A DNA stretch of 64,000 nucleotides from Flexistipes sp. (GTDB taxonomy: Bacteria; Chrysiogenota; Deferribacteres; Deferribacterales; Flexistipitaceae), in the NCBI RefSeq assembly GCF_036172515.1, contig NZ_JAXKVW010000003.1, positions 107,001 through 171,000 of the forward strand, given 5' to 3'. Positions within the stretch are counted from its first letter, which is position 1, and every line of letters begins with the position of its first letter. The translations under genes and the position numbers were made by a program. Below, in pieces: positions 1 through 64,000 of this stretch. The notes under the pieces were generated by a model. The model did not search any database. It saw only the letters and a program-made list of their open reading frames with translations, and was not told the origin of the DNA.

Positions 1-911
1 CGAGGGAAGAAATAGTGAAAAATGCTGAAACGTATAAAGAGCAGGTTTTTAAAATACTGGATCCGGAGAAAACGGAGATTGCTTTCAACAGTCACTGGAT
101 GAATAAGATGACTGCCGCGGACATGATTAAGCTGGCTTCACAGCACACCGTTGCAAGAATGCTGGAAAGGGATGATTTTAACAAGCGCTATAAATCCAAC
201 AGGTCAATTAGTATTCATGAGTTTTTATATCCTTTGGTTCAGGCTTATGACTCTGTTGCTTTAAGGGCAGACGTAGAGTTAGGGGGGACTGATCAGAAAT
301 TCAACCTTCTTGTGGGAAGAGAAATTCAGAAGGCCTACGGGCAGGAATCCCAAATCGCTTTGACTATGCCTATACTTGAAGGTCTTGACGGTGTGCAGAA
401 GATGAGTAAATCTTTAAACAATTATGTAGGTATTACCGAAAGTCCATCGGATATGTTTGGTAAACTTATGTCTATTTCAGATGAGCTTATGTTCCGCTAC
501 ATGCTTTTACTGAGCGACAGAAGTATGAAATCCATAGAAGATTTAAAAAAGGACATCAAAAACGGCAGGCTGCATCCGATGGATGTGAAAAAGGATTTTG
601 CATGTGAAATTGTGGAAAAATTCCACGATAAAAGTGCAGCAGAAAAAGCCAAATCGGATTTTGAAAGGGTGTTCTCCAAAAGGGAAAATCCGGAGGATAT
701 GCCTGTTTTGGAAGTTAATGGTGAAAGTATGCTGGAGATAATAAGAAAGCTGAATTTTGCTTCAAGCAACAGTGATGCCAGAAGGCTTGCCAAGCAGGGG
801 GCTGTATCTGTGAACGGGGAGAAAATCAGTGATATTGAGATGAGCCCGGCAGCCGGAGAATATACTTTAAAAGTTGGTAAACGTAAGTTTGCCAGAATAA
901 TATGCAAATAA
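1..911 (+). CDS. tyrS: Tyrosyl-tRNA synthetase, C-terminal part (5' end outside window)
   Basis: Class I aminoacyl-tRNA synthetase that charges tRNA-Tyr. The frame is open to the left edge, so the start codon and the HIGH-motif end lie outside the window. About 300 residues are present; the family is normally about 400. Visible parts are the end of the Rossmann catalytic domain with the tyrosine/ATP site segment [15 protein letters not shown], the KMSKS loop (QKMSKSLNN, near base 400), the anticodon-binding helical region, and a C-terminal S4 RNA-binding domain (from about LEIIRKLNF to the end, with the [14 protein letters not shown] signature). The next gene starts 13 bp downstream behind its own Shine-Dalgarno, so the two may be cotranscribed. 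A GTG near base 15 is an internal codon, not a start. Confidence 0.93.
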
Positions 912-924
912 CGGGAGGTTAATT

Positions 925-2172
925 GTGGTTACCGTTAGACCTTTTAGAGGAGTAAGATACAATCTGGAAAAAGCCCTTTTGAAACATGTTGTTTCACCCC
1001 CCTATGATGTGATAAGCGAGAGTGAAAGAGAGAGCTTTAAAACAAAATCACCGTATAACGTTGTCCATCTTATTCTGCCCGAGGGCAAAAACAAGTACAA
1101 TAATGCCGGTAAACTCTACAATCAATGGAAATCGGAAAAAGTCCTGGTAAAAGATGATGTGCCGTCATTTTACGTTTATGAGCAGGAGTACAGGTACGAA
1201 GGCAAAAAATATGTCAGGACCGGTTTTGTTGGTTTGATGAAGCTGGAAGAATTTGGTAAAGGGAAAGTTTTCCCCCATGAAAAGACGTTGGCCGGACCCA
1301 AAAAAGACCGATACGAGCTGATGAAGGCTTGCAAAGCGAACTTCAGCCAGATTTTCGGACTTTATCTGGATAAGGAAAATGAGCTGGAAAAGGCTTTTGC
1401 CAGTGCGAAGAAGACGATGCCTGCAGCTTCAGCAGTTGATGATGACGGCGTCAAGAATTCTTTATGGCTTATACAGGATCAGGATATTGTTAATAAAATA
1501 TCCAGGTTTATGTCAAACAAATCTATTTATATTGCTGATGGGCATCACAGGTACGAGACCTCTCTTAATCTGAGGGACTTTTTCAGAAAGCAGAACAAAG
1601 ATGCAGCAGATGAGTTAAAGCCTTACGACTTTGCAATGATGATGTTTGTCAATTTTTATGACGAAGGTCTAAAGATATTTCCCACTCACAGAGTGGTTGA
1701 TATAGATGATAAATTTGACGAAAAAGTGTTTTTTGAGAAGCTTGAGAATTATTTTGTAGTTGAGGAGATTGAGCATACCCGCTATGAGAAGTTTCTGAAT
1801 AAGAAAGAGAATTGCAAGATAGTAATGGTTTACGGGGACAAATATTACGGTCTGTCAATTAAGGACGACGATTATGAAAAACTTCACCCCGTTTACCGAA
1901 GAGTTGACACTTATATCCTTCAGGAACTTATCTTAAAAGGTGTCATGGGCTTTTCCGAAGATAAACTTCTTAATAAAGAAGGCATTTCTTTTATGCAGAG
2001 CGAGGAGAAAGTACGTGAAGCAGCTGAAAAAAATAAAGCAGTCGGATTCATATTGAACGGTGTACCTATTGAAGTTGTCAGAGAAATTTCTGAAAATGGA
2101 TATGTGATGCCGCAAAAATCCACTTATTTTTATCCGAAATTACAGACAGGTCTTGTTTTTAATGATATTTGA
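925..2172 (+). CDS. DUF1015 family protein
   Basis: A 415-residue cytosolic protein of the DUF1015 family, recognised by the N-terminal VRPFRGVRYN and SPPYDVIS segments and the central ADGHHRYETSL motif, whose His/Asp/Arg/Glu residues suggest a nucleotide- or metal-binding site. Length is normal for the family. The biochemical function of DUF1015 is not established; it often sits beside housekeeping or serine/pyruvate metabolism genes, and I assign no reaction. The start is GTG at 925, preceded by GGGAGG at a good distance and by the usual start of the family (V-V-R-P-F). It probably shares a transcript with tyrS. A weak hairpin follows the stop. Confidence 0.85.
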   Translation: MVTVRPFRGVRYNLEKALLKHVVSPPYDVISESERESFKTKSPYNVVHLILPEGKNKYNNAGKLYNQWKSEKVLVKDDVPSFYVYEQEYRYEGKKYVRTGFVGLMKLEEFGKGKVFPHEKTLAGPKKDRYELMKACKANFSQIFGLYLDKENELEKAFASAKKTMPAASAVDDDGVKNSLWLIQDQDIVNKISRFMSNKSIYIADGHHRYETSLNLRDFFRKQNKDAADELKPYDFAMMMFVNFYDEGLKIFPTHRVVDIDDKFDEKVFFEKLENYFVVEEIEHTRYEKFLNKKENCKIVMVYGDKYYGLSIKDDDYEKLHPVYRRVDTYILQELILKGVMGFSEDKLLNKEGISFMQSEEKVREAAEKNKAVGFILNGVPIEVVREISENGYVMPQKSTYFYPKLQTGLVFNDI

Positions 2173-2545
2173 TTTGGGGTGTCTGTTCCTGATACCCCAT
2201 CTGTCACAATTGAATTATAATTGATTAAAACCCCGGTTTCCTGCGGGATATAAAATATTTTTTATATTTGTTTAATTTTGAATGGTTATAAAATTCACTT
2301 TATATTTTCTTAAATATACCAATAGTTTTTGGAATAAAGTCGGTTTAAACAATTTGACAAACCCTGTTTTTTTTTATATAAAACAATTATATTATGCTAT
2401 CATGAAAATAGATGTTATACTTTAACTGACTAACTGCTGAATATAAAGTCTTTGCGGATAACGGCAAAGGTTTTAATATACATTGTATGGATAAGACGGT
2501 TTAAAGAGCCGCTTAGAAAAAAGCGAGTAAAGGAGGTACGTGATT
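2173..2545 (+). other. Intergenic spacer with terminator-like hairpin, promoter and long ehuB leader
   Basis: No coding sequence is visible. The spacer holds a weak hairpin after the DUF1015 gene (2175-2199, arms TGGGGT and ACCCCA, no U-tract), an AT-rich stretch, a strong sigma70 promoter (2354-2382), and a leader of about 155 nt before the ehuB ATG. The leader has small inverted repeats: CTTTGC (2450-2455) with GCAAAG (2464-2469), and CGCTT with AAGCG (about 2510-2525) just before the Shine-Dalgarno. It matches no riboswitch class that I recognise. Confidence 0.6.
2354..2382 (+). promoter_or_regulatory. Sigma70-type promoter for ehuBCDA
   Basis: Consensus -35 TTGACA (2354-2359) and -10 TATAAA (2377-2382) with a 17-bp spacer that includes a T-tract. 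The predicted transcription start is near 2389, which leaves a leader of roughly 155 nt. Confidence 0.7.
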
Positions 2546-3427
2546 ATGTTTAACAAATTCAGAAAGTTAGGAATCAGCTTCTTAGCAGTAGGGTTGTTTG
2601 CACTTTTATCAGCTGGTGTTGCTTCAGCCCAGGTTACACTTGAGGACATTAAAGAAAGAGGATTTGTTCGTGTTGCCACTGCAAATGAAATCCCCTACGG
2701 TTATGTAGATGCAGGCGGTAATGCAATGGGAGCCGGACCGGAAGTTGCCAGAGCGGTATTGAAAAGAATGGGTATTGAAGATATTCAGTGGGTTGTAACA
2801 AGTTTCAGTTCTCTGATCCCCGGCTTAAAAGCAAATCGTTTTGATATGGCGGCAGCAGAGCAGGCCATTCTGCCTCCGCGTTGTAAACAGGTGGATTATG
2901 CTACAGTGCCCAATTCCTCCTATGGTGAAGGACTGCTGGTGAAAGCCGGAAATCCTAAAGATATTCATTCACATAGGGACTTTGCTAAGCGTGAAGATCT
3001 GAAAGTTGCCATTATGGCTGGTGCCGATCAGCTTGAAATGCTTCAGGAGATTGATGTCCCACAGTCACAAATGGTTATGATTCAGACAAATGCTGACGCT
3101 ATTTCAACTGTAGCCACAGGAAGAGCCGATGCTTATGCTGCAACAGGACTTACTGCAGCTAATTTGGCGAAGAAGAGTGATAAAGTTGAACTGGCCGATC
3201 CTTTTGTAGATCCTGTGATAGATGGTAAAGAGATCCGTAGCTGGGGCAGCTTTACCTTTAATAAAGGATCCGATGATTTTCGCTTAGCGTTCAGTAAAGA
3301 GCTGAAAAAGTTTAAAAAGACTGATGAGTGGAGAAATATTCTCGAGAAAAACGGATTTACACCTGCTGACATAGAAGGTTCTTTTAAACATACTACTAAA
3401 GAGCTTTGCTCCGGAGAAGGTATTTAA
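2546..3427 (+). CDS. ehuB: ABC transporter substrate-binding protein, ectoine/hydroxyectoine type (EhuB-like)
   Basis: Periplasmic family 3 solute-binding protein of 293 residues. It has a Sec signal peptide (MFNKFRKLG, then a hydrophobic stretch ending GVASAQ, about residues 1-29) and a mature start LEDIKERGFVRVATANEIPYG, typical of the polar-amino-acid family. The pattern GAGPEVARAVLKRMGIEDI, then LIPGLKANRFDMAAA with a PPRC segment, resembles EhuB proteins that bind ectoine and 5-hydroxyectoine. The ectoine catabolic operon 6.5 kb downstream supports this. I chose ATG 2546 over GTG 2540 because AGGAGGT (2531-2537) is 8 nt from the ATG and only 2 nt from the GTG. The gene heads a four-gene import operon. 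Another compatible solute or amino acid remains possible as substrate. Confidence 0.75.
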   Translation: MFNKFRKLGISFLAVGLFALLSAGVASAQVTLEDIKERGFVRVATANEIPYGYVDAGGNAMGAGPEVARAVLKRMGIEDIQWVVTSFSSLIPGLKANRFDMAAAEQAILPPRCKQVDYATVPNSSYGEGLLVKAGNPKDIHSHRDFAKREDLKVAIMAGADQLEMLQEIDVPQSQMVMIQTNADAISTVATGRADAYAATGLTAANLAKKSDKVELADPFVDPVIDGKEIRSWGSFTFNKGSDDFRLAFSKELKKFKKTDEWRNILEKNGFTPADIEGSFKHTTKELCSGEGI

Positions 3428-3446
3428 GTAAAACTGTATCACATAG

Positions 3447-3480
3447 GCGCCCGGTTTTAAAAAGCCGGGCGCTTTCTTAT
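3447..3480 (+). terminator. Intercistronic hairpin between ehuB and ehuC
   Basis: A GC-rich 8-bp perfect stem, GCGCCCGG (3447-3454) and CCGGGCGC (3465-3472), with a 10-nt loop, followed by TTTCTTAT. It probably acts as a partial terminator or mRNA-stabilising stem that makes the binding protein more abundant than the membrane components, a common arrangement in ABC operons. Confidence 0.65.
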
Positions 3481-3513
3481 TATATCCCTGCATACAGGGT
3501 AGCGGAGGGATGA

Positions 3514-4191
3514 ATGAACTGGATAGATTATTTGGGACCAATGATGGATGGGGCATGGATTACTGTTAAGTTAACGTTCTATTCCACCATTCTCGGAGCC
3601 ATCTTTTCTTTTATGTTTGGACTCGGAAAGCTTTCCCGGCACTGGTATTTTAAAGTCCCCTCCGTTACATATATTGAAGTCTTCAGGGGCACTTCTTTGC
3701 TGGTGCAGATGTTTTGGCTGTTTTATGCTTTACCTCTGGTAGGCCAGTTTATGGGAGTTGATACTCGTATTCCGCCTGTTATTGCGGGAATTCTGGCATT
3801 ATCTGCAAATATAGGTGCATATGGCGCTGAGGTTGTGCGGGGTGCCATACAGGCAGTATCTAAAAAACAATACGAAGCGGCTACTGCTCTCAATTTTACT
3901 CCCAAACAAACATTATGGCGTATCGCTCTGCCTCAGGCAATACCTGAAATGATGCCGCCTTTTGGCAATCTTGCCATTCAAAATTTGAAGGATACCGCTT
4001 TGGTTTCTCTTATTACAATATCGGATTTGGCCTTTGTCTCGGAAAGGCTTAGAAATCTAACACAGGAAAGTGCCGTGGTCTATACACTGGCTCTTTTTAT
4101 GTACTTCGGTATGGCTCTGGTACTGGCAGGTATGCTTAAAATGCTAAGCCAGTATGTTGGAACCTGGCGCCGTGCAGCGGGAGGTAAGTGA
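3514..4191 (+). CDS. ehuC: ABC transporter permease, ectoine/amino-acid type (EhuC-like)
   Basis: Inner-membrane permease of 225 residues in the HisM/GlnP family, with about five hydrophobic segments. It carries the family signature YIEVFRGTSLLVQMFWLFYALP and the cytoplasmic EAA loop (YEAATALNFTPKQTLWRIALPQAIP), which contacts the ATPase. Length is normal. It lies between the binding protein gene and a second permease, with the stop overlapping the next ATG by one base (TGATG). The ATG at 3514 is preceded by AGCGGAGGG. EhuC and EhuD would form the heterodimeric channel. Substrate is assigned from context. Confidence 0.75.
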   Translation: MNWIDYLGPMMDGAWITVKLTFYSTILGAIFSFMFGLGKLSRHWYFKVPSVTYIEVFRGTSLLVQMFWLFYALPLVGQFMGVDTRIPPVIAGILALSANIGAYGAEVVRGAIQAVSKKQYEAATALNFTPKQTLWRIALPQAIPEMMPPFGNLAIQNLKDTALVSLITISDLAFVSERLRNLTQESAVVYTLALFMYFGMALVLAGMLKMLSQYVGTWRRAAGGK

Positions 4192-4886
4192 TGTTATACG
4201 GGATTGAATGGGTTACAACTTCAAATCTTGCTTTTGCAGCGTCTATTCTACCTATTTTACTGATAGGGCTTGTTACAACATTAAAAGCTACAGTTGTGGG
4301 TTTTATTTTGGCAATGATTATCGGTTTGATATTGGCAGCCTTAAAGGGAGCACCGTTGAAGATAATCAGCTATCCGGCTGCATTTGTTATTGAATTTTTG
4401 CGGGACACCCCGCTGCTTATACAGTTGTTTTTTGTTTTTTATGTTCTCCCTCAGCTTACCGGGATTACTCTTCCGGCATTTGTTGCCGGAGCTGTTGCGC
4501 TTGGTTTGCAGTACAGCGCATATTGTGCCGAAGTTTACAGAGGCGGGCTGGAAGCGGTGCCATGGGGGCAGCACGAGGCACTTAAAGCTTTAAACTTACC
4601 ACCTGCTTATGGTTTTTTTCATATTATTCTGCCCCAGGCTGTACCACGTATTATACCGGCGCTGGGGAATTATCTTGTTTCAATTATGAAAGATGTCCCC
4701 ATCTTAAGTGTTGTCACTGTTCTGGAAATGATGACCCTGGCCAGAATTATCGGAGACAGAACTTATAATTATCTCGTTCCTCTTTCTTTGGTAGGGGGAC
4801 TGTATCTTATATTAACACTGCTGTCATCATTCTTAGTGCGTTTTATAGATATGAAACTTCCCAAGAGCGGAATACCACTTAAATAA
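4191..4886 (+). CDS. ehuD: ABC transporter permease, ectoine/amino-acid type (EhuD-like)
   Basis: Second permease (231 residues, HisM/GlnP family), with the signature [22 protein letters not shown] and the EAA loop [25 protein letters not shown]. It pairs with EhuC in the membrane. I prefer ATG 4191 to the adjacent GTG 4188: the ATG overlaps the ehuC stop by one base, and GGGAGGT lies about 6 nt upstream, so the two subunits are translationally coupled. The ATPase gene follows after 11 bp. Substrate assignment rests on EhuB and on the nearby ectoine catabolic genes. Confidence 0.75.
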
Positions 4887-4897
4887 GCGAGGTAAAA

Positions 4898-5677
4898 ATG
4901 AGCGAACCTATGATTAAATTTGATAAAGTTACAAAAAAATTCGGTGATGTGGTGGTTCTAGATGAGCTTGAGTTTGAGGTCCAGCCTAATGAGATGGTAA
5001 CGATTATTGGACCTTCGGGTTCCGGTAAATCAACGATACTCAGGATTTTGATGACATTGGAGCCAATAAATGGTGGTGTGGTTTATGTTGACGGTGAGCC
5101 ATTATGGCATGAAGAACGCAACGGCAAGCTTATCCCTGCAAGCCAACAACATTTGAGAAAAATGCGCTCAAAGCTCGGAATGGTTTTCCAGCAGTTTAAC
5201 CTGTTTCCGCATATGACAGTTCGCCGTAATCTGACGGAGGCACCTATAAGGGTGCTGGGGCTTTCAAAAAAGGAAGCTGTCGAAAGGGCTGATGAGCTTC
5301 TTGAATTGGTGGGGCTGTCTGATCAGGCGGATAAATTTCCCGCACAGCTTTCCGGTGGGCAGCAGCAGCGCGTTGGTATAGCCAGGTCTTTGGCTATGAG
5401 ACCTAAAATTCTGCTTTTTGATGAACCGACTTCTGCACTTGATCCGGAGCTTGTTGGTGAAGTTTTACAGGTAATCCGTCAGCTGGCTGAGCAGCATGAA
5501 TTTACTATGCTTCTTGTTACGCACGAGATTCCTTTTGCCAGACAGGTGTCTGACAGGGTATGTTTTATCGATGGCGGATCGATTGTGGAGCAGGGGTCGC
5601 CGGCTGACATATTGACGGAGCCGAAAGAAGAGAGAACTAAAGAGTTTCTGCACGCTGTACTGCATCCGGATGAATAA
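4898..5677 (+). CDS. ehuA: ABC transporter ATP-binding protein, ectoine/amino-acid type (EhuA-like)
   Basis: Cytoplasmic ATPase of 259 residues that powers the EhuBCD importer. It has Walker [10 protein letters not shown] (about residues 38-46), a Q-loop ([14 protein letters not shown]), the ABC signature [17 protein letters not shown], Walker [17 protein letters not shown] and the switch histidine in [10 protein letters not shown]. The insertion [16 protein letters not shown] between Walker A and the Q-loop is typical of the EhuA/polar-amino-acid subgroup. It is last in the operon. Convergent metH lies 158 bp away, with a 9-bp stem between them. Confidence 0.8.
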
Positions 5678-5776
5678 ATTTGTTGTGTGGTGTATTGGTA
5701 TATTAGTTGAGTGGTATATTTGTTATTAGTAAACTCAGCCGGTAACTTCACAGCAGTAACTACCTCAAATACCAAG

Positions 5777-5805
5777 CATCCCGCCACAATTTGGTGGGCG
5801 GGATG
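5777..5805. terminator. Stem-loop between convergent ehuA and metH
   Basis: Perfect 9-bp stem CATCCCGCC (5777-5785) and GGCGGGATG (5797-5805) with an 11-nt loop. It lies between two convergent genes, so it may end transcription from both sides. No clear U-tract follows on either strand, so Rho assistance or an mRNA 3'-end role is possible. Confidence 0.45.
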
Positions 5806-5835
5806 TGCGCGGTTGGCACCTCAAATACTTTAAAT

Positions 5836-8800
5836 TCACAGCGTAAAATATTCAGCCGTCGGGTTGTGAACGATGAGTGCACTTGTACTAAACTCTGGCA
5901 CCATCTGATAAGTCTCAGTCAGGCTGATATTTATTTTCTCCATTGAAAGCAGATCACCAATAATTTTATTTCCATACAGATCCGGACATGATGGATAACC
6001 GAAACTGTAGCGCAGGCCTCGGTATTTTGCGTTAAGTATTCCGTCAATAGAACCGGAGTCCTTATTATCTATTTTAAGTTCTTCTCTTATCCTTTTATGC
6101 CAGAATTCCGCCAAAGCTTCTGTTAGTTCTGTAAAGAAGCCGTGAAGAAGAAAATATTTCTTGTAGCTGTGGTTTTCTTTCAATTGTTTTGTGTACTCCG
6201 CCGGTTCATTTCCGAGGGTTACGATTTGCAGCGGTAAAACATCAAATTCCCCTGATTTGTGGTCCTTGAAATAGTCAGGAATACTGAGAAACGGTGGTTT
6301 GGAACTTCTCGGGAAAACAACATCAGCGAGCAGTTTCTCGTCTTCATCATATATTTTTAATGTTTCCTCACTGCTCTGGCACTTGAAATATCCATAACTT
6401 ACTTTAGGATTAATTTTGATTTCATTGTTAAGTTTTAGCAGTATCTCGTTGTATTCACTGTCAGCTTCATCTTTTAATAATTTCATATATTCTGCTTCGG
6501 TACTTGCACTGCTCTTTTTATAGCCCCATCGTGTTTTATAAAGGGTCTGCCTGTTCATAAACTTCAACGCATCGTTAATATCAATATTCTCTTCAATTTT
6601 GCTGCCCCAGAAAGGCGGGATAGGTATATCGTCCGTACTCAGATCGTTTCTTGTTTGCTCGTCGCCTGTTGTATCTGATTTTACTTGATTAATCTGTGGT
6701 TTTCCTGAAATTTTTCTTCTTTGGGATGGTTTTGTTTTCAGGTATTTAAGAGCAGAAAAAGCATCTGCACAGTAGTGTACTTTTCCCTCAAGAAGCGGCT
6801 CACATTCGTTTTTTACAAACCCTTCAGTAAGTGCGGCACCGCCCAGCAGAACGGTTGTGTCCAGTTGCATTTGAGCTATCTCAGCTATATTTTCCTTCAT
6901 TATGCCGGTGGATTTGACAAGCAAACCGCTCATACCTATTGCATCCGCTTTTACCTCTTTCGCCCTTTCAATCATTTCATCGACAGGAACCTTTATTCCC
7001 AAATTATACACTTCGTAACCGTTATTGGATAAAATAATTTCCACAAGGTTTTTACCTATGTCATGCACATCACCTTTTACAGTGGCCAAAATGACTTTAC
7101 CTTTTGTTTCCGTGTCTTCTTTGTTAATAAATTTTTCCAGATAGGTGACAGATTTCTTCATGACTTCAGCAGACTGAAGTACAAAAGGCAGGAGCATTTT
7201 GCCGCTGCCGAAGAGTTCTCCGATCTCTTTCATTCCGGGCATCAGAATGTCATTAATTATTTCAAAAGGTTTGTATTTTTGCAGAAGAGTGTCTATTACT
7301 TTTTCAAGGTCCTTTTTATTACCTTTTTTAAGCTTTTTAACCAGAGCTTCTTCTTCGGTTATATCTTCTTCAACTTCTTCTTCGCTTTGCAGGCTTTTGC
7401 CTGAAAAATGGTTAATAAATTTATTAAGTCCATTTTCACGACCGTAAATCAGATTTTTGCACAAATTTATTTCATGTTTATCCATAGAGGATAGATTAAT
7501 AAGTTTCGATGCATGGACAATCGCCATATCCAGACCGTTTTCCACTGCTTCTTCCAGAAAAACGGCGTTTAGAAAAATCCTGCTTTCTTTGGATAGTCCG
7601 AATGAAACATTGCTGACTCCCAATACCGTTTTTGCTCCTTTCAATCTGTCTTTTATCATTTTTATGGCGTTTAATGTTTCCACAGCTGCAAACTTAAGGG
7701 AAGTATCTCCGCTTCCGATGGAGAAAGTCAGCGGGTCGAATATCAGCCCTTCAGGAGCAAGATTGTATTGTTTAGTCCATATATTATAAATCTTTTCAGC
7801 AATTTTAAATTTCTCATCTGCTGTCATTGCCATGCCGTTTTCATCAATAGTAAGAGCGATAACGTTGGCAGGGTAGTCTTGAACAAGCTTAAGTATTTTG
7901 TGCAGCTTGCCACCGCCGTCTTCAAGGTTTATTGAATTGATAATGGGTTTTCCCGAATAATTTTTAAGAGCAGTTTCTATCACCGGAGGCTCCGTTGAGT
8001 CAATTACAATGGGAGCGGAAAGGGTTTTATTTAATAAGCTGACAAAATGCTGCATATCAAACATTTCATCTCGCCCTGCATATGCAACACAAACATCGAT
8101 AAAATGGGCTCCGGCGTCTTCCTGCTCTTTGGCGACATTTAACATTCCCTCATAATCGTTGTTTAACAATAATTCTCTGAAAGCTTTACTGCCGTTGGCA
8201 TTTGCCCTCTCACCTATTATAGCAGGAGGTGGTGTCTGTGTCAGTGAAGTGGATGTGTATAGACTTGATGACAGACCTGCAGCTGTCCCGGAAGGTTTTA
8301 AAGGATGAAAAGATTTTGCTATATTTTTCAGTTGTTTTATATGTTCGTAACCGGTACCGCAGCACCCACCGATAATATTCAGCGGCAATTCATCCAGCAA
8401 TCCTTTGAATATTTCAGCCATCTTCCCGGGTGTCATCGTGTAAACGGTTTTCCCGTTAACATTTTCAGGCAGACCTGCATTAGGTATGCATGATACACTT
8501 CTGTTCCAGTATTTGGTAAGTTCGCTGAGTGGTTTATGCATCATATCCGGCCCCAGGCCGCAATTCAGCCCCAAAGAAAATACCGGATAGGAGCCGATGA
8601 GTGCAGCGGCTGCTGAAATGTCAGAGCCTACAAGCATTGTGCCTGTATTCTCAACAGTTACCGAAACACTTACCGGTAAATCGATTTTTAATTCTTCAAG
8701 GTTATCAAAAATCGCTTTCAAAGCGGCCTTTATCTGCAATAAATCCTGCGAAGTTTCCACGATTAATCCGTCGACGCCCCCATCTATCAGACCTTTTGAC

Positions 8801-9207
8801 TGCTCTTTATACATTTCGTACAAATCGTCAAATGATATCTGGGAAAGGCTGGGCAGTTTAGTTCCGGGGCCCATCGATCCGAAAACAAACTTATCGGAGA
8901 ATTCATCGGCAGCCCCGCGGGCCAATTTCGCCCCGGCAACATTTATTTCGTATGCTTGATCTTCAAGGCCGTACTCACTTAAAATCAGTCTTGTGGCACC
9001 GAAAGTGTTTGTCTCAGCAACGTCAGCTCCAGCCTGAAAATACTTTCTGTGAATATTTTTCATGATTTCCGGAGCACTGATATTAAGGTATTCATTACAC
9101 CCATGAAAATCCCCCCATAATGTTTCGGGGATTGATTCATTCTGAATTGTGGTGCCCATTCCGCCGTCGAAAACGACTATATTCCTTTCCGCAAATTTTC
9201 TAAACAT
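5836..9207 (-). CDS. metH: Cobalamin-dependent methionine synthase
   Basis: Transfers the methyl group of methyltetrahydrofolate to homocysteine through cobalamin. All four modules are present in 1123 residues: the homocysteine-binding barrel with zinc ligands NCG (Cys216) and GGCC (Cys282, Cys283); the pterin-binding barrel (from about PAIIGERANANG); the B12 cap and Rossmann domain with the cobalt-ligand motif DVHDIGKNL (His715); and the AdoMet reactivation domain ending with RGLRYSFGYPSCPDL. It is slightly shorter than the E. coli enzyme (1227), mostly in linkers. I chose ATG 9207; a longer frame reaches 9255, but a promoter candidate (9252-9280) puts the transcript start inside that extension, and GAGAG sits 6 nt upstream of 9207. 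It is monocistronic and splits the ectoine import and catabolism operons. Confidence 0.95.
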   Translation of the reverse strand: MFRKFAERNIVVFDGGMGTTIQNESIPETLWGDFHGCNEYLNISAPEIMKNIHRKYFQAGADVAETNTFGATRLILSEYGLEDQAYEINVAGAKLARGAADEFSDKFVFGSMGPGTKLPSLSQISFDDLYEMYKEQSKGLIDGGVDGLIVETSQDLLQIKAALKAIFDNLEELKIDLPVSVSVTVENTGTMLVGSDISAAAALIGSYPVFSLGLNCGLGPDMMHKPLSELTKYWNRSVSCIPNAGLPENVNGKTVYTMTPGKMAEIFKGLLDELPLNIIGGCCGTGYEHIKQLKNIAKSFHPLKPSGTAAGLSSSLYTSTSLTQTPPPAIIGERANANGSKAFRELLLNNDYEGMLNVAKEQEDAGAHFIDVCVAYAGRDEMFDMQHFVSLLNKTLSAPIVIDSTEPPVIETALKNYSGKPIINSINLEDGGGKLHKILKLVQDYPANVIALTIDENGMAMTADEKFKIAEKIYNIWTKQYNLAPEGLIFDPLTFSIGSGDTSLKFAAVETLNAIKMIKDRLKGAKTVLGVSNVSFGLSKESRIFLNAVFLEEAVENGLDMAIVHASKLINLSSMDKHEINLCKNLIYGRENGLNKFINHFSGKSLQSEEEVEEDITEEEALVKKLKKGNKKDLEKVIDTLLQKYKPFEIINDILMPGMKEIGELFGSGKMLLPFVLQSAEVMKKSVTYLEKFINKEDTETKGKVILATVKGDVHDIGKNLVEIILSNNGYEVYNLGIKVPVDEMIERAKEVKADAIGMSGLLVKSTGIMKENIAEIAQMQLDTTVLLGGAALTEGFVKNECEPLLEGKVHYCADAFSALKYLKTKPSQRRKISGKPQINQVKSDTTGDEQTRNDLSTDDIPIPPFWGSKIEENIDINDALKFMNRQTLYKTRWGYKKSSASTEAEYMKLLKDEADSEYNEILLKLNNEIKINPKVSYGYFKCQSSEETLKIYDEDEKLLADVVFPRSSKPPFLSIPDYFKDHKSGEFDVLPLQIVTLGNEPAEYTKQLKENHSYKKYFLLHGFFTELTEALAEFWHKRIREELKIDNKDSGSIDGILNAKYRGLRYSFGYPSCPDLYGNKIIGDLLSMEKINISLTETYQMVPEFSTSALIVHNPTAEYFTL

Positions 9208-9251
9208 TTCCATCTCTCTATAAACTTTTAATATTCTTAAACAGGTAATGT

Positions 9252-9280
9252 ACAATAAAAATATAAACAGATTTTTTCAA
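9252..9280 (-). promoter_or_regulatory. Candidate metH promoter
   Basis: On the minus strand, TTGAAA (plus-strand TTTCAA at 9275-9280) and TATTGT (plus-strand ACAATA at 9252-9257) are separated by 17 bp. The predicted start near 9245 gives a leader of about 40 nt, with no room for a cobalamin riboswitch, and none is seen. Confidence 0.45.
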
Positions 9281-9304
9281 GCTGTATTTTATTGCAACTC
9301 TCTC

Positions 9305-9347
9305 ATTTTTTAGGAGCTATGACATTTTGTTGGTGCTAAGCGTTAAG
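9305..9347 (+). repeat. Intergenic repeat, GAGCTATGACATTT / GTGCTAAGCG family, copy 1
   Basis: Shares TTTTTTARGAGCTATGACAT, then TT-GTT-GTGCTAAGCG, with a second copy at 44771-44811, at nearly identical spacing. The GTGCTAAG core also occurs at 21140-21160 and 48204-48220. All copies are between genes. Confidence 0.6.
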
Positions 9348-9818
9348 CTTACATGGCCTAGGAGCAAGGAGAAAAGTCCAGATTGAGGCAGATATTTAGA
9401 AAGTTGATATAATTGTTTGCACGATTACCTTTTAACTTATTTAATACATCTACAAACCATACTACCCTAAGACCCTTATTACCTCAATAACATCAACTAC
9501 CTCAATCACCTCCAACTACCTCTTTCTTACCCATCATCCATCGCACATTACTCATCACGGTATCACGCATTACGGTATACACCTTAAATTTTGAAGAAGT
9601 ACTTAAAAAAATTTATATATTGCGTTTTGTTATTGACTTTAATTATAAAATTATATAGAAAAAATATAGAGAGCAAGCTTGATAACACTCTCTTAATTCA
9701 ATTAAAATATAATTTTACACATGAAATAAAACAGTATAATTGTGCTTGAAATTTTTCATATTTAAAATATGTCAATGTAAACTAAAATTTAACTTGTTTT
9801 TTCAATTAAGAGTTTTTT

Positions 9819-9884
9819 CTATTGAAAGATACACGGGTTAAGCTATGTTTTATCAATAGGCACCAAAATTAAGTATATCAATAG
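9819..9884. promoter_or_regulatory. Repeated TATCAATAG sites upstream of the ectoine operon
   Basis: TATCAATAG occurs twice in direct orientation (9851-9859 and 9876-9884; starts 25 bp apart), and its inverted core CTATTGA lies upstream (9819-9825). The cluster is about 100 bp before the operon start. It could be a multi-site operator; no regulator gene is in the window. One TATCAATAG copy also overlaps the fadD promoter (15659-15667). Confidence 0.35.
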
Positions 9885-9985
9885 CTGTCGGCAGTAATTC
9901 AGACAGTTTTCAAACAACGTTGGCCTTAATTATTTACAGTGCTTGTTGTTGTACTTTTGAAAATATATTCCCGATGGGTGGTATA

Positions 9986-11140
9986 ATGTCATTAGAGCGG
10001 GCTGAAATACTAAAATTTGCAGTTGAGTTGAGGCACAAGCTTCATTCACAGCCTGAAACTGCATGGAAAGAGTATAATACATCTGCGTATATAAGAGCAA
10101 TTTTAACAGATAATAGGATACAATGGAAAAAGAGTGCTGAAACAGGAACTATCGCTGTGCTTGCACCCGAAGCTAAAGGCAGACATGTGGCATTGCGTGC
10201 GGACATTGATGCGCTTGCTATTGATGAAAAAACTGCAGCCCCTTATAAATCGCAAAATGCCGGGGTTATGCATGCCTGTGGTCATGATGGACATACATCT
10301 GCCCTTATAGCTGCCGCTCTTATATTGAAAGAAAATGAGGAAAAGCTGGGCGGACCTGTAACTTTGGTATTTCAGCCGGGTGAGGAAGGCGGACACGGAG
10401 CAAAGAGAATATTGGAAGAAGGGTGTCTGAAAGATGTGGATTGTATTTTCGGCTGGCATAACTGGCCGGGTATAAAATTTGGTGAGGCAGCTTGCCCGGA
10501 CGGTGTGGTCATGGCTGCAAACGGTACTTTTCATATCGACTTTTACGGTAAAGGCGGACATTCAAGTCAGCCTGAAATCTGTAGAGATCCGGTGCTGGCA
10601 GCATCAGCAGTGGTAACAGCGTTGCAGCAGATAGTGAGCAGACGGGTTGCCCCGCAGGACTCTGCAGTTGTTTCGGTAACATCTTTTGAAGCTCCAAGCG
10701 GCTTAACCACTATTCCGGAGCATTCAAGAATTGAAGGAAGTATACGTATTTCAGATACCCTGATGAGGGACAGAGTGGGCGAGATGATTAAGAATATTGC
10801 AGAGAAAACTGCCGATGCTTATGGGGTCAGAGCTGAAGTGGAATTGAGAAAACGTTACGGTGCCACAGTAAATGATGCTGATTCTGCGGCATATATGAGA
10901 GAATGCTTGCAAAACACGTTGGGGGAGAATTGGAAGAGCGATATAAAAATGCCTGTTATGGCTTCGGAGGATTTCAGTTATTATTTGGAAAAGATTCCCG
11001 GAGCTTATGCGCTTATAGGCAGTGATGACGGTAACGGGCACAATATTGCCTGCCACAATGCAGCTTACGATTTTAACGACAGACTGATAGAACCGGCGGC
11101 TGAATTATTAGTGAAGCTTGCCGGCATAGACAATAAATAA
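9986..11140 (+). CDS. M20 family amidohydrolase, likely N-acetyl-diaminobutyrate deacetylase
   Basis: Zinc-dependent M20 peptidase/amidohydrolase of 384 residues (IAA-amino acid hydrolase/hippuricase subgroup). Metal-site motifs are HACGHDGHT and QPGEEGGHGA, with GHSSQPE in the dimerisation domain and a C-terminal metal ligand in the HNAAYDF region. As first gene of an ectoine operon, it would deacetylate N-alpha-acetyl-L-2,4-diaminobutyrate, or the gamma isomer, made by the ectoine hydrolase two genes downstream. The canonical DoeB/EutE is an M14 (AstE/AspA-like) enzyme, so this would be a non-homologous replacement; I recall M20 enzymes called DoeB2 but could not check. ATG 9986 is chosen because GGGTGGT precedes it; ATG 9974 and TTG 9920 have no ribosome site. 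The next gene starts 10 bp downstream. Confidence 0.7.
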   Translation: MSLERAEILKFAVELRHKLHSQPETAWKEYNTSAYIRAILTDNRIQWKKSAETGTIAVLAPEAKGRHVALRADIDALAIDEKTAAPYKSQNAGVMHACGHDGHTSALIAAALILKENEEKLGGPVTLVFQPGEEGGHGAKRILEEGCLKDVDCIFGWHNWPGIKFGEAACPDGVVMAANGTFHIDFYGKGGHSSQPEICRDPVLAASAVVTALQQIVSRRVAPQDSAVVSVTSFEAPSGLTTIPEHSRIEGSIRISDTLMRDRVGEMIKNIAEKTADAYGVRAEVELRKRYGATVNDADSAAYMRECLQNTLGENWKSDIKMPVMASEDFSYYLEKIPGAYALIGSDDGNGHNIACHNAAYDFNDRLIEPAAELLVKLAGIDNK

Positions 11141-11150
11141 GAGGTGGAGT

Positions 11151-12404
11151 ATGGCTAACAGTATGGAAATTTTTGAGCAATGGGAATCAGAAATCAGGGC
11201 TTACTGCAGAGCAGCCCCTACGGTCTTTAAATCAGCTTCCAATGCGAAGCAGGTTGATGAGAACGGCAAAGAATATGTGGATTTTTTTGCCGGGGCCGGC
11301 GTCCTGAATTTCGGTCACAACAATCCAAAGATGAAGGAAGCCATGATAGAGTTTTTAAAAGAAGACGGCGTGGCGCACAGTCTGGATATGTATACGAGTG
11401 CAAAAAGAAGTTTCATTGAGAAGTTTGTGGAAACTATTTTAAAACCGAGAAACATGAAGTATAAGATGCAGTTTACAGGCCCTACAGGGACAAATGCTGT
11501 TGAAGCGGCTTTAAAACTGGCCAGAAAAGTTACCGGCCGTGATGATGTTGTTGCATTTACCCACGGTTTTCACGGTATGACACTGGGCTCGCTAGCCTGC
11601 ACTGCAAATCATTATTTCAGAAATGCAGCCGGGGTTTCACTTGACAATGTTATCAGATGGCCCTTTGGTACTGGAAAAAACTGCATGGAATCACTGGCCG
11701 ATTTAAAGGCTATGTTTAACGACCCATCTTCCGGTGTAAATGCTCCTGCAGCGTTTTTGGTTGAGACAATACAGGCTGAGGGCGGTGTAAGAGTCGGCAA
11801 CCTTGAATGGCTTGAAGGTATACAGCAGCTTGCCAGAGATCTTGGAGCACTTTTTATCATTGATGATATCCAGGTGGGTTGCGGCAGAACAGGCTCATAT
11901 TTCAGTTTTGACGGTACAGATCTTGATCCTGATATAATTGTTCTGGCCAAGGGTATCGGCGGGTACGGAACACCCCTTGCCATGACACTTAATAAGCCTG
12001 AGTATGACGAGAAATGGAGTCCGGGAGAGCATACGGGTACATTCAGAGGTCAGGGGCTTTCGTTTGTGGCCGGGACAAAAGCGCTGGATTACTTTGACAA
12101 TGATGAACTGATGAATAAAACGAAAAAACATGGTGAATACATGTCGTCTTTCCTGAAAGACCTTGCAGAGGGAAATGATGATGTGGAAGTACGCGGAAGA
12201 GGTATGATTGTAGGATTTGATGTTACGAACGGTGATAAAGCAAAAGCAATTGCACGAGAATGCTTCGAAAACGGGATGCTTATCGGTGTCTGCGGAAGCA
12301 GAGGGGAGGTTCTTAAATTTATCCCTCCTTTGACTATTCCGGAAGAGGATTTGAAAAAAGGCCTGCGGATCTTTTCTGATGCATACAAAAAAGTAATTGG
12401 GTGA
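11151..12404 (+). CDS. doeD: Diaminobutyrate-2-oxoglutarate aminotransferase (DoeD/EctB-like)
   Basis: Class III PLP aminotransferase of 417 residues, collinear with EctB: the start ESEIRAYCRAAPTVF, then DFFAGAGVLNFGHNNP, the PLP-phosphate segment GPTGTNAVEAALKLAR, FTHGFHGMTLGSLA, Walker-like FIIDDIQVGCGRTG and the Schiff-base lysine in VLAKGIGGYGTP. EctB makes diaminobutyrate for ectoine synthesis, but no ectA or ectC is nearby and the neighbours are catabolic. The likely role is therefore DoeD, converting 2,4-diaminobutyrate and 2-oxoglutarate to aspartate semialdehyde and glutamate. The ATG at 11151 follows GAGGTGGAG. It is packed in the operon with gaps of 10 and 8 bp. Confidence 0.85.
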   Translation: MANSMEIFEQWESEIRAYCRAAPTVFKSASNAKQVDENGKEYVDFFAGAGVLNFGHNNPKMKEAMIEFLKEDGVAHSLDMYTSAKRSFIEKFVETILKPRNMKYKMQFTGPTGTNAVEAALKLARKVTGRDDVVAFTHGFHGMTLGSLACTANHYFRNAAGVSLDNVIRWPFGTGKNCMESLADLKAMFNDPSSGVNAPAAFLVETIQAEGGVRVGNLEWLEGIQQLARDLGALFIIDDIQVGCGRTGSYFSFDGTDLDPDIIVLAKGIGGYGTPLAMTLNKPEYDEKWSPGEHTGTFRGQGLSFVAGTKALDYFDNDELMNKTKKHGEYMSSFLKDLAEGNDDVEVRGRGMIVGFDVTNGDKAKAIARECFENGMLIGVCGSRGEVLKFIPPLTIPEEDLKKGLRIFSDAYKKVIG

Positions 12405-12412
12405 GGTAAGCC

Positions 12413-13708
12413 ATGATTGAAAGAGATGACATGACATTTCCCTTTGAGGAATACAAAAGAAGAATTGATGAGTTAAGGTCAAGGATGGCAGAAAGACTCC
12501 TGGATGCTGTTATCATCACAGATCCTGAAAACCTGCTTTATCTCACTGATTATAAAACCACCGGTTACTCATTTTTTCAAGCGCTTGTTGTACCGCTGGA
12601 AAGTGAGCCTTTCATGGTCACAAGAAAACTGGAAGAATCCAATGTAATAGCACGTACATGGGTGGAAATAACCAGACCCTATTCGGATACTGAGGATGCC
12701 ATCCAGATGCTTGTGAGCAGTTTGAAAGAGATGGGGCTTTCCAAGAAAACAATTGGGTATGAAAGAAACAGCTACTTTTTCCCTGCATATCAGCAGGACT
12801 CTCTGCAGCACACTTTGACGGACGGGCGTCTAAATGATTGTTTCGGAATAGTTGAGCAGGGAAGGATTACGAAATCGAACTATGAAATTGACGTAATGAG
12901 AAAAGCAGCAAAGGCGACGGAGTGTGGAATGAGAGCCGGTATAGAAGCAGCCAAAGCCGGGGTTACTGAAAATGAAATCGGAGCCGAAATTTCTGCTGCT
13001 ATGTTCAAGGCAGGCGGGGAGCCTCCGGCAGTTATGCCGTATGTGACTTCAGGCCCGAGAACAATGATCGGGCATGCAACGTGGGAAGGACGTGTGGTTC
13101 AGCCGGGTGAGCATGTGTTTATGGAAGTCGGCGGCTGCTTCAGACAATATCATACTGCAATGATGCGGACGGTTATTCTGGGTGATTTGAGTGATAATAT
13201 GAGATATGCCCAGGAGAGGATGAAGTTGGCATTAAACAGTGCAAAAGATTTGATCAGACCGGGAGTTACGGTTTCCGATGTGGATAACCTTATAAGGAAT
13301 ATTATTACTGTGAACGATGAATACGGCGTTCTGATAACACGCTCAGGATATTCTATAGGAGTAGCTTTTCCGCCAAGCTGGGATGAAGGCTATATTCTTA
13401 GCCTTGCACACGGTAATTCAACGGTACTAAGAGAGGGTATGACATTCCATATCATCCCGTGGGTATGGGGAGTTGACGGCAATAAAACCTGCGGTATCTC
13501 AGATACGATAAGAGTGACGGCAAACGGTTGTGAATCCTTTTTTAATCTTGAGGAAGATTTTATAATAAAGGAAGAAGAAGGTAAAAAGAGAATAGAAGGT
13601 GCTGACCAGAGGATCGAAATTGCATCAGCTGTGGAAGAAGATAAAAAATTGAAGAAAACTGCTGAAAAAGCTGCAGCCGGCAAAAGCACAAAAGCAAAAA
13701 GTAAATAG
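12413..13708 (+). CDS. doeA: Ectoine hydrolase, M24 family (DoeA/EutD-like)
   Basis: Creatinase/prolidase-fold (pita-bread) protein of 431 residues. It opens the ectoine ring to N-acetyl-2,4-diaminobutyrate in the DoeA/EutD family. Seen here are the N-terminal creatinase-like domain (ENLLYLTDYKTTGYSFFQ), the catalytic domain (VMPYVTSGPRTMIGHATWEGR) and SGYSIGVAFPPSWDEG, characteristic of ectoine hydrolases. The usual M24 metal-ligand aspartates are altered (MEVGGCFRQYHTAMMRT), as expected for this non-classical branch. It is about 30 residues longer than the proteobacterial enzymes I know because of a Lys/Glu/Ala-rich tail (about 396-431, ending KSTKAKSK). ATG 12413 follows GAGGTAAG at good spacing. 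Confidence 0.85.
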   Translation: MIERDDMTFPFEEYKRRIDELRSRMAERLLDAVIITDPENLLYLTDYKTTGYSFFQALVVPLESEPFMVTRKLEESNVIARTWVEITRPYSDTEDAIQMLVSSLKEMGLSKKTIGYERNSYFFPAYQQDSLQHTLTDGRLNDCFGIVEQGRITKSNYEIDVMRKAAKATECGMRAGIEAAKAGVTENEIGAEISAAMFKAGGEPPAVMPYVTSGPRTMIGHATWEGRVVQPGEHVFMEVGGCFRQYHTAMMRTVILGDLSDNMRYAQERMKLALNSAKDLIRPGVTVSDVDNLIRNIITVNDEYGVLITRSGYSIGVAFPPSWDEGYILSLAHGNSTVLREGMTFHIIPWVWGVDGNKTCGISDTIRVTANGCESFFNLEEDFIIKEEEGKKRIEGADQRIEIASAVEEDKKLKKTAEKAAAGKSTKAKSK

Positions 13709-13727
13709 ATTTAATCAGGAGGTATTT

Positions 13728-15110
13728 ATGGCGAAGACAAAACTGGTTGCAACTAATCCGGCCACTGAAGAGGTAGTTTATGAAAAGCCTCTGGATTCTC
13801 AGGAAGATATCGAAGCTAAACTGGAGCTGTCAGAAAAAACGTATTATGATTTCTGGAAAAAAACCAGTTTTGAAGAAAGAGCGGGGTATCTGAGAAAAGT
13901 TGCAAAAGTTATGAGGGATAATCTTGATGACTACGCCATGCCTATGGTGGAAGAAATGGGCAAACCTATAAAAGAGGCGAGAGGTGAGGTACAGAAAGCA
14001 GCGTGGTGTGCGGAGCACTATGCAGATCATGCAGAAGAATATTTAAAGAAAGAGTATATTGAATCCGACGCCACCAAGAGTTATGTGCAGTATCTTCCTT
14101 TGGGGCCCGTGCTGGGAGTTTTGCCCTGGAATGCACCTTTCTGGCTGGCGGCAAGGTTTTATGCGCCGGCGCTTATGGCCGGAAATACCTGCCTGATGAA
14201 ACATGACTCCCATGTTCCAAAATGTGCTGAATATATAACAAAGGCGTTTGTTGATGCCGGAGTTCCCGAAGGTGTTTTTCAGAATCTGGTTATAACTTCA
14301 GCAAGTATAGAATGGGTAATACGTCATGATGCTGTACGCGCAGTTTCCGTTACCGGTTCTGATTTTGCAGGTTCCAAAATTGCATCTATCGCCGGCTCAG
14401 AAATTAAGCCTTCCGTTATGGAGCTGGGTGGCTCTGACCCAAGTGTTGTATTAAGTGATGCCAACCTTGAAGAGGCAGCCGATACTATATGTTTAATGAG
14501 GCTGATTAATGCAGGTCAGTCATGTATTGCCGCTAAGAGGATTATTGTGGAAGAGCCTGTATATGATAAAATGATTGACCTTATGAAAGAGCGATTTGAG
14601 AAATATAAAGTGGGAGATCCGAGAAATGAATCCACAGATGTCGGACCCATTGCCAGAAAAGATTTAAGGGATGATCTGCACCGTCAGGTACAGGCTTCTG
14701 TAAAAGAAGGAGCCAGACTTGTTTTGGGAGGAGAAATTCCTGAAGGTAAAGGTTTCTATTATCCTGTTACAATGCTGGCCGATGTTAAGCCTGAAATGAC
14801 GGCAAGCTGTGAGGAGACATTCGGACCGATTGCAGCTGTTATGAAAGCGAAAGATGCTGATGAAGCTTTAAAGCTGGCTAATGCCACGCAATACGGGCTG
14901 GCTGCCAGTATATGGACAGGTGCATCCAGAGGTGCAGAAATGGCATCTGAAATCGAGAGCGGTCAGGTTGCTGTAAACGGCATTGTAAAGACAGACCCGA
15001 GACTGCCCAGCGGCGGTGTTAAAAGATCGGGTTTCGGCAGAGAATTAGGTCCCCACGGAATCAAAATGTTTGTAAACACTCAGCAGGTATGGATAGGACC
15101 TAAAAAATAA
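13728..15110 (+). CDS. doeC: Aldehyde dehydrogenase, likely aspartate-semialdehyde dehydrogenase DoeC
   Basis: NAD(P)-dependent aldehyde dehydrogenase of 460 residues, close to the succinate-semialdehyde dehydrogenase group. Motifs are LPWNAPFWLAARFYAPALMAGN (split N-P-F-W-like pocket), the Rossmann segment VSVTGSDFAGSKIAS, catalytic Glu in VMELGGSDPSVV, and catalytic Cys in NAGQSCIAAKR. As last gene of the ectoine operon it should oxidise L-aspartate semialdehyde to L-aspartate, as DoeC does. Without the context it would be annotated succinate-semialdehyde dehydrogenase. Its ATG follows AGGAGG; the gap to doeA is 19 bp, and a strong terminator follows. Confidence 0.8.
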   Translation: MAKTKLVATNPATEEVVYEKPLDSQEDIEAKLELSEKTYYDFWKKTSFEERAGYLRKVAKVMRDNLDDYAMPMVEEMGKPIKEARGEVQKAAWCAEHYADHAEEYLKKEYIESDATKSYVQYLPLGPVLGVLPWNAPFWLAARFYAPALMAGNTCLMKHDSHVPKCAEYITKAFVDAGVPEGVFQNLVITSASIEWVIRHDAVRAVSVTGSDFAGSKIASIAGSEIKPSVMELGGSDPSVVLSDANLEEAADTICLMRLINAGQSCIAAKRIIVEEPVYDKMIDLMKERFEKYKVGDPRNESTDVGPIARKDLRDDLHRQVQASVKEGARLVLGGEIPEGKGFYYPVTMLADVKPEMTASCEETFGPIAAVMKAKDADEALKLANATQYGLAASIWTGASRGAEMASEIESGQVAVNGIVKTDPRLPSGGVKRSGFGRELGPHGIKMFVNTQQVWIGPKK

Positions 15111-15145
15111 TAATTTTAGTCTGAAAAATATTGTTAGTTCTCCGG

Positions 15146-15174
15146 AGACCTCCTATTATGGAGGTCTTTTTTTT
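15146..15174 (+). terminator. Rho-independent terminator of the ectoine operon
   Basis: An 8-bp stem AGACCTCC (15146-15153) and GGAGGTCT (15160-15167) with a 6-nt loop, followed by a run of seven or more T. Confidence 0.9.
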
Positions 15175-15340
15175 ATATAAACTAATGTGACTTAAACAGA
15201 TTGCAGATCTTTGAGAAATGTGTATTTTCATTTTTTGAAAGCCGAAAGCTATCGGTGAAACAGTGAGGTAGAGAGATAAAGGGTAGTAATTTGTTGTCCA
15301 AAATCGAGTTTTGAACATAAATTTGAACTACCACAGCGAG

Positions 15341-15466
15341 ACCTTTGAATAAGTACCCCACCCAACCTCCCCTAATTTAGGGGAAGAGCTTTATCTCCAC
15401 TCCTATCATAGAGTTAGAAGGGGATTAAGGGGTGGTAAAATTTATAAGAATACATTATTCAAAGGT
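15341..15466. mobile_element. MITE-like element with 12-bp terminal inverted repeats, copy A
   Basis: Perfect 12-bp terminal inverted repeats ACCTTTGAATAA (15341-15352) and TTATTCAAAGGT (15455-15466) enclose about 100 bp. Inside are the palindrome TCCCCTAATTTAGGGGA (about 15368-15384) and GGGGTGGTAAAATTTATAA near the right end. No open frame. A shorter related copy is at 33597-33690, so this is a dispersed non-autonomous element. No convincing target-site duplication is seen. Confidence 0.6.
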
Positions 15467-15635
15467 TTTACAGCTCATATGATATCCAAAACCTCTCTTC
15501 CTATCTCCCTAACTCACCACCTCACGTATTACTCTTCACGGTATTTCTTGCTGGTTTCCTGAATTATTCAAATCTTTCATTCTCTCACATAAGAAAAGAA
15601 TATTATGTCTAATAATATAAAAATATTTTAAAATA

Positions 15636-15664
15636 TTGACAACTTAGTTTTCAGGTGTTATCAA
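15636..15664 (+). promoter_or_regulatory. fadD operon promoter
   Basis: TTGACA (15636-15641), a 17-bp spacer and TATCAA (15659-15664). The start would be near 15671. A TGAATATTCGTTCA inverted-repeat-like site (15674-15687) lies right at the start of the transcript, and TGAATTATTCA (15560-15570) lies upstream; both are operator candidates. Confidence 0.6.
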
Positions 15665-15701
15665 TAGTAAAAATGAATATTCGTTCACCAGGATGATAAC
15701 G

Positions 15702-17561
15702 ATGTATGAATTGAGATTTAAGTCTATCCCTGAAATGTTGAGAGAAAACGCGAAGGTCTATGATAAAAAGATTGCCATTACGTACAAAAAGGCAGGACAG
15801 TATATCAGTCTAAGCTATTCCCATTTTTATGAACGTGTCCTTATGTGCGCAAGAGGGCTGTTGAAGCTGGGAATCGGCAAAGGTGAGAAAGTGGCAATTT
15901 TGTCCGAAAATCGTGCGGGATGGGTTATAGCTGATTTGGGTATTCTGTCTGTGGGAGCCATTACCGTCCCTGTTTATGCAACCAATACAGCTGATCAGGC
16001 GGCATATGTTATTAATCACAGCGGAGCTAAAATAGTGTTTGTATCTAACAAAATACAATATGATAAGCTGCTCTCCGTCAGAGAAAAAATTCCCCATGTG
16101 GAAACGGTGATTTCTTTTGAGCGTTTTCTCGGTGACAAACTTTTGCCTGTTTATACGCTGTTTCAGCTTTCGGAAATATCGATGCCCATTACGGAAAAAG
16201 AAAAAGCTGAAATAGAATCCAGGATAGATGAAGTGGATAAGGACGACATACTTACCATAATATACACATCAGGCACCACCGGTACTCCCAAAGGGGTAAT
16301 GCTTACACATGAAAATATTGTTTACGACTCCGAATATGGTATTAAAAAGGTTAAATCCCTGACTAATGAAGAAACTCTGCTGAGTTTTCTGCCTCTCAGT
16401 CATGCGCTTGAGCGTACAGTGGGGTATTATATAACATTGATGAACGGCTGTGAACTTGCTTTTGCCGAAAGCATAGAGAAAGTTCCCGAAAATATGACCG
16501 AGATTCGCCCCACAGTAATGATCAGCGTTCCGAGACTTTTTGAAAAGATATATTCCAGGATATTTGACAATATTCACCAAATGTCTGTGATAAAAAGCAA
16601 GCTTGTTCACCGGGCACTTGATGTGGGAAAAGAATATGTCAGAAGAAAATACATCACAAAGGATCTGCCCGAATCACTAAAGGTTAAATACAGGTTTTAT
16701 GACAAACTTGTTTTCAGAAAAATAAGGCAGCGGTTCGGCGGGAGGATGAAATTTTTTGTTTCAGGCGGAGCACCGCTTGACAAGACTATTAATGAGTTTT
16801 TCTGGGTGATAGGGATTCCGATACTGGAAGGATACGGACTAACGGAAACAAGTCCGGCTATAAGCATTAACACCCTTGATGACGTTAAATTTGGCTCCGT
16901 TGGTACTGCTTTCGAGTATACGGAGTTTAAAGTGGCACAAGACGGTGAGTTAATGGTGAAAAGTCCCGCCGTGATGAAGGGATATTTTCGCGATGATGAA
17001 AAGACAAAAGAGATGTTTACCGAAGACGGCTGGTTAAAAACCGGCGATGTTGCTGAAATTGATGAGGACGGATTTATTTTTATAAAGGATAGAAAAAAAG
17101 AGATAATCGTTACCGCCGGGGGCAAAAATATTGCGCCGCAGCCCATAGAAAATGAAATGAAACTGGATAAATATATTTCCCAGGTTTATGTACACGGTGA
17201 CAATAAGCCTTATCTGACTGCTTTAATTGTGCCCAACTTCGAAAGATTGTTCGAGTTTGCCCGTGAAAACAAACTGAAATTTTTTGATGTGGGAGATCTG
17301 GTTAAAAACGAGAAAGTGACCGAGCTTTTCAGAAGCAGGATAGAAGAGATTAATTCAAACCTTCCAAAATATGAGACTATTAAAAAGTTTAGTATTGTGC
17401 CGAGAGATTTTTCGATTGCAGGCGGCGAACTGACACCTACATTGAAACTTAAAAGGCGTATAATTTACGATAAATACAGAGAAATGATAGAAAGCATGTA
17501 TCTGGAAAACGGCTACCAGCCCGAGGGATATAAAAATGAGAAAACGGAGGAGAAACAATGA
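15702..17561 (+). CDS. fadD: Long-chain fatty acid-CoA ligase (AMP-forming)
   Basis: Activates fatty acids to acyl-CoA via an acyl-adenylate, at the membrane face. The 619-residue protein is the larger eukaryote-like/FadD15-like type. Motifs are the P-loop IIYTSGTTGTPKGVMLTHEN, the adenine motif GYGLTETSP, the TGDVAEIDEDGFIFIKDRKKE hinge (A8) and the C-terminal catalytic lysine region. ATG 15702 is preferred (AGGA about 8 nt upstream, product MYELRFKSI); ATG 15693 also fits the frame. The stop overlaps the next start by 4 bp (ATGA), so fadD is coupled to fadN at the head of a fatty-acid degradation operon. Confidence 0.9.
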   Translation: MYELRFKSIPEMLRENAKVYDKKIAITYKKAGQYISLSYSHFYERVLMCARGLLKLGIGKGEKVAILSENRAGWVIADLGILSVGAITVPVYATNTADQAAYVINHSGAKIVFVSNKIQYDKLLSVREKIPHVETVISFERFLGDKLLPVYTLFQLSEISMPITEKEKAEIESRIDEVDKDDILTIIYTSGTTGTPKGVMLTHENIVYDSEYGIKKVKSLTNEETLLSFLPLSHALERTVGYYITLMNGCELAFAESIEKVPENMTEIRPTVMISVPRLFEKIYSRIFDNIHQMSVIKSKLVHRALDVGKEYVRRKYITKDLPESLKVKYRFYDKLVFRKIRQRFGGRMKFFVSGGAPLDKTINEFFWVIGIPILEGYGLTETSPAISINTLDDVKFGSVGTAFEYTEFKVAQDGELMVKSPAVMKGYFRDDEKTKEMFTEDGWLKTGDVAEIDEDGFIFIKDRKKEIIVTAGGKNIAPQPIENEMKLDKYISQVYVHGDNKPYLTALIVPNFERLFEFARENKLKFFDVGDLVKNEKVTELFRSRIEEINSNLPKYETIKKFSIVPRDFSIAGGELTPTLKLKRRIIYDKYREMIESMYLENGYQPEGYKNEKTEEKQ

Positions 17562-19945
17562 GACAGATTAATAAAGCGGCCGTTCTGGGCTCCGGCGTGA
17601 TGGGCTCTACAATAGCGGCTCATTTGGCAAATGCCGGTATTGAGGTGTTGGTACTGGATATTGTTCCGAAAGAGCTTACCGATGAGGAGAAAGCAAAAGG
17701 GTTGACGCTTAACGATCCAGAAGTTCGCAACCGAATTGCTAACAATAATATAGCCGGTCTTAAAAAGATGAAACCGGCACCGTTTTATCTGCCGGATAAT
17801 ATAAAACTTATAGAAACGGGTAACTTTGAGGACGACATACATAAAATATCCGAAGCTGACTGGATAATCGAGGTTGTTGTTGAGAACATGAAAATAAAGC
17901 ACGATGTTTTGAAAAATAAAATTATCCCAAATTATAAAGATGGTGCAATTCTTTCCACAAATACCAGCGGTTTGTCGGTTAATGACATGGCGGAGGTTTT
18001 GCCGGAAGATATCAGGAAAAATTTTCTTGTCACCCATTTTTTTAACCCACCCAGGTATATGCGTCTTCTGGAGCTGGTTCCGTGTAAATATACGGATAAG
18101 AGTGTTGTGGATTTTATGGAAAAATTCATCAGCAAAAGACTGGGCAAGGGAATAGTCTTTGCAAAGGACACACCGAACTTTGTGGGCAACAGAATTGGTG
18201 TCTATCTTATTTTCAGTGCTATTAAACATTTGCAGGAAATGAATATGACCGTGGAGGAGGCGGATGCCGCAGCCGGCCAGGCTATAGGGCTTCCAAAAAC
18301 TGCTGTTTTCAGGCTTGCCGATTTGGTGGGTGTCGACACCATCGGACATATCGGAAAGAACTCCTATGGGCTGTTAAAAAATGATGAGGAGCGTGAAATT
18401 TACAGATTGCCCGATTTTCTGGAAGGAATGATTGAAAAGGGGCTGCACGGTAATAAGACGAAAAAAGGGTTTTACAAAAAGGAGAAAATAGAAGGTAAAA
18501 GCGTAATTTATTATTACGATTATAATTCGGGAGAATATAAAGAGCCGGCAAAGCCGAAGTTTAATTCTGTTCAGACGGTAAAACAGCTGGATGACCCGAG
18601 AGAAAGGGTAAAAAGGATGGTTGCTTTTGACGATAAAGGCGCTGAATTTGCCTGGCGCGTTTTAAGAGACGGCCTGCTGTATGCTTTTAAACGTATACCG
18701 GAAATTGCTGATGATATTGTCAATGTGGATAATGCAATGAGATGGGGTTTTAACTGGGAGCTGGGTCCTTTTGAGATAATGGATGCTATCGGCGTAAAGA
18801 AATTTGTAAAGAAAGCAAAAAATGACGGTGTGGAAGTTCCGGACGAACTGGAACAAATAGAGTCTTTTTATAAACTGGAGAACGGTGTTAAATATTACTA
18901 TGATTTAACATCCGGCGAATACAAAGAGGTTCCTGTAAAATATGATAAAATCGACTTTGAAATTCTGAAATCGAAAAATAGGGTTGTGGAATCAAACGCC
19001 GGCGCCTCAATTCTGGATATAGGAGACGGGGTGTTCTGCCTGGAATTTCATTCGAAAATGAATGCAATCAGCGGCGATATTATGAGTATGACGCCAAAAG
19101 CCATTGCCCGTGCAGAGAATGAAGGGGCGGGGCTGGTTATAGGTAATCAGGGTAAAGCTTTTTCTGCCGGAGCAAACCTTATGCTTCTGGCTGTTGCTGC
19201 AGCAGAGGGGGCATTTGACGATATCAATATGATGGTTAAGCAGTTTCAGAAGGCCACAATGTCTATAAAATACTCAAAGGTTCCTGTGGTGGCGGCACCT
19301 TTTAATCTTGCTCTAGGCGGCGGATGTGAATATTCGCTGCATTCGGATGCAAGGGTTGCCCATGCTGAGACTTATATGGGACTTGTGGAAGCCGGTGTGG
19401 GACTACTTCCTGCCGGAGGCGGTACTAAGGAGCTTGCTATTAAGGCAATTGATAAAGCGGCAAAATTTGAAACGGATGTTTCTCCGTTTATCTTTAAATA
19501 TTTCAAACAGATAGGTATGGCTCAGCACTCAATGGGTGCGTGGGAGCTGTTTAATATGGATTATATGGGTGAAGGAGATGCCGTCTGTATGGATATAGAC
19601 AGACTTATTTATGATGCGAAAACTAAGGTGCTTGATTTGGCCAGAAATTATGTGCCCGGCAGACCGAGGACTGGTTTGAAGGCTCCGGGAAGAAGTGTTG
19701 CAGCCAGTATAAAAGTTCAGCTTTGGAATATGATGCAGGGCGGCTTTATTACTGAGTATGAAAAATACATCGGTGAAATGATAGCTGATGTCATCACAGG
19801 CGGCGATGTGAATGCCGGAACACTTATTACTGAGGATTATCTGCTGGATCTTGAAAGGGAAAAATTTCTCAAGCTGTGTGGTCAGAAAAAGACACTGGAG
19901 CGAATCCAGCATATGCTGAAGAAAGGGAAACCGTTAAGAAATTAA
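17558..19945 (+). CDS. fadN: 3-Hydroxyacyl-CoA dehydrogenase/enoyl-CoA hydratase fusion (FadN type)
   Basis: Bifunctional beta-oxidation enzyme of 795 residues with the dehydrogenase first: NAD-binding Rossmann VLGSGVMGSTIAAHLANAG (about 9-27), the HAD signature HFFNPPRYMRLLELV and KDTPNFVGNRIG, two C-terminal HAD domains, and then a crotonase domain from about residue 480 (GKAFSAGANLMLL, LGGGCEYSLHSDARVAHAE). This order is that of Bacillus FadN, opposite to E. coli FadB. It would hydrate enoyl-CoA and oxidise 3-hydroxyacyl-CoA in the cytosol. The substrate for thiolase FadA is made here; fadA follows after 16 bp. Start overlaps fadD. Confidence 0.92.
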   Translation: MRQINKAAVLGSGVMGSTIAAHLANAGIEVLVLDIVPKELTDEEKAKGLTLNDPEVRNRIANNNIAGLKKMKPAPFYLPDNIKLIETGNFEDDIHKISEADWIIEVVVENMKIKHDVLKNKIIPNYKDGAILSTNTSGLSVNDMAEVLPEDIRKNFLVTHFFNPPRYMRLLELVPCKYTDKSVVDFMEKFISKRLGKGIVFAKDTPNFVGNRIGVYLIFSAIKHLQEMNMTVEEADAAAGQAIGLPKTAVFRLADLVGVDTIGHIGKNSYGLLKNDEEREIYRLPDFLEGMIEKGLHGNKTKKGFYKKEKIEGKSVIYYYDYNSGEYKEPAKPKFNSVQTVKQLDDPRERVKRMVAFDDKGAEFAWRVLRDGLLYAFKRIPEIADDIVNVDNAMRWGFNWELGPFEIMDAIGVKKFVKKAKNDGVEVPDELEQIESFYKLENGVKYYYDLTSGEYKEVPVKYDKIDFEILKSKNRVVESNAGASILDIGDGVFCLEFHSKMNAISGDIMSMTPKAIARAENEGAGLVIGNQGKAFSAGANLMLLAVAAAEGAFDDINMMVKQFQKATMSIKYSKVPVVAAPFNLALGGGCEYSLHSDARVAHAETYMGLVEAGVGLLPAGGGTKELAIKAIDKAAKFETDVSPFIFKYFKQIGMAQHSMGAWELFNMDYMGEGDAVCMDIDRLIYDAKTKVLDLARNYVPGRPRTGLKAPGRSVAASIKVQLWNMMQGGFITEYEKYIGEMIADVITGGDVNAGTLITEDYLLDLEREKFLKLCGQKKTLERIQHMLKKGKPLRN

Positions 19946-19961
19946 TATTTCGGAGGATATA

Positions 19962-21140
19962 ATGAGAAGGGCATATATTTTAGGAGCTTACAGAACAGCC
20001 GGGTGCAAGGCTAAGAAAGGCGGTTTTAAGGATACCCGGCCGGATGATCTGGCGGCTGCTGTCATTAAAGGACTTATGGAAAAAACAGGTGTTTCAAAGG
20101 AGAATGTGGAAGATGTGATAATGGGTTGTGCATTTCCCGAGGCCGAACAGGGGCTTAATGTTGCAAGAATTGCACTTTTGAAGGCCGGTCTGGGATATGA
20201 AGTCCCCGGTCAGACGGTGAACAGATACTGCTCATCAGGTCTGCAGACCATCTCCATAGCTGCAGAAAGGATTATGTCCGGATTTGCAGACTGTATTATA
20301 GCCGGTGGAGTTGAGTCAATGACAATGATTCCTTTCGGCGGTACAAAGTTTTCCGCCAATCCGGGACTGGTGAGTGAATGGCCTGAAGTATATTCGGCCA
20401 TGGGGATAACGGCTGAGTTTGTTGCCGATAAGTATGGAATAAGCAGGGAAAAACAGGATGAATTTGCCTGCATGAGCCATGAAAAGGCTGCCAAAGCTGC
20501 AAATGAAGGCAGATTTGCCGATGAGATTATCCCCGTGGATGTGGAAAAAACAGAGCTTGTGAACGGCAAAGCTAAAAAAGAGAAATTCACTGTTGATGCG
20601 GATGACGGCATAAGAGCCGATACCACTGTAGAGGGGCTTGCCAAGCTTAAGCCGGTCTTCAAAGCGGACGGTACAGTGACGGCAGGGAATGCCTCGCAGG
20701 TGACTGACGGAGCAGCAGCAGCAGTTGTGGTTTCAGAAGATTTTCTGAAAAAACTCGGCAAAGATCCGATAGCTTCATTTCTGGGATTTTCAGTCAAGGG
20801 TGTACCGCCTGAAATTATGGGTATCGGCCCTGTTAAGGCGATTCCCGATGTATTGGAAAAAACCGGTCTGAAACAAAACGATATAAGATTGATCGAGCTG
20901 AATGAGGCTTTTGCAGCACAGTCACTCGCTGTAATTAACGAGCTGGGGCTGGATGAATCCATGCTGAATGTGAACGGAGGAGCAATAGCTCTGGGGCATC
21001 CTTTGGGATGTACGGGAGCAAAGCTGACAGCCACTCTTCTGCATGAAATGATAAGGCGTAAGGAGAAATACGGCATGGTTACTATGTGTATAGGTGAAGG
21101 AATGGGCGCTGCCGGTATTTTTGAGAATATGAAAATTTAG
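19962..21140 (+). CDS. fadA: Acetyl-CoA acyltransferase (3-ketoacyl-CoA thiolase)
   Basis: Thiolase of 392 residues that cleaves 3-ketoacyl-CoA with CoA. The nucleophile is Cys90 in VNRYCSSGLQT; the other catalytic residues are His in GGAIALGHPLGCTGAK and Cys in MVTMCIGEGMGA. GGVESMTMIPFGG and NEAFAAQSL are also typical. ATG 19962 follows GGAGG. The gene is in the order fadN-fadA-fadE. A spacer of 172 bp with repeated sequence (including GTGCTAAG) separates it from fadE, so fadE may be partly expressed on its own. Confidence 0.93.
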   Translation: MRRAYILGAYRTAGCKAKKGGFKDTRPDDLAAAVIKGLMEKTGVSKENVEDVIMGCAFPEAEQGLNVARIALLKAGLGYEVPGQTVNRYCSSGLQTISIAAERIMSGFADCIIAGGVESMTMIPFGGTKFSANPGLVSEWPEVYSAMGITAEFVADKYGISREKQDEFACMSHEKAAKAANEGRFADEIIPVDVEKTELVNGKAKKEKFTVDADDGIRADTTVEGLAKLKPVFKADGTVTAGNASQVTDGAAAAVVVSEDFLKKLGKDPIASFLGFSVKGVPPEIMGIGPVKAIPDVLEKTGLKQNDIRLIELNEAFAAQSLAVINELGLDESMLNVNGGAIALGHPLGCTGAKLTATLLHEMIRRKEKYGMVTMCIGEGMGAAGIFENMKI

Positions 21141-21312
21141 TGCTAAGTGCTAAGTGGTAAGTGAGGAGATAGTGAAATAGTGAGGTAGGGCAGTAGTATT
21201 ATGGGTATTATGGGCAGTATGGGTGGGATAGGTGATTGGTTGCGGATTTACTCGAAATTAATAAAGAACAATAATTTTGGAATTAATGAAAAACGTTAAG
21301 CAGAGGTGGAGA
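21141..21312. repeat. Purine-rich low-complexity spacer with GTGCTAAG repeat
   Basis: Begins AGTGCTAAGTGCTAAGTGG (two tandem GTGCTAA units), then degenerate GAGATAGTGA and ATGGGTATTATGGGCAG repeats. Related tracts are at 15255-15290, 24185-24260 and 47895-47970. No gene. Confidence 0.45.
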
Positions 21313-23088
21313 ATGAGTGAAAAATTACTGAAGGGCGGAGAATATTTGATTAAAAAAACAGATGCGGATGATGTTTTTACTCCGGAAGATTTTAACGATG
21401 AACAGAAGCAGATTGCCGAAACCACCGAGCAGTTTGTAATGAACGAGATCGTTCCGCATATTGAGGAAATAGACAATCAAAACTTTGATATTGTAATTGA
21501 GGGGATGAAAAAATGCGGAGAACTGGGACTTCTTATGATAGATGCTCCGGAGGAGTACGGCGGGCTTGAGCTTGATAAGGCTACAAGTATGCTGGTGGCT
21601 GAGAAACTGGCACCGGGAGGCTCTTTTCTTGTGGCGTATGCAGCCCATACGGGTATCGGTATGCTGCCGCTAATATATTACGGGACAAAGGAGCAGAAAG
21701 AGAAATATCTGGAAAAACTGATGACAGGTGAAATGCTTGCTGCATACTGTCTTACTGAGCCAGGTTCGGGAAGTGATGCTTTGGGTGCCAAAGCAAGTTC
21801 TGTATTATCTGATGACGGCAAGTATTATCTGCTAAACGGAACCAAACAGTGGATTACTAATGCAGGATTTGCCGATCTTTTCACCGTATTTGCAAAGGTG
21901 GACAAGGAGCATTTTACAGCTTTTCTCGTGGAAAGGGATTTTGAAGGTATCTCCTTTGGTGCCGAAGAGAAAAAGATGGGGATAAAAGGCTCATCCACCC
22001 GTCAGGTTAATTTTGATAACGCTAAAGTGCCGGTGGAAAATGTTTTGGGAGAAATAGGCAAAGGGCATAAAATTGCATTTAATGTGCTGAATGTGGGACG
22101 TTTTAAGCTGGCTGCGGCTACAACAGGCGCATGTAAGGATGCTTTGGGCGAAGCCGTTAGATATGCCAATGAAAGAAAACAGTTCGGTACGGAAATCAGC
22201 AATTTTGGGGCTATAAAAGAAAAACTTGCCAGAATGACTGCCGAAACGTTTGCTTCCGAATCGCTGGTTTACAGGCTTGCGGGACTGTTAGATGACAGGC
22301 TTGCCCATATTGATAAAGATGTGGAAAATTATTACGAGGAATATCAGAAGGCAATTGAAGAATATGCCGTTGAATGCGGGATTTCAAAAGTTTTCTGCAG
22401 TGAAGTTCTGGCTTATGTTGTGGATGAAACCGTTCAGATTTTCGGCGGTTACGGTTATTCTCAGGAATATCCGGCAGAAAGGTTTTATCGGGATGAAAGG
22501 ATAAACAGGATTTTTGAAGGGACAAACGAAATCAACAGACTGCTTACACCCGGTATTCTTCTTAAAAAAACTATGAAAGGTGAACTTCCTTTACAAAAAG
22601 AAGCAATGAAAGCCATGGAATCGCTTATGACGCCATCTTTTGATGAGCCGGAAGAAGGTTTGTTTGCAAAAGAGCTCAAAATTTTGGAAGATCTGAAAAC
22701 GGTATTTTTGGTAACTGCAGGAGCAGCTGTACAGAAACATATGGAAAAGATGAAAAATGAGCAGGAGATTCTCATGGCGCTGGCTGATGTGGCAATAGGA
22801 ATATTTGCCATTGAAAGTACAGTACTCAGGGCGCTTAAAATTTATGATAAATCCAATGAAAAGAAGAAAAAACTCCTTGAAGCGGCAGTGAATGTTTTTC
22901 TTTTTAACGAAGTTGAGGACATTACAAGGGCGGCTAAGAAAGCTGCATATTTTGTTGAAGAGGGAGACAATCTTACAATGTTATTAAGCGGTATCAGGAG
23001 GTTTACAAAATACGATGCTGCCGGACTTCTGGAAAACCAGAGACTTCTTGCAGATGCAGTTATAGATGCGGAAAAATATATTTTTTAA
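21313..23088 (+). CDS. fadE: Acyl-CoA dehydrogenase (FadE type)
   Basis: Flavoprotein of 591 residues that makes trans-2-enoyl-CoA, the first oxidation step for longer acyl chains. The dehydrogenase fold covers about residues 30-420: AAYCLTEPGSGSDALG (FAD/substrate segment), QWITNAGFADLFTVF, then QIFGGYGYSQEYPAERFYRD and the catalytic glutamate region IFEGTNEINR. An extra helical domain of about 150 residues follows, as in Bacillus FadE (about 594 residues). Electrons go to ETF. ATG 21313 is chosen because AGAGGTGGAGA precedes it; the frame also runs back to a TTG at 21277 without a ribosome site. Confidence 0.92.
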   Translation: MSEKLLKGGEYLIKKTDADDVFTPEDFNDEQKQIAETTEQFVMNEIVPHIEEIDNQNFDIVIEGMKKCGELGLLMIDAPEEYGGLELDKATSMLVAEKLAPGGSFLVAYAAHTGIGMLPLIYYGTKEQKEKYLEKLMTGEMLAAYCLTEPGSGSDALGAKASSVLSDDGKYYLLNGTKQWITNAGFADLFTVFAKVDKEHFTAFLVERDFEGISFGAEEKKMGIKGSSTRQVNFDNAKVPVENVLGEIGKGHKIAFNVLNVGRFKLAAATTGACKDALGEAVRYANERKQFGTEISNFGAIKEKLARMTAETFASESLVYRLAGLLDDRLAHIDKDVENYYEEYQKAIEEYAVECGISKVFCSEVLAYVVDETVQIFGGYGYSQEYPAERFYRDERINRIFEGTNEINRLLTPGILLKKTMKGELPLQKEAMKAMESLMTPSFDEPEEGLFAKELKILEDLKTVFLVTAGAAVQKHMEKMKNEQEILMALADVAIGIFAIESTVLRALKIYDKSNEKKKKLLEAAVNVFLFNEVEDITRAAKKAAYFVEEGDNLTMLLSGIRRFTKYDAAGLLENQRLLADAVIDAEKYIF

Positions 23089-23113
23089 AAAACGGGGGAA
23101 TTCCCCCGTTTTT
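23088..23113. terminator. Bidirectional terminator between fadE and the thioesterase gene
   Basis: Near-perfect palindrome AAAAACGGGGG, AATT, CCCCCGTTTTT. A-tract and T-tract flanks let it work for both convergent transcripts. Confidence 0.9.
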
Positions 23114-23116
23114 GGT

Positions 23117-23509
23117 TTAGTCGAATAGATATTCCTCCAGTCCACCGGGTACTTTAACGGGTTTCCCTGAATTTTTGTCAAGACAAACCATTGTTGTTGA
23201 TGCAGTGGCAAACGTTACAGATTTGCCGTTGTTGATTTCATATTCTATTACAAAACTGGTTTTTCCTTTGGAAGTAATACCGAATTCCACGAAGACGCGA
23301 TCTTTCAAAGTTATAGGTTTTAGATAGCTGCATTCGGCTTTTACTACGATCAGTAGAATTCCCTTTTCCATCAAGTTATTAAATGTGCTTAAAAAGGTAT
23401 TTGTTCTGGCCGTTTCAAGATAAGTGAAAAAAGTGGCATTGTTTACATGACCGTAGGCATCCAAATCTGCAAACCGAACCTTTATTTCTTCCTTGAATCT
23501 GTATTTCAT
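23117..23509 (-). CDS. Acyl-CoA thioesterase (4-hydroxybenzoyl-CoA thioesterase family)
   Basis: Single hotdog domain of 130 residues. The N-terminal catalytic signature VRFADLDAYGHVNNATFFTYLETAR holds the Asp of the YbgC/4HBT family. It probably hydrolyses acyl-CoA to free acid and CoA, recycling CoA next to beta-oxidation genes; chain length cannot be read from sequence. It follows the chalcone-isomerase-like gene by 18 bp on the same strand, so the two likely form an operon. Confidence 0.85.
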   Translation of the reverse strand: MKYRFKEEIKVRFADLDAYGHVNNATFFTYLETARTNTFLSTFNNLMEKGILLIVVKAECSYLKPITLKDRVFVEFGITSKGKTSFVIEYEINNGKSVTFATASTTMVCLDKNSGKPVKVPGGLEEYLFD

Positions 23510-23527
23510 ATAAACTCCTTATGCAGA

Positions 23528-24094
23528 TTATCCGCCAAGCATATCACTTTTGAGACTGCCGTCAGCCGGTTCTTTTCCCAGGTAGATTTTATAAACAGCT
23601 TTTCCGATACTCCCGCCATTTATGGTATTTAAAGTTTTTTCTTTGTAGAAAACAGTTACGGTATCTTCATTTTTAATGAAAAGGGTTATAATATCTCCCT
23701 CAACTACATTGAAATTAAAAGTACTTATAAAATTATTAACATAATCAGTGTTTAATAGTTCCGGCGAATTTTTCTCAATTCCTTCCCTGAAAGCACCCTT
23801 GATTTTTTCTGCCTCCACTTCACTGTATACAAATTCCATTTTAATTGCACCGGGATACCCGCTTTTGAAAATAACCTCTTCGTCTTTAATACTCTGAGTG
23901 TCAGACAATATTTTATCTGTGAGGTACAGTGAGCCTCTGTATACCTTTATAAAAAATTTTGAACGGTAACCCGAACCGTTGAGAAGTAGTGTGTTGTTGT
24001 CAAGGACAATAGTTTTGGCAGGTTCAGCTTTTGCGAAAGCAGAAAATAAAACGATTGATAAAATTATAACCGGGAGAAGCATGATTTTTCTCAT
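23528..24094 (-). CDS. Exported chalcone-isomerase-like (CHI fold) protein
   Basis: 188-residue protein with a Sec signal peptide (MRKIMLLPVIILSIVLFSAFAKA, cleaved about residue 23). The mature part reads LLLNGSGYRSKFFIKVYRGSLYL, then a MEFVYSEVEAEKIKGAFREGIEKN segment and a C-terminal IGKAVYKIYLGKEP, matching the bacterial chalcone isomerase-like (CHI_2) family. In plants this fold binds fatty acids as well as flavonoids; the bacterial periplasmic members have no proven reaction. Its place among fatty-acid genes suggests lipid binding, by inference. ATG 24094 follows AAGGAG; an upstream ATG at 24151 has no ribosome site and would bury the signal peptide. Confidence 0.75.
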   Translation of the reverse strand: MRKIMLLPVIILSIVLFSAFAKAEPAKTIVLDNNTLLLNGSGYRSKFFIKVYRGSLYLTDKILSDTQSIKDEEVIFKSGYPGAIKMEFVYSEVEAEKIKGAFREGIEKNSPELLNTDYVNNFISTFNFNVVEGDIITLFIKNEDTVTVFYKEKTLNTINGGSIGKAVYKIYLGKEPADGSLKSDMLGG

Positions 24095-24371
24095 AACGGA
24101 CTCCTTGTGAATTAAAATTCTTATATTTGAAAACAACGTTTTATATACCACATTTCAGAGATTTTGTCCAGAATAATATGTTCTGTGTGAGATAGTGAAG
24201 CGGCGAAGGAGGGAAAGAGTGAGGTGAAGAGGGAGTAAGACAGGAAAGTGGTTGCAAAAGTTGAGGTTAAGGACATTGGCCAGGTTGAGATTGTTGATAA
24301 AGTTGAGTGTGCGTATTATACCTCAACAACACATAACTTACTACGTATTACTTTTAACGGTTTTTTGTATG

Positions 24372-24385
24372 TGAATAATTATTCA
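24372..24385. promoter_or_regulatory. Palindromic operator candidate TGAATAATTATTCA
   Basis: Perfect 14-bp palindrome about 30 bp upstream of the promoter of the second beta-oxidation operon. Related TGAAT...ATTCA/TTCA sites flank the fadD promoter (15560-15570 and 15674-15687). Bacillus FadR (TetR family) uses a TGAATGA...TCATTCA operator, so a similar lipid-responsive regulator is conceivable. Confidence 0.4.
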
Positions 24386-24414
24386 ATTAAAATGATATAG
24401 TGTTATAATAAATA

Positions 24415-24442
24415 TTGACAAAGAAAGTATGATTGCTATATA
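24415..24442 (+). promoter_or_regulatory. Promoter of the crotonase-ETF operon
   Basis: TTGACA (24415-24420), a 16-bp spacer and TATATA (24437-24442). An additional TATAAT at 24444-24449 is too far from this -35 (23 bp). Confidence 0.5.
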
Positions 24443-24485
24443 GTATAATTAATAGTCCGTATTAACATTAAATAAAGGGGGAATT

Positions 24486-25262
24486 ATGAGCGAGTATCTT
24501 AAAACAGAAAAGAAAAACAATATCCTTTACATAACCATCGACAGGCAAAAGCAGCTTAATGCAATCAACCGCAGCATTATGGATGAGTTGACGGAAATTG
24601 TGGGCGGTGTGAAAGATTCAGATGTAAAGGCCGTGGTTTTGACGGGCGCCGGCGAAAAGGCTTTTGTAGCAGGCGGTGATATTAATGAGATGAAGGATAA
24701 ATGTGCGTCAGAGGCAAAAGAATTTGCTGAAAACAGTCATAAGCTGATACGGGCTTTCAGAGAGTGCCCTTTGCCTGTAATAGCAGCTGTAAACGGCTAT
24801 GCTCTTGGCGGAGGGTTTGAGATTGCTCTTGCCTGTGATTTCATTTACGCATCGAAAAATGCCTTGTTCGGCTTTCCGGAGGTTAAACTGGGGATAATCC
24901 CCGGTTTCGGCGGCACCCAGCTGCTTTCAAGAGTAGCAGGCCCTAATGTGGCAAAGGAACTGATTTTCAGCGGCAGGTTTATAAAAGCCGAAGAAGCGGC
25001 TGCACTGGGGATCGTTAATAAGGTAACCGAGCCGGAGGAACTTATTGCGGAAACGGAAAAATATATCAAGGAAGTAGCCGGACGGGGACCGATGGCAGTA
25101 GGTCTTGCAAAGCAGACTATAGATAAGGGCTTTAATCTGAGTCTTGAGGAAGCTTTAACAATTGAAGCATCGGCATTTTCTATACTTTTTTCCACAAAAG
25201 ATCAGAAAGAGGGGATGAAGGCTTTTTTTGAAAAGAGAGAACCAGAATTTAAAGGGGAGTAG
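24486..25262 (+). CDS. Enoyl-CoA hydratase (crotonase)
   Basis: 258-residue crotonase-superfamily enzyme. Typical features are the oxyanion-hole segments AFVAGGDINEM and NGYALGGGFEIALACDF, and the catalytic glutamate region FPEVKLGIIPGFGGTQ, with both catalytic Glu present. It hydrates short-chain enoyl-CoA such as crotonyl-CoA. It heads an operon with a butyryl-CoA-dehydrogenase-like enzyme and the ETF electron path, so it likely completes beta-oxidation of short chains or works in butyrate use. The ATG follows AAGGGGG. Confidence 0.92.
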   Translation: MSEYLKTEKKNNILYITIDRQKQLNAINRSIMDELTEIVGGVKDSDVKAVVLTGAGEKAFVAGGDINEMKDKCASEAKEFAENSHKLIRAFRECPLPVIAAVNGYALGGGFEIALACDFIYASKNALFGFPEVKLGIIPGFGGTQLLSRVAGPNVAKELIFSGRFIKAEEAAALGIVNKVTEPEELIAETEKYIKEVAGRGPMAVGLAKQTIDKGFNLSLEEALTIEASAFSILFSTKDQKEGMKAFFEKREPEFKGE

Positions 25263-25271
25263 GTGAATATT

Positions 25272-26411
25272 ATGGATTTTAATCTGAGTGAAGATCATAA
25301 AATATTAAAAGACTCGGTGGCGGATTTCGTAAAAAAAGAGCTGGCGCCGGCAGCGGCTGAAATAGATTCAATGCATGAAATTCCCGGGAGCATTGTTAAA
25401 CAGATTTCCGAGCTGGGATTTCTGGGTTCGTATATTCCGGAAGATTACGGCGGAGCTGGTCTGGATTATATGTCGTACATACTTCTCATTGAAGAAATTT
25501 CCAAAGCCTGTGCGTCCACCGGTGTTCTGATTTCAGCGCATACTTCTCTGTGCTGTGACCCCGTTTTACAGTTCGGCAGCGAAGAGCAGAAAAAGAAATA
25601 TCTTCCCGTTTTGTGCTCAGGTGAAAAAATAGGCTGTATTATGCTGACGGAGCCGGAAGCCGGCAGTGATGTTGCGAATATTTCCACTAAATATGAAGAC
25701 GCAGGGGAACACTTCGTTGTAAACGGAAATAAGATTTTCATCACAAACGGCGGCTTCAGAGGTTACGGCATTCTTTTTGCCACAATGGATAAGCAATTAA
25801 AACACAAAGGCTTATCGGCCTTTATTCTGGATCTGAAAACAGATGGTGTTGAGATTCTGCGTAATGAAGAAAAGATGGGTATCAAGGGCAGCTATACAAC
25901 GGCTGTAAATCTGAATAATGTAAAAATACCGAAAGAAAATCTTCTCGGCAGCGAAGGTGACGGTTTTAAAATTGCAATGGAAACGTTGAACGGCGGGAGA
26001 ATAGGTATAGCCGCCCAGGCGCTGGGAATAGCTGAAGGGGCATTTGAAAAGGCAAAAAATTACGCAATGGAAAGAAAGCAGTTCGGCAAACCTATAGGCT
26101 CTTTTCAGGCGATACAGTTCAAACTGGCTGACATGATAACAAGAATAGAGGCTGCAAAGCTTATCACTTATAAAGCAGCCTGGCTTAAGGATATGAAAAA
26201 AACAAATGCTATAGAATCGGCGATGTCAAAACTGTATGCTTCCGAAGCTGCAAGCTATGTTGCGGCTGAGGCGGTGCAGATACACGGCGGTTACGGTTAT
26301 ATAACGGAATATGAAGTGGAAAGGATGATGAGGGATGCAAAAATTACGGAGATTTATGAAGGAACAAATGAGGTGCAGCGTATCACAATAGCCAAAATGC
26401 TGATGAAATAG
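25272..26411 (+). CDS. Short-chain acyl-CoA dehydrogenase (butyryl-CoA dehydrogenase type)
   Basis: 379-residue FAD enzyme with all acyl-CoA dehydrogenase signatures: GCIMLTEPEAGSDVANI, FITNGGFRGYGILFATMD, QAIQFKLADM, VQIHGGYGYITEYEVERMMRDAKI and the catalytic base in IYEGTNEVQRI. It passes electrons to the EtfAB encoded downstream. Length and motifs fit butyryl/isobutyryl-CoA dehydrogenases. The start is ambiguous: ATG 25272 has AGGTG about 6 nt upstream and is chosen; GTG 25263 is only nine bases earlier. Confidence 0.9.
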   Translation: MDFNLSEDHKILKDSVADFVKKELAPAAAEIDSMHEIPGSIVKQISELGFLGSYIPEDYGGAGLDYMSYILLIEEISKACASTGVLISAHTSLCCDPVLQFGSEEQKKKYLPVLCSGEKIGCIMLTEPEAGSDVANISTKYEDAGEHFVVNGNKIFITNGGFRGYGILFATMDKQLKHKGLSAFILDLKTDGVEILRNEEKMGIKGSYTTAVNLNNVKIPKENLLGSEGDGFKIAMETLNGGRIGIAAQALGIAEGAFEKAKNYAMERKQFGKPIGSFQAIQFKLADMITRIEAAKLITYKAAWLKDMKKTNAIESAMSKLYASEAASYVAAEAVQIHGGYGYITEYEVERMMRDAKITEIYEGTNEVQRITIAKMLMK

Positions 26412-26431
26412 CGGGAAAGCCGGAGGGGTTA

Positions 26432-28429
26432 ATGGAATTTACAAGAGAGATATACTGGAATGTCGGGCACGGTGTTCTTATTCCGATGTATTTGCTTGCA
26501 TTTATTGCTTTAGGCATAATGGTCTTCGGTTTTTATAAAAGATATCTTGTTTACAAGATGGGCGGTTCTGAAAATCGTCTGGATTTACTTTTTGATAGAA
26601 TTTTTTATATGCTCAGAAATGTTTTCAGCCAACAGAAGGTCATAAGAGAGAAAATTCCGGGTATCTTTCACGGTATCTTTTTCTGGGGTTTTTTGTTACT
26701 TTTTATCGGTACCCTTTTGGTTTTGATTCAGGCTGATTTTACCAATCCGCTGTTCGGCATTAAATTTTTAACGGGTATTTTTTATCTCGTTTTCTCCCTT
26801 GTGCTTGATCTAGCAGGGTTGGCTGCAATTGTAATGTTGTCGGCTCTTTTGATAAGACGGTTTTTCATAAAACCGAAAGGGCTGGAAACTATCAGAGACG
26901 ATTATATTATTCACGGGATTCTGCTTGTTATATTAATTACGGGTTATGTTATTGAAGGGCTGCGAATGTCTGTTACCGAGCTGGGAAGCGGCAGTATCCT
27001 GCCTTATTTTTCTCCGGTGGGTTTGTTTGTTGCCAATATTTTTGCAGGTTTCGATGCCGGAAGCCTGCAGGGTGCTCACAAGTTTATCTGGTGGTTTCAT
27101 TTTCTGCTTGCAATGACTTTTATAGGTATGATTCCGTTTACCAAGCTCAGACATATTTTCACTACGTCAGCCAATCTGTTGTTCAAAGACAACAGAGTAA
27201 AAGGATTTATCAACACACCTGACCTTGAAGACGAGCAAGCCGAGCAGTTCGGGTGTGAAAAACTGAACGATTTTACATGGAAGGACATTTTTGACGGAGA
27301 TGCCTGTACCAAGTGCAAGAGATGTCAGGATAGGTGCCCGGCTTATGCTACAGACAAACCTTTATCACCTATGAAAGTTATTCAGCAGTTTCAGGAGGCT
27401 GCATTTTACGAAAACACTGAAAATATGGTGGACTTTGTAACGCCTGATGTTTTGTGGTCGTGTACCACCTGCAGAGCCTGTCAGGAAACGTGTCCGGCGG
27501 ATATTGAGCATGTAAACAAAATACTTGAAATGCGAAGAAATATGGTTCTTATGAAAGGTGAATTTCCCGGTGACGAAGTTATTACGGCAACAGACAGTCT
27601 GGAAGTGAACGGAAACCCGCTCGGTTTTGGATTTGCCAAACGGGGGGATTGGGCAGACGGCCTTGATGTAAGCCTGGTGAGTAAGCAGGCAGATGTGGAT
27701 ATTTTGTATTTTCCGGGCTGCTTTGCCTCTTTCGATAAAAGAAATATCAATGTTGCAAAGAATTTCGTCAGTATTTGCAATGAGCTGGGCGTGAGAGTGG
27801 GTATTCTGGGCAAAGAAGAAAAATGCTGCGGAGAGCCTGCAAGAAAACTGGGTAATGAATATCTTTATCAGATGATGGCGATGGAAAATATAGAAAAATT
27901 TTCAGAGTATAATGTTAAAAGGATTGTTACAACCTGCCCTCACTGCTTCAACACTCTTTCCAAAGATTACAGGCAATTGGGGCTGGATGGCTCAATTCAG
28001 GTGGAGCATTATACGACATTCTTACATAAAATGTTTGAAGAAAAAGGTTTCAATTTAGAATCTGAAGACTTTGAGTGCACTTATCATGATTCATGCTATA
28101 TGGCACGCTATAACGACATTCTGGATGAGCCCAGATTTTTAATAACATCAGCGGGCGGCAGGATTAATGAGATGGATAAAAACCGCTATGAGAGTTTTTG
28201 CTGCGGTGGTGGCGGCGGTAGGATACTGGTTGATGAAAAAATCGGTACAAAAGTGAATGCCGCCAGGGCAAAAATGGCTGCTGATACAGGTAGCGGAATG
28301 CTGATTTCGAACTGTCCCTTCTGTCTCAGTATGTTTGAGGACGGTATTAAAACCGCGGAAGTGGAGGATAAGATAAAAGTCAGAGATATATCTGAAATAT
28401 TAGTTGACAGGATAAAAAGGAGGAGCTGA
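26432..28429 (+). CDS. Membrane-bound FeS oxidoreductase, ETF:quinone oxidoreductase type
   Basis: 665-residue protein joining a membrane cytochrome-b-like part to an HdrD-like part. Residues 1-250 have about five to six hydrophobic helices with histidines, like NarI/DsrM. Two [4Fe-4S] motifs follow (ACTKCKRCQDRCP, Cys292-302, and WSCTTCRACQETCP), then two CCG domains (EKCCGEPARK and SFCCGGGGGR). Genes of this architecture beside etfAB are described as ETF:(methyl)menaquinone oxidoreductases in syntrophs and related bacteria. It would pass electrons from acyl-CoA dehydrogenases via EtfAB to menaquinone. Its TGA overlaps the etfB ATG by one base, which supports joint function. Confidence 0.85.
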   Translation: MEFTREIYWNVGHGVLIPMYLLAFIALGIMVFGFYKRYLVYKMGGSENRLDLLFDRIFYMLRNVFSQQKVIREKIPGIFHGIFFWGFLLLFIGTLLVLIQADFTNPLFGIKFLTGIFYLVFSLVLDLAGLAAIVMLSALLIRRFFIKPKGLETIRDDYIIHGILLVILITGYVIEGLRMSVTELGSGSILPYFSPVGLFVANIFAGFDAGSLQGAHKFIWWFHFLLAMTFIGMIPFTKLRHIFTTSANLLFKDNRVKGFINTPDLEDEQAEQFGCEKLNDFTWKDIFDGDACTKCKRCQDRCPAYATDKPLSPMKVIQQFQEAAFYENTENMVDFVTPDVLWSCTTCRACQETCPADIEHVNKILEMRRNMVLMKGEFPGDEVITATDSLEVNGNPLGFGFAKRGDWADGLDVSLVSKQADVDILYFPGCFASFDKRNINVAKNFVSICNELGVRVGILGKEEKCCGEPARKLGNEYLYQMMAMENIEKFSEYNVKRIVTTCPHCFNTLSKDYRQLGLDGSIQVEHYTTFLHKMFEEKGFNLESEDFECTYHDSCYMARYNDILDEPRFLITSAGGRINEMDKNRYESFCCGGGGGRILVDEKIGTKVNAARAKMAADTGSGMLISNCPFCLSMFEDGIKTAEVEDKIKVRDISEILVDRIKRRS

Positions 28430-29193
28430 TGAAAATTCTTGTTTGTGTGAAGCAGGTTCCGGATATGGAATCAAAATTCAAGCTTGATAAGAACAATAAA
28501 TGGTTTTCGGAGGAAGACCTTGCTTTCAGAATGAATGAATACGATGAATATGCCGTAGAGCAGGCTGTGCAGCTGAAAGAGCAAACCGGTGATGCTGAAG
28601 TGGTTGTCGTATCTCTCGGTCCTGAGAGAGCCAAAGAGGCTGTTAAAAAGGCATTGGCCATGGGTTGTGACAGGGCCGTACACATTAAGGATGGCGATTA
28701 TTATAAAAAAGATTCTTATTCGGTGGCAAAAAATATTTATGAATATGTGAAGGATGAAAATTTTGACATTGCTTTTACAGGTCTGCAGTCTCAGGACAGG
28801 GGTTCTGCGCAGGTTGGAGTTCTTCTGGCCGAGTTTCTGGACTATCCGTGTATTACAACCATTATAGAATTTGAGTATAAAGACAGTGAGATTCAGGTAA
28901 AAAGGGAGCTTGAAGGCGGTGAAAAGGCGGTAGTCAAAGTGAAGCCCCCTGTTGTTCTGACATGCCAGCTGGGACTTAATACCCCCAGGTATCCCACTCT
29001 GCCCAATATTATGAAGGCGAAGAAAAAAGAGATAAAAGCGGTTGAGCCGCTTGATACTGAAAATCTGCTTACATTTACTGATATAGATTATCCTGAAAAG
29101 AAAGGTGCCGCAGAAATTCTTGAGGGTGATGTGAATGAACTTGTGGAAAAAACCCTGGATATCCTAAAACAAAAAACATCTGTTTTGAAATAG
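28429..29193 (+). CDS. etfB: Electron transfer flavoprotein beta subunit
   Basis: 254-residue beta subunit (CVKQVPDMESKFKL start, NEYDEYAVEQAVQLKE, then the AMP-site segment LAMGCDRAVHIKD and the docking region TCQLGLNTPRYPTLPNIMKAKKK that meets acyl-CoA dehydrogenases). It accepts electrons from FadE and the short-chain dehydrogenase and hands them to the FeS oxidoreductase encoded just upstream. It is translationally coupled to that gene and followed 9 bp later by etfA. Confidence 0.95.
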   Translation: MKILVCVKQVPDMESKFKLDKNNKWFSEEDLAFRMNEYDEYAVEQAVQLKEQTGDAEVVVVSLGPERAKEAVKKALAMGCDRAVHIKDGDYYKKDSYSVAKNIYEYVKDENFDIAFTGLQSQDRGSAQVGVLLAEFLDYPCITTIIEFEYKDSEIQVKRELEGGEKAVVKVKPPVVLTCQLGLNTPRYPTLPNIMKAKKKEIKAVEPLDTENLLTFTDIDYPEKKGAAEILEGDVNELVEKTLDILKQKTSVLK

Positions 29194-29202
29194 GAGGAAA
29201 AA

Positions 29203-30120
29203 ATGAAATTACTTTTGGTAGCAGAATATAAAAGCAAAAAATTTCTGGAATCAAATTATGAGCTAATTGCTTTTGCTGATAAATTAAAAGCGGATTATGT
29301 TATGTTTGGTGTGGGGGATGAGACGGATTTGCCGAAATGTGAAGGAAAGATTTATCTGGCCGATAGTGAAAAGGCAGGTGAATACAATCCTTCTCTGCAT
29401 AAAAAACTGATTGCAGAAGTTATGGAAAAAGAGAAGGCAGATTTTATCGTTCTGCCACACACTTCATACGGCTGGGATCTTGCTCCGCGTTTGTCTGCTG
29501 AACTGGCTTTTCCACAGGTTACTGAAGTTGTGGATGTAGATGACGATAATTTTATACTGCCCGCCTGTAATGGTAAGCTCTGGAGAAAGGTTTCCACAGG
29601 CGGAAAAGGTATTATTACAATACAGGGTGGAGCTTTTAATCCTGAGAATGATTACGAAGGAACTCCGGAAGTTATAAATCTTGAAGTGCCTTCTGTAGAG
29701 TCGAAAATTCAATTTGAAGGCTATGAAAAGGCAGAAGCCGTTGGTGTAGATCTGACGAAGGCGGAAATAATCGTGAGTGCAGGCCGTGGTGTGGGCAAAA
29801 AAGAAAATGTTGAAAATGTCAGAAAACTTGCTGAAGCCCTTGGTGGTGAGCTTGGGGCAAGCAGACCGGTTGTGGATTCTGAATGGGTTGAGCACAGCCA
29901 TCAGGTGGGGACAACTGGTCAGACAGTTGCGCCGAAACTTTATGTGGCCTGTGGTATATCCGGAGCAATACAGCATCTGGCAGGAATGAAAAAATCAGAC
30001 TTTATTCTGGCTGTAAATACGGACAAAGACGCCCCTATTGCGGAAGTTGCCGATGTGCTTGTTGTTGCTGATGTCAACCAGTTTGCCCCGGCACTGGCTG
30101 AGAAAATAAGTTCTAAATAA
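29203..30120 (+). CDS. etfA: Electron transfer flavoprotein alpha subunit
   Basis: 305-residue alpha subunit. The C-terminal FAD domain is clear: IIVSAGRGVGKKENVE, LGASRPVVDSEWVEHSHQVG, TGQTVAPKLYVACGISGAIQH and VNTDKDAPI. It forms the heterodimer with EtfB. It has the normal length, with no N-terminal ferredoxin domain. The start follows AGGAGG. It is last in the operon; a stem-loop follows directly. Confidence 0.95.
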   Translation: MKLLLVAEYKSKKFLESNYELIAFADKLKADYVMFGVGDETDLPKCEGKIYLADSEKAGEYNPSLHKKLIAEVMEKEKADFIVLPHTSYGWDLAPRLSAELAFPQVTEVVDVDDDNFILPACNGKLWRKVSTGGKGIITIQGGAFNPENDYEGTPEVINLEVPSVESKIQFEGYEKAEAVGVDLTKAEIIVSAGRGVGKKENVENVRKLAEALGGELGASRPVVDSEWVEHSHQVGTTGQTVAPKLYVACGISGAIQHLAGMKKSDFILAVNTDKDAPIAEVADVLVVADVNQFAPALAEKISSK

Positions 30121-30158
30121 TAAGCATAATTGCATATATGCTTATTATATTATATTAA
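30118..30158 (+). terminator. AT-rich stem-loop after etfA
   Basis: TAATAAGCATA and TATGCTTATTA form an 11-bp stem with a short loop that starts at the etfA stop codon; A/T-rich sequence follows. It is likely a terminator although the U-tract is interrupted. Confidence 0.6.
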
Positions 30159-30164
30159 AAAAAA

Positions 30165-30262
30165 GAGACCTCTCGACTCCTCCGCCTGGTATTTGTTGGA
30201 CAGAGGCGGATTCGCTCGAGGTGACAGTATATTGTGTCCTCCTGAGCGGAGTCGAAGGATCT
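30165..30262. repeat. Palindromic intergenic repeat, copy 1, with nested hairpin
   Basis: GAGACCTCTCGACTCC...CTCGAGGTGACA, then GTCCTCCTGAGCGGAGTCGAAGGATC, a roughly inverted pair of CTCGACT-type arms. The left arm is interrupted by a second stem-loop (TCCGCCT at about 30180-30186, AGGCGGA at about 30204-30210). A related palindrome is at 37783-37880. Such Cys-rich-looking extragenic palindromes are common and widespread; no gene. Confidence 0.6.
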
Positions 30263-30346
30263 ACGATTTTATGCCGACAATTACGTGAAGTAGTAATCTT
30301 TGTCTCAACATTGAACCTTGAACGTTGAACTCGCCCATCACGGCTT

Positions 30347-31204
30347 TTACTTGTTGTTTATTAAATCGTAAATTGCTGCAAAATCGTCATTAAAATTACC
30401 TTTAGCTCCGGTCATTGTATACATCTGTTTTAATAGTCCGCCTATAAGTGCTGGCTGCTGAAAGCTATAGGCCAATTCTTCCATGTATTCGAGATCTTTC
30501 ACAAGAGCCCTTGTTGAAAAGTGCGGACTGAAATCCCCGCTTAGCAGCTTCGCCTTTTTTGCATTAAGAATCTTTGATTCACCTGCGCCTGCAGCCAGCA
30601 GATCTAAAGCCTCATCTTTGCTGAAACCCGCTTTTTCTGCCATGGAGACCGCTTCCGACAGGGTCGCCATAAACGATGCCAGCACCATGTTATTTATCAG
30701 TTTTATCTTTGTTGCCTTTCCAGTTTCGGGAAAGTGAAAAATTTTGCCTCCCAGGGAATCGAAAACCACACGCGCCTGTTCGTAAGCTTTAATGTCGCCG
30801 CTCACCACAATCATCAGCATGCCCTTCTCTGCAGGGATAACACTGCCTATAACAGGTGCTTCAAGGTAATTACCGCCGGCGTTTTTTACCAGCCTGTGAA
30901 AATTTGGTACGCTGTCAAAGTGGTTTGTTGTTGTATCGATAATTATTTTATTCTTAAGATTACCTTCCAGAAGTCCGTTATTTGCACCAATAATATCGTT
31001 AACAGCCTTACTGTCATATACATTTATGATTATTTGTTTTACATCTTTTTCAGCAAGTTCTGCAGGTGAGTTAACATATTTGAAACCTGATTTTTCAGCT
31101 TTTTCTAATGTTCTGTTATAAACGATTAATTCATGCCCCTGCTCATCCAGCCTCTTCGCCATTGCACTGCCGAGTTTTCCCAATCCTATTAAACCTATTT
31201 TCAT
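30347..31204 (-). CDS. NAD(P)-dependent beta-hydroxyacid dehydrogenase
   Basis: 285-residue member of the 3-hydroxyisobutyrate/6-phosphogluconate dehydrogenase-like family. It has the dinucleotide fold GLIGLGKLGSAMAKRL at the N-terminus, the substrate motif APVIGSVIPAEKGML and the catalytic lysine helix (KLINNMVLASFMATLSEAVSMAEKAG). The substrate cannot be read from sequence; 3-hydroxyisobutyrate, tartronate semialdehyde and glyoxylate/succinic semialdehyde are the usual options. Its ATG overlaps the stop of the upstream FapA-like gene by one base (minus strand), so they are cotranscribed. Confidence 0.85.
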   Translation of the reverse strand: MKIGLIGLGKLGSAMAKRLDEQGHELIVYNRTLEKAEKSGFKYVNSPAELAEKDVKQIIINVYDSKAVNDIIGANNGLLEGNLKNKIIIDTTTNHFDSVPNFHRLVKNAGGNYLEAPVIGSVIPAEKGMLMIVVSGDIKAYEQARVVFDSLGGKIFHFPETGKATKIKLINNMVLASFMATLSEAVSMAEKAGFSKDEALDLLAAGAGESKILNAKKAKLLSGDFSPHFSTRALVKDLEYMEELAYSFQQPALIGGLLKQMYTMTGAKGNFNDDFAAIYDLINNK

Positions 31205-32010
31205 CAGCTGCCTCCTTCTAAGTTTTTCCTAATGATTTCTTCATCTTTTAACGTAAAGTGAGAAGATGTGACGTCATTTTCAAGGTCAAGTTTTGAGGCT
31301 TTCATAATTAATTTTGTTCCAGCTTCTGCCGATTCTTTTATAGTTATCCCGAAAACGGCCTTTTCCCTGGCTAATTCTGCGTTTTCTGAAATGTTAACGC
31401 TGATTTTTGTTATCATATCATTTATTGAATCATATTTTCGCTGCAGCTGTTCTTTCTTTTCGGCATTATCGATTTTAACAAGATATCTTTTGATGTTATC
31501 CAGTCTCGAAAGCAGCGTTTTCTTTTCTTTGAATAAAGAGGCAACTTTTTCGTCGATAATAACTGATCGTCCGGATTCAAGAACCGTGGGCTTGTTTTTG
31601 CTTACGGTTTTCCTTGCACATATGGATTTTAAGGAAGATATTTCTGAGGAAGTTATACATGAGTTTACAAATATATCATCATTGGAGATGACCCTTGAGT
31701 TTTCAACAATGTTGATTACTGCGCCTTTTTCTGCAACTACGGTGGATCCTGAAACTTTCTCTGCAGAAAACCTGCCGTTTGAATATATAACGGATTCATT
31801 GTTTTTGTAAGAAGCCACTTCGTTTCGTATTTTGATATCACCGCCGGCTATCAGCTGCACGCCGAATGCATTATCAGCCGTTATACTGCCCGCAGCTTCC
31901 ACTGTAGCTCCTTTTAGAACATCGGCGTCAATTTGAATATCTCCGTCGTGTTTTAGATGGGTATCCGGGTTTTCAACATTTTTTTCGATTTTTAATAGTT
32001 CTTTTTTCAT
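31204..32010 (-). CDS. Short FapA/DUF342 family protein
   Basis: 268-residue protein with a run of short beta-helix turns (about residues 18-140: GDIQIDADVLKGATVEAAGSI, GGDIKIRNEVAS and so on), as in the DUF342/FapA (flagellar assembly protein A) family, followed by a coiled-coil-like charged segment (about 160-215) and a short C-terminal strand part. FapA proteins are usually over 450 residues; this one lacks the N-terminal domain. No flagellar genes are nearby and I infer no flagellar role. Its exact function is unknown. GAGGTAA precedes the ATG at 32010. Confidence 0.7.
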   Translation of the reverse strand: MKKELLKIEKNVENPDTHLKHDGDIQIDADVLKGATVEAAGSITADNAFGVQLIAGGDIKIRNEVASYKNNESVIYSNGRFSAEKVSGSTVVAEKGAVINIVENSRVISNDDIFVNSCITSSEISSLKSICARKTVSKNKPTVLESGRSVIIDEKVASLFKEKKTLLSRLDNIKRYLVKIDNAEKKEQLQRKYDSINDMITKISVNISENAELAREKAVFGITIKESAEAGTKLIMKASKLDLENDVTSSHFTLKDEEIIRKNLEGGS

Positions 32011-32163
32011 AGTAAGTTACCTCATATGATAAATACTTTGTTGTTTCAAACCTTTGTTTATAAAAGGTTTTACATATTTTTTACATAAATTCCACATGCT
32101 TTTTTTCAGTATCACTTGCTTTAAGAGATGAGTGATTAAAATTTCATCAATTATGCCTTTTTG

Positions 32164-33546
32164 TCAATTTTTAAAGTGTTTTCTAAAAAGCTCTATACTT
32201 TTGCTTGTTTCGTGTTTATGCTTGCACACAGGACGCGGATAATTTTTAACATGAGTTTTGAAAAGATAGTCTTCTCTGTGTATCCCGCCGGCTTTAATAC
32301 TTTGTAATTCCGGAACCCACATTTTTATAAATTCAGCGTCTTTGTCAAACTTTTCTGCCTGCCTGTAAGGATTAAACACTCTGAAATAGGGTTGTGCATC
32401 ACAGCCTGTGCCTGCTGCCCACTGCCATGATCCTATATTGGAGGAGGCCTCGTAATCGAATAGCTTTTGTTTAAAATATTCTTCCCCCCACCGCCAGTCT
32501 GTATGAAGATCCTTTGTGAGGAATGATGCAACAACCATTCTCAATCTGTTATGCATATATCCAGTCTTATTCAGCTGTCTCATTGCTGCGTCCACTATCG
32601 GCACACCGGTTGTCCCGCTTTTCCAGTGTTCAAAAAGTTTTAAATCATTTTCCCAGGGAATATTGACATCTTTGAAATTATTAAACTCGCTGTGGGGGAA
32701 ATTGTATAATACGGAATTGAAGAACTCTCTCCACAAAAGTTGTTTCATAAATGTTTCTGTTTGAAAACCATCCTCTTTAAGCGCTTTAACAAATCTTACC
32801 AGCTCTCTGATGGAAATTGTACCGAATCTCAAATGAACTCCCATGTGAGAAGTTTCATCCAGAGCAGGGTATTCCCTGTTTGACTCGTAATTGTTTATCA
32901 GGTTTTTCAATCTTTCACATAAATATTCGGGACTTTTATCCGCAGCAAAATTATCAACATAATTTTCCACAAAGCCTATGCTTTCAATGCTTATCGGCTT
33001 CTTAACTATTTCACTGTTTTCAATGATATAAATGTTATCGTAGTTAAAGCCTGCAATTTTCGAATAATTAAATGGGAATTCAATAAGAGTGCTCTCATCC
33101 AGTTGATTTTTCGCGGTCCTGTAAAAAGGTGTGAACACTTTATAGGGAGTTCCGTCGTTTTTCCTGACTTCTGAAGGATGAAAAAGGAAATTGTCCCGGA
33201 CTACTGTAGTATCGATGATTTCAGAAATCTGCCTGTCCCTTTCAATGGATCTTTTGGTATAATCCTGGGAAAAAATGACCTTGTTGTAGCCTTCCTTTTT
33301 CAGATATCTGAAAATTTCGTCAGCACAGCCGTAAAATATTGCCAAATTCATTCCATTTTTTATTAAATCATTTTTCAGCTTCTTTACTTGATTGAAAATA
33401 AAAGTGATGCGTGGATCGCTTGCTTTGAAATCTCCGAGGATATCTTTGTCAAATATGAAAATGGGGAGGCAGATTTCACTGGGTGCTGCCAAAATGGGGT
33501 TGTCTTTTATTCTAAGGTCTCTTCTGAACCAGAAAACTGTTTTCAT
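32164..33546 (-). CDS. phrB: Deoxyribodipyrimidine photolyase (CPD class I)
   Basis: 460-residue light-driven repair enzyme for cyclobutane pyrimidine dimers. The N-terminal Rossmann antenna domain starts with KTVFWFRRDLRIKDNP. The C-terminal FAD domain has HMGVHLRFGTISIREL, LLWREFF, GVPIVDAAMRQL, YMHNRLRMVVASFLTKDLHTDWRWG and ASSNIGSWQWAAGTGCDAQPY, all standard. It probably makes the blue-light-repair activity of this bacterium; a cryptochrome is less likely. ATG 33546 follows AGAGGT; a GTG at 33552 is less suited. Confidence 0.95.
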   Translation of the reverse strand: MKTVFWFRRDLRIKDNPILAAPSEICLPIFIFDKDILGDFKASDPRITFIFNQVKKLKNDLIKNGMNLAIFYGCADEIFRYLKKEGYNKVIFSQDYTKRSIERDRQISEIIDTTVVRDNFLFHPSEVRKNDGTPYKVFTPFYRTAKNQLDESTLIEFPFNYSKIAGFNYDNIYIIENSEIVKKPISIESIGFVENYVDNFAADKSPEYLCERLKNLINNYESNREYPALDETSHMGVHLRFGTISIRELVRFVKALKEDGFQTETFMKQLLWREFFNSVLYNFPHSEFNNFKDVNIPWENDLKLFEHWKSGTTGVPIVDAAMRQLNKTGYMHNRLRMVVASFLTKDLHTDWRWGEEYFKQKLFDYEASSNIGSWQWAAGTGCDAQPYFRVFNPYRQAEKFDKDAEFIKMWVPELQSIKAGGIHREDYLFKTHVKNYPRPVCKHKHETSKSIELFRKHFKN

Positions 33547-33596
33547 TAGCACCTCTGATAAATTCCGGAGCGTTGCCGACCGGGTGTAGATTAGAG

Positions 33597-33690
33597 AGCT
33601 TTGAACAAGTACCCCGTCTTTCCACCTGCCAAAGATTTATGAGAAATTGGGGGTGGTAAAATTTATAACGTTTAAATTTTTCAAAGTTCT
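33597..33690. mobile_element. MITE-like element, copy B (degenerate)
   Basis: Left end CTTTGAACAAGTACCCC and right end GGGTGGTAAAATTTATAA...TTCAAAG match copy A at 15341-15466, with a deleted middle. The terminal inverted repeats are decayed (CTTTGAA at 33599-33605, TTCAAAG at 33680-33686). It lies between phrB and the rrf2 promoter. Confidence 0.55.
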
Positions 33691-33749
33691 CAATTTATAA
33701 AAAGATTACAGAAATGCAGAGAACCTGTCAAAACTTTTGCAAAAAAATA

Positions 33750-33778
33750 TTGACAAATTTTATCCGATATTTTATTTG
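33750..33778 (+). promoter_or_regulatory. rrf2-cydAB promoter (candidate)
   Basis: TTGACA (33750-33755), a 17-bp spacer and a weak TATTTG (33773-33778). The -10 merges into the inverted repeat at 33776-33798. Confidence 0.45.
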
Positions 33779-33798
33779 TTTACTTAAGAGGTAAACAA
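33776..33798. promoter_or_regulatory. Inverted repeat overlapping ribosome site and start of the rrf2 gene
   Basis: Perfect 8-bp arms TTGTTTAC (33776-33783) and GTAAACAA (33791-33798) around TTAAGAG, spanning the -10, the Shine-Dalgarno (AGAGGT) and the first base of the ATG. It is a good candidate for an autoregulatory operator. Confidence 0.5.
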
Positions 33799-34226
33799 TG
33801 ACACATTTTATTCACAGGGAAGCTGATTACGCAATAAGGATTGTTGCATATTTAGCCGGCAAAAACGAGAAAATTAAGATCAAAGAAATATGTGAAAGAC
33901 TATACCTGAGCAAACCTATAGTTATTAAAATTGTGCATAAGTTAAGAAAATGTGGTATAATTATTACTGAAACCGGTAAAAACGGCGGTATTAAAGTGAG
34001 CCCCAGAATTGTTGATTTGACGCTTTATGATGTGCTTGTTTGCATGGGGTTTAACAGCAGTATAAATATCTGTGTTGATAAGCCTGAAGAGTGTGAGCTT
34101 AACCCTATTTGTAACATTACTTACTTTTTTTCAAATATTCAAAATCAAATAATTGATCAGCTGAAAAAGGCAAAGGTTAAAGATTTTATTTTTGAGGATA
34201 AAGAGCTTGAAAGCCTTTATAATTAA
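33798..34226 (+). CDS. Rrf2 family transcriptional regulator with FeS-type cysteines
   Basis: 142-residue winged-helix DNA-binding protein of the Rrf2 family (EADYAIRIVAYLAG start, then KEICERLYLSKPIVIKIVHKLRKCGII as recognition helix). Cys92, Cys99 and Cys105 (ICVDKPEECELNPIC) are spaced much like the cluster cysteines of IscR and NsrR, so it likely senses NO, oxygen or FeS status. It sits 15 bp upstream of cydA on the same strand, so it should control cytochrome bd, whose oxidase is NO-tolerant. A palindrome overlaps its own start. The exact signal is not predictable. Confidence 0.85.
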   Translation: MTHFIHREADYAIRIVAYLAGKNEKIKIKEICERLYLSKPIVIKIVHKLRKCGIIITETGKNGGIKVSPRIVDLTLYDVLVCMGFNSSINICVDKPEECELNPICNITYFFSNIQNQIIDQLKKAKVKDFIFEDKELESLYN

Positions 34227-34241
34227 CACAAGGAGGTTGTT

Positions 34242-35564
34242 ATGGATGCTTTAATGCTTGCCAGAGTGCAGTTTGCCATGACTGCAATGTTCCATTTTAT
34301 TTTTGTTCCGTTGACACTGGGTCTTTCGGTTTTGGTGGCCATTATGGAAACAATGTATGTGAAAACGGGCAATGAAACCTATCTCAGGATGACCAAGTTC
34401 TGGGGGAAATTATTTCTTATAAACTTTGCTGTTGGTGTTGTTACCGGTATTACAATGGAGTTTCAGTTTGGCATGAACTGGGCTGAATATTCAAAATATG
34501 TAGGAGACATTTTCGGAGCTCCGCTTGCTATTGAAGCCACTATGGCTTTTTTCCTGGAATCCACTTTCCTTGGCGTTTGGATTTTCGGGTGGAAAAAGAT
34601 TTCAAAAAAGGCTCATGCCTTTGCTATGTGGATGGTGGCCTTAGGCTCCAATATGTCGGCATTATGGATTCTTATCGCAAATGCCTGGATGCAGCATCCG
34701 GTAGGGTATGTTTTAAGGAATAACAGAGCAGAGTTAAATGATTTTGCCGAAGTGATATTCTCTCCTTATGCCTGGCTGAAATTTTTTCATACTGTGATGG
34801 GCGGTTATATCGTAGGCGCATTTTTTGTAATGGGTGTTGCCGCTTATCATATCTTGAAAAAGAATCAGCTGGATTTTTTCAAAAGGTCTTTTAAGATAGC
34901 TGCTATTTTTGGTTTGATTATGTCTCTTGGGATAGCAATTATAGGCGATTTCCATGCTAAGGAAGTGGCAAAAACACAACCGTCAAAGATGGCTGCTATG
35001 GAATCTCTGTGGCAGACTCAGGAGAATGCACCGATATATATGTTTGCATGGCCTGATGCTGAGAATGAGCAAAATGCCTTTGAATTTTTGCCCATCCCAG
35101 GTCTTTTGAGTTATCTTTCCCACGGTGATTTTAATGCTGAGGTGACGGGACTGAAGGACATCCCGAGAAATGAAAGGCCTCCTGTGTGGCCTACTTTTCT
35201 TAGTTTCAGGCTGATGGTTTTTCTAGGAACGATTTTTATAGTTCTCAGCCTGCTGGCTTTTATTTATTCAAAGAAAGATTCTCTGGAGAATAAACGATGG
35301 TTTCTGAGGCTTATGCTTTATGCAATTCCTCTACCCTTTATTGCAGCTCAGGTTGGATGGATTGTAGCTGAAATTGGCCGTCAACCATGGATTGTTTACG
35401 GTGTTATGAAGACTTCAGACGCCGTTTCAAAGAGTGTGACATCAGGTCAGGTCTGGACGTCACTGATAGGATTTTTCATTTTTTACGGCATTTTGGCTGT
35501 TGTTGATTTATCTCTTCTTGCGAAGTTTTCCAGAAAAGGGCCCGAGCCCGAGAAAACTGCGTAA
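34242..35564 (+). CDS. cydA: Cytochrome bd ubiquinol/menaquinol oxidase subunit I
   Basis: 440-residue polytopic subunit carrying hemes b558, b595 and d. Seen: RVQFAMTAMFHFIFVPLTLGLSVL (first helix with the heme ligand His), GIALIGDFHAKEV-like AIIGDFHAKEVAKTQPSKMAAME at the start of the Q-loop, and FRLMVFLG after it. The Q-loop is short, giving 440 residues against 522 in E. coli, so it is the bd-S type. It reduces oxygen without pumping protons and helps this probably microaerophilic or anaerobic organism to survive oxygen. Last in line after rrf2; cydB is 23 bp downstream. Confidence 0.95.
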   Translation: MDALMLARVQFAMTAMFHFIFVPLTLGLSVLVAIMETMYVKTGNETYLRMTKFWGKLFLINFAVGVVTGITMEFQFGMNWAEYSKYVGDIFGAPLAIEATMAFFLESTFLGVWIFGWKKISKKAHAFAMWMVALGSNMSALWILIANAWMQHPVGYVLRNNRAELNDFAEVIFSPYAWLKFFHTVMGGYIVGAFFVMGVAAYHILKKNQLDFFKRSFKIAAIFGLIMSLGIAIIGDFHAKEVAKTQPSKMAAMESLWQTQENAPIYMFAWPDAENEQNAFEFLPIPGLLSYLSHGDFNAEVTGLKDIPRNERPPVWPTFLSFRLMVFLGTIFIVLSLLAFIYSKKDSLENKRWFLRLMLYAIPLPFIAAQVGWIVAEIGRQPWIVYGVMKTSDAVSKSVTSGQVWTSLIGFFIFYGILAVVDLSLLAKFSRKGPEPEKTA

Positions 35565-35587
35565 AAGGTTTTTAAAGGAGGATTATT

Positions 35588-36625
35588 ATGGAAGCGAATG
35601 TTTTTCAATTGATATGGTTTGGTCTATGGGGACTTTTGTGGGCAGTATACTTTATGCTGGACGGATTTGATCTGGGAGCAGGTATACTGCACCCGTTTAT
35701 TGCAAAAAATGATACGGAAAGACGGATGGTTATCAATACATTGGGACCCGTGTGGGACGGAAATGAGGTATGGTTAATTACCGCAGGAGGTGCTACTTTT
35801 GCAGCATTTCCGACCACATATGCCTATATGTTCAGCTATCTTTACACCCCTTTGCTTATTATTCTTTTTGCTTTGATTATCAGAGGTGTGTCTTTTGAAT
35901 TCAGAGGGAAAAAAGATTCGGAAAGCTGGAAGAAAGGATGGGACTTTGCCATCTTTATTGGCAGCTTTATTCCAGCATTGCTGTTTGGCGTGGCTTTCGG
36001 GAACATTTTCCAGGGCCTGCCTATAGATGCGGCAGGTTATCATGGAAATATTTTTACGCTGCTCAATCCATACGGCATTTTAACCGGTATACTTTTTGTC
36101 TGCCTGTTTCTTGTTCATGCTTCTTTGTGGCTGTCTATAAAGGCAACGGGTGATTTGAGAAAAAGAGCTCAGAAGCTTGCCAAAAAGCTCTGGCCAATTC
36201 TTTTGATTGTAGCGGTTCTTTTTCTTGTTCACACCTGGTTTGCCACAAACCTGTATGATAACTTTTTTGCAGCACCTGCTGGGTTTGTGATACCTGTACT
36301 TGCCGTTGTTGCATTGCTTTTGAGTTATGTGTTTATGAATTCATCGTATGTCAAAGCATTCTATGCATCATGTGTTACAATCCTTATGGTGGTTTTTACG
36401 GGGATTTACGGACTGTTTCCTAATCTTATCCCGTCGAGTATCGATACAGCATACAGCTTAACTGCCATAAACTCATCCTCAAGTGTATATACACTTAAAA
36501 TTATGACGGTGGTTGTGGCTATTTTTGTTCCTATTGTCCTGATTTATCAGATTTGGACATACAAGGTTTTCAGTGATCCCGTAACGGAAGAAGAAATATA
36601 TGATGAGGAAGCGGAAGCTTATTAA
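35588..36625 (+). CDS. cydB: Cytochrome bd oxidase subunit II
   Basis: 345-residue integral membrane partner of CydA with eight to nine hydrophobic helices. Typical motifs are FMLDGFDLGAGILHPFIAK, LGPVWDGNEVWLITAGGATFAAFP and LIIRGVSFEFRGKKDS. It lacks heme ligands. AGGAGG precedes the ATG. No cydDC or cydX gene is visible in the window. A strong terminator lies a few bases after the stop. Confidence 0.95.
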   Translation: MEANVFQLIWFGLWGLLWAVYFMLDGFDLGAGILHPFIAKNDTERRMVINTLGPVWDGNEVWLITAGGATFAAFPTTYAYMFSYLYTPLLIILFALIIRGVSFEFRGKKDSESWKKGWDFAIFIGSFIPALLFGVAFGNIFQGLPIDAAGYHGNIFTLLNPYGILTGILFVCLFLVHASLWLSIKATGDLRKRAQKLAKKLWPILLIVAVLFLVHTWFATNLYDNFFAAPAGFVIPVLAVVALLLSYVFMNSSYVKAFYASCVTILMVVFTGIYGLFPNLIPSSIDTAYSLTAINSSSSVYTLKIMTVVVAIFVPIVLIYQIWTYKVFSDPVTEEEIYDEEAEAY

Positions 36626-36631
36626 AGATTT

Positions 36632-36656
36632 AACAGGGGGTCAGCCCCCTGTTTTT
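36632..36656 (+). terminator. Terminator after cydB
   Basis: 9-bp perfect stem AACAGGGGG and CCCCCTGTT around TCAG, followed by TTTTT. Confidence 0.92.
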
Positions 36657-36710
36657 AATTATAAGTCTGATTTTCTGTCTTTCAATTTTAATATGTGCAA
36701 TATTTTCATA

Positions 36711-36741
36711 TAAACAGTGCAATTTTTGCACTGTTTTTTTT
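36711..36741 (+). terminator. Second stem-loop with U-tract downstream of cydB
   Basis: AAACAGTGCAA and TTGCACTGTTT form a long stem followed by about eight T. It is a second terminator for cydAB or a barrier before the next promoter. Confidence 0.75.
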
Positions 36742-36742
36742 G

Positions 36743-36771
36743 TTGATATTTTATTTCTCTTTTCTTAATAA
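36743..36771 (+). promoter_or_regulatory. Promoter candidate for the DUF4405-like gene
   Basis: TTGATA (36743-36748), a 17-bp spacer and TAATAA (36766-36771), downstream of the cydB terminators. The leader would be about 135 nt. Confidence 0.4.
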
Positions 36772-36911
36772 TGTGTTAATTTTTGGCATAAAAAATGATA
36801 TTGATTATTAAAATTGGATTTCACATCTAAATTTAATATGCCTTATTGAAAGAAAAGATGCTGGAAATCAATGCAGTTTTTTGAACTGTAAAATCATATC
36901 GGAGGGTTTTA

Positions 36912-37718
36912 ATGCTAAATTTTAGAAAAATTGTTTCGCTTGTAATGCTGCTGTCATTTACTGTAGTGGTTTATTCAGGTGTGTTTCTTTTTATTGTACC
37001 CGAGGGAAAAGTTGCCTATTGGGTGAACTGGCAGCTTTTAGGACTTAATAAAACTCAATATGCTGAAGTCCATGACGTGGGGGTTTTATTATTTCTCGTT
37101 AGTTCCGTTTTGCATATTTATTTAAATTGGAATGCGATATTGAATTACCTTAAAAACAAATCAAAAAGAATAGTTTTGTTTACGCCAAATTTTATTGCAG
37201 CATTGCTGATAACTTTGATTTTTACTGCAGGGAGTCTTTATAAATTTCCGCCTTTTGAGAGTTTTTTAAACATTGCCACCAGCATGGATAAATATTGGGC
37301 ACAAGAATACGGAACACCTCCTTTTGGGCATGCCGAACTTTCAGGATTAAAAAGTTTGTGCAGCAAGATGAACTTAGATTTTGAAAAGGCAATAAAACTT
37401 CTTGAGGATAAGGGGATAGCTGTTAAAGACGAAAATGAAACACTTTTGAAAATATCTGAGAGAGCCGGGATGACCCCTGCTGAAGTGTACAAGATTATAA
37501 AACCGGCCAAGATTGAAGGAAGTGAAGAAGTCCCCACAGGACTGGGGAAAATGACTCTGGGGGAAGTGTGCAAAAAGTATGATATTGATATAAATAAAGC
37601 TTTGAAGATTTTGAAGAGCAAGGGATTCCGCGTTACTCCTGAATCACAGATGAAAGAGCTTTCAGAACAAAAAGGAAAGCTACCTATGGATATCTATGAG
37701 CTAATGAAGAATAAATGA
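36912..37718 (+). CDS. Membrane protein, DUF4405-like, with two tandem C-terminal repeats
   Basis: 268 residues. The N-terminal half has three hydrophobic helices (about 8-30, 55-75, 92-110) with a histidine pair in EVHDVGVLLFLVSSVLHIYLNW, resembling DUF4405/cytochrome-b-like heme-binding membrane proteins. The soluble C-terminal half has two related units of about 55 residues, SGLKSLCSKMNLDFEKAIKLLEDKGI (about 145-205) and MTLGEVCKKYDIDINKALKILKSKGF (about 213-265). Each has a conserved Cys and a LxxxGIxV/LxxxGFxV turn. The function is unknown; a membrane heme protein feeding or sensing the quinone pool is a reasonable guess. ATG follows GGAGGG. Confidence 0.75.
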   Translation: MLNFRKIVSLVMLLSFTVVVYSGVFLFIVPEGKVAYWVNWQLLGLNKTQYAEVHDVGVLLFLVSSVLHIYLNWNAILNYLKNKSKRIVLFTPNFIAALLITLIFTAGSLYKFPPFESFLNIATSMDKYWAQEYGTPPFGHAELSGLKSLCSKMNLDFEKAIKLLEDKGIAVKDENETLLKISERAGMTPAEVYKIIKPAKIEGSEEVPTGLGKMTLGEVCKKYDIDINKALKILKSKGFRVTPESQMKELSEQKGKLPMDIYELMKNK

Positions 37719-37782
37719 TGCTTGAAAAGTGGTTTATGTGTCATTGTAAGCAGAAACGCAGAAATCGTTAATATATAGATAG

Positions 37783-37880
37783 AGATTCCTCGGTTCCACT
37801 TCGCTCCACTCGGAATGACATTTTTCCCGGTCGAGTAGCCAGAAAACTGTCACCTCGACCGAAGCGGAGAGGTCTCTACT
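37783..37880. repeat. Palindromic intergenic repeat, copy 2
   Basis: AGATTCCTCGGTTCCACTTC...CACTCGGAATGACA and the mirrored TGTCACCTCGACCGAAGCGG...GAGGTCTCT make a long imperfect inverted repeat around a 30-bp centre. It belongs to the same class as 30165-30262. Such CCTCG/CGAGG palindromes are widespread extragenic repeats. Confidence 0.6.
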
Positions 37881-38003
37881 GTAAGAAACGATATAGCAAA
37901 CAAATATGCAAGTGTGCTTGTTAGGGTAATCAGACTTGCAAAAAGGAGCTGCAATTGTGCCGATACGGACTTTCATTTTAAAGTACCTTACCGGTTTTTA
38001 AAC

Positions 38004-38032
38004 TTGACATTTTTTGTAAACAAGCATATAAA
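38004..38032 (+). promoter_or_regulatory. tRNA-Leu promoter
   Basis: TTGACA (38004-38009), a 17-bp spacer and TATAAA (38027-38032): consensus quality. The tRNA starts about 24 bp after the likely start site. Confidence 0.8.
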
Positions 38033-38062
38033 AACCCCACAATTCAGGCATTTAGCCACTTT

Positions 38063-38151
38063 GCCCGGGTGGCGGAATTGGTAGACGCACAGGACTTAAA
38101 ATCCTGTGGGAGCCTGCTCCCGTGCCGGTTCGATTCCGGCCCCGGGCACCA
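38063..38151 (+). tRNA. tRNA-Leu (UAA)
   Basis: Class II tRNA with acceptor GCCCGGG/CCCGGGC, anticodon stem CAGGA/TCCTG with loop CTTAAAA (anticodon TAA), a long variable arm (GGGAGCCTGCTCCC), TTCGATT loop and encoded CCA (last bases). Reads UUA/UUG leucine codons. The LigD-Pol/glycosylase pair begins 216 bp downstream. Confidence 0.95.
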
Positions 38152-38367
38152 TCCTAATCTTTTTGAATTTTATCGTTTTTTGGTTATAGCCACAGGCTAA
38201 TTTAACCGTTTCCCTGGCATATAGCTCATACAGTATTAATTACAATAATATCCCCTTTAAAAGTATTTTGCATGATTTTTCGATTATTGTTATCATTTAA
38301 GCAGGTATATAAACAAGAAAACAGCAAAAAAAGAATTCAAATATGTAAACAAGGAAGTACGAAAGAC

Positions 38368-39243
38368 ATGAAACAAAAGATAAACGGCAGAACGATTGAA
38401 ATTTCCAACCCGCATAAAGTGTTTTATCCAAATGCAAACATTACCAAAAGAGAAATTTTGAATTATTACGACCGTATTGCGGAATACATGCTCCCGCACA
38501 TCAGAAACCGGCTTGTGGTAATGCAACGGTTCCCCGAAGGGATCGGCGAGGAAGGTTTTTATCACAAACAGGTACCGGATTATTTCCCCGAATGGGTGCA
38601 AAGGAAAACGGTTACACTACGGAAAGGGGAAAAACAGGATATTGCAATTGTTAATGAAAAAGCCGATATTATTTATATGGCCGAGCAGGGGGCGATTACG
38701 TTTCATATTTGGCTGTCGCAAAAGGACAATATCGAAATGCCTGATAAACTGATTTTTGACCTCGACCCTCCCAAATCCGGTGAATTCAGCGAAGTGAAGT
38801 TTGCTGCTTATAAATTGCGTGACTTGTTCAAGGAAATGGGTTTTGTGACTTATGTTATGACGACCGGATCAAAGGGGTTGCATGTCGTTATTCCGATAAA
38901 ACCTGAATATGACTTTGATATTATCCGGCAATATGTTAGAGATGTACTCAGGGAGTTGGTAAAGAAATATCCGGATCGATTTACGCTCGAGCCCCGAAAA
39001 GATAAAAGGCAGGGGCGCGTGTTTTTGGATTATCTGCGTCATGCCTTCGGGCAAACGTCCGTGGCTCCATATTCTCTTCGTCCTGTTGAAGGTGCTCCGA
39101 TTGCCACGCCGCTTGAATGGGAGGAATTGCCGTATATTGAGAATTCACAGAAGTACCATATGAAAAATATTTTCAAGCGACTTTCGCAAAAGAAAGACCC
39201 TTGGAAAGATTTCAAACTTCACAGAAAATCATTGGATATCTGA
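38368..39243 (+). CDS. Stand-alone LigD polymerase domain (archaeo-eukaryotic primase type)
   Basis: 291-residue DNA/RNA polymerase domain of the kind found in LigD of bacterial non-homologous end joining. Present are SNPHKVFYPNANITKREILNYYDRIAEYMLPHI, HKQVPDYFPEWVQR, the catalytic aspartates in LIFDLDPPK, TTGSKGLHVVIPI, and VFLDYLRHAFGQTSVAPYSLRPVEGAPIATPLEWEEL. It lacks ligase and phosphoesterase domains, and no Ku or ligase gene is in the window. It could fill gaps with nucleotides in end joining or base excision repair with the adjacent glycosylase. ATG 38368 is preferred (AAGGAAG upstream), giving family-standard length. Arginine codons are mostly CGN, against AGA/AGG elsewhere in the window. 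Confidence 0.88.
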   Translation: MKQKINGRTIEISNPHKVFYPNANITKREILNYYDRIAEYMLPHIRNRLVVMQRFPEGIGEEGFYHKQVPDYFPEWVQRKTVTLRKGEKQDIAIVNEKADIIYMAEQGAITFHIWLSQKDNIEMPDKLIFDLDPPKSGEFSEVKFAAYKLRDLFKEMGFVTYVMTTGSKGLHVVIPIKPEYDFDIIRQYVRDVLRELVKKYPDRFTLEPRKDKRQGRVFLDYLRHAFGQTSVAPYSLRPVEGAPIATPLEWEELPYIENSQKYHMKNIFKRLSQKKDPWKDFKLHRKSLDI

Positions 39244-39244
39244 T

Positions 39245-40042
39245 ATGCCTGAGCTTCCTGATGTAACCTATTTTAAGCATTATATTGACCGAGTTGCGCT
39301 CCATAAAAAAATCTCAGCTGTTCAATGCGGAGATGAGCGCGTCTTGAAAAATACGAATTGTCAGGGGTTGAGTCGCATACTCAAAGGAGAGCAGTTTGCA
39401 GCAACAAAAAGGCGTGGAAAATTTTTGATAATAAATCTCGCCAACTCCGGGAAAATGTTGATTTTACATTTCGGAATGACCGGTAATATTTCTTATCGTG
39501 AGGGTGAAGCCAAGACGGAGGATGAGAAGAAATATTCTCAATTGACAATTGAATTTCATGACGAATCGCGTCTGTTCTGGATTAATAAACGTCTGCTGGG
39601 TTCCGTGTATCTGGTGGATAAGGTTGATGAAGTTGCAACGATTAAGGAAATGGGGCCGGATGCATTGGAGCTTTCCGGAAATTTATTTTTGAAACTTTTG
39701 TCAGAACACGAGCGGAAGAATATCAAAGCGTTCTTAATGGATCAGTCAAATATAGCCGGCCTGGGAAACGAGTATTCCAATGAATTGTTATTTCAGGCGG
39801 ATATTGATCCGCACAGAAAGATTAAAGGTTTAAGCAACAACGAGCGGAAAAAGATTTATAAGGTGATGCGTGATATACTTGAGAAAGCAATTAAGATCGG
39901 CGTACCGGCTAATCCGTTTCCGGATGACTGGCTTTTGGCGCATATGGATGATATGACATGCCCTAAAGACGTGAAGCATAATTTGAAAAAAGAAAGAATT
40001 GCGGGACGCACGGCAGTCTATTGTCCGGTACATCAAGTGTAG
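39245..40042 (+). CDS. Fpg/Nei family DNA glycosylase
   Basis: 265-residue formamidopyrimidine/endonuclease VIII-type glycosylase/AP lyase. MPELPDV gives the Pro2 nucleophile and Glu3. Helix-two-turn-helix segment IKAFLMDQSNIAGLGNEYSNELLFQADIDP is clear. The C-terminus DMTCPKDVKH...GRTAVYCPVHQV corresponds to the zinc finger but keeps C-x5-H and C-x2-H rather than four cysteines. It starts 1 bp after the LigD-Pol stop, so the two act together. Damaged-base specificity is unknown. Arginine is again mostly CGN, so both genes probably arrived together. Confidence 0.88.
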   Translation: MPELPDVTYFKHYIDRVALHKKISAVQCGDERVLKNTNCQGLSRILKGEQFAATKRRGKFLIINLANSGKMLILHFGMTGNISYREGEAKTEDEKKYSQLTIEFHDESRLFWINKRLLGSVYLVDKVDEVATIKEMGPDALELSGNLFLKLLSEHERKNIKAFLMDQSNIAGLGNEYSNELLFQADIDPHRKIKGLSNNERKKIYKVMRDILEKAIKIGVPANPFPDDWLLAHMDDMTCPKDVKHNLKKERIAGRTAVYCPVHQV

Positions 40043-40246
40043 AAAATAAAAACCGCCCGATACGTTGATAATTTAGATAATTTATTTGAATCAATTAATC
40101 AAAGTTTTGCATTTGCAGATTCTCTCTAATCATTATTTCTCTTTTCGTTTCTTTAAATAGGACATTTTTTGTGCATTGACTGGTATTTAATAATGAAGTA
40201 CTTATGGTAATAAAAATATAGACAACGTTATATTTTTATGTTATAG

Positions 40247-40271
40247 CCAACTGTATACAGTATACCGTTGG
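40247..40271. promoter_or_regulatory. Imperfect 25-bp palindrome upstream of sfrB
   Basis: CCAAC-t-GTATAC-a-GTATAC-c-GTTGG, symmetric around base 40259. It contains a tandem GTATAC. It lies just downstream of a possible -10 (TATAGC, 40242-40247, with TAGACA at 40219-40224), 35 bp before the start codon. GTATAC-centred sites are typical of GntR/FadR-type operators. Confidence 0.5.
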
Positions 40272-40305
40272 TGTAATAAAGCACAATGAAATATTGGAGT
40301 GGGCA

Positions 40306-42252
40306 ATGGCTAAAGTTTTGTATGGTTTTTTCAAAGGTGAGGTAATAGATAACAGGGGGAAGTCTAAAGATAAATGGACTGATGCCCCTGTGAAAATCGA
40401 TGAAGACTTCAACGGTAAAAAATTAAAGACGTTTGTTGATTGGGACGGTTTTCTTGTTTTTGAGGAGGAAACCGATATTTTAAACGCACTGGCAGAGTAT
40501 ATGAGCGAAATAAGTACCTATGGGTGCTGTGGAAGATGTTTTCCCGGCAGAGTGGGAACAAAAATTGTTTCAGAAGAACTTTTTAAACTCCGGGAAAATT
40601 TCAGCAAAGAAAAATTGAATCTTTTGCGTGATTTGTGTGTTTCCATTAACGATTCGGCGAAGTGTACCGTTGCTCCAACCTCTGTGATTCCTGTTCTGGG
40701 ATTTATAGATAATTTTGCTGATGAGGCTGAGAATAATTCCAATGCTGAAGCCGGCAAGTATGTCCGTCATTTAACAGCTCCATGTACAGCCGGGTGTCCG
40801 GCTAATGTAAAGATACCTCAGTTTATTGAGGCTATCAAGGATTTCAGGTTTTTGGAAGCACTGGCTATCATCAGAGAAACTATGCCTTTGCCCGGTGTCT
40901 GCGGGAGAGTTTGTCCGCATCCGTGCGAAGAAAACTGTAGAAGGGGGCTTACTGAAGACCCTGTAAGTATAATGGTTTTGAAGCGTACTCCATGGGATTA
41001 CGAATATTACCACCACAAAAACCCCGATATCCCTGTATACAGAGAGCCTACAGGTAAAAAGGTTGCCATTGTGGGAGCCGGTCCTGCGGGGCTGACTGCG
41101 GCATATTATCTGGCTCAGTTGGGACATTCGGTAAAAATTTACGATATGATAAGCGAGCCCGGAGGCATGGTTGCAAGGGGAATCCCTGACTACAGGCAGC
41201 CCAGAGACTTGCTTAGAAGAGAAGTTGATATAATAAAATCTCTCGGTGTGGAAATTCAATACAATACCAAACTCGGTGAAGATATATTTTTGGATGATTT
41301 GAAAGCGGATTATGATACGGTTTTGATTGGAATTGGTGCCTGGAAAAGCCGTGATATGGGCGTTGAAGGTGAGAAAGAAGGATATGAGGGAGTAGTTGCA
41401 GGTGGTATTTATTTCCTCAATGATTTTGCCGCCGGAAGAGAAGTAAATATTGGAAAAAAAGTGCTCGTTGTCGGTGGTGGTAACACTGCTATTGACTGTG
41501 TGAGAACAGCGATTCGTATGGATACCGAAGAGGTGAGTCTGATATACAGAAGAGCAAGGGAACAGATGCCTGCTGAGGACTATGAAATAGAGGATGCTAT
41601 TGAAGAGGGTGTTAATTTTCATTTTCTGGCAAATCCGGTTAAAATACTGGCGGAAAACGGAAAGGTTGTCGGAGTGGAATGTGTGAAGATGAAGCTGGGA
41701 GAGCCGGATGACTCAGGGAGAAGACGCCCCGTACCCATTGAAGGTTCAAATTTCGTGCTGGAGGTTGATACTGTTATCCCTGCGATCGGACAGTATCCTG
41801 ACCTGAGTTTTTTAAGTGAAAAAGATGGAATCGATGTTACAAAATGGGATACGATAAAAGTTAAAGATGATTTATATATTACTGATGTTGAGGGTGTGTT
41901 TTCCGCCGGTGACTGTGAATGGGGACCTAATACTGTTGTGAAAGCAATAGGTGCCGGCAGATGGGCGGCAAAAATGATGGACAGATACATGATGGAAGGA
42001 AATGTATATCTGACCGATGAAGAAAAGCTTGAGCTGACCCTTTATAACAGTAAAGTTTTTGATAAGAATGAAAAACTCTGCGATCCTGCTACTATCGAAA
42101 GAGTGCACCAGGAGAAACTATCCCCAGAAGAAAGAGTTGCCCATTTTGAAGAAATAGAAAAACCTTATAGTGAAAAGCAGGCTTATATGGAAGCTACACG
42201 TTGCTTAAGATGCATGAGAATGGCCATGGTTGGGCTGGAAGAAAATAAATAG
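40306..42252 (+). CDS. sfrB: NADPH oxidoreductase, SfrB-like beta subunit
   Basis: 648-residue soluble flavoprotein that resembles SfrB of the Geobacter SfrAB NADPH-dependent Fe(III) reductase. The N-terminal 130 residues look like the FeS end of NuoF (YGCCGRCFPGRVGT, Cys74, Cys75, Cys78 and Cys120; the third NuoF Cys position is Gly). The rest is GltD/NfnB-like: CTAGCPANVKIPQFI, CGRVCPHPCEENCRRG, FAD site VAIVGAGPAGLTAAYYLAQLG, NADPH site VLVVGGGNTAIDCVRTAIR, and FSAGDCEWGPNTVVKAI. It likely oxidises NADPH and passes electrons through SfrA. ATG 40306 follows GGAGTGG. The partner gene begins 14 bp after the stop. Confidence 0.75.
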   Translation: MAKVLYGFFKGEVIDNRGKSKDKWTDAPVKIDEDFNGKKLKTFVDWDGFLVFEEETDILNALAEYMSEISTYGCCGRCFPGRVGTKIVSEELFKLRENFSKEKLNLLRDLCVSINDSAKCTVAPTSVIPVLGFIDNFADEAENNSNAEAGKYVRHLTAPCTAGCPANVKIPQFIEAIKDFRFLEALAIIRETMPLPGVCGRVCPHPCEENCRRGLTEDPVSIMVLKRTPWDYEYYHHKNPDIPVYREPTGKKVAIVGAGPAGLTAAYYLAQLGHSVKIYDMISEPGGMVARGIPDYRQPRDLLRREVDIIKSLGVEIQYNTKLGEDIFLDDLKADYDTVLIGIGAWKSRDMGVEGEKEGYEGVVAGGIYFLNDFAAGREVNIGKKVLVVGGGNTAIDCVRTAIRMDTEEVSLIYRRAREQMPAEDYEIEDAIEEGVNFHFLANPVKILAENGKVVGVECVKMKLGEPDDSGRRRPVPIEGSNFVLEVDTVIPAIGQYPDLSFLSEKDGIDVTKWDTIKVKDDLYITDVEGVFSAGDCEWGPNTVVKAIGAGRWAAKMMDRYMMEGNVYLTDEEKLELTLYNSKVFDKNEKLCDPATIERVHQEKLSPEERVAHFEEIEKPYSEKQAYMEATRCLRCMRMAMVGLEENK

Positions 42253-42266
42253 CTTGGGGTTTGTTT

Positions 42267-44492
42267 ATGCCTGAAATATATATTAACAACAAAAAATACC
42301 CTTTTAACGAAGGGGATACTGTACTTGAAGTGGCCAAAAGGAATAATATTTATATTCCAGTAATGTGTTATCTGGAGAAAATAACTCCCACCGGTGCATG
42401 CAGGTTCTGCCTGATTGAAATTGAAGGAATAGATAAGCCCGCGGCGGCCTGTGTAACCTATGCTTTGGACGGAATGAAAGTTTTTACCGATACCGAAAAA
42501 GTAATAAAAGACAGAAAGAGGATGATGGACTTTATTCTGATAAAGCACCCTCTTGACTGTCCTGTTTGTGATAAAGCCGGGGAATGCATGCTGCAGGATA
42601 TGGCATATGAGTTTGGCATTAATGAAGAAAGTGTCCCTTCAGTAAAGCCCGACAAACCGGTTTTTGACTGGAATTTTATAATAAATGATACGAATTTGTG
42701 TGTAATGTGCGAAAGGTGTGTGAAGGTCTGTCATGAGATAACCGGCTGTTCTGCACTGAAGATAGAGGAGCGGGGATTTAACAACATAATAAACACAACC
42801 GACGGCACAGAGCTCAACTGTGACTTCTGCGGGCTCTGTGTCGATTATTGCCCTGTTGGTGCTTTACTGGATAAACCTTATAAACACAGTGTAAGATCCT
42901 GGGATTTGGATAAGAAAAACACATTTTGCAATATGTGTCCTGTGGGTTGTGAAATTGAGGTAAATATTCATGATAATGAGATATTCAGATGCAGATCCAC
43001 TGAAAACAGTTTTATCTGTTCACTGGGAAGGTATGCATTTAAACATCCGGAACATAAGGACAGGATTGAAACACCTTTGATGAAAAGTTCCGGGAAGCAT
43101 TCCGAAGTAAGCTGGAGCGATGCCCTGGATGAGTTTAAAGACCGATTAAGCAATATTAAAGAGCGCTATGGGGACGAATCCATAGTACTGCTTCTGGGAA
43201 GCAGACTCAGCAATGAAGCTGTTTTTGGATACAAAAAACTTTCGGACGAATTGAACATTAATAAAGTTGTAGCTGATATAGAATTTGAGAACGGAAGTTT
43301 TTATAAGCTGCACAAGGAAAAGTTTGATACTTATGAAAATATCGGAAGCCTTGAAGGGATAAAAAGCTCAGATTTGATTTTTGTTATAGGTTCTGATTTG
43401 GCCAATGAGGCATTAGGTGTCAAATGGAATGTTATGAACGCTGTTATTCATAACAATGCAAAACTGGTCACGATCGGTGCACAGAAATATGAATACGATT
43501 ATTTTACTGATGCCAGTCTCCTTGCCGACTACGGTAATTATGCAGGTATTTTTGAAGATATAAAAACGGCCGGTGACGATATCCCTGCCAGTATAAGGGA
43601 ATATATAGACCAGGCAGAACATGTGACATTTATTGTCGGTAATGAATACATCTCCTCTGAAAAGCAGCCTGAAAGTATCTATGCTTTCTATGATTATGTT
43701 GGCTCTGATAAAGTGGAAAACTTCTTCCTCGTAAGTGACAAGGCGAATATTACTGCTCTTGTTAATTCGGGTATTCTGGATAACGGATATACTCCTGCAA
43801 AACTGAATAAAGAAATGGTTAATTCTAAAATTAAAGCGGTTTTGGCTGTTGGTTTTTATCCTTCTGAAACTTACGGGGCATATAAATCCTTAAATAAATC
43901 AATTGACAATGTTGATATGCTTGTTTCTGTGGACATGTATAAAAATAAATTTAACTCCAATGCCGATATTATCATGCCGGCGCTTACTTCTCTTGAAAGT
44001 GAAAGCAGCTACACATCTCTTGATGGCAGATTAATAAAAACGGATGTTGTGCATGAGCATAAATATTCAGCACTTTCCGATGTTAATATTTTGTCCAAAA
44101 TGGGGGCTTTGTTTGGCATTGAACTGCCTGAGTCAGCACCGGAATTCTGGAATGAAAATATAGCAGGACAAAACGGTTATCCGCAAATGGATTTTTATGA
44201 GATTGATGGTTTTGTGAGAAAAGAGAATAAGTCTAATGTCAACAAAACGACCTTTTCCTACCAAAAACCGGCTGAGGGCTCTGTAGAAATTTTTGTAAAC
44301 GCCAGATATCACAATAACTATTTGTCCACAAAGGCTGTTGTAGAGAAAGATGTAGACGGATATTTGAAAAAATATTATTTTGATGTTGATGAGACGGTGC
44401 TTTCCGGAAAGGATGCCTGCTATGACGGCAAATGCAGTATAAATGACGAAATAGCAAAAGGAACGGTTCTGATACCCAAGAATCTGAAGTAA
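42267..44492 (+). CDS. sfrA: NADPH oxidoreductase, SfrA-like alpha subunit (NuoG-like)
   Basis: 741-residue FeS protein of the NuoG/molybdopterin oxidoreductase family. N-terminal [2Fe-2S] ferredoxin (MCYLEKITPTGACRFCLIEI), His-Cys3 site (HPLDCPVCDKAGEC), two [4Fe-4S] sites (CVMCERCVKVCHE, CDFCGLCVDYCPVGAL) and the domain-entry cluster FCNMCPVGCEIEV follow. The large C-terminal part has the molybdopterin-oxidoreductase fold but, as in NuoG, no obvious Mo ligand. With SfrB it would link NADPH to FeS acceptors. In Geobacter, sfrAB mutants are impaired in acetate metabolism and NADPH balance. ATG 42267 follows GGGGT; a TTG at 42261 is alternative. Confidence 0.75.
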   Translation: MPEIYINNKKYPFNEGDTVLEVAKRNNIYIPVMCYLEKITPTGACRFCLIEIEGIDKPAAACVTYALDGMKVFTDTEKVIKDRKRMMDFILIKHPLDCPVCDKAGECMLQDMAYEFGINEESVPSVKPDKPVFDWNFIINDTNLCVMCERCVKVCHEITGCSALKIEERGFNNIINTTDGTELNCDFCGLCVDYCPVGALLDKPYKHSVRSWDLDKKNTFCNMCPVGCEIEVNIHDNEIFRCRSTENSFICSLGRYAFKHPEHKDRIETPLMKSSGKHSEVSWSDALDEFKDRLSNIKERYGDESIVLLLGSRLSNEAVFGYKKLSDELNINKVVADIEFENGSFYKLHKEKFDTYENIGSLEGIKSSDLIFVIGSDLANEALGVKWNVMNAVIHNNAKLVTIGAQKYEYDYFTDASLLADYGNYAGIFEDIKTAGDDIPASIREYIDQAEHVTFIVGNEYISSEKQPESIYAFYDYVGSDKVENFFLVSDKANITALVNSGILDNGYTPAKLNKEMVNSKIKAVLAVGFYPSETYGAYKSLNKSIDNVDMLVSVDMYKNKFNSNADIIMPALTSLESESSYTSLDGRLIKTDVVHEHKYSALSDVNILSKMGALFGIELPESAPEFWNENIAGQNGYPQMDFYEIDGFVRKENKSNVNKTTFSYQKPAEGSVEIFVNARYHNNYLSTKAVVEKDVDGYLKKYYFDVDETVLSGKDACYDGKCSINDEIAKGTVLIPKNLK

Positions 44493-44498
44493 ATATAG

Positions 44499-44527
44499 AA
44501 AAACCGGAGTTCACGCTCCGGTTTTTT
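44499..44527 (+). terminator. Terminator after sfrA
   Basis: Perfect stem AAACCGGAG (44501-44509) and CTCCGGTTT (44516-44524), 6-nt loop, then T-run. Confidence 0.9.
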
Positions 44528-44530
44528 GTT

Positions 44531-44855
44531 TTCAAAAATATATATTTGAGACTTCAAGAGTTTTGCACAAGTCAGGAAGCGCGGCTTTAGCCGGGCAAAT
44601 CCTTTTTTGTAATTCATTATTTACAGATTTGCGGGACTGAAGTAATGTATTCCACTAGCATCGGTCGAAGACCGATAAATTTGTGATACACAATATATTT
44701 ACCAGCCTCCGGCTGGTGCTACCCACTTGCAAAACACAAAAAAGTACTTTGTGTAAGCTTTCACTTCCCATTTTTTAAGAGCTATGACATTTAGTTAGTG
44801 CTAAGCGCTAAATAACGTTGAACGTTGAACTCACCCACCCCCATAATGGCATTTT
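44531..44855. repeat. Repeat-rich spacer between sfrA and ade
   Basis: No gene. It holds several stem-loops: GCGGCTTTAGCCG (about 44581), ATCGGTCGAAGACCGAT (about 44660-44676), CCAGCCTCCGGCTGG (about 44702-44716), then the repeat shared with 9305-9347 (44771-44811) and AACGTTGAACTCACCCACC (about 44816-44835), also seen near 30320. These look like compound extragenic palindromes. Confidence 0.55.
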
Positions 44856-46475
44856 TCAAAGATAACGGAAATTATCCACATCGAACAATCCTTTATCTGT
44901 TAATTTTAGATGAGGGATTACTTCCAGCGCCATAAAGCTTAGTGTTCCCAAAGGATCTGTCAATGTGCAGCCCATTTCTGCGATTTGTTCGTTGATACGC
45001 ACTAAGCTCTCCACTACCGCCCCCGGAGCCTTCGATGTTACGAGCCCGCCGATTTCAAGGGGGAGTGTGAAGAGGCTGTTATCATCAGATACTGCCAGTC
45101 CTCCCCCGTTGTCTATAACTGAATTTACAACCTTTAGGATACTTTCATCACTTGTGCCCACAGCCACGATATTGTGACAGTCATGGGCAATGGAAGAAGC
45201 AAATGCTCCTCTTTTCAGATTAAAACCGTTAATTTTACAGGATGCACGGTTTCCGTATCCATATCGTTCGAATACACATAATTTCAGTATGTCATTTTCC
45301 AGGTCATATGTTTTTGATGAATCAACCAAATGTTCTGTTATCAGACTTCCGTCTTTAACTCGGATGCATGCCTGTTCATTGTTCATTTGGGGGATTTCGG
45401 ACTGGTTGGCAATATTCATCGAGTTTTGCAATTTTTCAGGGACCGGTGTGAAGCTGTTTTTTTGAGAAAAATGGGAGAGATTTTTACCGTCGATGTAAAT
45501 ATCCTTTATTTCAAAAGATTTACTGCTGATGTCGGCGATGGTAAAACTTGCATACATTCCAGGCTTGATTTCTGAATACCTGTCCAGTCCATAATATTTC
45601 AATCCGTTTCGGCTGGCGGCTTTCAGAACGTTAACAGGTGGTATCCCGAGCTTTAAAGCTTTATTAACATTATAACTTATATGACCGTCTCTCAAAATGT
45701 GGTTTAATGATTTGTCATCTGTGCAGAACATTATATCGTCCGGGTACTCGTTTATAAGTTCGTAAGCTTTATTATCGGTGTGTTCAGCAGAACCCTCTCT
45801 TAAGAATATCTTAAGGCCGGCTTCAAGCTTGGTTTTAATATCGTGGTATGATTCGCTTTCATGATCATCCATCACACCTGCAGCAACATATTTTAACAAA
45901 TCTTCTCCGCTAAGTCCCGGTGCATGGCCGTTAATGACTTTACCTAAAGCTTTGGCTTTTGCGATTGATACTACAAATTTTTCTTCGCCCTGGATAACCC
46001 CTGGGTTATTCATCATCTCACCTAAGCTTACCGTTTCTTCTTTTTCCAGCAGAGACGATATTTCATCAATACCCAATTGGGCACCGGATGTGGTAAAAGG
46101 TGTTGCCGGGACACATGAAGGAACGGCAAATTTGATATTACAAAAGGAATGTTTCGCTTCATCCATGAAATATTCAACTGCGCCCATACCCCCGACATTT
46201 GCAATTTCGTGATTGTCGGTAACGACATGAAGAGTGCCGTGTTTCGATACGACATCACCGAAAGCAGAGGGAGTGAGATGAGAACTTTCAATGTGCACGT
46301 GGCAGTCGATAAAACCCGGCGTTATATGCAGACTGTCACCGTTATAGTATTCGTCCGCATAAGGTTTGGAGTCGGTGATTTCTGCAATAACACCGTTGTT
46401 AATCAAAACATTTGATTTGAAAAATACGTTTTTGTCAAAATCCGGGATAAAAACGTTTTCAAAAAGTGTTTTCAT
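44856..46475 (-). CDS. ade: Adenine deaminase
   Basis: 539-residue amidohydrolase that converts adenine to hypoxanthine and ammonia. It has the amidohydrolase metal site PGFIDCHVHIESSHLTP, VTDNHEIANVGG, NGHAPGLSGEDLLKYV, DDHESES, and FCTDDKSLNHIL, then the C-terminal domain AHDCHNIVAVGTSD, as in Bacillus AdeC. Normal length. It lies 3 bp downstream of the purine permease and forms a purine-salvage operon with it; the permease supplies its substrate. Confidence 0.93.
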   Translation of the reverse strand: MKTLFENVFIPDFDKNVFFKSNVLINNGVIAEITDSKPYADEYYNGDSLHITPGFIDCHVHIESSHLTPSAFGDVVSKHGTLHVVTDNHEIANVGGMGAVEYFMDEAKHSFCNIKFAVPSCVPATPFTTSGAQLGIDEISSLLEKEETVSLGEMMNNPGVIQGEEKFVVSIAKAKALGKVINGHAPGLSGEDLLKYVAAGVMDDHESESYHDIKTKLEAGLKIFLREGSAEHTDNKAYELINEYPDDIMFCTDDKSLNHILRDGHISYNVNKALKLGIPPVNVLKAASRNGLKYYGLDRYSEIKPGMYASFTIADISSKSFEIKDIYIDGKNLSHFSQKNSFTPVPEKLQNSMNIANQSEIPQMNNEQACIRVKDGSLITEHLVDSSKTYDLENDILKLCVFERYGYGNRASCKINGFNLKRGAFASSIAHDCHNIVAVGTSDESILKVVNSVIDNGGGLAVSDDNSLFTLPLEIGGLVTSKAPGAVVESLVRINEQIAEMGCTLTDPLGTLSFMALEVIPHLKLTDKGLFDVDNFRYL

Positions 46476-46478
46476 ATT

Positions 46479-47777
46479 TTACGCAGTCCCAAGGTATATG
46501 AATCTTGCTATAAAAATAAGCGCCAAAATCCATACGGTAAGTTTAACTTCGTTAGCTTTTCCAGCCAAAGTCTTTGTTATGGGGTAAAATATAAATCCCA
46601 TGGCAATACCTGTTGCGATACTGTATGAAAACGGCATAGATATTATTACCATAAATGAAGGAAGGGCTTCCGTCATATCCTCCCAATCGATTTTGGTGAC
46701 TGTTTTCAGCATGAAAACTCCTACAATGACCAGCGCCGGCGAAGTTGCATAGGCCGGTATTGATTCGGCTAAGGGCGCAAGGAACATACTTAGTAGAAAG
46801 AGGATGCCGACTACAACGGATGTTAAGCCTGTCCTACCGCCTTCAGCTACCCCTGAAGCACTTTCTATGTATGTTGTGATGGTGGATGTCCCTAAAACAC
46901 TACCGAAACAGGTTCCTACAGCGTCTACAGTTAATGCTCTGTTGACACGGGGAAATTCACCGTTCTTTTTGATAAATCCTCCCTGTTTTGCAACGCCAAC
47001 CAAAGTTCCCGTTGTGTCAAACAAATCAACAAACAGAAATGCAAAAACGATACCGAAAAAGCCGATATCCAGAGCCGAGGAAATATCCAATTTGAAAAAT
47101 ACCGGTGATATATCCGGGGGCATTCCTATGATACCTTTAAATTCAGACAGCCCTGCCAAGAGTCCTATGATCCATATAATCAGTATGCCGATAAGTATAG
47201 CACCTTTGAGTTTTCTGGCGATAAGAGCACCGATTATAATTATTCCAATAATCGTCATTATTGCGGATGCCGCTGTCATATCACCAAGTGAGACAAGAGT
47301 GGCAGGGTTCTTGACAATAATGCCGACCTCCTTCAAACCTATCAATGCTATAAAAAGACCTATGCCACCTGCCGTGGCCAGTTTAAGGGATTCTGGGATG
47401 GAATAGACAATGACTTCCCTTATCCTGGCAACGGTGAGGATAAGAAATATTACACCTGAGATGAAAACTGCTCCGAGAGCTGTCTGCCAGGAATAACCCA
47501 TCTGACCTACAACTGTGAACGCGAAATAAGCGTTCAAACCCATACCTGGAGCCAGCGCAAAAGGATAATTGGCGAACAGCCCCATGAAAATAGTACTGAA
47601 ACCTGCCGCAATAACCGTTGCCAGCATTACAGCTCCAAAATCCATTCCGGTTTTGGAAAGTATTGCAGGGTTTACAAAAATGATATAAGCCATGGTCATA
47701 AAAGTAGTAATACCTGCGATAATTTCGGTTTTTACGTTGGTGTTGTGTTCGGAAAACTTGAATAAACGTTCTAACAT
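46479..47777 (-). CDS. Adenine/hypoxanthine/guanine permease (AzgA-like, NCS2 family)
   Basis: 432-residue inner membrane proton symporter with about twelve hydrophobic segments. Signatures: TEIIAGITTFMTMAYIIFVNPAIL, ALAPGMGLNAYFAFTVVG, LFDTTGTLVGVAKQGGF, and LGTSTITTYIESASGVAEGGRTGLTSV. It belongs to the AzgA-like subgroup (COG2252) and is first in the operon with adenine deaminase. RBS AGAGGG precedes the ATG. A purine riboswitch was looked for in the roughly 40-nt leader and is not seen. Confidence 0.9.
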   Translation of the reverse strand: MLERLFKFSEHNTNVKTEIIAGITTFMTMAYIIFVNPAILSKTGMDFGAVMLATVIAAGFSTIFMGLFANYPFALAPGMGLNAYFAFTVVGQMGYSWQTALGAVFISGVIFLILTVARIREVIVYSIPESLKLATAGGIGLFIALIGLKEVGIIVKNPATLVSLGDMTAASAIMTIIGIIIIGALIARKLKGAILIGILIIWIIGLLAGLSEFKGIIGMPPDISPVFFKLDISSALDIGFFGIVFAFLFVDLFDTTGTLVGVAKQGGFIKKNGEFPRVNRALTVDAVGTCFGSVLGTSTITTYIESASGVAEGGRTGLTSVVVGILFLLSMFLAPLAESIPAYATSPALVIVGVFMLKTVTKIDWEDMTEALPSFMVIISMPFSYSIATGIAMGFIFYPITKTLAGKANEVKLTVWILALIFIARFIYLGTA

Positions 47778-47812
47778 AATATAACCCTCTTATCATATTT
47801 TTATGTAATTTT

Positions 47813-47841
47813 TGTTTATCCCCGGCGGATGAATATGTCAA
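47813..47841 (-). promoter_or_regulatory. Promoter of the purine permease-ade operon
   Basis: Minus strand: TTGACA (plus-strand TGTCAA at 47836-47841), a 17-bp spacer and TAAACA (plus-strand TGTTTA at 47813-47818). Confidence 0.55.
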
Positions 47842-48474
47842 TACTTTTAGATATTGGCAACTTCATATTTTTTAATATTTACACTAACTTAATTTAATAA
47901 GGAGATAATGAGATGGTCAAATAATGAAGTGGTGAGAGGGTTAAAGGGCTGAGTTACAAGGGGCAAGGTGATTGAGAGGGTTGATAAAGTTGAATAAAAT
48001 ATTAGCTCAAGTTTCGCACTTGCACCTATTGAAAGTCTTTGTTCACCCTGTTAAATATCAGCTTCGCTGATTGCCTGTGGCATTTAACAGGGCAGGGAGT
48101 GATAACGACGAAGCAATCTCCATACTTTTCTTATTTTGAGATTGCCACAAGCCTGTTTTCACAGGGTTTCGCAATGACACAGAGAAGTGCGAAACTTGAT
48201 ATTAGTGTTAAGCGGTAAGTTTGCTTGAATTAATAACTATAAATTACCAGGAATAACCAAACTTTCATCAGCCTTGAACCTGGACAGTCTCTACTACCCA
48301 AAAAGGCTTAACTAACTCAGATACTTCCGACTGGTGCATATAAATGTGTAAATTTTGGATGTTGCAATTGGTAGATTTTTGCTGCACTTGAATTGAAGCG
48401 ATATAAAAATTGTCTTTTAAATTCTTATGAGATGTTGTAAATTTAGATAAAAATCGTTTTGGAAAGGTTGATTT
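47842..48474. other. Spacer upstream of polA with MITE and low-complexity tract
   Basis: Holds a purine-rich tract (about 47895-47990, GAGATAATGAGATGG...), a 193-bp MITE-like element (48006-48198), GTGTTAAGCGGTAAG (48204-48220), and a weak polA promoter candidate TTGCTG (48378-48383), 17 bp, TATAAA (48401-48406). Confidence 0.55.
48006..48198. mobile_element. MITE-like element with 14-bp terminal inverted repeats
   Basis: CAAGTTTCGCACTT (48008-48021) and AAGTGCGAAACTTG (48185-48198) are perfect inverted copies. ATATTAG occurs immediately outside both ends (47999-48005 and 48199-48205), which may be a target-site duplication. Inside is an inverted pair CCCTGTTAAAT/ATTTAACAGGG plus GAGATTGC copies. 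No open frame. Confidence 0.6.
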
Positions 48475-50856
48475 ATGCGTTTAATTATTGACGGTCATTC
48501 AGTTGCATACAGGGTATATTATAAAACTCCCAAGCTTACGAACACTAGGGGAGTACCGACATCAGTGGTTCATACTTTTCTGAATATTCTGCTGAGTCTT
48601 AAGGAAGAGCTCAATCCTGAGGAAATGATCGTGACTTTTGATTCAAAAGGCAAAACAGAGCGTCACGGCATGGATGAGGAATATAAAGCAAACAGACAGC
48701 CCGCTCCCGAGGATCTCATACCTCAGATTGAAATGCTTAAAAATGTTATTCCGCTGCTGGGTGTGAATGTTTTTGCAAAAGAGGGAGTTGAGGCTGATGA
48801 TATTATTTTTACCCTGTCTGAGGATTGTGAGGATGACGTTTATATAGTTACCAAAGATAAGGACATATATCAGCTTGTTAATGACAGAGTTAAGATTTAC
48901 GATTATCAGAATAATAAGGTAATCAGTGTAAAAGAAGTAGTTGATAAATTCGAAGTTACTCCGGAACAGATCCCTGACTTCCTGGCGCTTGTGGGCGATT
49001 CTTCTGATAATATCCCCGGTGTGAAAGGTATCGGTCCTAAGACTGCAGCTCCTTTACTTAAGAAATACGGGAGTCTGGAGAATATCTATAAGCATCTTGA
49101 TGATTTGAAATCCTCAGTGAGGGATAAACTGGAAAAATACAGGGATGACGCTTTCTTAAGCAAAGAATTGACTGAGCCCATCAGAACTGAAATTGAATTT
49201 GATAAAAGTGAAAGATTCGATGAAAGCAGTCTTTTGGAGTTTCTGGAAAAATACGAGCTGAATCAGATAAAACAAAGGCTTTTCGGCAAAAACGAAAATG
49301 TAGATCTGGGCAACGGTGATGTCGGCAAACCTGACTTAGCAGCTTTCGTGGAAGGTTCGTTTTATACGGCTGATTCACACAACTACAATGTAGAAAAAGA
49401 TTACAAAAAAGCTTCACAGGCTAAATATGTTTTTTCATACAAGAACATATATAAACATCTTCAATCGCCTGTAAAAGGTGTCCTTGATCTGGAGATAATT
49501 TCCTGGCTCAACGATCCGGATTCCGGCGGCATAAAAAAACAGAAGGAAGAGGATGTCAGTGCATTTTTGAAAAGACTGAATGAGCAGGCGGAAAGTATTT
49601 ATACAGAATTTAAAAAGAATGATTTTGAAGATGTGTATGAAAATATAGAAGTTGCTACAGCCGAGGTTTTGGCCTGTATGGAGCTTGACGGTATCAAACT
49701 CAGCAGAGAAAAGTTGAAAGCAGTTGATGATGAGCTTGCAAGTGAATTGAGTCGGATTGAGGGGAAAATATTTTCAGCATTGAATAAGGAAATCAATCTC
49801 AATTCGCCTAAACAGCTTTCTGAAGTTTTGTTTGATGAGCTTGGTATAAAACCATACAAAAAAACAAAAACGGGATATTCCACCAACGAAGAATCACTGA
49901 AAAATCTAATTATAATGAATCCCGGATATGCAGAGCTTCTGGAGTTGATACTGACACACAGAGAGTATTCAAAATTAAAAAACACCTATACAGGGAAACT
50001 CGGTGACTATGTAAACTCAAAGACCGGCCGTGTTCATTCAACTTTTAACCAGGTAGGTACAGCTACAGGGCGTCTCTCATCCTCCAATCCGAATTTGCAG
50101 AATATACCCCAAAGGGGGAAAATCGCTTCCAGGGTGAGGTCAGCTTTCATACCGGAGGAGGATTATTCGCTTATCTCTTTCGACTATTCCCAAATTGAGC
50201 TGAGGCTTCTGGCACATCTATCAGGTGATAAAACATTATTGGAAGCTTATGAAGCGGATGCGGATATACACAAAAAAACTGCCGCTTCCATTTTTAACAT
50301 CGATGAAAAGGATGTTGACAGTAATTTAAGAAGGATTGCAAAGGCGGTGAATTTTGGTATTATTTATGGGCTGAGCCCTTACGGTCTGGCCAGAGATACC
50401 GGGGTAAGCCAAAAGGAAGCCAAAGAGTTTATTGATAAATATTTTAAATTGTACCCTAAGGTTGATTCATATATCAAAGATGCTTTAAAACGTGCCAAAG
50501 AGCAGGGTTATACAGAAACACTTTTTGGAAGAAAACGTTTTGTCAAAGAACTTTCAAGCAAAAACAAAGCTCTGAGCAGCAGAGCGGAGAGAATTGCAAT
50601 AAATGCACCGATACAGGGATCTGCAGCTGATATTATAAAAAAGGCAATGCTTGATACGTTTGCATATCTTGCAGATAAAAATGTTAACGGCAGACTTATA
50701 CTTCAGGTTCACGATGAACTGATTTTTGAAATTAAAGATGGTGAAGTGGATACAGTGTTTCATAAACTCAAAGATATAATGGAAAAAATCGTTCATTTGG
50801 ATGTCAATATGAGTGTTAAAGGGAAGATCGGCAAAGATTTGGGGGCATTGAAATAA
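48475..50856 (+). CDS. polA: DNA polymerase I
   Basis: 793-residue replication/repair polymerase. The N-terminal 5'-3' nuclease (1-270) has TFDSKGKTERHGMDEEYKANRQ, GVEADDIIFTL, VTKDKDIYQLV and VKGIGPKTAAPLL. The C-terminal polymerase has GRLSSSNPNLQNIP, SFDYSQIELRLLAHLSGD (motif A), RRIAKAVNFGIIYGLSPYGLA (motif B, written in part) and VHDELIFE (motif C). The middle domain (about 280-400) is short and I see no DxE proofreading motif, so it probably lacks 3'-5' exonuclease, like Taq. The ATG at 48475 follows GGAAAGG. The next gene is 30 bp downstream. Confidence 0.93.
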   Translation: MRLIIDGHSVAYRVYYKTPKLTNTRGVPTSVVHTFLNILLSLKEELNPEEMIVTFDSKGKTERHGMDEEYKANRQPAPEDLIPQIEMLKNVIPLLGVNVFAKEGVEADDIIFTLSEDCEDDVYIVTKDKDIYQLVNDRVKIYDYQNNKVISVKEVVDKFEVTPEQIPDFLALVGDSSDNIPGVKGIGPKTAAPLLKKYGSLENIYKHLDDLKSSVRDKLEKYRDDAFLSKELTEPIRTEIEFDKSERFDESSLLEFLEKYELNQIKQRLFGKNENVDLGNGDVGKPDLAAFVEGSFYTADSHNYNVEKDYKKASQAKYVFSYKNIYKHLQSPVKGVLDLEIISWLNDPDSGGIKKQKEEDVSAFLKRLNEQAESIYTEFKKNDFEDVYENIEVATAEVLACMELDGIKLSREKLKAVDDELASELSRIEGKIFSALNKEINLNSPKQLSEVLFDELGIKPYKKTKTGYSTNEESLKNLIIMNPGYAELLELILTHREYSKLKNTYTGKLGDYVNSKTGRVHSTFNQVGTATGRLSSSNPNLQNIPQRGKIASRVRSAFIPEEDYSLISFDYSQIELRLLAHLSGDKTLLEAYEADADIHKKTAASIFNIDEKDVDSNLRRIAKAVNFGIIYGLSPYGLARDTGVSQKEAKEFIDKYFKLYPKVDSYIKDALKRAKEQGYTETLFGRKRFVKELSSKNKALSSRAERIAINAPIQGSAADIIKKAMLDTFAYLADKNVNGRLILQVHDELIFEIKDGEVDTVFHKLKDIMEKIVHLDVNMSVKGKIGKDLGALK

Positions 50857-50886
50857 AATGATTATCACTGCTGTGAAGGGTGCGAT

Positions 50887-51927
50887 ATGAGCAAAGTAAA
50901 CAATATTCTGAAAGAAAACGGTGAGTTGAAAAGAGAACTCGAAGGCATTCTCGGTTTGGTCAAAGAAAATGAAGCCAAGTATGAAGGCTTTAAGGTTGTT
51001 GAATATGCTTTCTTGATGTCGGAGAATCTTGAGGATTATTCAGAGAAGCCGCTGAGATATCTTGAAGAAATCTTTTCCATTGACAGGGTTCTGCTTTTTG
51101 TAAATAACGTGGTTTTTGAAGAGGAAGTGTTCGGTGAGATTGATTATCTGGACAATATAATTTTTACTGAAGACCGGACATTCAGATATTTTTATCTTGA
51201 GAAGAGACCGTATTGTGATTCGGGTAAAACCAATATGATAAATGAGTTTGATTTGAAAGGTGATGATTTTGGCTCATATCTTTTTTCACCTGTAATAGAA
51301 AATAATAAAATTATCGGCAGCCTTAATTTATACAGCAAAGATCCTTCAAGATTTGACGGGGAAAGCAGTTTTGATTTTATCAGGGATCTGTCTTTTAAGA
51401 TTTCAGTTTCTCTTAGAAAAATTTATGATTCCCAAAAACTTTACAGACAGTCCCGGGTGGACATAACGAGTAACACCTATAACACCCTTGCTATGTATGA
51501 ATTTCTTAATCAAGCGCTTCACAGATATATGCGCTATGGCTGTCCTTTTGATTTTTACCTTTTTGAAATAGATGATCTTAAAAAGATTGTGGATAAATAC
51601 GGTCATCGTGCAGGAGATAAATTTATAAGGGACCTGGGCGGTTTGATGAATGAAAATTTCCGTAAAAGTGATATGATCGGCAGATTTGGAAGAGATGTAT
51701 TTTATCTTATTATGCCTCACAGTGACGGTTCTGTGCATGACGATATCGTTTATAAATTTAAACAAATTATTAAGAGTGTATGCAAAGAAAATGGCTTTGA
51801 TACCGATCTTGGTATGATTACAGGTCATGCTGACGCTCCGGCAATTTCCTCTTTTGCAGAAGATGAGAAGTTGCGTTCTGAAGATATTTTAAATATTGTG
51901 GATGAGCTTCTGTCCAAAAACCGATAA
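50887..51927 (+). CDS. GAF/DUF484-like protein with degenerate GGDEF domain
   Basis: 346 residues. A short N-terminal coiled-coil (about 5-30), a GAF-like sensor (about 35-175, with SLNLYSKDPSRF as the usual strand motif of DUF484/GAF domains), then a diguanylate-cyclase fold (about 190-340): FYLFEIDDLKKIVDKYGHRAGDKFIRDLGG aligns with the metal-binding part of GGDEF, but the active-site loop reads GRFGRDVFYLIMP, so the GGDEF signature is lost. It is likely a catalytically inactive GGDEF domain used for binding or signalling. It lies between polA and hisD with close spacing, so it is probably in their operon. Confidence 0.75.
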   Translation: MSKVNNILKENGELKRELEGILGLVKENEAKYEGFKVVEYAFLMSENLEDYSEKPLRYLEEIFSIDRVLLFVNNVVFEEEVFGEIDYLDNIIFTEDRTFRYFYLEKRPYCDSGKTNMINEFDLKGDDFGSYLFSPVIENNKIIGSLNLYSKDPSRFDGESSFDFIRDLSFKISVSLRKIYDSQKLYRQSRVDITSNTYNTLAMYEFLNQALHRYMRYGCPFDFYLFEIDDLKKIVDKYGHRAGDKFIRDLGGLMNENFRKSDMIGRFGRDVFYLIMPHSDGSVHDDIVYKFKQIIKSVCKENGFDTDLGMITGHADAPAISSFAEDEKLRSEDILNIVDELLSKNR

Positions 51928-51945
51928 ATATCCGGCAGGTGGTGT

Positions 51946-53211
51946 ATGATAATTGACAAGAACAGCGATAAACTTAACAAAATTCTTAACAGGGGAGAAC
52001 TTTTCGACGAGAAATATTTGTCCATAGTGATGGATATACTGAAAGATGTAAGAATCAACGGCGATAAAGCTGTAAAATCGTATACAAAGAAGTTTGATAA
52101 TCATGATTTGAATGAAAGCTATGTAATTGGCGTGGATGAACTGAAGTCATCTTTTGATAAACTGGAGAGCGGATTGAAAAATTCGCTGATAAAGGCTGAA
52201 AAGTCCATCCGTTTTTATCATGAAAAACAGATGGAGAAGACGTGGCTTATTAACGGGAATAACGGGATCATTCTCGGTCAGAAAATCAGCCCTGTTGAAA
52301 ATGTCGGGATATATGTTCCCGGCGGCAAAGCGGTTTATCCCTCGTCAGTTTTGATGAACAGTGTCCCGGCAAATGTTGCAGGTGTGGAAAACATTGTAAT
52401 GTCAACTCCTGCTGCACACGGCAAAATTCAGGAAAGTGTTTTGGCTGCGGCGTATCTCGGTGGAGTTAAAAAGGTGTATAAAATAGGCGGTGCTCAGGCT
52501 GTGGCAGCCATGGCATATGGGACTGAAACGGTTGAAAAAGTGGACAAAATTGTAGGGCCTGGTAATATATTTGTTGCTTTGGCTAAAAAGCTTGTTTTCG
52601 GTTTTGTGGATATTGACATGATTGCCGGCCCGAGTGAGATAACAATAATCGCCGATGAATCTGCCCGTCCTCAATTCGTTGCAGCTGACATGCTCAGTCA
52701 GGCCGAACACGATGAGATGGCTTCATCTGTTTTAATTACCGATTCAAAAGCGTTGGCTGAAAGCGTAAATGCTGAATTGAAAAAACAGTTGGGCGAATTG
52801 CCGAGAAAAGATATAGCGGAGGCTTCTTTAAAGGATTTTGGTGCCATTGTATTGGTTGAAAACCTTGAAGAGGCTGCAGAGGTTTCTGATAAGATTGCTC
52901 CTGAACATTTGGAATTGTGCGTGGCAAACCCTTACGAACTGATGTTTAAAGTACGGAATGCCGGAGCAATTTTTCTGGGGCATTATACACCTGAAGCTGT
53001 CGGTGATTACATTGCCGGGCCCAATCATACTCTGCCAACCGGAGGTTCGGCTCGATTTTTTTCACCTTTGGGTGCATATGATTTTCTTAAAAGAAGCAGC
53101 ATTGTAAATTTTTCCAAAGATGCTTTGAGAGAATGCGCTGAAGATGTTATGGGCATTGCAAACAGTGAAGAACTAACAGCTCATGCCAAATCTGTGAAAG
53201 TCCGCATTTAA
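51946..53211 (+). CDS. hisD: Histidinol dehydrogenase
   Basis: 421-residue zinc enzyme that makes the last two oxidations of histidine biosynthesis (L-histidinol to L-histidine). All key segments are present: [65 protein letters not shown], the zinc ligands in [18 protein letters not shown], and [18 protein letters not shown]. It is unlinked to other his genes here and follows the GGDEF-like gene by 18 bp. GGCAGGTGG precedes the ATG. Confidence 0.95.
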
Positions 53212-53285
53212 TGTTTGCGGTATATTGTGAAAATTGATATGGATTTTTTAATGATGCACTTGATTCTGGAAATTGGAGAATATAT

Positions 53286-54899
53286 ATGTCATTTATGATA
53301 AGAATATTTTATTTTGTTTTTGTGTCCGTGTTTCTGATATCCTGTTCGTCGATAAACAGCAGTCAGTTTTTTCATAATAAGAAGGCAGGTGCCGGGAATA
53401 TTGCACCTGAAAATTCTTATAAAACAGGTACAGATAATATGTCAAAAACGGATAACATTTCAGGTGAACCTTTTCTGCCTGATTTTACTTTAAAAAATCT
53501 CTATAAACCTGAATTATCGGTAAAACATGCCGGTATTTTTGACGAAAAACTGGATATTGACCCTGAAGTTAAAGAACAATCAAAATATGATATCCCCATT
53601 GTTGTTACTGAAAGAGTTAAATATTATTTAGAGTTATATGGCAGACGTTATCCCCATACGTTTCAGAAGTGGCTGAACCGGTCTTACAAATATATGTATA
53701 TAGTACAGGATATTTTTCTGAAACACGGATTACCGCTTGATCTTGCATGTCTGGCTTTTGCCGAGAGCGGTTTTAATGTAGGTGCTTATTCTCATGCCGA
53801 TGCAGGAGGGATGTGGCAGTTCATTGAATCCACCGGCGAGATATACGGTTTGAAGAATAATTTTTGGGTTGATGAGAGGAGGGATTTTGAAAAATCAACT
53901 GAGGCTGCTGCCGAACATTTAAAGTATTTGTATGAGAATCTTGGAGACTGGTTTCTTGCAATAGCTGCTTATAACGGCGGTTACTATAAAGTTGTCCAGG
54001 GAATAAGACGTTATGATACAAAAAATTTCTTTGAGTTGAAAGAGCACAGATTTTTATACAGGGAAACGGAAAATTATGTCCCCAAATTTATCGCACTTAC
54101 AATACTTTATAACAATTATATGAAATACGGATTTAAAGTTCCGGATACATCGCCGCTTGTTTATGATAAGGTTACCCTTAATCAGCCGGTGAATTTATAT
54201 GTCATTGCCGACAGGTTTAATATATCCGTGGAAAAGCTGAAAGAGCTTAACCCTTCGCTTAAAAAGCCTATAACCCCGCCAACAGACGGTTTTGCACTCA
54301 GAGTACCATTCGGGAAAGGCGGGATGGTGAAAGCTGCTCTTGCTGAAGGGTCTCCAAAAGATTTTCTCGGTCTGAAAATTTACAGAGCTGAAAGGGGCGA
54401 ATCGGTTTGGAAAATTGCCAATAAATTTAATACATCTGTTTATGAGTTTAAACGTTTAAACGGTATTAATTACAACAGGATAGTATATGACAGAATTGTT
54501 TTTGTCCCCAATAAAAAACTTTATACTGCCGGTTATTATGACAGGTTTCTAAGAGAAGTCAGACCTTACGTTCCTTCTGTGTATATTGTGAAAAAAGGGG
54601 ATAATCTTTATGACATAGCACACCGTTTCGGTTTGTCCCTTAATGATCTTCTGGCTATGAATAAAGGAATAAACCCCCGTCTTATACATCCGGGGGATAC
54701 TGTAGTTGTTTCCAAGAGAACAGAATTTGATTATGTCAGAGTGGCTAAAAAAGGCAGTGCAAAATATGTAGTGAGGCGTGGCGATACACTATGGGACATT
54801 GCAAAAAGATTCGGTACTTCCGTAAATAGAATTATGAGGGTGAACGGACTTGAGAATGCGAAATTAATGCCGGGAAATGTTCTTGTTGTTCCCAATTGA
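53286..54899 (+). CDS. mltD: Membrane-bound lytic transglycosylase with LysM repeats (MltD-like)
   Basis: 537-residue lipoprotein that cleaves peptidoglycan. The start is a lipobox signal (FVSVFLISC, Cys20). The SLT/GH23 catalytic domain at about 135-260 has LACLAFAESGFNVGAYSHADAGGMWQF (catalytic Glu in AESG) and FLAIAAYNGGYYKVV. It is followed by four LysM-type units (from about 300, 368, 437 and 493; for example YIVKKGDNLYDIAHRFGLS and YVVRRGDTLWDIAKRFGTS) that bind glycan. The ATG follows GGAGAA. No terminator is seen before the tRNA promoter. Confidence 0.92.
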   Translation: MSFMIRIFYFVFVSVFLISCSSINSSQFFHNKKAGAGNIAPENSYKTGTDNMSKTDNISGEPFLPDFTLKNLYKPELSVKHAGIFDEKLDIDPEVKEQSKYDIPIVVTERVKYYLELYGRRYPHTFQKWLNRSYKYMYIVQDIFLKHGLPLDLACLAFAESGFNVGAYSHADAGGMWQFIESTGEIYGLKNNFWVDERRDFEKSTEAAAEHLKYLYENLGDWFLAIAAYNGGYYKVVQGIRRYDTKNFFELKEHRFLYRETENYVPKFIALTILYNNYMKYGFKVPDTSPLVYDKVTLNQPVNLYVIADRFNISVEKLKELNPSLKKPITPPTDGFALRVPFGKGGMVKAALAEGSPKDFLGLKIYRAERGESVWKIANKFNTSVYEFKRLNGINYNRIVYDRIVFVPNKKLYTAGYYDRFLREVRPYVPSVYIVKKGDNLYDIAHRFGLSLNDLLAMNKGINPRLIHPGDTVVVSKRTEFDYVRVAKKGSAKYVVRRGDTLWDIAKRFGTSVNRIMRVNGLENAKLMPGNVLVVPN

Positions 54900-54967
54900 C
54901 AGTTTTTTATTTTATGAGAGTGTGATAGGCTGCTTCATGGAATTTTGGAAAAAAATGTATAAAAAAC

Positions 54968-54996
54968 TTGACAAAAAAATTTAATTTGGATACTAT
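54968..54996 (+). promoter_or_regulatory. Promoter of the tRNA-tuf cluster
   Basis: TTGACA (54968-54973), a 17-bp spacer and TACTAT (54991-54996). It drives tRNA-Thr onward and probably reaches tuf. Confidence 0.75.
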
Positions 54997-55014
54997 CCAC
55001 ATCCGCTACTTATT

Positions 55015-55087
<73 letters not shown>

Positions 55088-55093
55088 TTTATA

Positions 55094-55176
55094 GGGGAGA
55101 TACCCGAGTGGCCAAAGGGGGCAGACTGTAAATCTGCTGGCGTTTGCCTTCGGAGGTTCGAATCCTCCTCTCCCCA
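55094..55176 (+). tRNA. tRNA-Tyr (GUA)
   Basis: Acceptor GGGGAGA/TCTCCCC, anticodon loop CTGTAAA (anticodon GTA), a long class II variable arm, TTCGAAT loop. No CCA encoded. Bacterial tRNA-Tyr has a long variable arm. Confidence 0.95.
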
Positions 55177-55181
55177 TAAAT

Positions 55182-55255
55182 GCGGGTGTAGCTCAGTTGG
55201 CTAGAGCATCAGCCTTCCAAGCTGAGGGTCGCGGGTTCGAATCCCGTCGCCCGCT
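55182..55255 (+). tRNA. tRNA-Gly (UCC)
   Basis: Acceptor GCGGGTG/CGCCCGC, anticodon loop CTTCCAA (anticodon TCC), TTCGAAT loop, no CCA encoded. Confidence 0.95.
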
Positions 55256-55272
55256 TAAATTTGAGAAGAATA

Positions 55273-55310
55273 AGACGGAGGTAGTAAAAGTGTGCCTTCG
55301 TCTATTTTTT
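55273..55310 (+). terminator. Terminator-like hairpin within the tRNA array
   Basis: AGACGGAGG (55273-55281) and CCTTCGTCT (55295-55303) form a 9-bp stem with one G-U pair, followed by ATTTTTT. It lies between tRNA-Gly and tRNA-Thr(GGU), so it may limit read-through into tuf or mark a second unit. Confidence 0.65.
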
Positions 55311-55329
55311 GTTTGTATAAAAGAAATAT

Positions 55330-55403
<74 letters not shown>

Positions 55404-55425
55404 TTAAAACAATGGAGGGAGTACT

Positions 55426-56616
<1,191 letters not shown>

Positions 56617-56622
56617 TAGATA

Positions 56623-56772
56623 ATGAGAGATATTGTGATATTGGCTTGCACTGAGTGCAAAAACAGAAACTATAATACGACGAAAAATAAAAAGACGACT
56701 ACAGGTAAACTGGAATTCAGTAAATACTGCAAGCATTGCAGAAAACATACACTTCATAAAGAGACCAAATAA
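56623..56772 (+). CDS. rpmG: Ribosomal protein L33
   Basis: Short 49-residue protein [18 protein letters not shown]..., with the two Cys pairs CTEC and CKHC of the zinc-binding C+ form. Binds 23S rRNA in the large subunit. It begins 6 bp after tuf, and the GGAG ribosome site is inside the end of tuf. tRNA-Trp follows after 9 bp. This order is conserved in many bacteria. Confidence 0.95.
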
Positions 56773-56781
56773 GATATAAGT

Positions 56782-56857
56782 AGGCCAGTGGCTCAATTGG
56801 CAGAGCACCGGTCTCCAAAACCGGGGGTTGGGGGTTCGAGTCCCTCCTGGCCTGCCA
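56782..56857 (+). tRNA. tRNA-Trp (CCA)
   Basis: Acceptor AGGCCAG/CTGGCCT, anticodon stem CCGGT/ACCGG with loop CTCCAAA (anticodon CCA), TTCGAGT loop, discriminator G and encoded CCA. A longer open frame for SecE runs back through this tRNA but has no start signal there. Confidence 0.95.
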
Positions 56858-56883
56858 TATCCTTTTTGTATTGGGAGTTCATT

Positions 56884-57066
56884 GTGGGAAAAATAACAAC
56901 GTTTTTAACCGAAGTAAAAGAAGAATTAAAGAAAGTAACCTGGCCCAGCAAAGATGACACTATCGGTACAACTGCTGTAGTAATTGTGCTTGTAATTGTC
57001 ATTTCCATATTTTTGGGTATAGTTGACGCCGGGCTTTCGAGACTTTTCAATCTGTTGATAGGGTAG
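56884..57066 (+). CDS. secE: Preprotein translocase subunit SecE
   Basis: 60-residue membrane subunit of the Sec channel that clamps SecY. It has a cytosolic amphipathic part FLTEVKEELKKVTWPSKDD and one transmembrane helix (about residues 26-47, VVIVLVIVISIFLGIVDAG). The start is GTG 56884, with GGGAG 7 nt upstream; earlier in-frame codons lie in tRNA-Trp. nusG follows after 4 bp. Confidence 0.95.
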   Translation: MGKITTFLTEVKEELKKVTWPSKDDTIGTTAVVIVLVIVISIFLGIVDAGLSRLFNLLIG

Positions 57067-57070
57067 TTTG

Positions 57071-57595
57071 ATGGCTAAAGAATGGTATGTTGTTCACACA
57101 TATTCCGGTTTTGAAAAGCGAGTTAAACAACTGCTGGAAGAAAAGATTAAAAATGAAAATTTATATGATGATATTGATGATGTGCTTATACCCACAGAAG
57201 ATGTAGTTGAACTCAAAAAAGGAAAAAAGAAAATAAGCAAGAAAAAAACTTTTCCGGGGTATATACTTGTTCATATGGAAATGAACACCACTAACTGGCA
57301 TAAGGTTAAGTCAATACCTAAAGTAACCGGCTTTGTCGGAGGGATAAACCCTGTTCCGATTCCTGAGCAGGATGTAAAAGCCATGATTGATCTGGCTAAA
57401 TCACAAGCTCCACGTATGGCCGCCAAATATATGAAAGGAGATACCGTGGAAGTTGTCGACGGTCCTTTCTTAGGTTTTAACGGTGTAGTGGACGAAGTGA
57501 ACCCTGAGAAAGAAAAAGTAAAAGTAATAGTGAGTATTTTCGGAAGACAAACACCTATTGAGCTCGACTATTTACAAGTTAAACGTGTGGGCTAA
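57071..57595 (+). CDS. nusG: Transcription termination/antitermination factor NusG
   Basis: 174-residue factor. The NGN domain starts KEWYVVHTYSGFEKRVKQLLEEK and binds RNA polymerase; the C-terminal KOW domain has GDTVEVVDGPFLGFNGVVDEVNPEK and interacts with Rho or S10. ATG 57071 is preferred over TTG 57068. rplK begins 18 bp downstream. Confidence 0.97.
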   Translation: MAKEWYVVHTYSGFEKRVKQLLEEKIKNENLYDDIDDVLIPTEDVVELKKGKKKISKKKTFPGYILVHMEMNTTNWHKVKSIPKVTGFVGGINPVPIPEQDVKAMIDLAKSQAPRMAAKYMKGDTVEVVDGPFLGFNGVVDEVNPEKEKVKVIVSIFGRQTPIELDYLQVKRVG

Positions 57596-57613
57596 ATTTT
57601 TGGAGGAAATGCA

Positions 57614-58039
57614 ATGGCTAAGAAAGAATTAGGTCAAATAAAATTACAAATACCCGCGGGGAAAGCTAATCCTTCGCCACCAGTTGGTCCTGCCCTGGGT
57701 CAGCGGGGTGTGAATATTATGGAATTTTGCAAAGCTTTCAATGCGGCGACACAAAATCAGGGTGACATGGTTATCCCTGTGATTATCACTGTGTATGAAG
57801 ACAGGTCTTTTACCTTCATTACGAAGACACCGCCAACTTCCATACTTATTAAAAAGGAATTGAACAAAGAAAAGGGCTCCGGCAGTCCCAAGCTTGAGAA
57901 GATAGGTAAATTATCTGCAGATCAGGTCAAAAAGATTGCTGAGGTTAAATTGCCGGACTTAAACACCAATGATATAAATCAGGCTGTTAAAATTGTTGCC
58001 GGTTCTGCAAGAAGTATGGGAGTGGAAGTAGAACTTTAA
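57614..58039 (+). CDS. rplK: Ribosomal protein L11
   Basis: 141 residues. [36 protein letters not shown] and the C-terminal RNA-binding domain are typical. L11 forms the GTPase-associated centre with 23S rRNA. GGAGG lies upstream of the ATG; rplA follows after 15 bp. Confidence 0.97.
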
Positions 58040-58054
58040 ATTTAAGGAGTAATC

Positions 58055-58762
58055 ATGGCTAAACATGGGAAAAAATATAAAGAAGCTTTAAGTAAGATTG
58101 ACAGGCTTAAAAGCTATGAATTGCAGGAAGCTTTGAGCCTGCTCAAGGAAGTAACTTTTGCTAACTTTGACGAGACAGTGGAAGCTGTTGTTAAATTGGG
58201 AGTAGATCCGAGGCATGCAGATCAAATGGTCAGGGGGTCTGTAAGTTTGCCCCATGGAACTGGCAAGACCGTGAAAGTTCTTGTTTTTGCAAAAGGGGAT
58301 AAAGCCCAGGAGGCAAAAGACGCAGGTGCTGACTATGTAGGCGACGACGATTTGGTGACCAAAATTCAGGGAGGTTGGTTTGACTTTGACAAGGTAGTTG
58401 CAACACCCGACATGATGGCAAGCGTAGGTAAGTTAGGTAGGTTATTAGGGCCAAGAGGGTTAATGCCCAACCCCAAAGTGGGCACAGTAACAAACAATAT
58501 TAAAGAAGTGGTAAGTGATCTGAAAGCCGGTATGATAGAATACCGGGTTGACAAGGCCGGGATAATACATGCCCCGGTTGGAAAGAAAAGTTTTGAAAGC
58601 ACACAGTTGGCTGAAAATCTTAAGTCTTTGATCGATTCGCTGGTAAAAGCGAAACCCGAGTCTGCCAAGGGGCAGTATGTAAGGGGAGTTTATATCTCTA
58701 CAACGATGGGACCGGGACTTAAAGTTGACCAACAACAACTGCTTGGAGAACTGAAACTGTAA
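58055..58762 (+). CDS. rplA: Ribosomal protein L1
   Basis: 235-residue L1-stalk protein, full length, with [15 protein letters not shown] and [14 protein letters not shown] as family landmarks. In many bacteria it represses its own rplKA operon by binding its mRNA. The start follows AAGGAG. Confidence 0.97.
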
Positions 58763-58858
58763 AAATCGAAAGTAATTCTGGTTGAAGAAGCAGGTGTGCA
58801 AACGTAAATCCTGCGGAAACCGGTTGTTATAGATGCGGCCGGAAAGAGGAGGACTAAA
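58763..58858 (+). promoter_or_regulatory. Probable L10 leader (rplJ autoregulatory RNA)
   Basis: 96-nt spacer between rplA and rplJ with paired segments GCAGG (about 58788-58793) and CCTGC (about 58810-58815), and later CCGG repeats before the ribosome site GGAGGA. Position and size match the rplJL leader that binds L10-(L12)4 in many bacteria. The exact fold was not computed. Confidence 0.55.
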
Positions 58859-59380
58859 TTGAAAAGAAGTGATAAAGAGCAGTTAGTAGAAGAACTTTCA
58901 ACCGAAATATCCGAAGCTTCTGCAATTTTCCTTACAGATTTTAAAGGATTGAACTTTCCTCAGATGGAAAATGTCAGAAGTACAATAAAATCTTTAGACA
59001 GCAACTTTAAAGTTGTTAAAAATAGACTTTTGAAACTGGCCCTGGAAAAACAGGAAATAGAAGGACTTCATGAGCACCTTGTACAACCTACAGCTTGCGC
59101 CATTGTTAAAGGAGAACCAACAGCAGTTGCCAAAGAGTTCAAAAAGTTTGCCAAAGAATACGACGCTTTCGATATCAAAGGTGGGTATTTTGAAGGAGCA
59201 GTGTTAAGCGAACAGGATATTATTGCCCTTGCGGATATACCTTCCAGAGAGGAATTGTTGTCGAAAATGTTAGGAAGCATGACAGCGCCGGCAAGAAATT
59301 TTGTTTCCCTTCTTGCAAATGTTCCAAGGAACTTCTTGAATGTGCTTAATGCCATTAAGGATCAAAAAGAAAATAATTAA
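58859..59380 (+). CDS. rplJ: Ribosomal protein L10
   Basis: 173 residues; MKRSDKEQLVEELSTEI, then IFLTDFKGLNFPQMENVRS, VKNRLLKLAL and a C-terminal stalk helix that binds L7/L12 dimers. The start is TTG at 58859, supported by AGGAGG at 8 nt and by family length; no ATG is near. rplL follows after 17 bp. Confidence 0.96.
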   Translation: MKRSDKEQLVEELSTEISEASAIFLTDFKGLNFPQMENVRSTIKSLDSNFKVVKNRLLKLALEKQEIEGLHEHLVQPTACAIVKGEPTAVAKEFKKFAKEYDAFDIKGGYFEGAVLSEQDIIALADIPSREELLSKMLGSMTAPARNFVSLLANVPRNFLNVLNAIKDQKENN

Positions 59381-59397
59381 CTTATGGAGGATAGGAT

Positions 59398-59781
59398 ATG
59401 TCTATCACAAAAGAACAAGTAGTTGAATTTATCGAAAATATGTCTGTTATCGAGCTGGCTGACTTTGTTAAAGAGCTCGAGGACAAATTTGGTGTTTCTG
59501 CTGCAGCACCTATGGCTATGGCTCCCGGTGCGGCTGCAGGCGGCGAAGCTGCTGAAGAAGCTGCTGAACAAACTGAGTTTGATGTTGTGTTATCATCAGC
59601 TGGTGATAAGAAGGTTCAGGTTATTAAGGTTGTCAGAGAGATAACCGGACTTGGCCTTAAAGAAGCCAAAGCTCTTGTGGACGGTGCACCAAAACCTGTT
59701 AAGGAAGGTGTTACCAAAGAGGAAGCGGAAGAACTCAAAGGAAAACTTGAGGAAGTCGGCGCAGGAATAGAAATAAAGTAA
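59398..59781 (+). CDS. rplL: Ribosomal protein L7/L12
   Basis: 127 residues with the dimerisation N-terminus, the Ala/Gly hinge ([20 protein letters not shown]) and the C-terminal factor-binding domain ([32 protein letters not shown]). It recruits translation factors to the ribosome. The ATG follows GGAGG. Confidence 0.97.
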
Positions 59782-59810
59782 CTATTTTTAAAATTTAACG
59801 CAATATATTC

Positions 59811-59836
59811 ATTAAGGGCGCAGCTGCGCCCTTAAT
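59811..59836. terminator. 26-bp palindrome between rplL and rpoB
   Basis: ATTAAGGGCGCAG and its exact mirror CTGCGCCCTTAAT make a perfect palindrome, able to form a hairpin with an AGCT loop. No U-tract follows. It may be a partial attenuator or an RNase III-type processing site that separates ribosomal protein and polymerase expression, as known at the rplL-rpoB junction in E. coli. Confidence 0.6.
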
Positions 59837-59878
59837 GTATCTTAGTAATCAAAATATAATTCCCGGCAGGTGGAAAAC

Positions 59879-62800
59879 ATGACAAAATCTTCAAATTCCA
59901 TCGAAAGATTAAATTTTTCAAAAATCAGACAGGTGGTAGATTTACCGGACTTAATCGAAGTCCAGAAGGAATCATATGCCCAGCTGCTCCAGGAGCATGT
60001 ACCTTCGCACGAAAGACTGGAAAAAGGTCTGGAGCAGGTATTCAGGGAAGTCTTTCCCATTACCGATTTCAATGAGACATCTATTTTGGAATATGTGAGC
60101 TATGCTCTTGATAAAGCAAAATATACTGCATCTGAAGCAATACAGCGTAAAACAACATATGCTGCTCCGCTTAGAGTAAAAGTTCGTTTGGTGAACTATG
60201 ATATAGATGAAGAAACCAATGAAAAATCCGTTTTATCGGCAAAAGAGGCTGAAGTTTATCTTTGTGATATTCCATTAATGACGGAAAGGGGTACATTTGT
60301 CATTAACGGTGTGGAAAGGGTAGTTGTTAATCAGTTACACCGTTCCCCGGGGATATTTTTTGAAGATGCTACGGCTGGAAAAAGTGTTGTGGAAAAACAC
60401 TTGTATAGTGCGCGAATAATCCCTTACAGAGGTTCCTGGATAGATTTTGAATTTGATGCAAAGAATGTGATGTATGTCAGAATTGATAAAAAACGGAAGA
60501 TTCCCGTAACCGTACTTCTAAAAGCTCTTGGTCTGGATGAACAGAAAATACTCGGTACTTATTACGGTACAGAAACGATACATTTCACTGATGACGGGAT
60601 GGTTAAGGATTTTGATCCGGAAAAAATTATCGGCAGAAGAAACAGCTGTGAAATCAAAGATGAAACCGGTGAAATACTTGTAAAAGCTAACTACAAGATT
60701 ACAAAAGCAGCAAGAAAGAGGCTTGTTAAAGCTGGAATCCAATATATACCGATAAATATAGAGGATATTGAAGAAACATATATAGCTGAAGATATTGCTG
60801 ATCTGGAAGGGGAAATTATTGCAGAGTCAAACACCCCTATCAGCGAAGAAATTCTTGAAAGGTTGAAAGATAACGGTATAGAATCTTTTAAAGTTTTGAG
60901 TATTGACAGGCAGTCAAGCGACAGTGCCATAAGAGATATCTTAGCATCTGACAAGGTTAAAACACAGGAAGAAGCACTCTTGGAAATATACAAGAAGTTG
61001 CGCCCGGGTGAACCGGCCACTCTTGAGACTGCACAGAATCTGTTTGATAATCTGTTCTTTAATGAAAAACGTTATGACCTATCCCGAGTGGGAAGACTGA
61101 AAATTAACAAAAGACTGAAATTAAATACCCCCCTTGATACAACTACACTGACACCGGAAGATATAGTGGAAACAGTCAGGGTGCTTGACAATATAAGACA
61201 GGGGCTCGATAAAGTAGATGACATTGACCACCTCGGTCACAGACGGGTCAGGGCTGTGGGCGAACAGCTTCAGAATCATATAAGAATCGGCCTTACCAGG
61301 ATGGAAAAAACTGTAAAAGAAAGGATGAGTATTCAGGATATAGAGGAGTTGTCTCCTCAGGATCTCCTTAATGCCAAGCCTCTTTCTGCTTCCATAAAAG
61401 AATTTTTCGGAAGTTACCAGCTTTCGCAATTTATGGATCAGACAAATCCTCTAAGTGAGGTTACGAATAAAAGGAGACTTTCGGCATTGGGTCCCGGAGG
61501 ACTTAACAGAGAAAGAGCGGGGTTTGAAGTAAGGGATGTTCACACATCTCACTACGGCAGAATTTGCCCTATTGAAACACCTGAAGGACCCAACATCGGT
61601 TTGATAACCTCTTTAACGACTTTTGCCCGGATAAATGAATTCGGTTTTATTGAAACACCTTACAGAAAAGTTGAAAACAACAGAGTAACGGATGATGTTG
61701 TCTACATGTCAGCCATTGAAGAAGAGGATTTTTGCATTGCCCAGGCTAATGCCCCTCTGGATGAAAACGGATATTTTATCAGAGAGGTTGTGGCCTCAAG
61801 GTACAAAGGAGAGTCAGTTACTTCGCCTAAGGAAGATATTCAATATATGGACGTTGCACCGATGCAGATAGTTTCGGTTTCCACTGCACTTGTTCCTTTT
61901 CTGGAACATGATGATGCTAACAGGGCACTTATGGGATCTAACATGCAGCGTCAGGCGGTACCGCTGGTCAAGACAGATGCACCGATAGTCGGCACCGGTA
62001 TGGAGAGCAAAGTTGCCAAAGACTCCGGAGCCGTAATAACTGCCAAAAATGAAGGATATGTGGATTACGTAGATGCTGAGAAGGTTGTTATTCGCTATGA
62101 GAAAGAGGATGATTTCGGAATAGATGTCTACGAACTTGTAAAATACAGAAGATCCAATCAGGACACATGCATCAATTACAAACCAATTGTTAATAAAAAC
62201 GATTATGTGGCTAAAGGCGATCCTATTGCTGACGGTCCTGCTACAGACAGGGGTGATCTTGCTCTGGGCAGGAATGTTATTGTGGCGTTTATGCCATGGA
62301 TGGGTTACAACTACGAAGACTCAATTCTGGTTTCTGAAAAACTCGTAAAAGAGGATGCTTTCACTTCCATTCATATCGAGGAATACGAAGTTGAAGCCAG
62401 AGATACCAAGCTGGGACCTGAAGAAATTACCAGAGATATACCAAATGTGAGTGAGGAAGCACTTGCTAACCTGGATGAAAGCGGTATCATAAGAACGGGT
62501 GCTCAGGTTAGTGAGGGTGAAATCCTGGTGGGAAAGGTCACTCCCAAAGGAGAGTCTCAGTCCACTCCCGAGGAAAAATTACTCAGGGCAATTTTCGGTG
62601 AAAAAGCCGGAGACGTAAAGGATGCCTCACTAAGGGTTCCTCCTGGTATTACAGGTACAGTTGTAGATGTCCAGTGTATGACAAGACGTGGTGTGGAAAA
62701 GGATGAGAGAACTGAAGAAATTGAGCACGAAGAGTACGAGAAGATAAAGTACGACTATAAGAAGAAACTGGAATCTCTTGAAGTGGCAAGAAAGAATAAA

Positions 62801-63850
62801 ATAGTCGACTTGCTGAGCGGCAAAACTCTGCAGGATTCATTCGAAACGGAAAGTGTGAAGCTTGATGCCGGCAGCAAACTTACCAAAAAAGTGTTAAACA
62901 AGCTTGACTATTCCGAGCTTGTAATGCTGCCCGTAAAGAAAAAGAATGAATTCGAAAATAAATTGTCGCAGATAAACGCCATATATTTTGATAGAATAAA
63001 AATGGTTGAGGAAGATTTTAAGGATTTAAAATCGAAAGTTGAGAAAGGCGATGAACTTCCTGCCGGTGTATTAAAGTCCGTCAGGGTTTACATCGCTGTT
63101 AAACGCAAGCTGATGGTAGGCGATAAAATGGCGGGAAGACATGGGAATAAAGGTGTTATTTCCAGAATACTGCCTGAAGAGGATATGCCGTTCCTGCCCG
63201 ATGGTACCCCTGCTGAAATTGCACTGAACCCCCTTGGTGTTCCATCCCGTATGAACGTGGGACAGGTATTGGAAACACACTTGGGATGGGCTGCAAGAGC
63301 ACTCGGTCTGCATATTGCAACCCCCGTATTCGACAGTGCACAGGAATCAGATATTAAGGAAATGTTGAAAAAGAGCGGGTTCCAGACAGACGGACAGACG
63401 GTACTTTTTGACGGAAGGACAGGTGAACGCTTTGATCAGGAAGTCACTGTTGGCGTAATGTATATACTAAAACTTCATCATCTTGTGGAAACCAAAATTC
63501 ACGCCAGATCAACAGGTCCGTATTCTCTGGTTACCCAGCAGCCTCTTGGAGGCAAGGCTCAATTCGGCGGTCAGAGACTTGGTGAAATGGAAGTCTGGGC
63601 GCTTGAAGCCTACGGGGCGGCCCATGTGCTTCAGGAGATGCTGACTGTTAAATCGGATGATGTTGAAGGAAGAACAAAGGTTTATGAAGCAATTGTTAAC
63701 GGTAATCTGGACTTTGAGGCAAGCATGCCCGAGTCTTTTAACGTTCTGATAAAGGAACTGCAAGGTCTGGCACTCGATGTTGAGCTAATGACAAAAGAAG
63801 AGCTCGACAAAGAGGAAACGACAGAAGAAATTGATGAAATAGAAAATTAA
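59879..63850 (+). CDS. rpoB: RNA polymerase beta subunit
   Basis: 1323 residues, complete. The rifampicin region is [20 protein letters not shown]...[10 protein letters not shown] (about 509-541); the position equal to E. coli His526 is Asn530. Other landmarks are [55 protein letters not shown], and the C-terminal [28 protein letters not shown] 59879 is chosen because AGGTGG lies 6-7 nt upstream; the frame also allows GTG 59870. rpoC starts 11 bp after the stop. Confidence 0.97.
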
Positions 63851-63861
63851 TGGAGGGCTAA

Positions 63862-64000
63862 GTGACAGCTATTAAAAGTAATCCGACTAAGGATGATAAA
63901 AGCCCGGTTTTCTTCGATGCTTTAAGAGTGAGAATCGCGTCACCGGAAAAGATAAGAAGCTGGTCTTCCGGTGAAGTTTTGAAGCCAGAAACAATAAATT
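63862..64000 (+). CDS. rpoC: RNA polymerase beta' subunit, 5' end only
   Basis: The frame from GTG 63862 (TGGAGGG upstream) reads [21 protein letters not shown] and then EVLKPETIN, the conserved N-terminus of the beta' subunit. Only the first 46 codons are in the window; the zinc ribbon and the catalytic NADFDGD lie beyond it. Confidence 0.95.

Follow-up and report, generated by a model that had tools for sequence, protein, structure and literature searches.

SfrAB (GSU0509-GSU0510) is the NADPH:Fe(III) oxidoreductase of Geobacter sulfurreducens. Its two subunits have been described as GltD-like and NuoG-like (PMC7483475), and in Deferribacter thermophilus an sfrB gene is reported with a nearby gene that shows 29.5% similarity to SfrA, an SfrAB-like pair being already named in this bacterial group (PMC13186404). 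The window analysed here, a 64,000-nt stretch of Flexistipes sp. DNA, carries adjacent GltD-type and NuoG-type genes, as in the published description of the Geobacter enzyme. The SfrAB-type architecture claimed in an earlier note on this DNA is thus present at the level of gene layout, and at that level the description of the Flexistipes pair as SfrAB-like is supported.

Both genes lie on the forward strand, as do all features given below. The SfrB-like subunit (40306..42252, 648 aa), which joins a NuoF-C-terminal Fe-S domain to a GltD-type FAD/NADPH module, is read from ATG 40306, with GGAG directly 5' of it, to the stop at 42252; the open reading frame listing gives its start as TTG 40294. 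The SfrA-like, NuoG-type subunit (42267..44492) measures 741 aa from ATG 42267 or 743 aa from TTG 42261, and the ATG is the likeliest start because its relatives begin with M-x-x-I (23/24) or M-x-x-V (1/24). The proposal of a two-gene unit agrees with the open reading frames found at these coordinates, the 14-nt gap between them and the adjacency of SfrB and SfrA genes in 36/36 genomes having both. The unit's own terminator, also proposed earlier, corresponds to a terminator-like hairpin with T-rich sequence after it (44498..44527), 3' of the SfrA-like gene, which folds at -17.6 kcal/mol (z -4.84, with 0/200 shuffles equally good); a consensus terminator scanner reported this stem on the minus strand only. 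Promoter matches were not above shuffles (15 vs mean 13.3, sd 3.5), the viral contig scan found no relative, and matches in plasmid records were all below 60% identity.

Pfam searches placed NADH_4Fe-4S (NuoF C-terminal, PF10589), Fer4_20 and Pyr_redox_2 in one SfrB-like chain, at residues 62-143, 143-233 and 251-551, respectively, which bears out the NuoF-end/GltD fusion; the FMN/NADH-binding domain PF01512 was not found in this chain. The N3-like domain (residues about 39-143; 40420..40734) aligns with the C-terminal parts of HydB, StnB and NuoF, and within it Cys120 (40663..40665), which corresponds to the fourth N3 ligand in NuoF, is invariant in Deferribacterota and the other aligned rows. 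The Fer4_20 region (40732..41004) contributes to two [4Fe-4S] sites, assigned by homology, through C160, C164, C203, C207 and C211 with C633 and C636. The last two form a C-terminal CxxC (42202..42213) whose counterpart in the alignment is N-terminal in NfnB and C-terminal in StnC. Lys226 (40981..40983) aligns with StnC Lys170 (StnC numbering counted by hand), reported as an unusual ligand of cluster C7 (PMC10482914), and Lys occupies this position in 19/19 and 13/13 aligned rows. The FAD/NADPH two-Rossmann domain (Pyr_redox_2; 41056..41958) has a second motif of the GxGxxA type, the meaning of which is taken from PMC7483475; judged by this motif, the NADP(H)-type site agrees at the sequence level with the NADPH link made earlier. 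An AlphaFold model of SfrB from 4 sequences (mean pLDDT 42.7) was left uninterpreted.

The N3-like cluster motif had been described as having lost a Cys at Gly81 and gained an extra Cys74. The residues are as stated (C74-C75-G-R-C78-F-P-G81, 40525..40548; canonical S-C-x2-C-x2-C), but there are still four cysteines, and from the alignments C74-C75-x2-C78-x2-G81...C120 is better read as a fixed Deferribacterota form rather than a lost Cys. The CC-x2-C-x2-G motif occurred in 35/35 Deferribacterota SfrB sequences read, from the 41 genomes with the gene (G040, G042, G043, G045, G046 and G047 were not fetched), vs 0/30 Bacillota relatives, four of which failed the script filter and had their canonical motif read separately (L123, L130, L131 and L132); one alignment row (L155) was truncated ahead of the first motif Cys. 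Given this presence in every Deferribacterota SfrB read, Cys74 and Gly81 are not due to chance. The fixation of the altered motif in Deferribacterota SfrB and its absence in Bacillota relatives are new here, and such a fixed change in a NuoF-type cluster motif marks an obvious site to probe by spectroscopy and mutagenesis.

The second subunit is NuoG-like, as had been claimed, with Pfam matches to Fer2_4, NADH-G_4Fe-4S_3, Fer4_Nqo3 and Molybdopterin. Pfam and alignment locate its [2Fe-2S], HxxxCxxCx5C and 8-Cys dicluster domains at 42273..42866 and an N7-like CxxCxxxC site at 42915..43007, followed by a molybdopterin-oxidoreductase-like domain at 43062..44099 (PF00384, 268-613); a membrane or haem part is absent from the Pfam matches of both chains. 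The possibility that the pair groups with complex I input modules was checked in a 26-row tree whose complex I NuoG rows were limited to Deferribacterota, and SfrA and NuoG formed separate clades (100% SH-aLRT each), a separation that is new here. A pattern and length filter kept 21/30 SfrA loci, 13 of which were used; all six loci of family f7 and L069, L074 and L075 were lost to it, and one NuoG-like locus from Bacillota (L181) was missed. The SfrB tree held 19 of 35 Deferribacterota rows, and L004 probably repeats L020.

The statement that the pair has no other complex I genes holds for its neighbourhood but not genome-wide, as a complete nuo operon with NuoE, NuoF and NuoG lies on another contig. 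A separate nuo operon without NuoEF, which the earlier note had suggested looking for, is therefore not what the genome carries, and the pair as partner of such an operon was rejected. The NuoF of this genome is HydB-like and its complex I of the Nuo-Bfu type; the remaining two PF01512 proteins read as one RnfC-like and one FdhB-like, and the FdhA gene is also on a contig other than the pair's. By tblastn, NuoE, NuoF, FdhB and NfnA genes were found in none of 18/18 neighbourhoods of the pair or SfrB; in the 14 loci that have SfrB and SfrA, the sole match was the N3-like part of SfrB itself.

Across 50 Deferribacterota genomes, the SfrB gene is present in 41 and absent from 9. One family (f7), in which complex I NuoH was found in 0/15 genomes, has SfrB in 15/15 (two partial) and SfrA in 11/15, and this retention of SfrB, mostly with SfrA, without complex I is a new observation. 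Also new is a genus (g12) that retains SfrB without SfrA in 4/4 genomes, with purifying selection on SfrB indicated by dN/dS in three of the four genes (L101 left out). In six f7 genomes (the four of g12, G037 and G039) PF01512 occurs in one protein each, of RnfC size. The NfnAB small subunit (NfnA) was present in 6/9 genomes without SfrB and 9/41 with it, excluding a G048 fragment with internal stops (50% identity, 109 residues, 118.7 bits), and was not found in the Flexistipes genome (best match 84 bits). The nine genomes with both all belong to family f5, so SfrB and NfnA are not strict alternatives; two f9 genomes have neither. Monomeric NADP isocitrate dehydrogenase occurs in 27/50 genomes, 24 with SfrB and the other 3 with NfnA, and both this coverage of all 27 genomes and the NfnA count in SfrB-less genomes are reported here for the first time. 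Family f7 has SfrB but the monomeric dehydrogenase in 0/15 genomes, and the link between the two is therefore not general. The distribution of SfrB and NfnA tracks family lines, with few independent losses. Proteins of 1,100 aa in G018, G019 and G023 were considered as Stn-like replacements of Nfn; they match SfrB over the GltD part only and their neighbours read as purine or xanthine-dehydrogenase-like genes, and the replacement was rejected.

Sequence analysis thus documents domains, cluster residues, gene pairing, distribution and presence in a family lacking complex I, and we consider it probable that the pair is a soluble, non-bifurcating NADPH:ferredoxin-type oxidoreductase balancing NADP(H). 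NADPH would deliver hydride to the FAD of SfrB, held by its GltD module, from which electrons would pass singly via the two [4Fe-4S] clusters of SfrB, the FAD-proximal one with the Stn-type Lys226, and then, in the presumed order, through the N3-like domain and on through the clusters of SfrA. Their acceptor would be a one-electron carrier of low potential, with ferredoxin the likeliest, and Rnf or a ferredoxin-capable complex I would take the electrons onward. SfrAB is probably reversible; in acetate oxidation through the TCA cycle it would re-oxidise NADPH from NADP isocitrate dehydrogenase, and among Geobacteraceae the monomeric type of this dehydrogenase and GSU0509-0510 are reported as conserved across the four respiratory species but absent from two Pelobacter (PMC2669807). 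SfrB would be the essential half and SfrA a losable partner. A more speculative extension, which we think rather unlikely, is that SfrB alone is the working enzyme in Deferribacterota, with the rewired N3-like cluster (C74-C75-x2-C78 plus C120, no Cys81) as a direct ferredoxin port; if true, this would be why one genus could drop SfrA and keep SfrB, and NADP-ferredoxin coupling would then have a third solution, a non-bifurcating one, in addition to NfnAB and the FNR-type enzymes. The main reading, if right, would explain how TCA-cycle NADPH returns to respiration in anaerobic acetate oxidisers. Deferribacterota provide natural tests of what the enzyme reduces in the pair without complex I, SfrB alone and NfnAB without SfrB.

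The same sequence evidence fits the reverse direction, in which the pair would mainly be a ferredoxin:NADP+ reductase making NADPH for biosynthesis. NfnAB can serve as such a ferredoxin-driven source, and both the NfnA genes in six of the nine SfrB-less genomes and the persistence of SfrB in f7, where the monomeric dehydrogenase was not found, speak for this direction. However, that dehydrogenase is an NADPH source and every genome having it also has SfrB or NfnA, and NADPH oxidation is the direction favoured by the Geobacter work to which PMC13186404 and PMC2669807 refer; we therefore hold the reverse direction to be possible but unlikely. Geobacter work cited in PMC13186404 also reassigned the enzyme to acetate metabolism, and this argues, together with the lack of membrane or haem parts among the Pfam matches and retention of the pair in a family without complex I, against a role as Fe(III) reductase in respiration on metals, which goes back to the historical name of SfrAB and which we regard as very improbable; the link to metal reduction raised earlier finds no support here.

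Two further alternatives tie the pair to NuoE/NuoF-type partners. As an NADPH input module, SfrAB would dock on complex I instead of NuoEFG through its N3-like and NuoG-like parts, and three genomes of Bacillota have an SfrB-like gene that heads, or is divergent to, a nuo operon with NuoEFG unseen. These loci looked supportive until a downstream FdhA-like gene was read (two frames split by TGA in the 4 loci checked, L145, L147, L186 and L188, and thus taken as selenocysteine-type); as the last gene of these operons encodes a formate dehydrogenase, the SfrB-like gene there is explicable without docking. With NuoH absent from 15/15 f7 genomes while 11 keep the pair, a Flexistipes complex I already equipped with NuoE, NuoF and NuoG, and SfrA in a separate clade, docking appears improbable. 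A split Stn-type bifurcating transhydrogenase would borrow a NuoE/NuoF core encoded elsewhere, for which a HydB-like NuoF and FdhB are available in the genome, and SfrB and SfrA jointly correspond to StnC. Yet the genome's NuoF-type proteins are encoded with partners of their own, the single PF01512 protein in each of the six f7 genomes tested is of RnfC size, and SfrB already holds the N3-like domain that is located in StnB, leaving this arrangement quite improbable.

As a putative NADPH:ferredoxin-type oxidoreductase, the pair shares N3-like and NuoG-like domains with the complex I NADH module (NuoEFG) but lacks its FMN/NADH domain and NuoE, is kept where complex I is absent, and has an SfrA apart from the NuoG of Deferribacterota complex I. 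NfnAB, like SfrB, has an NADP(H)/FAD GltD-type subunit with two [4Fe-4S] sites, whereas its proximal cluster has a Glu rather than a Lys ligand, its CxxC is N-terminal rather than C-terminal, and NfnA is encoded beside NfnB, with no NfnA gene next to SfrB. SfrB-type subunits also act as NADP(H) arms of other enzymes, which speaks for the proposed role. In the Moorella NADPH-dependent formate dehydrogenase (sfrB2, sfrA2, fdhF3), the beta subunit is reported as encoded by sfrB2 (PMC13040438) and is thus of the SfrB type, but its partner is a formate dehydrogenase, while the neighbour of Flexistipes SfrB is a NuoG-type SfrA with no FdhA there. In Bacillota, too, SfrB-type genes have FdhA as a partner or adjoin a nuo operon whose last gene is FdhA; where FdhA is the neighbour, the SfrB-type proteins retain the canonical N3 cysteines, unlike Deferribacterota SfrB. 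In Collinsella, an N3+GltD gene adjoins an [FeFe] hydrogenase. StnABC/Nfn-Bfu of Sporomusa and Thermococcus (PDB 8oh5, 9bov, 9n5u) have GltD and NuoG parts in one chain, split into two in Flexistipes, and a BfuBC (NuoE/NuoF) bifurcating core, with no core gene near the SfrAB-like pair; their N3-like domain sits in StnB, whereas that of SfrB is fused to GltD. Among solved chains, the GltD region of SfrB nevertheless aligned best with the NADPH arms of these enzymes, sharing the Lys ligand near FAD, an Arg near FAD and the C-terminal CxxC (Lys226 and Arg297 match StnC K170 and R239), and the StnC FAD is itself reported as non-bifurcating (PMC10482914).

The window lies in a 2.47-Mb genome whose closest named matches, MAGs from Deferribacteraceae (one at 86% identity, another at 75%) and Calditerrivibrio (74%), place it in the Deferribacterota. 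The window encoded on its forward strand an SfrB-like protein of 648 aa (40306-42252) and, after a 14-nt spacer, an SfrA-like protein of 741 aa (ATG at 42267, end at 44492), followed by a hairpin and T-rich tail. Pfam searches of SfrB found no FMN/NADH domain; they detected a NuoF C-terminal iron-sulfur domain (residues 62-143), followed by Fer4_20 (143-233) and, at 251-551, a two-Rossmann flavoprotein domain. SfrA was NuoG-like, with [2Fe-2S], HxxxCxxCx5C, 8-Cys dicluster and N7-like sites and a molybdopterin-type domain. None of the best 25 of 66 NCBIfam matches for SfrB, and none of 25 for SfrA, reached its cut-off. The pair has the SfrAB layout, and it is by layout that we liken it to Geobacter SfrAB, of whose family it is a candidate member. 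Upstream, a gene for a LigD-type primase-polymerase and, 1 base on, one for a formamidopyrimidine-DNA glycosylase (38272-40042) formed a couple also present in a sister genome (L087); further upstream, a DUF4405 membrane protein whose C-terminal part is soluble (36912-37718) adjoined a putative cytochrome bd-type gene (35588-36625).

NuoF-type proteins bind cluster N3 through C-x2-C-x2-C and a distant fourth Cys, and alignments of such proteins displayed this form. The earlier note had placed the pair correctly and had rightly reported an extra Cys74 and a Gly81 in its cluster motif. We found the same arrangement, C74-C75-x2-C78-x2-G81 with C120, in 35/35 Deferribacterota SfrB genes read (41 genomes have the gene), compared with 0/30 Bacillota relatives of the same domain order, which carried the canonical motif (26 by script, the remaining four by direct reading), as did a Collinsella relative. 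The altered motif is therefore fixed among the Deferribacterota members read, making the change phylum-wide. A quick-method tree, in which Collinsella and L042 formed long branches, parted 19 Deferribacterota SfrB from 13 other rows (SH-aLRT 100), and SfrA and complex I NuoG, the latter restricted to the same phylum, formed two clades with 100% support each (26 rows).

Judged by match length and score, 41 of the phylum's 50 genomes compared had SfrB (families f1-f5, f7 and f8; partial in G045, G046 and G048) and nine lacked it (f6, f9 and f10). SfrA occurred in 36/50 genomes, adjoining SfrB in every case. Across 18 loci compared, 14 of them with both genes, neighbourhoods were mostly unlike between families, with two exceptions: f1 and f3 (L052, L089) had cytochrome bd-type genes no more than about 4 kb upstream, and in f3 and f8 (L089, L097) SfrA was followed by a small, putatively FmdB-like gene. 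No NuoE, NuoF, FdhB or NfnA gene lay beside the pair in any of the 18. Among the f5 SfrA, the N7-like cysteines were gone in two sequences read directly (L091 6715-8961; L092 8077-10263), and the pattern was not detected at its expected place in ten rows scanned, other cluster motifs being retained.

Complex I, sought through NuoH, was not found in any of 15 f7 genomes, which still had SfrB in 15/15 and SfrA in 11/15. The four genomes of genus g12 within f7 all retained SfrB (L098 4872-6836; L099 2366-4327; L100 7175-9136; L101 1-1961) without SfrA, and searches of them revealed no NuoG-type domain, PF10588 protein or NuoH, and a single, RnfC-sized PF01512 protein. Their SfrB had a dN/dS near 0.12 (three pairs) and kept the checked cluster residues, except for His155 to Asn in 2/4. 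Since g12 shares the altered motif, the motif change is most simply older than the SfrA loss. G048, the fifth genome to show SfrB but no SfrA, carries its SfrB at a contig end.

The separate nuo operon lacking NuoEF that the earlier note suggested was not found in the window's genome, whose complex I operon encoded NuoE, NuoF and NuoG. Its three PF01512 proteins were this NuoF and, judging by sequence and neighbouring genes, a probable RnfC-like protein and a probable FdhB-like NuoEF fusion. The complex I NuoF (L050 6985-8775) resembled bifurcating HydB in its thioredoxin-like N-terminus and two extra C-terminal [4Fe-4S] motifs, consistent with the predicted 'Nuo-Bfu' type, expected to use ferredoxin and NADH and listed for Deferribacteres (PMC9304861).

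With a threshold of over 200 bits, NfnA was present in 15/50 genomes (f5 9/12, f6 3/4, f10 3/3), that is, in 6/9 genomes without SfrB versus 9/41 with it, a pattern that tracks family lines and reflects few independent events, as do the co-occurrences below. The two f9 genomes yielded neither SfrB nor NfnA, and G029 had an NfnB-type gene close to a contig end. Monomeric NADP isocitrate dehydrogenase (PF03971; matched in 1/14 control genomes) occurred in 27/50 genomes, 24 with SfrB and three with NfnA only. This echoes a report on Geobacteraceae, in which four respiratory species have a monomeric-type enzyme and GSU0509-0510 and two Pelobacter species have neither (PMC2669807). However, f7 retained SfrB with PF03971 in 0/15, which counts against a simple isocitrate dehydrogenase link. 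Citrate synthase was found in 40/50 genomes, including 13/15 of f7 and 3/3 of f10, a family lacking SfrB. In Deferribacter thermophilus, sfrB lies close to an SfrA-like gene; the paper describing this (PMC13186404) cites the role in acetate metabolism assigned to the Geobacter enzyme. In the accessible SfrAB literature, mostly without subscription articles, we found neither the altered motif, nor a genus with SfrB alone, nor the distribution of Nfn described.

Taken together, the pair is real and conserved, and is probably a non-bifurcating NADPH oxidoreductase. As to acceptor and direction, we infer that electrons would pass reversibly along a linear NADPH-FAD-FeS chain to or from a one-electron carrier, most likely ferredoxin. 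Among solved chains, those giving the best alignment to the GltD part of SfrB were NADPH arms of Stn/Nfn-Bfu enzymes, with Lys226 matching StnC Lys170 and Arg297 matching StnC Arg239; StnC Lys170 is reported to be an unusual ligand of the cluster adjoining FAD, where NfnB has Glu (PMC10482914). Unlike NfnB, whose CxxC is N-terminal, SfrB has it C-terminally (same source and alignment), and unlike Stn/Nfn-Bfu, SfrAB has no BfuBC (NuoE/NuoF) core gene alongside. Elsewhere, NuoF-GltD fusions of 1015-1041 aa adjoined NuoE and [FeFe] hydrogenase (L153 4690-7737, G355; L154 4781-7906, G102), joining two flavin/nucleotide sites in a single chain. Three Bacillota genomes grouped an SfrB-type gene with an FdhA-like gene and nuo genes for an 11-subunit-like complex I that lacked NuoEFG (L186 87-14927, G404; L187 559-15552, G338, where ORF calling did not resolve NuoC, NuoD or the first FdhA frame; L188 377-15276, G055, with SfrB divergent), suggesting an NADP-formate dehydrogenase tied to complex I. 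Of the experimentally known cases that we found, the one nearest to SfrAB comes from Moorella, where sfrB2 encodes the beta subunit of an NADPH-dependent formate dehydrogenase (PMC13040438).
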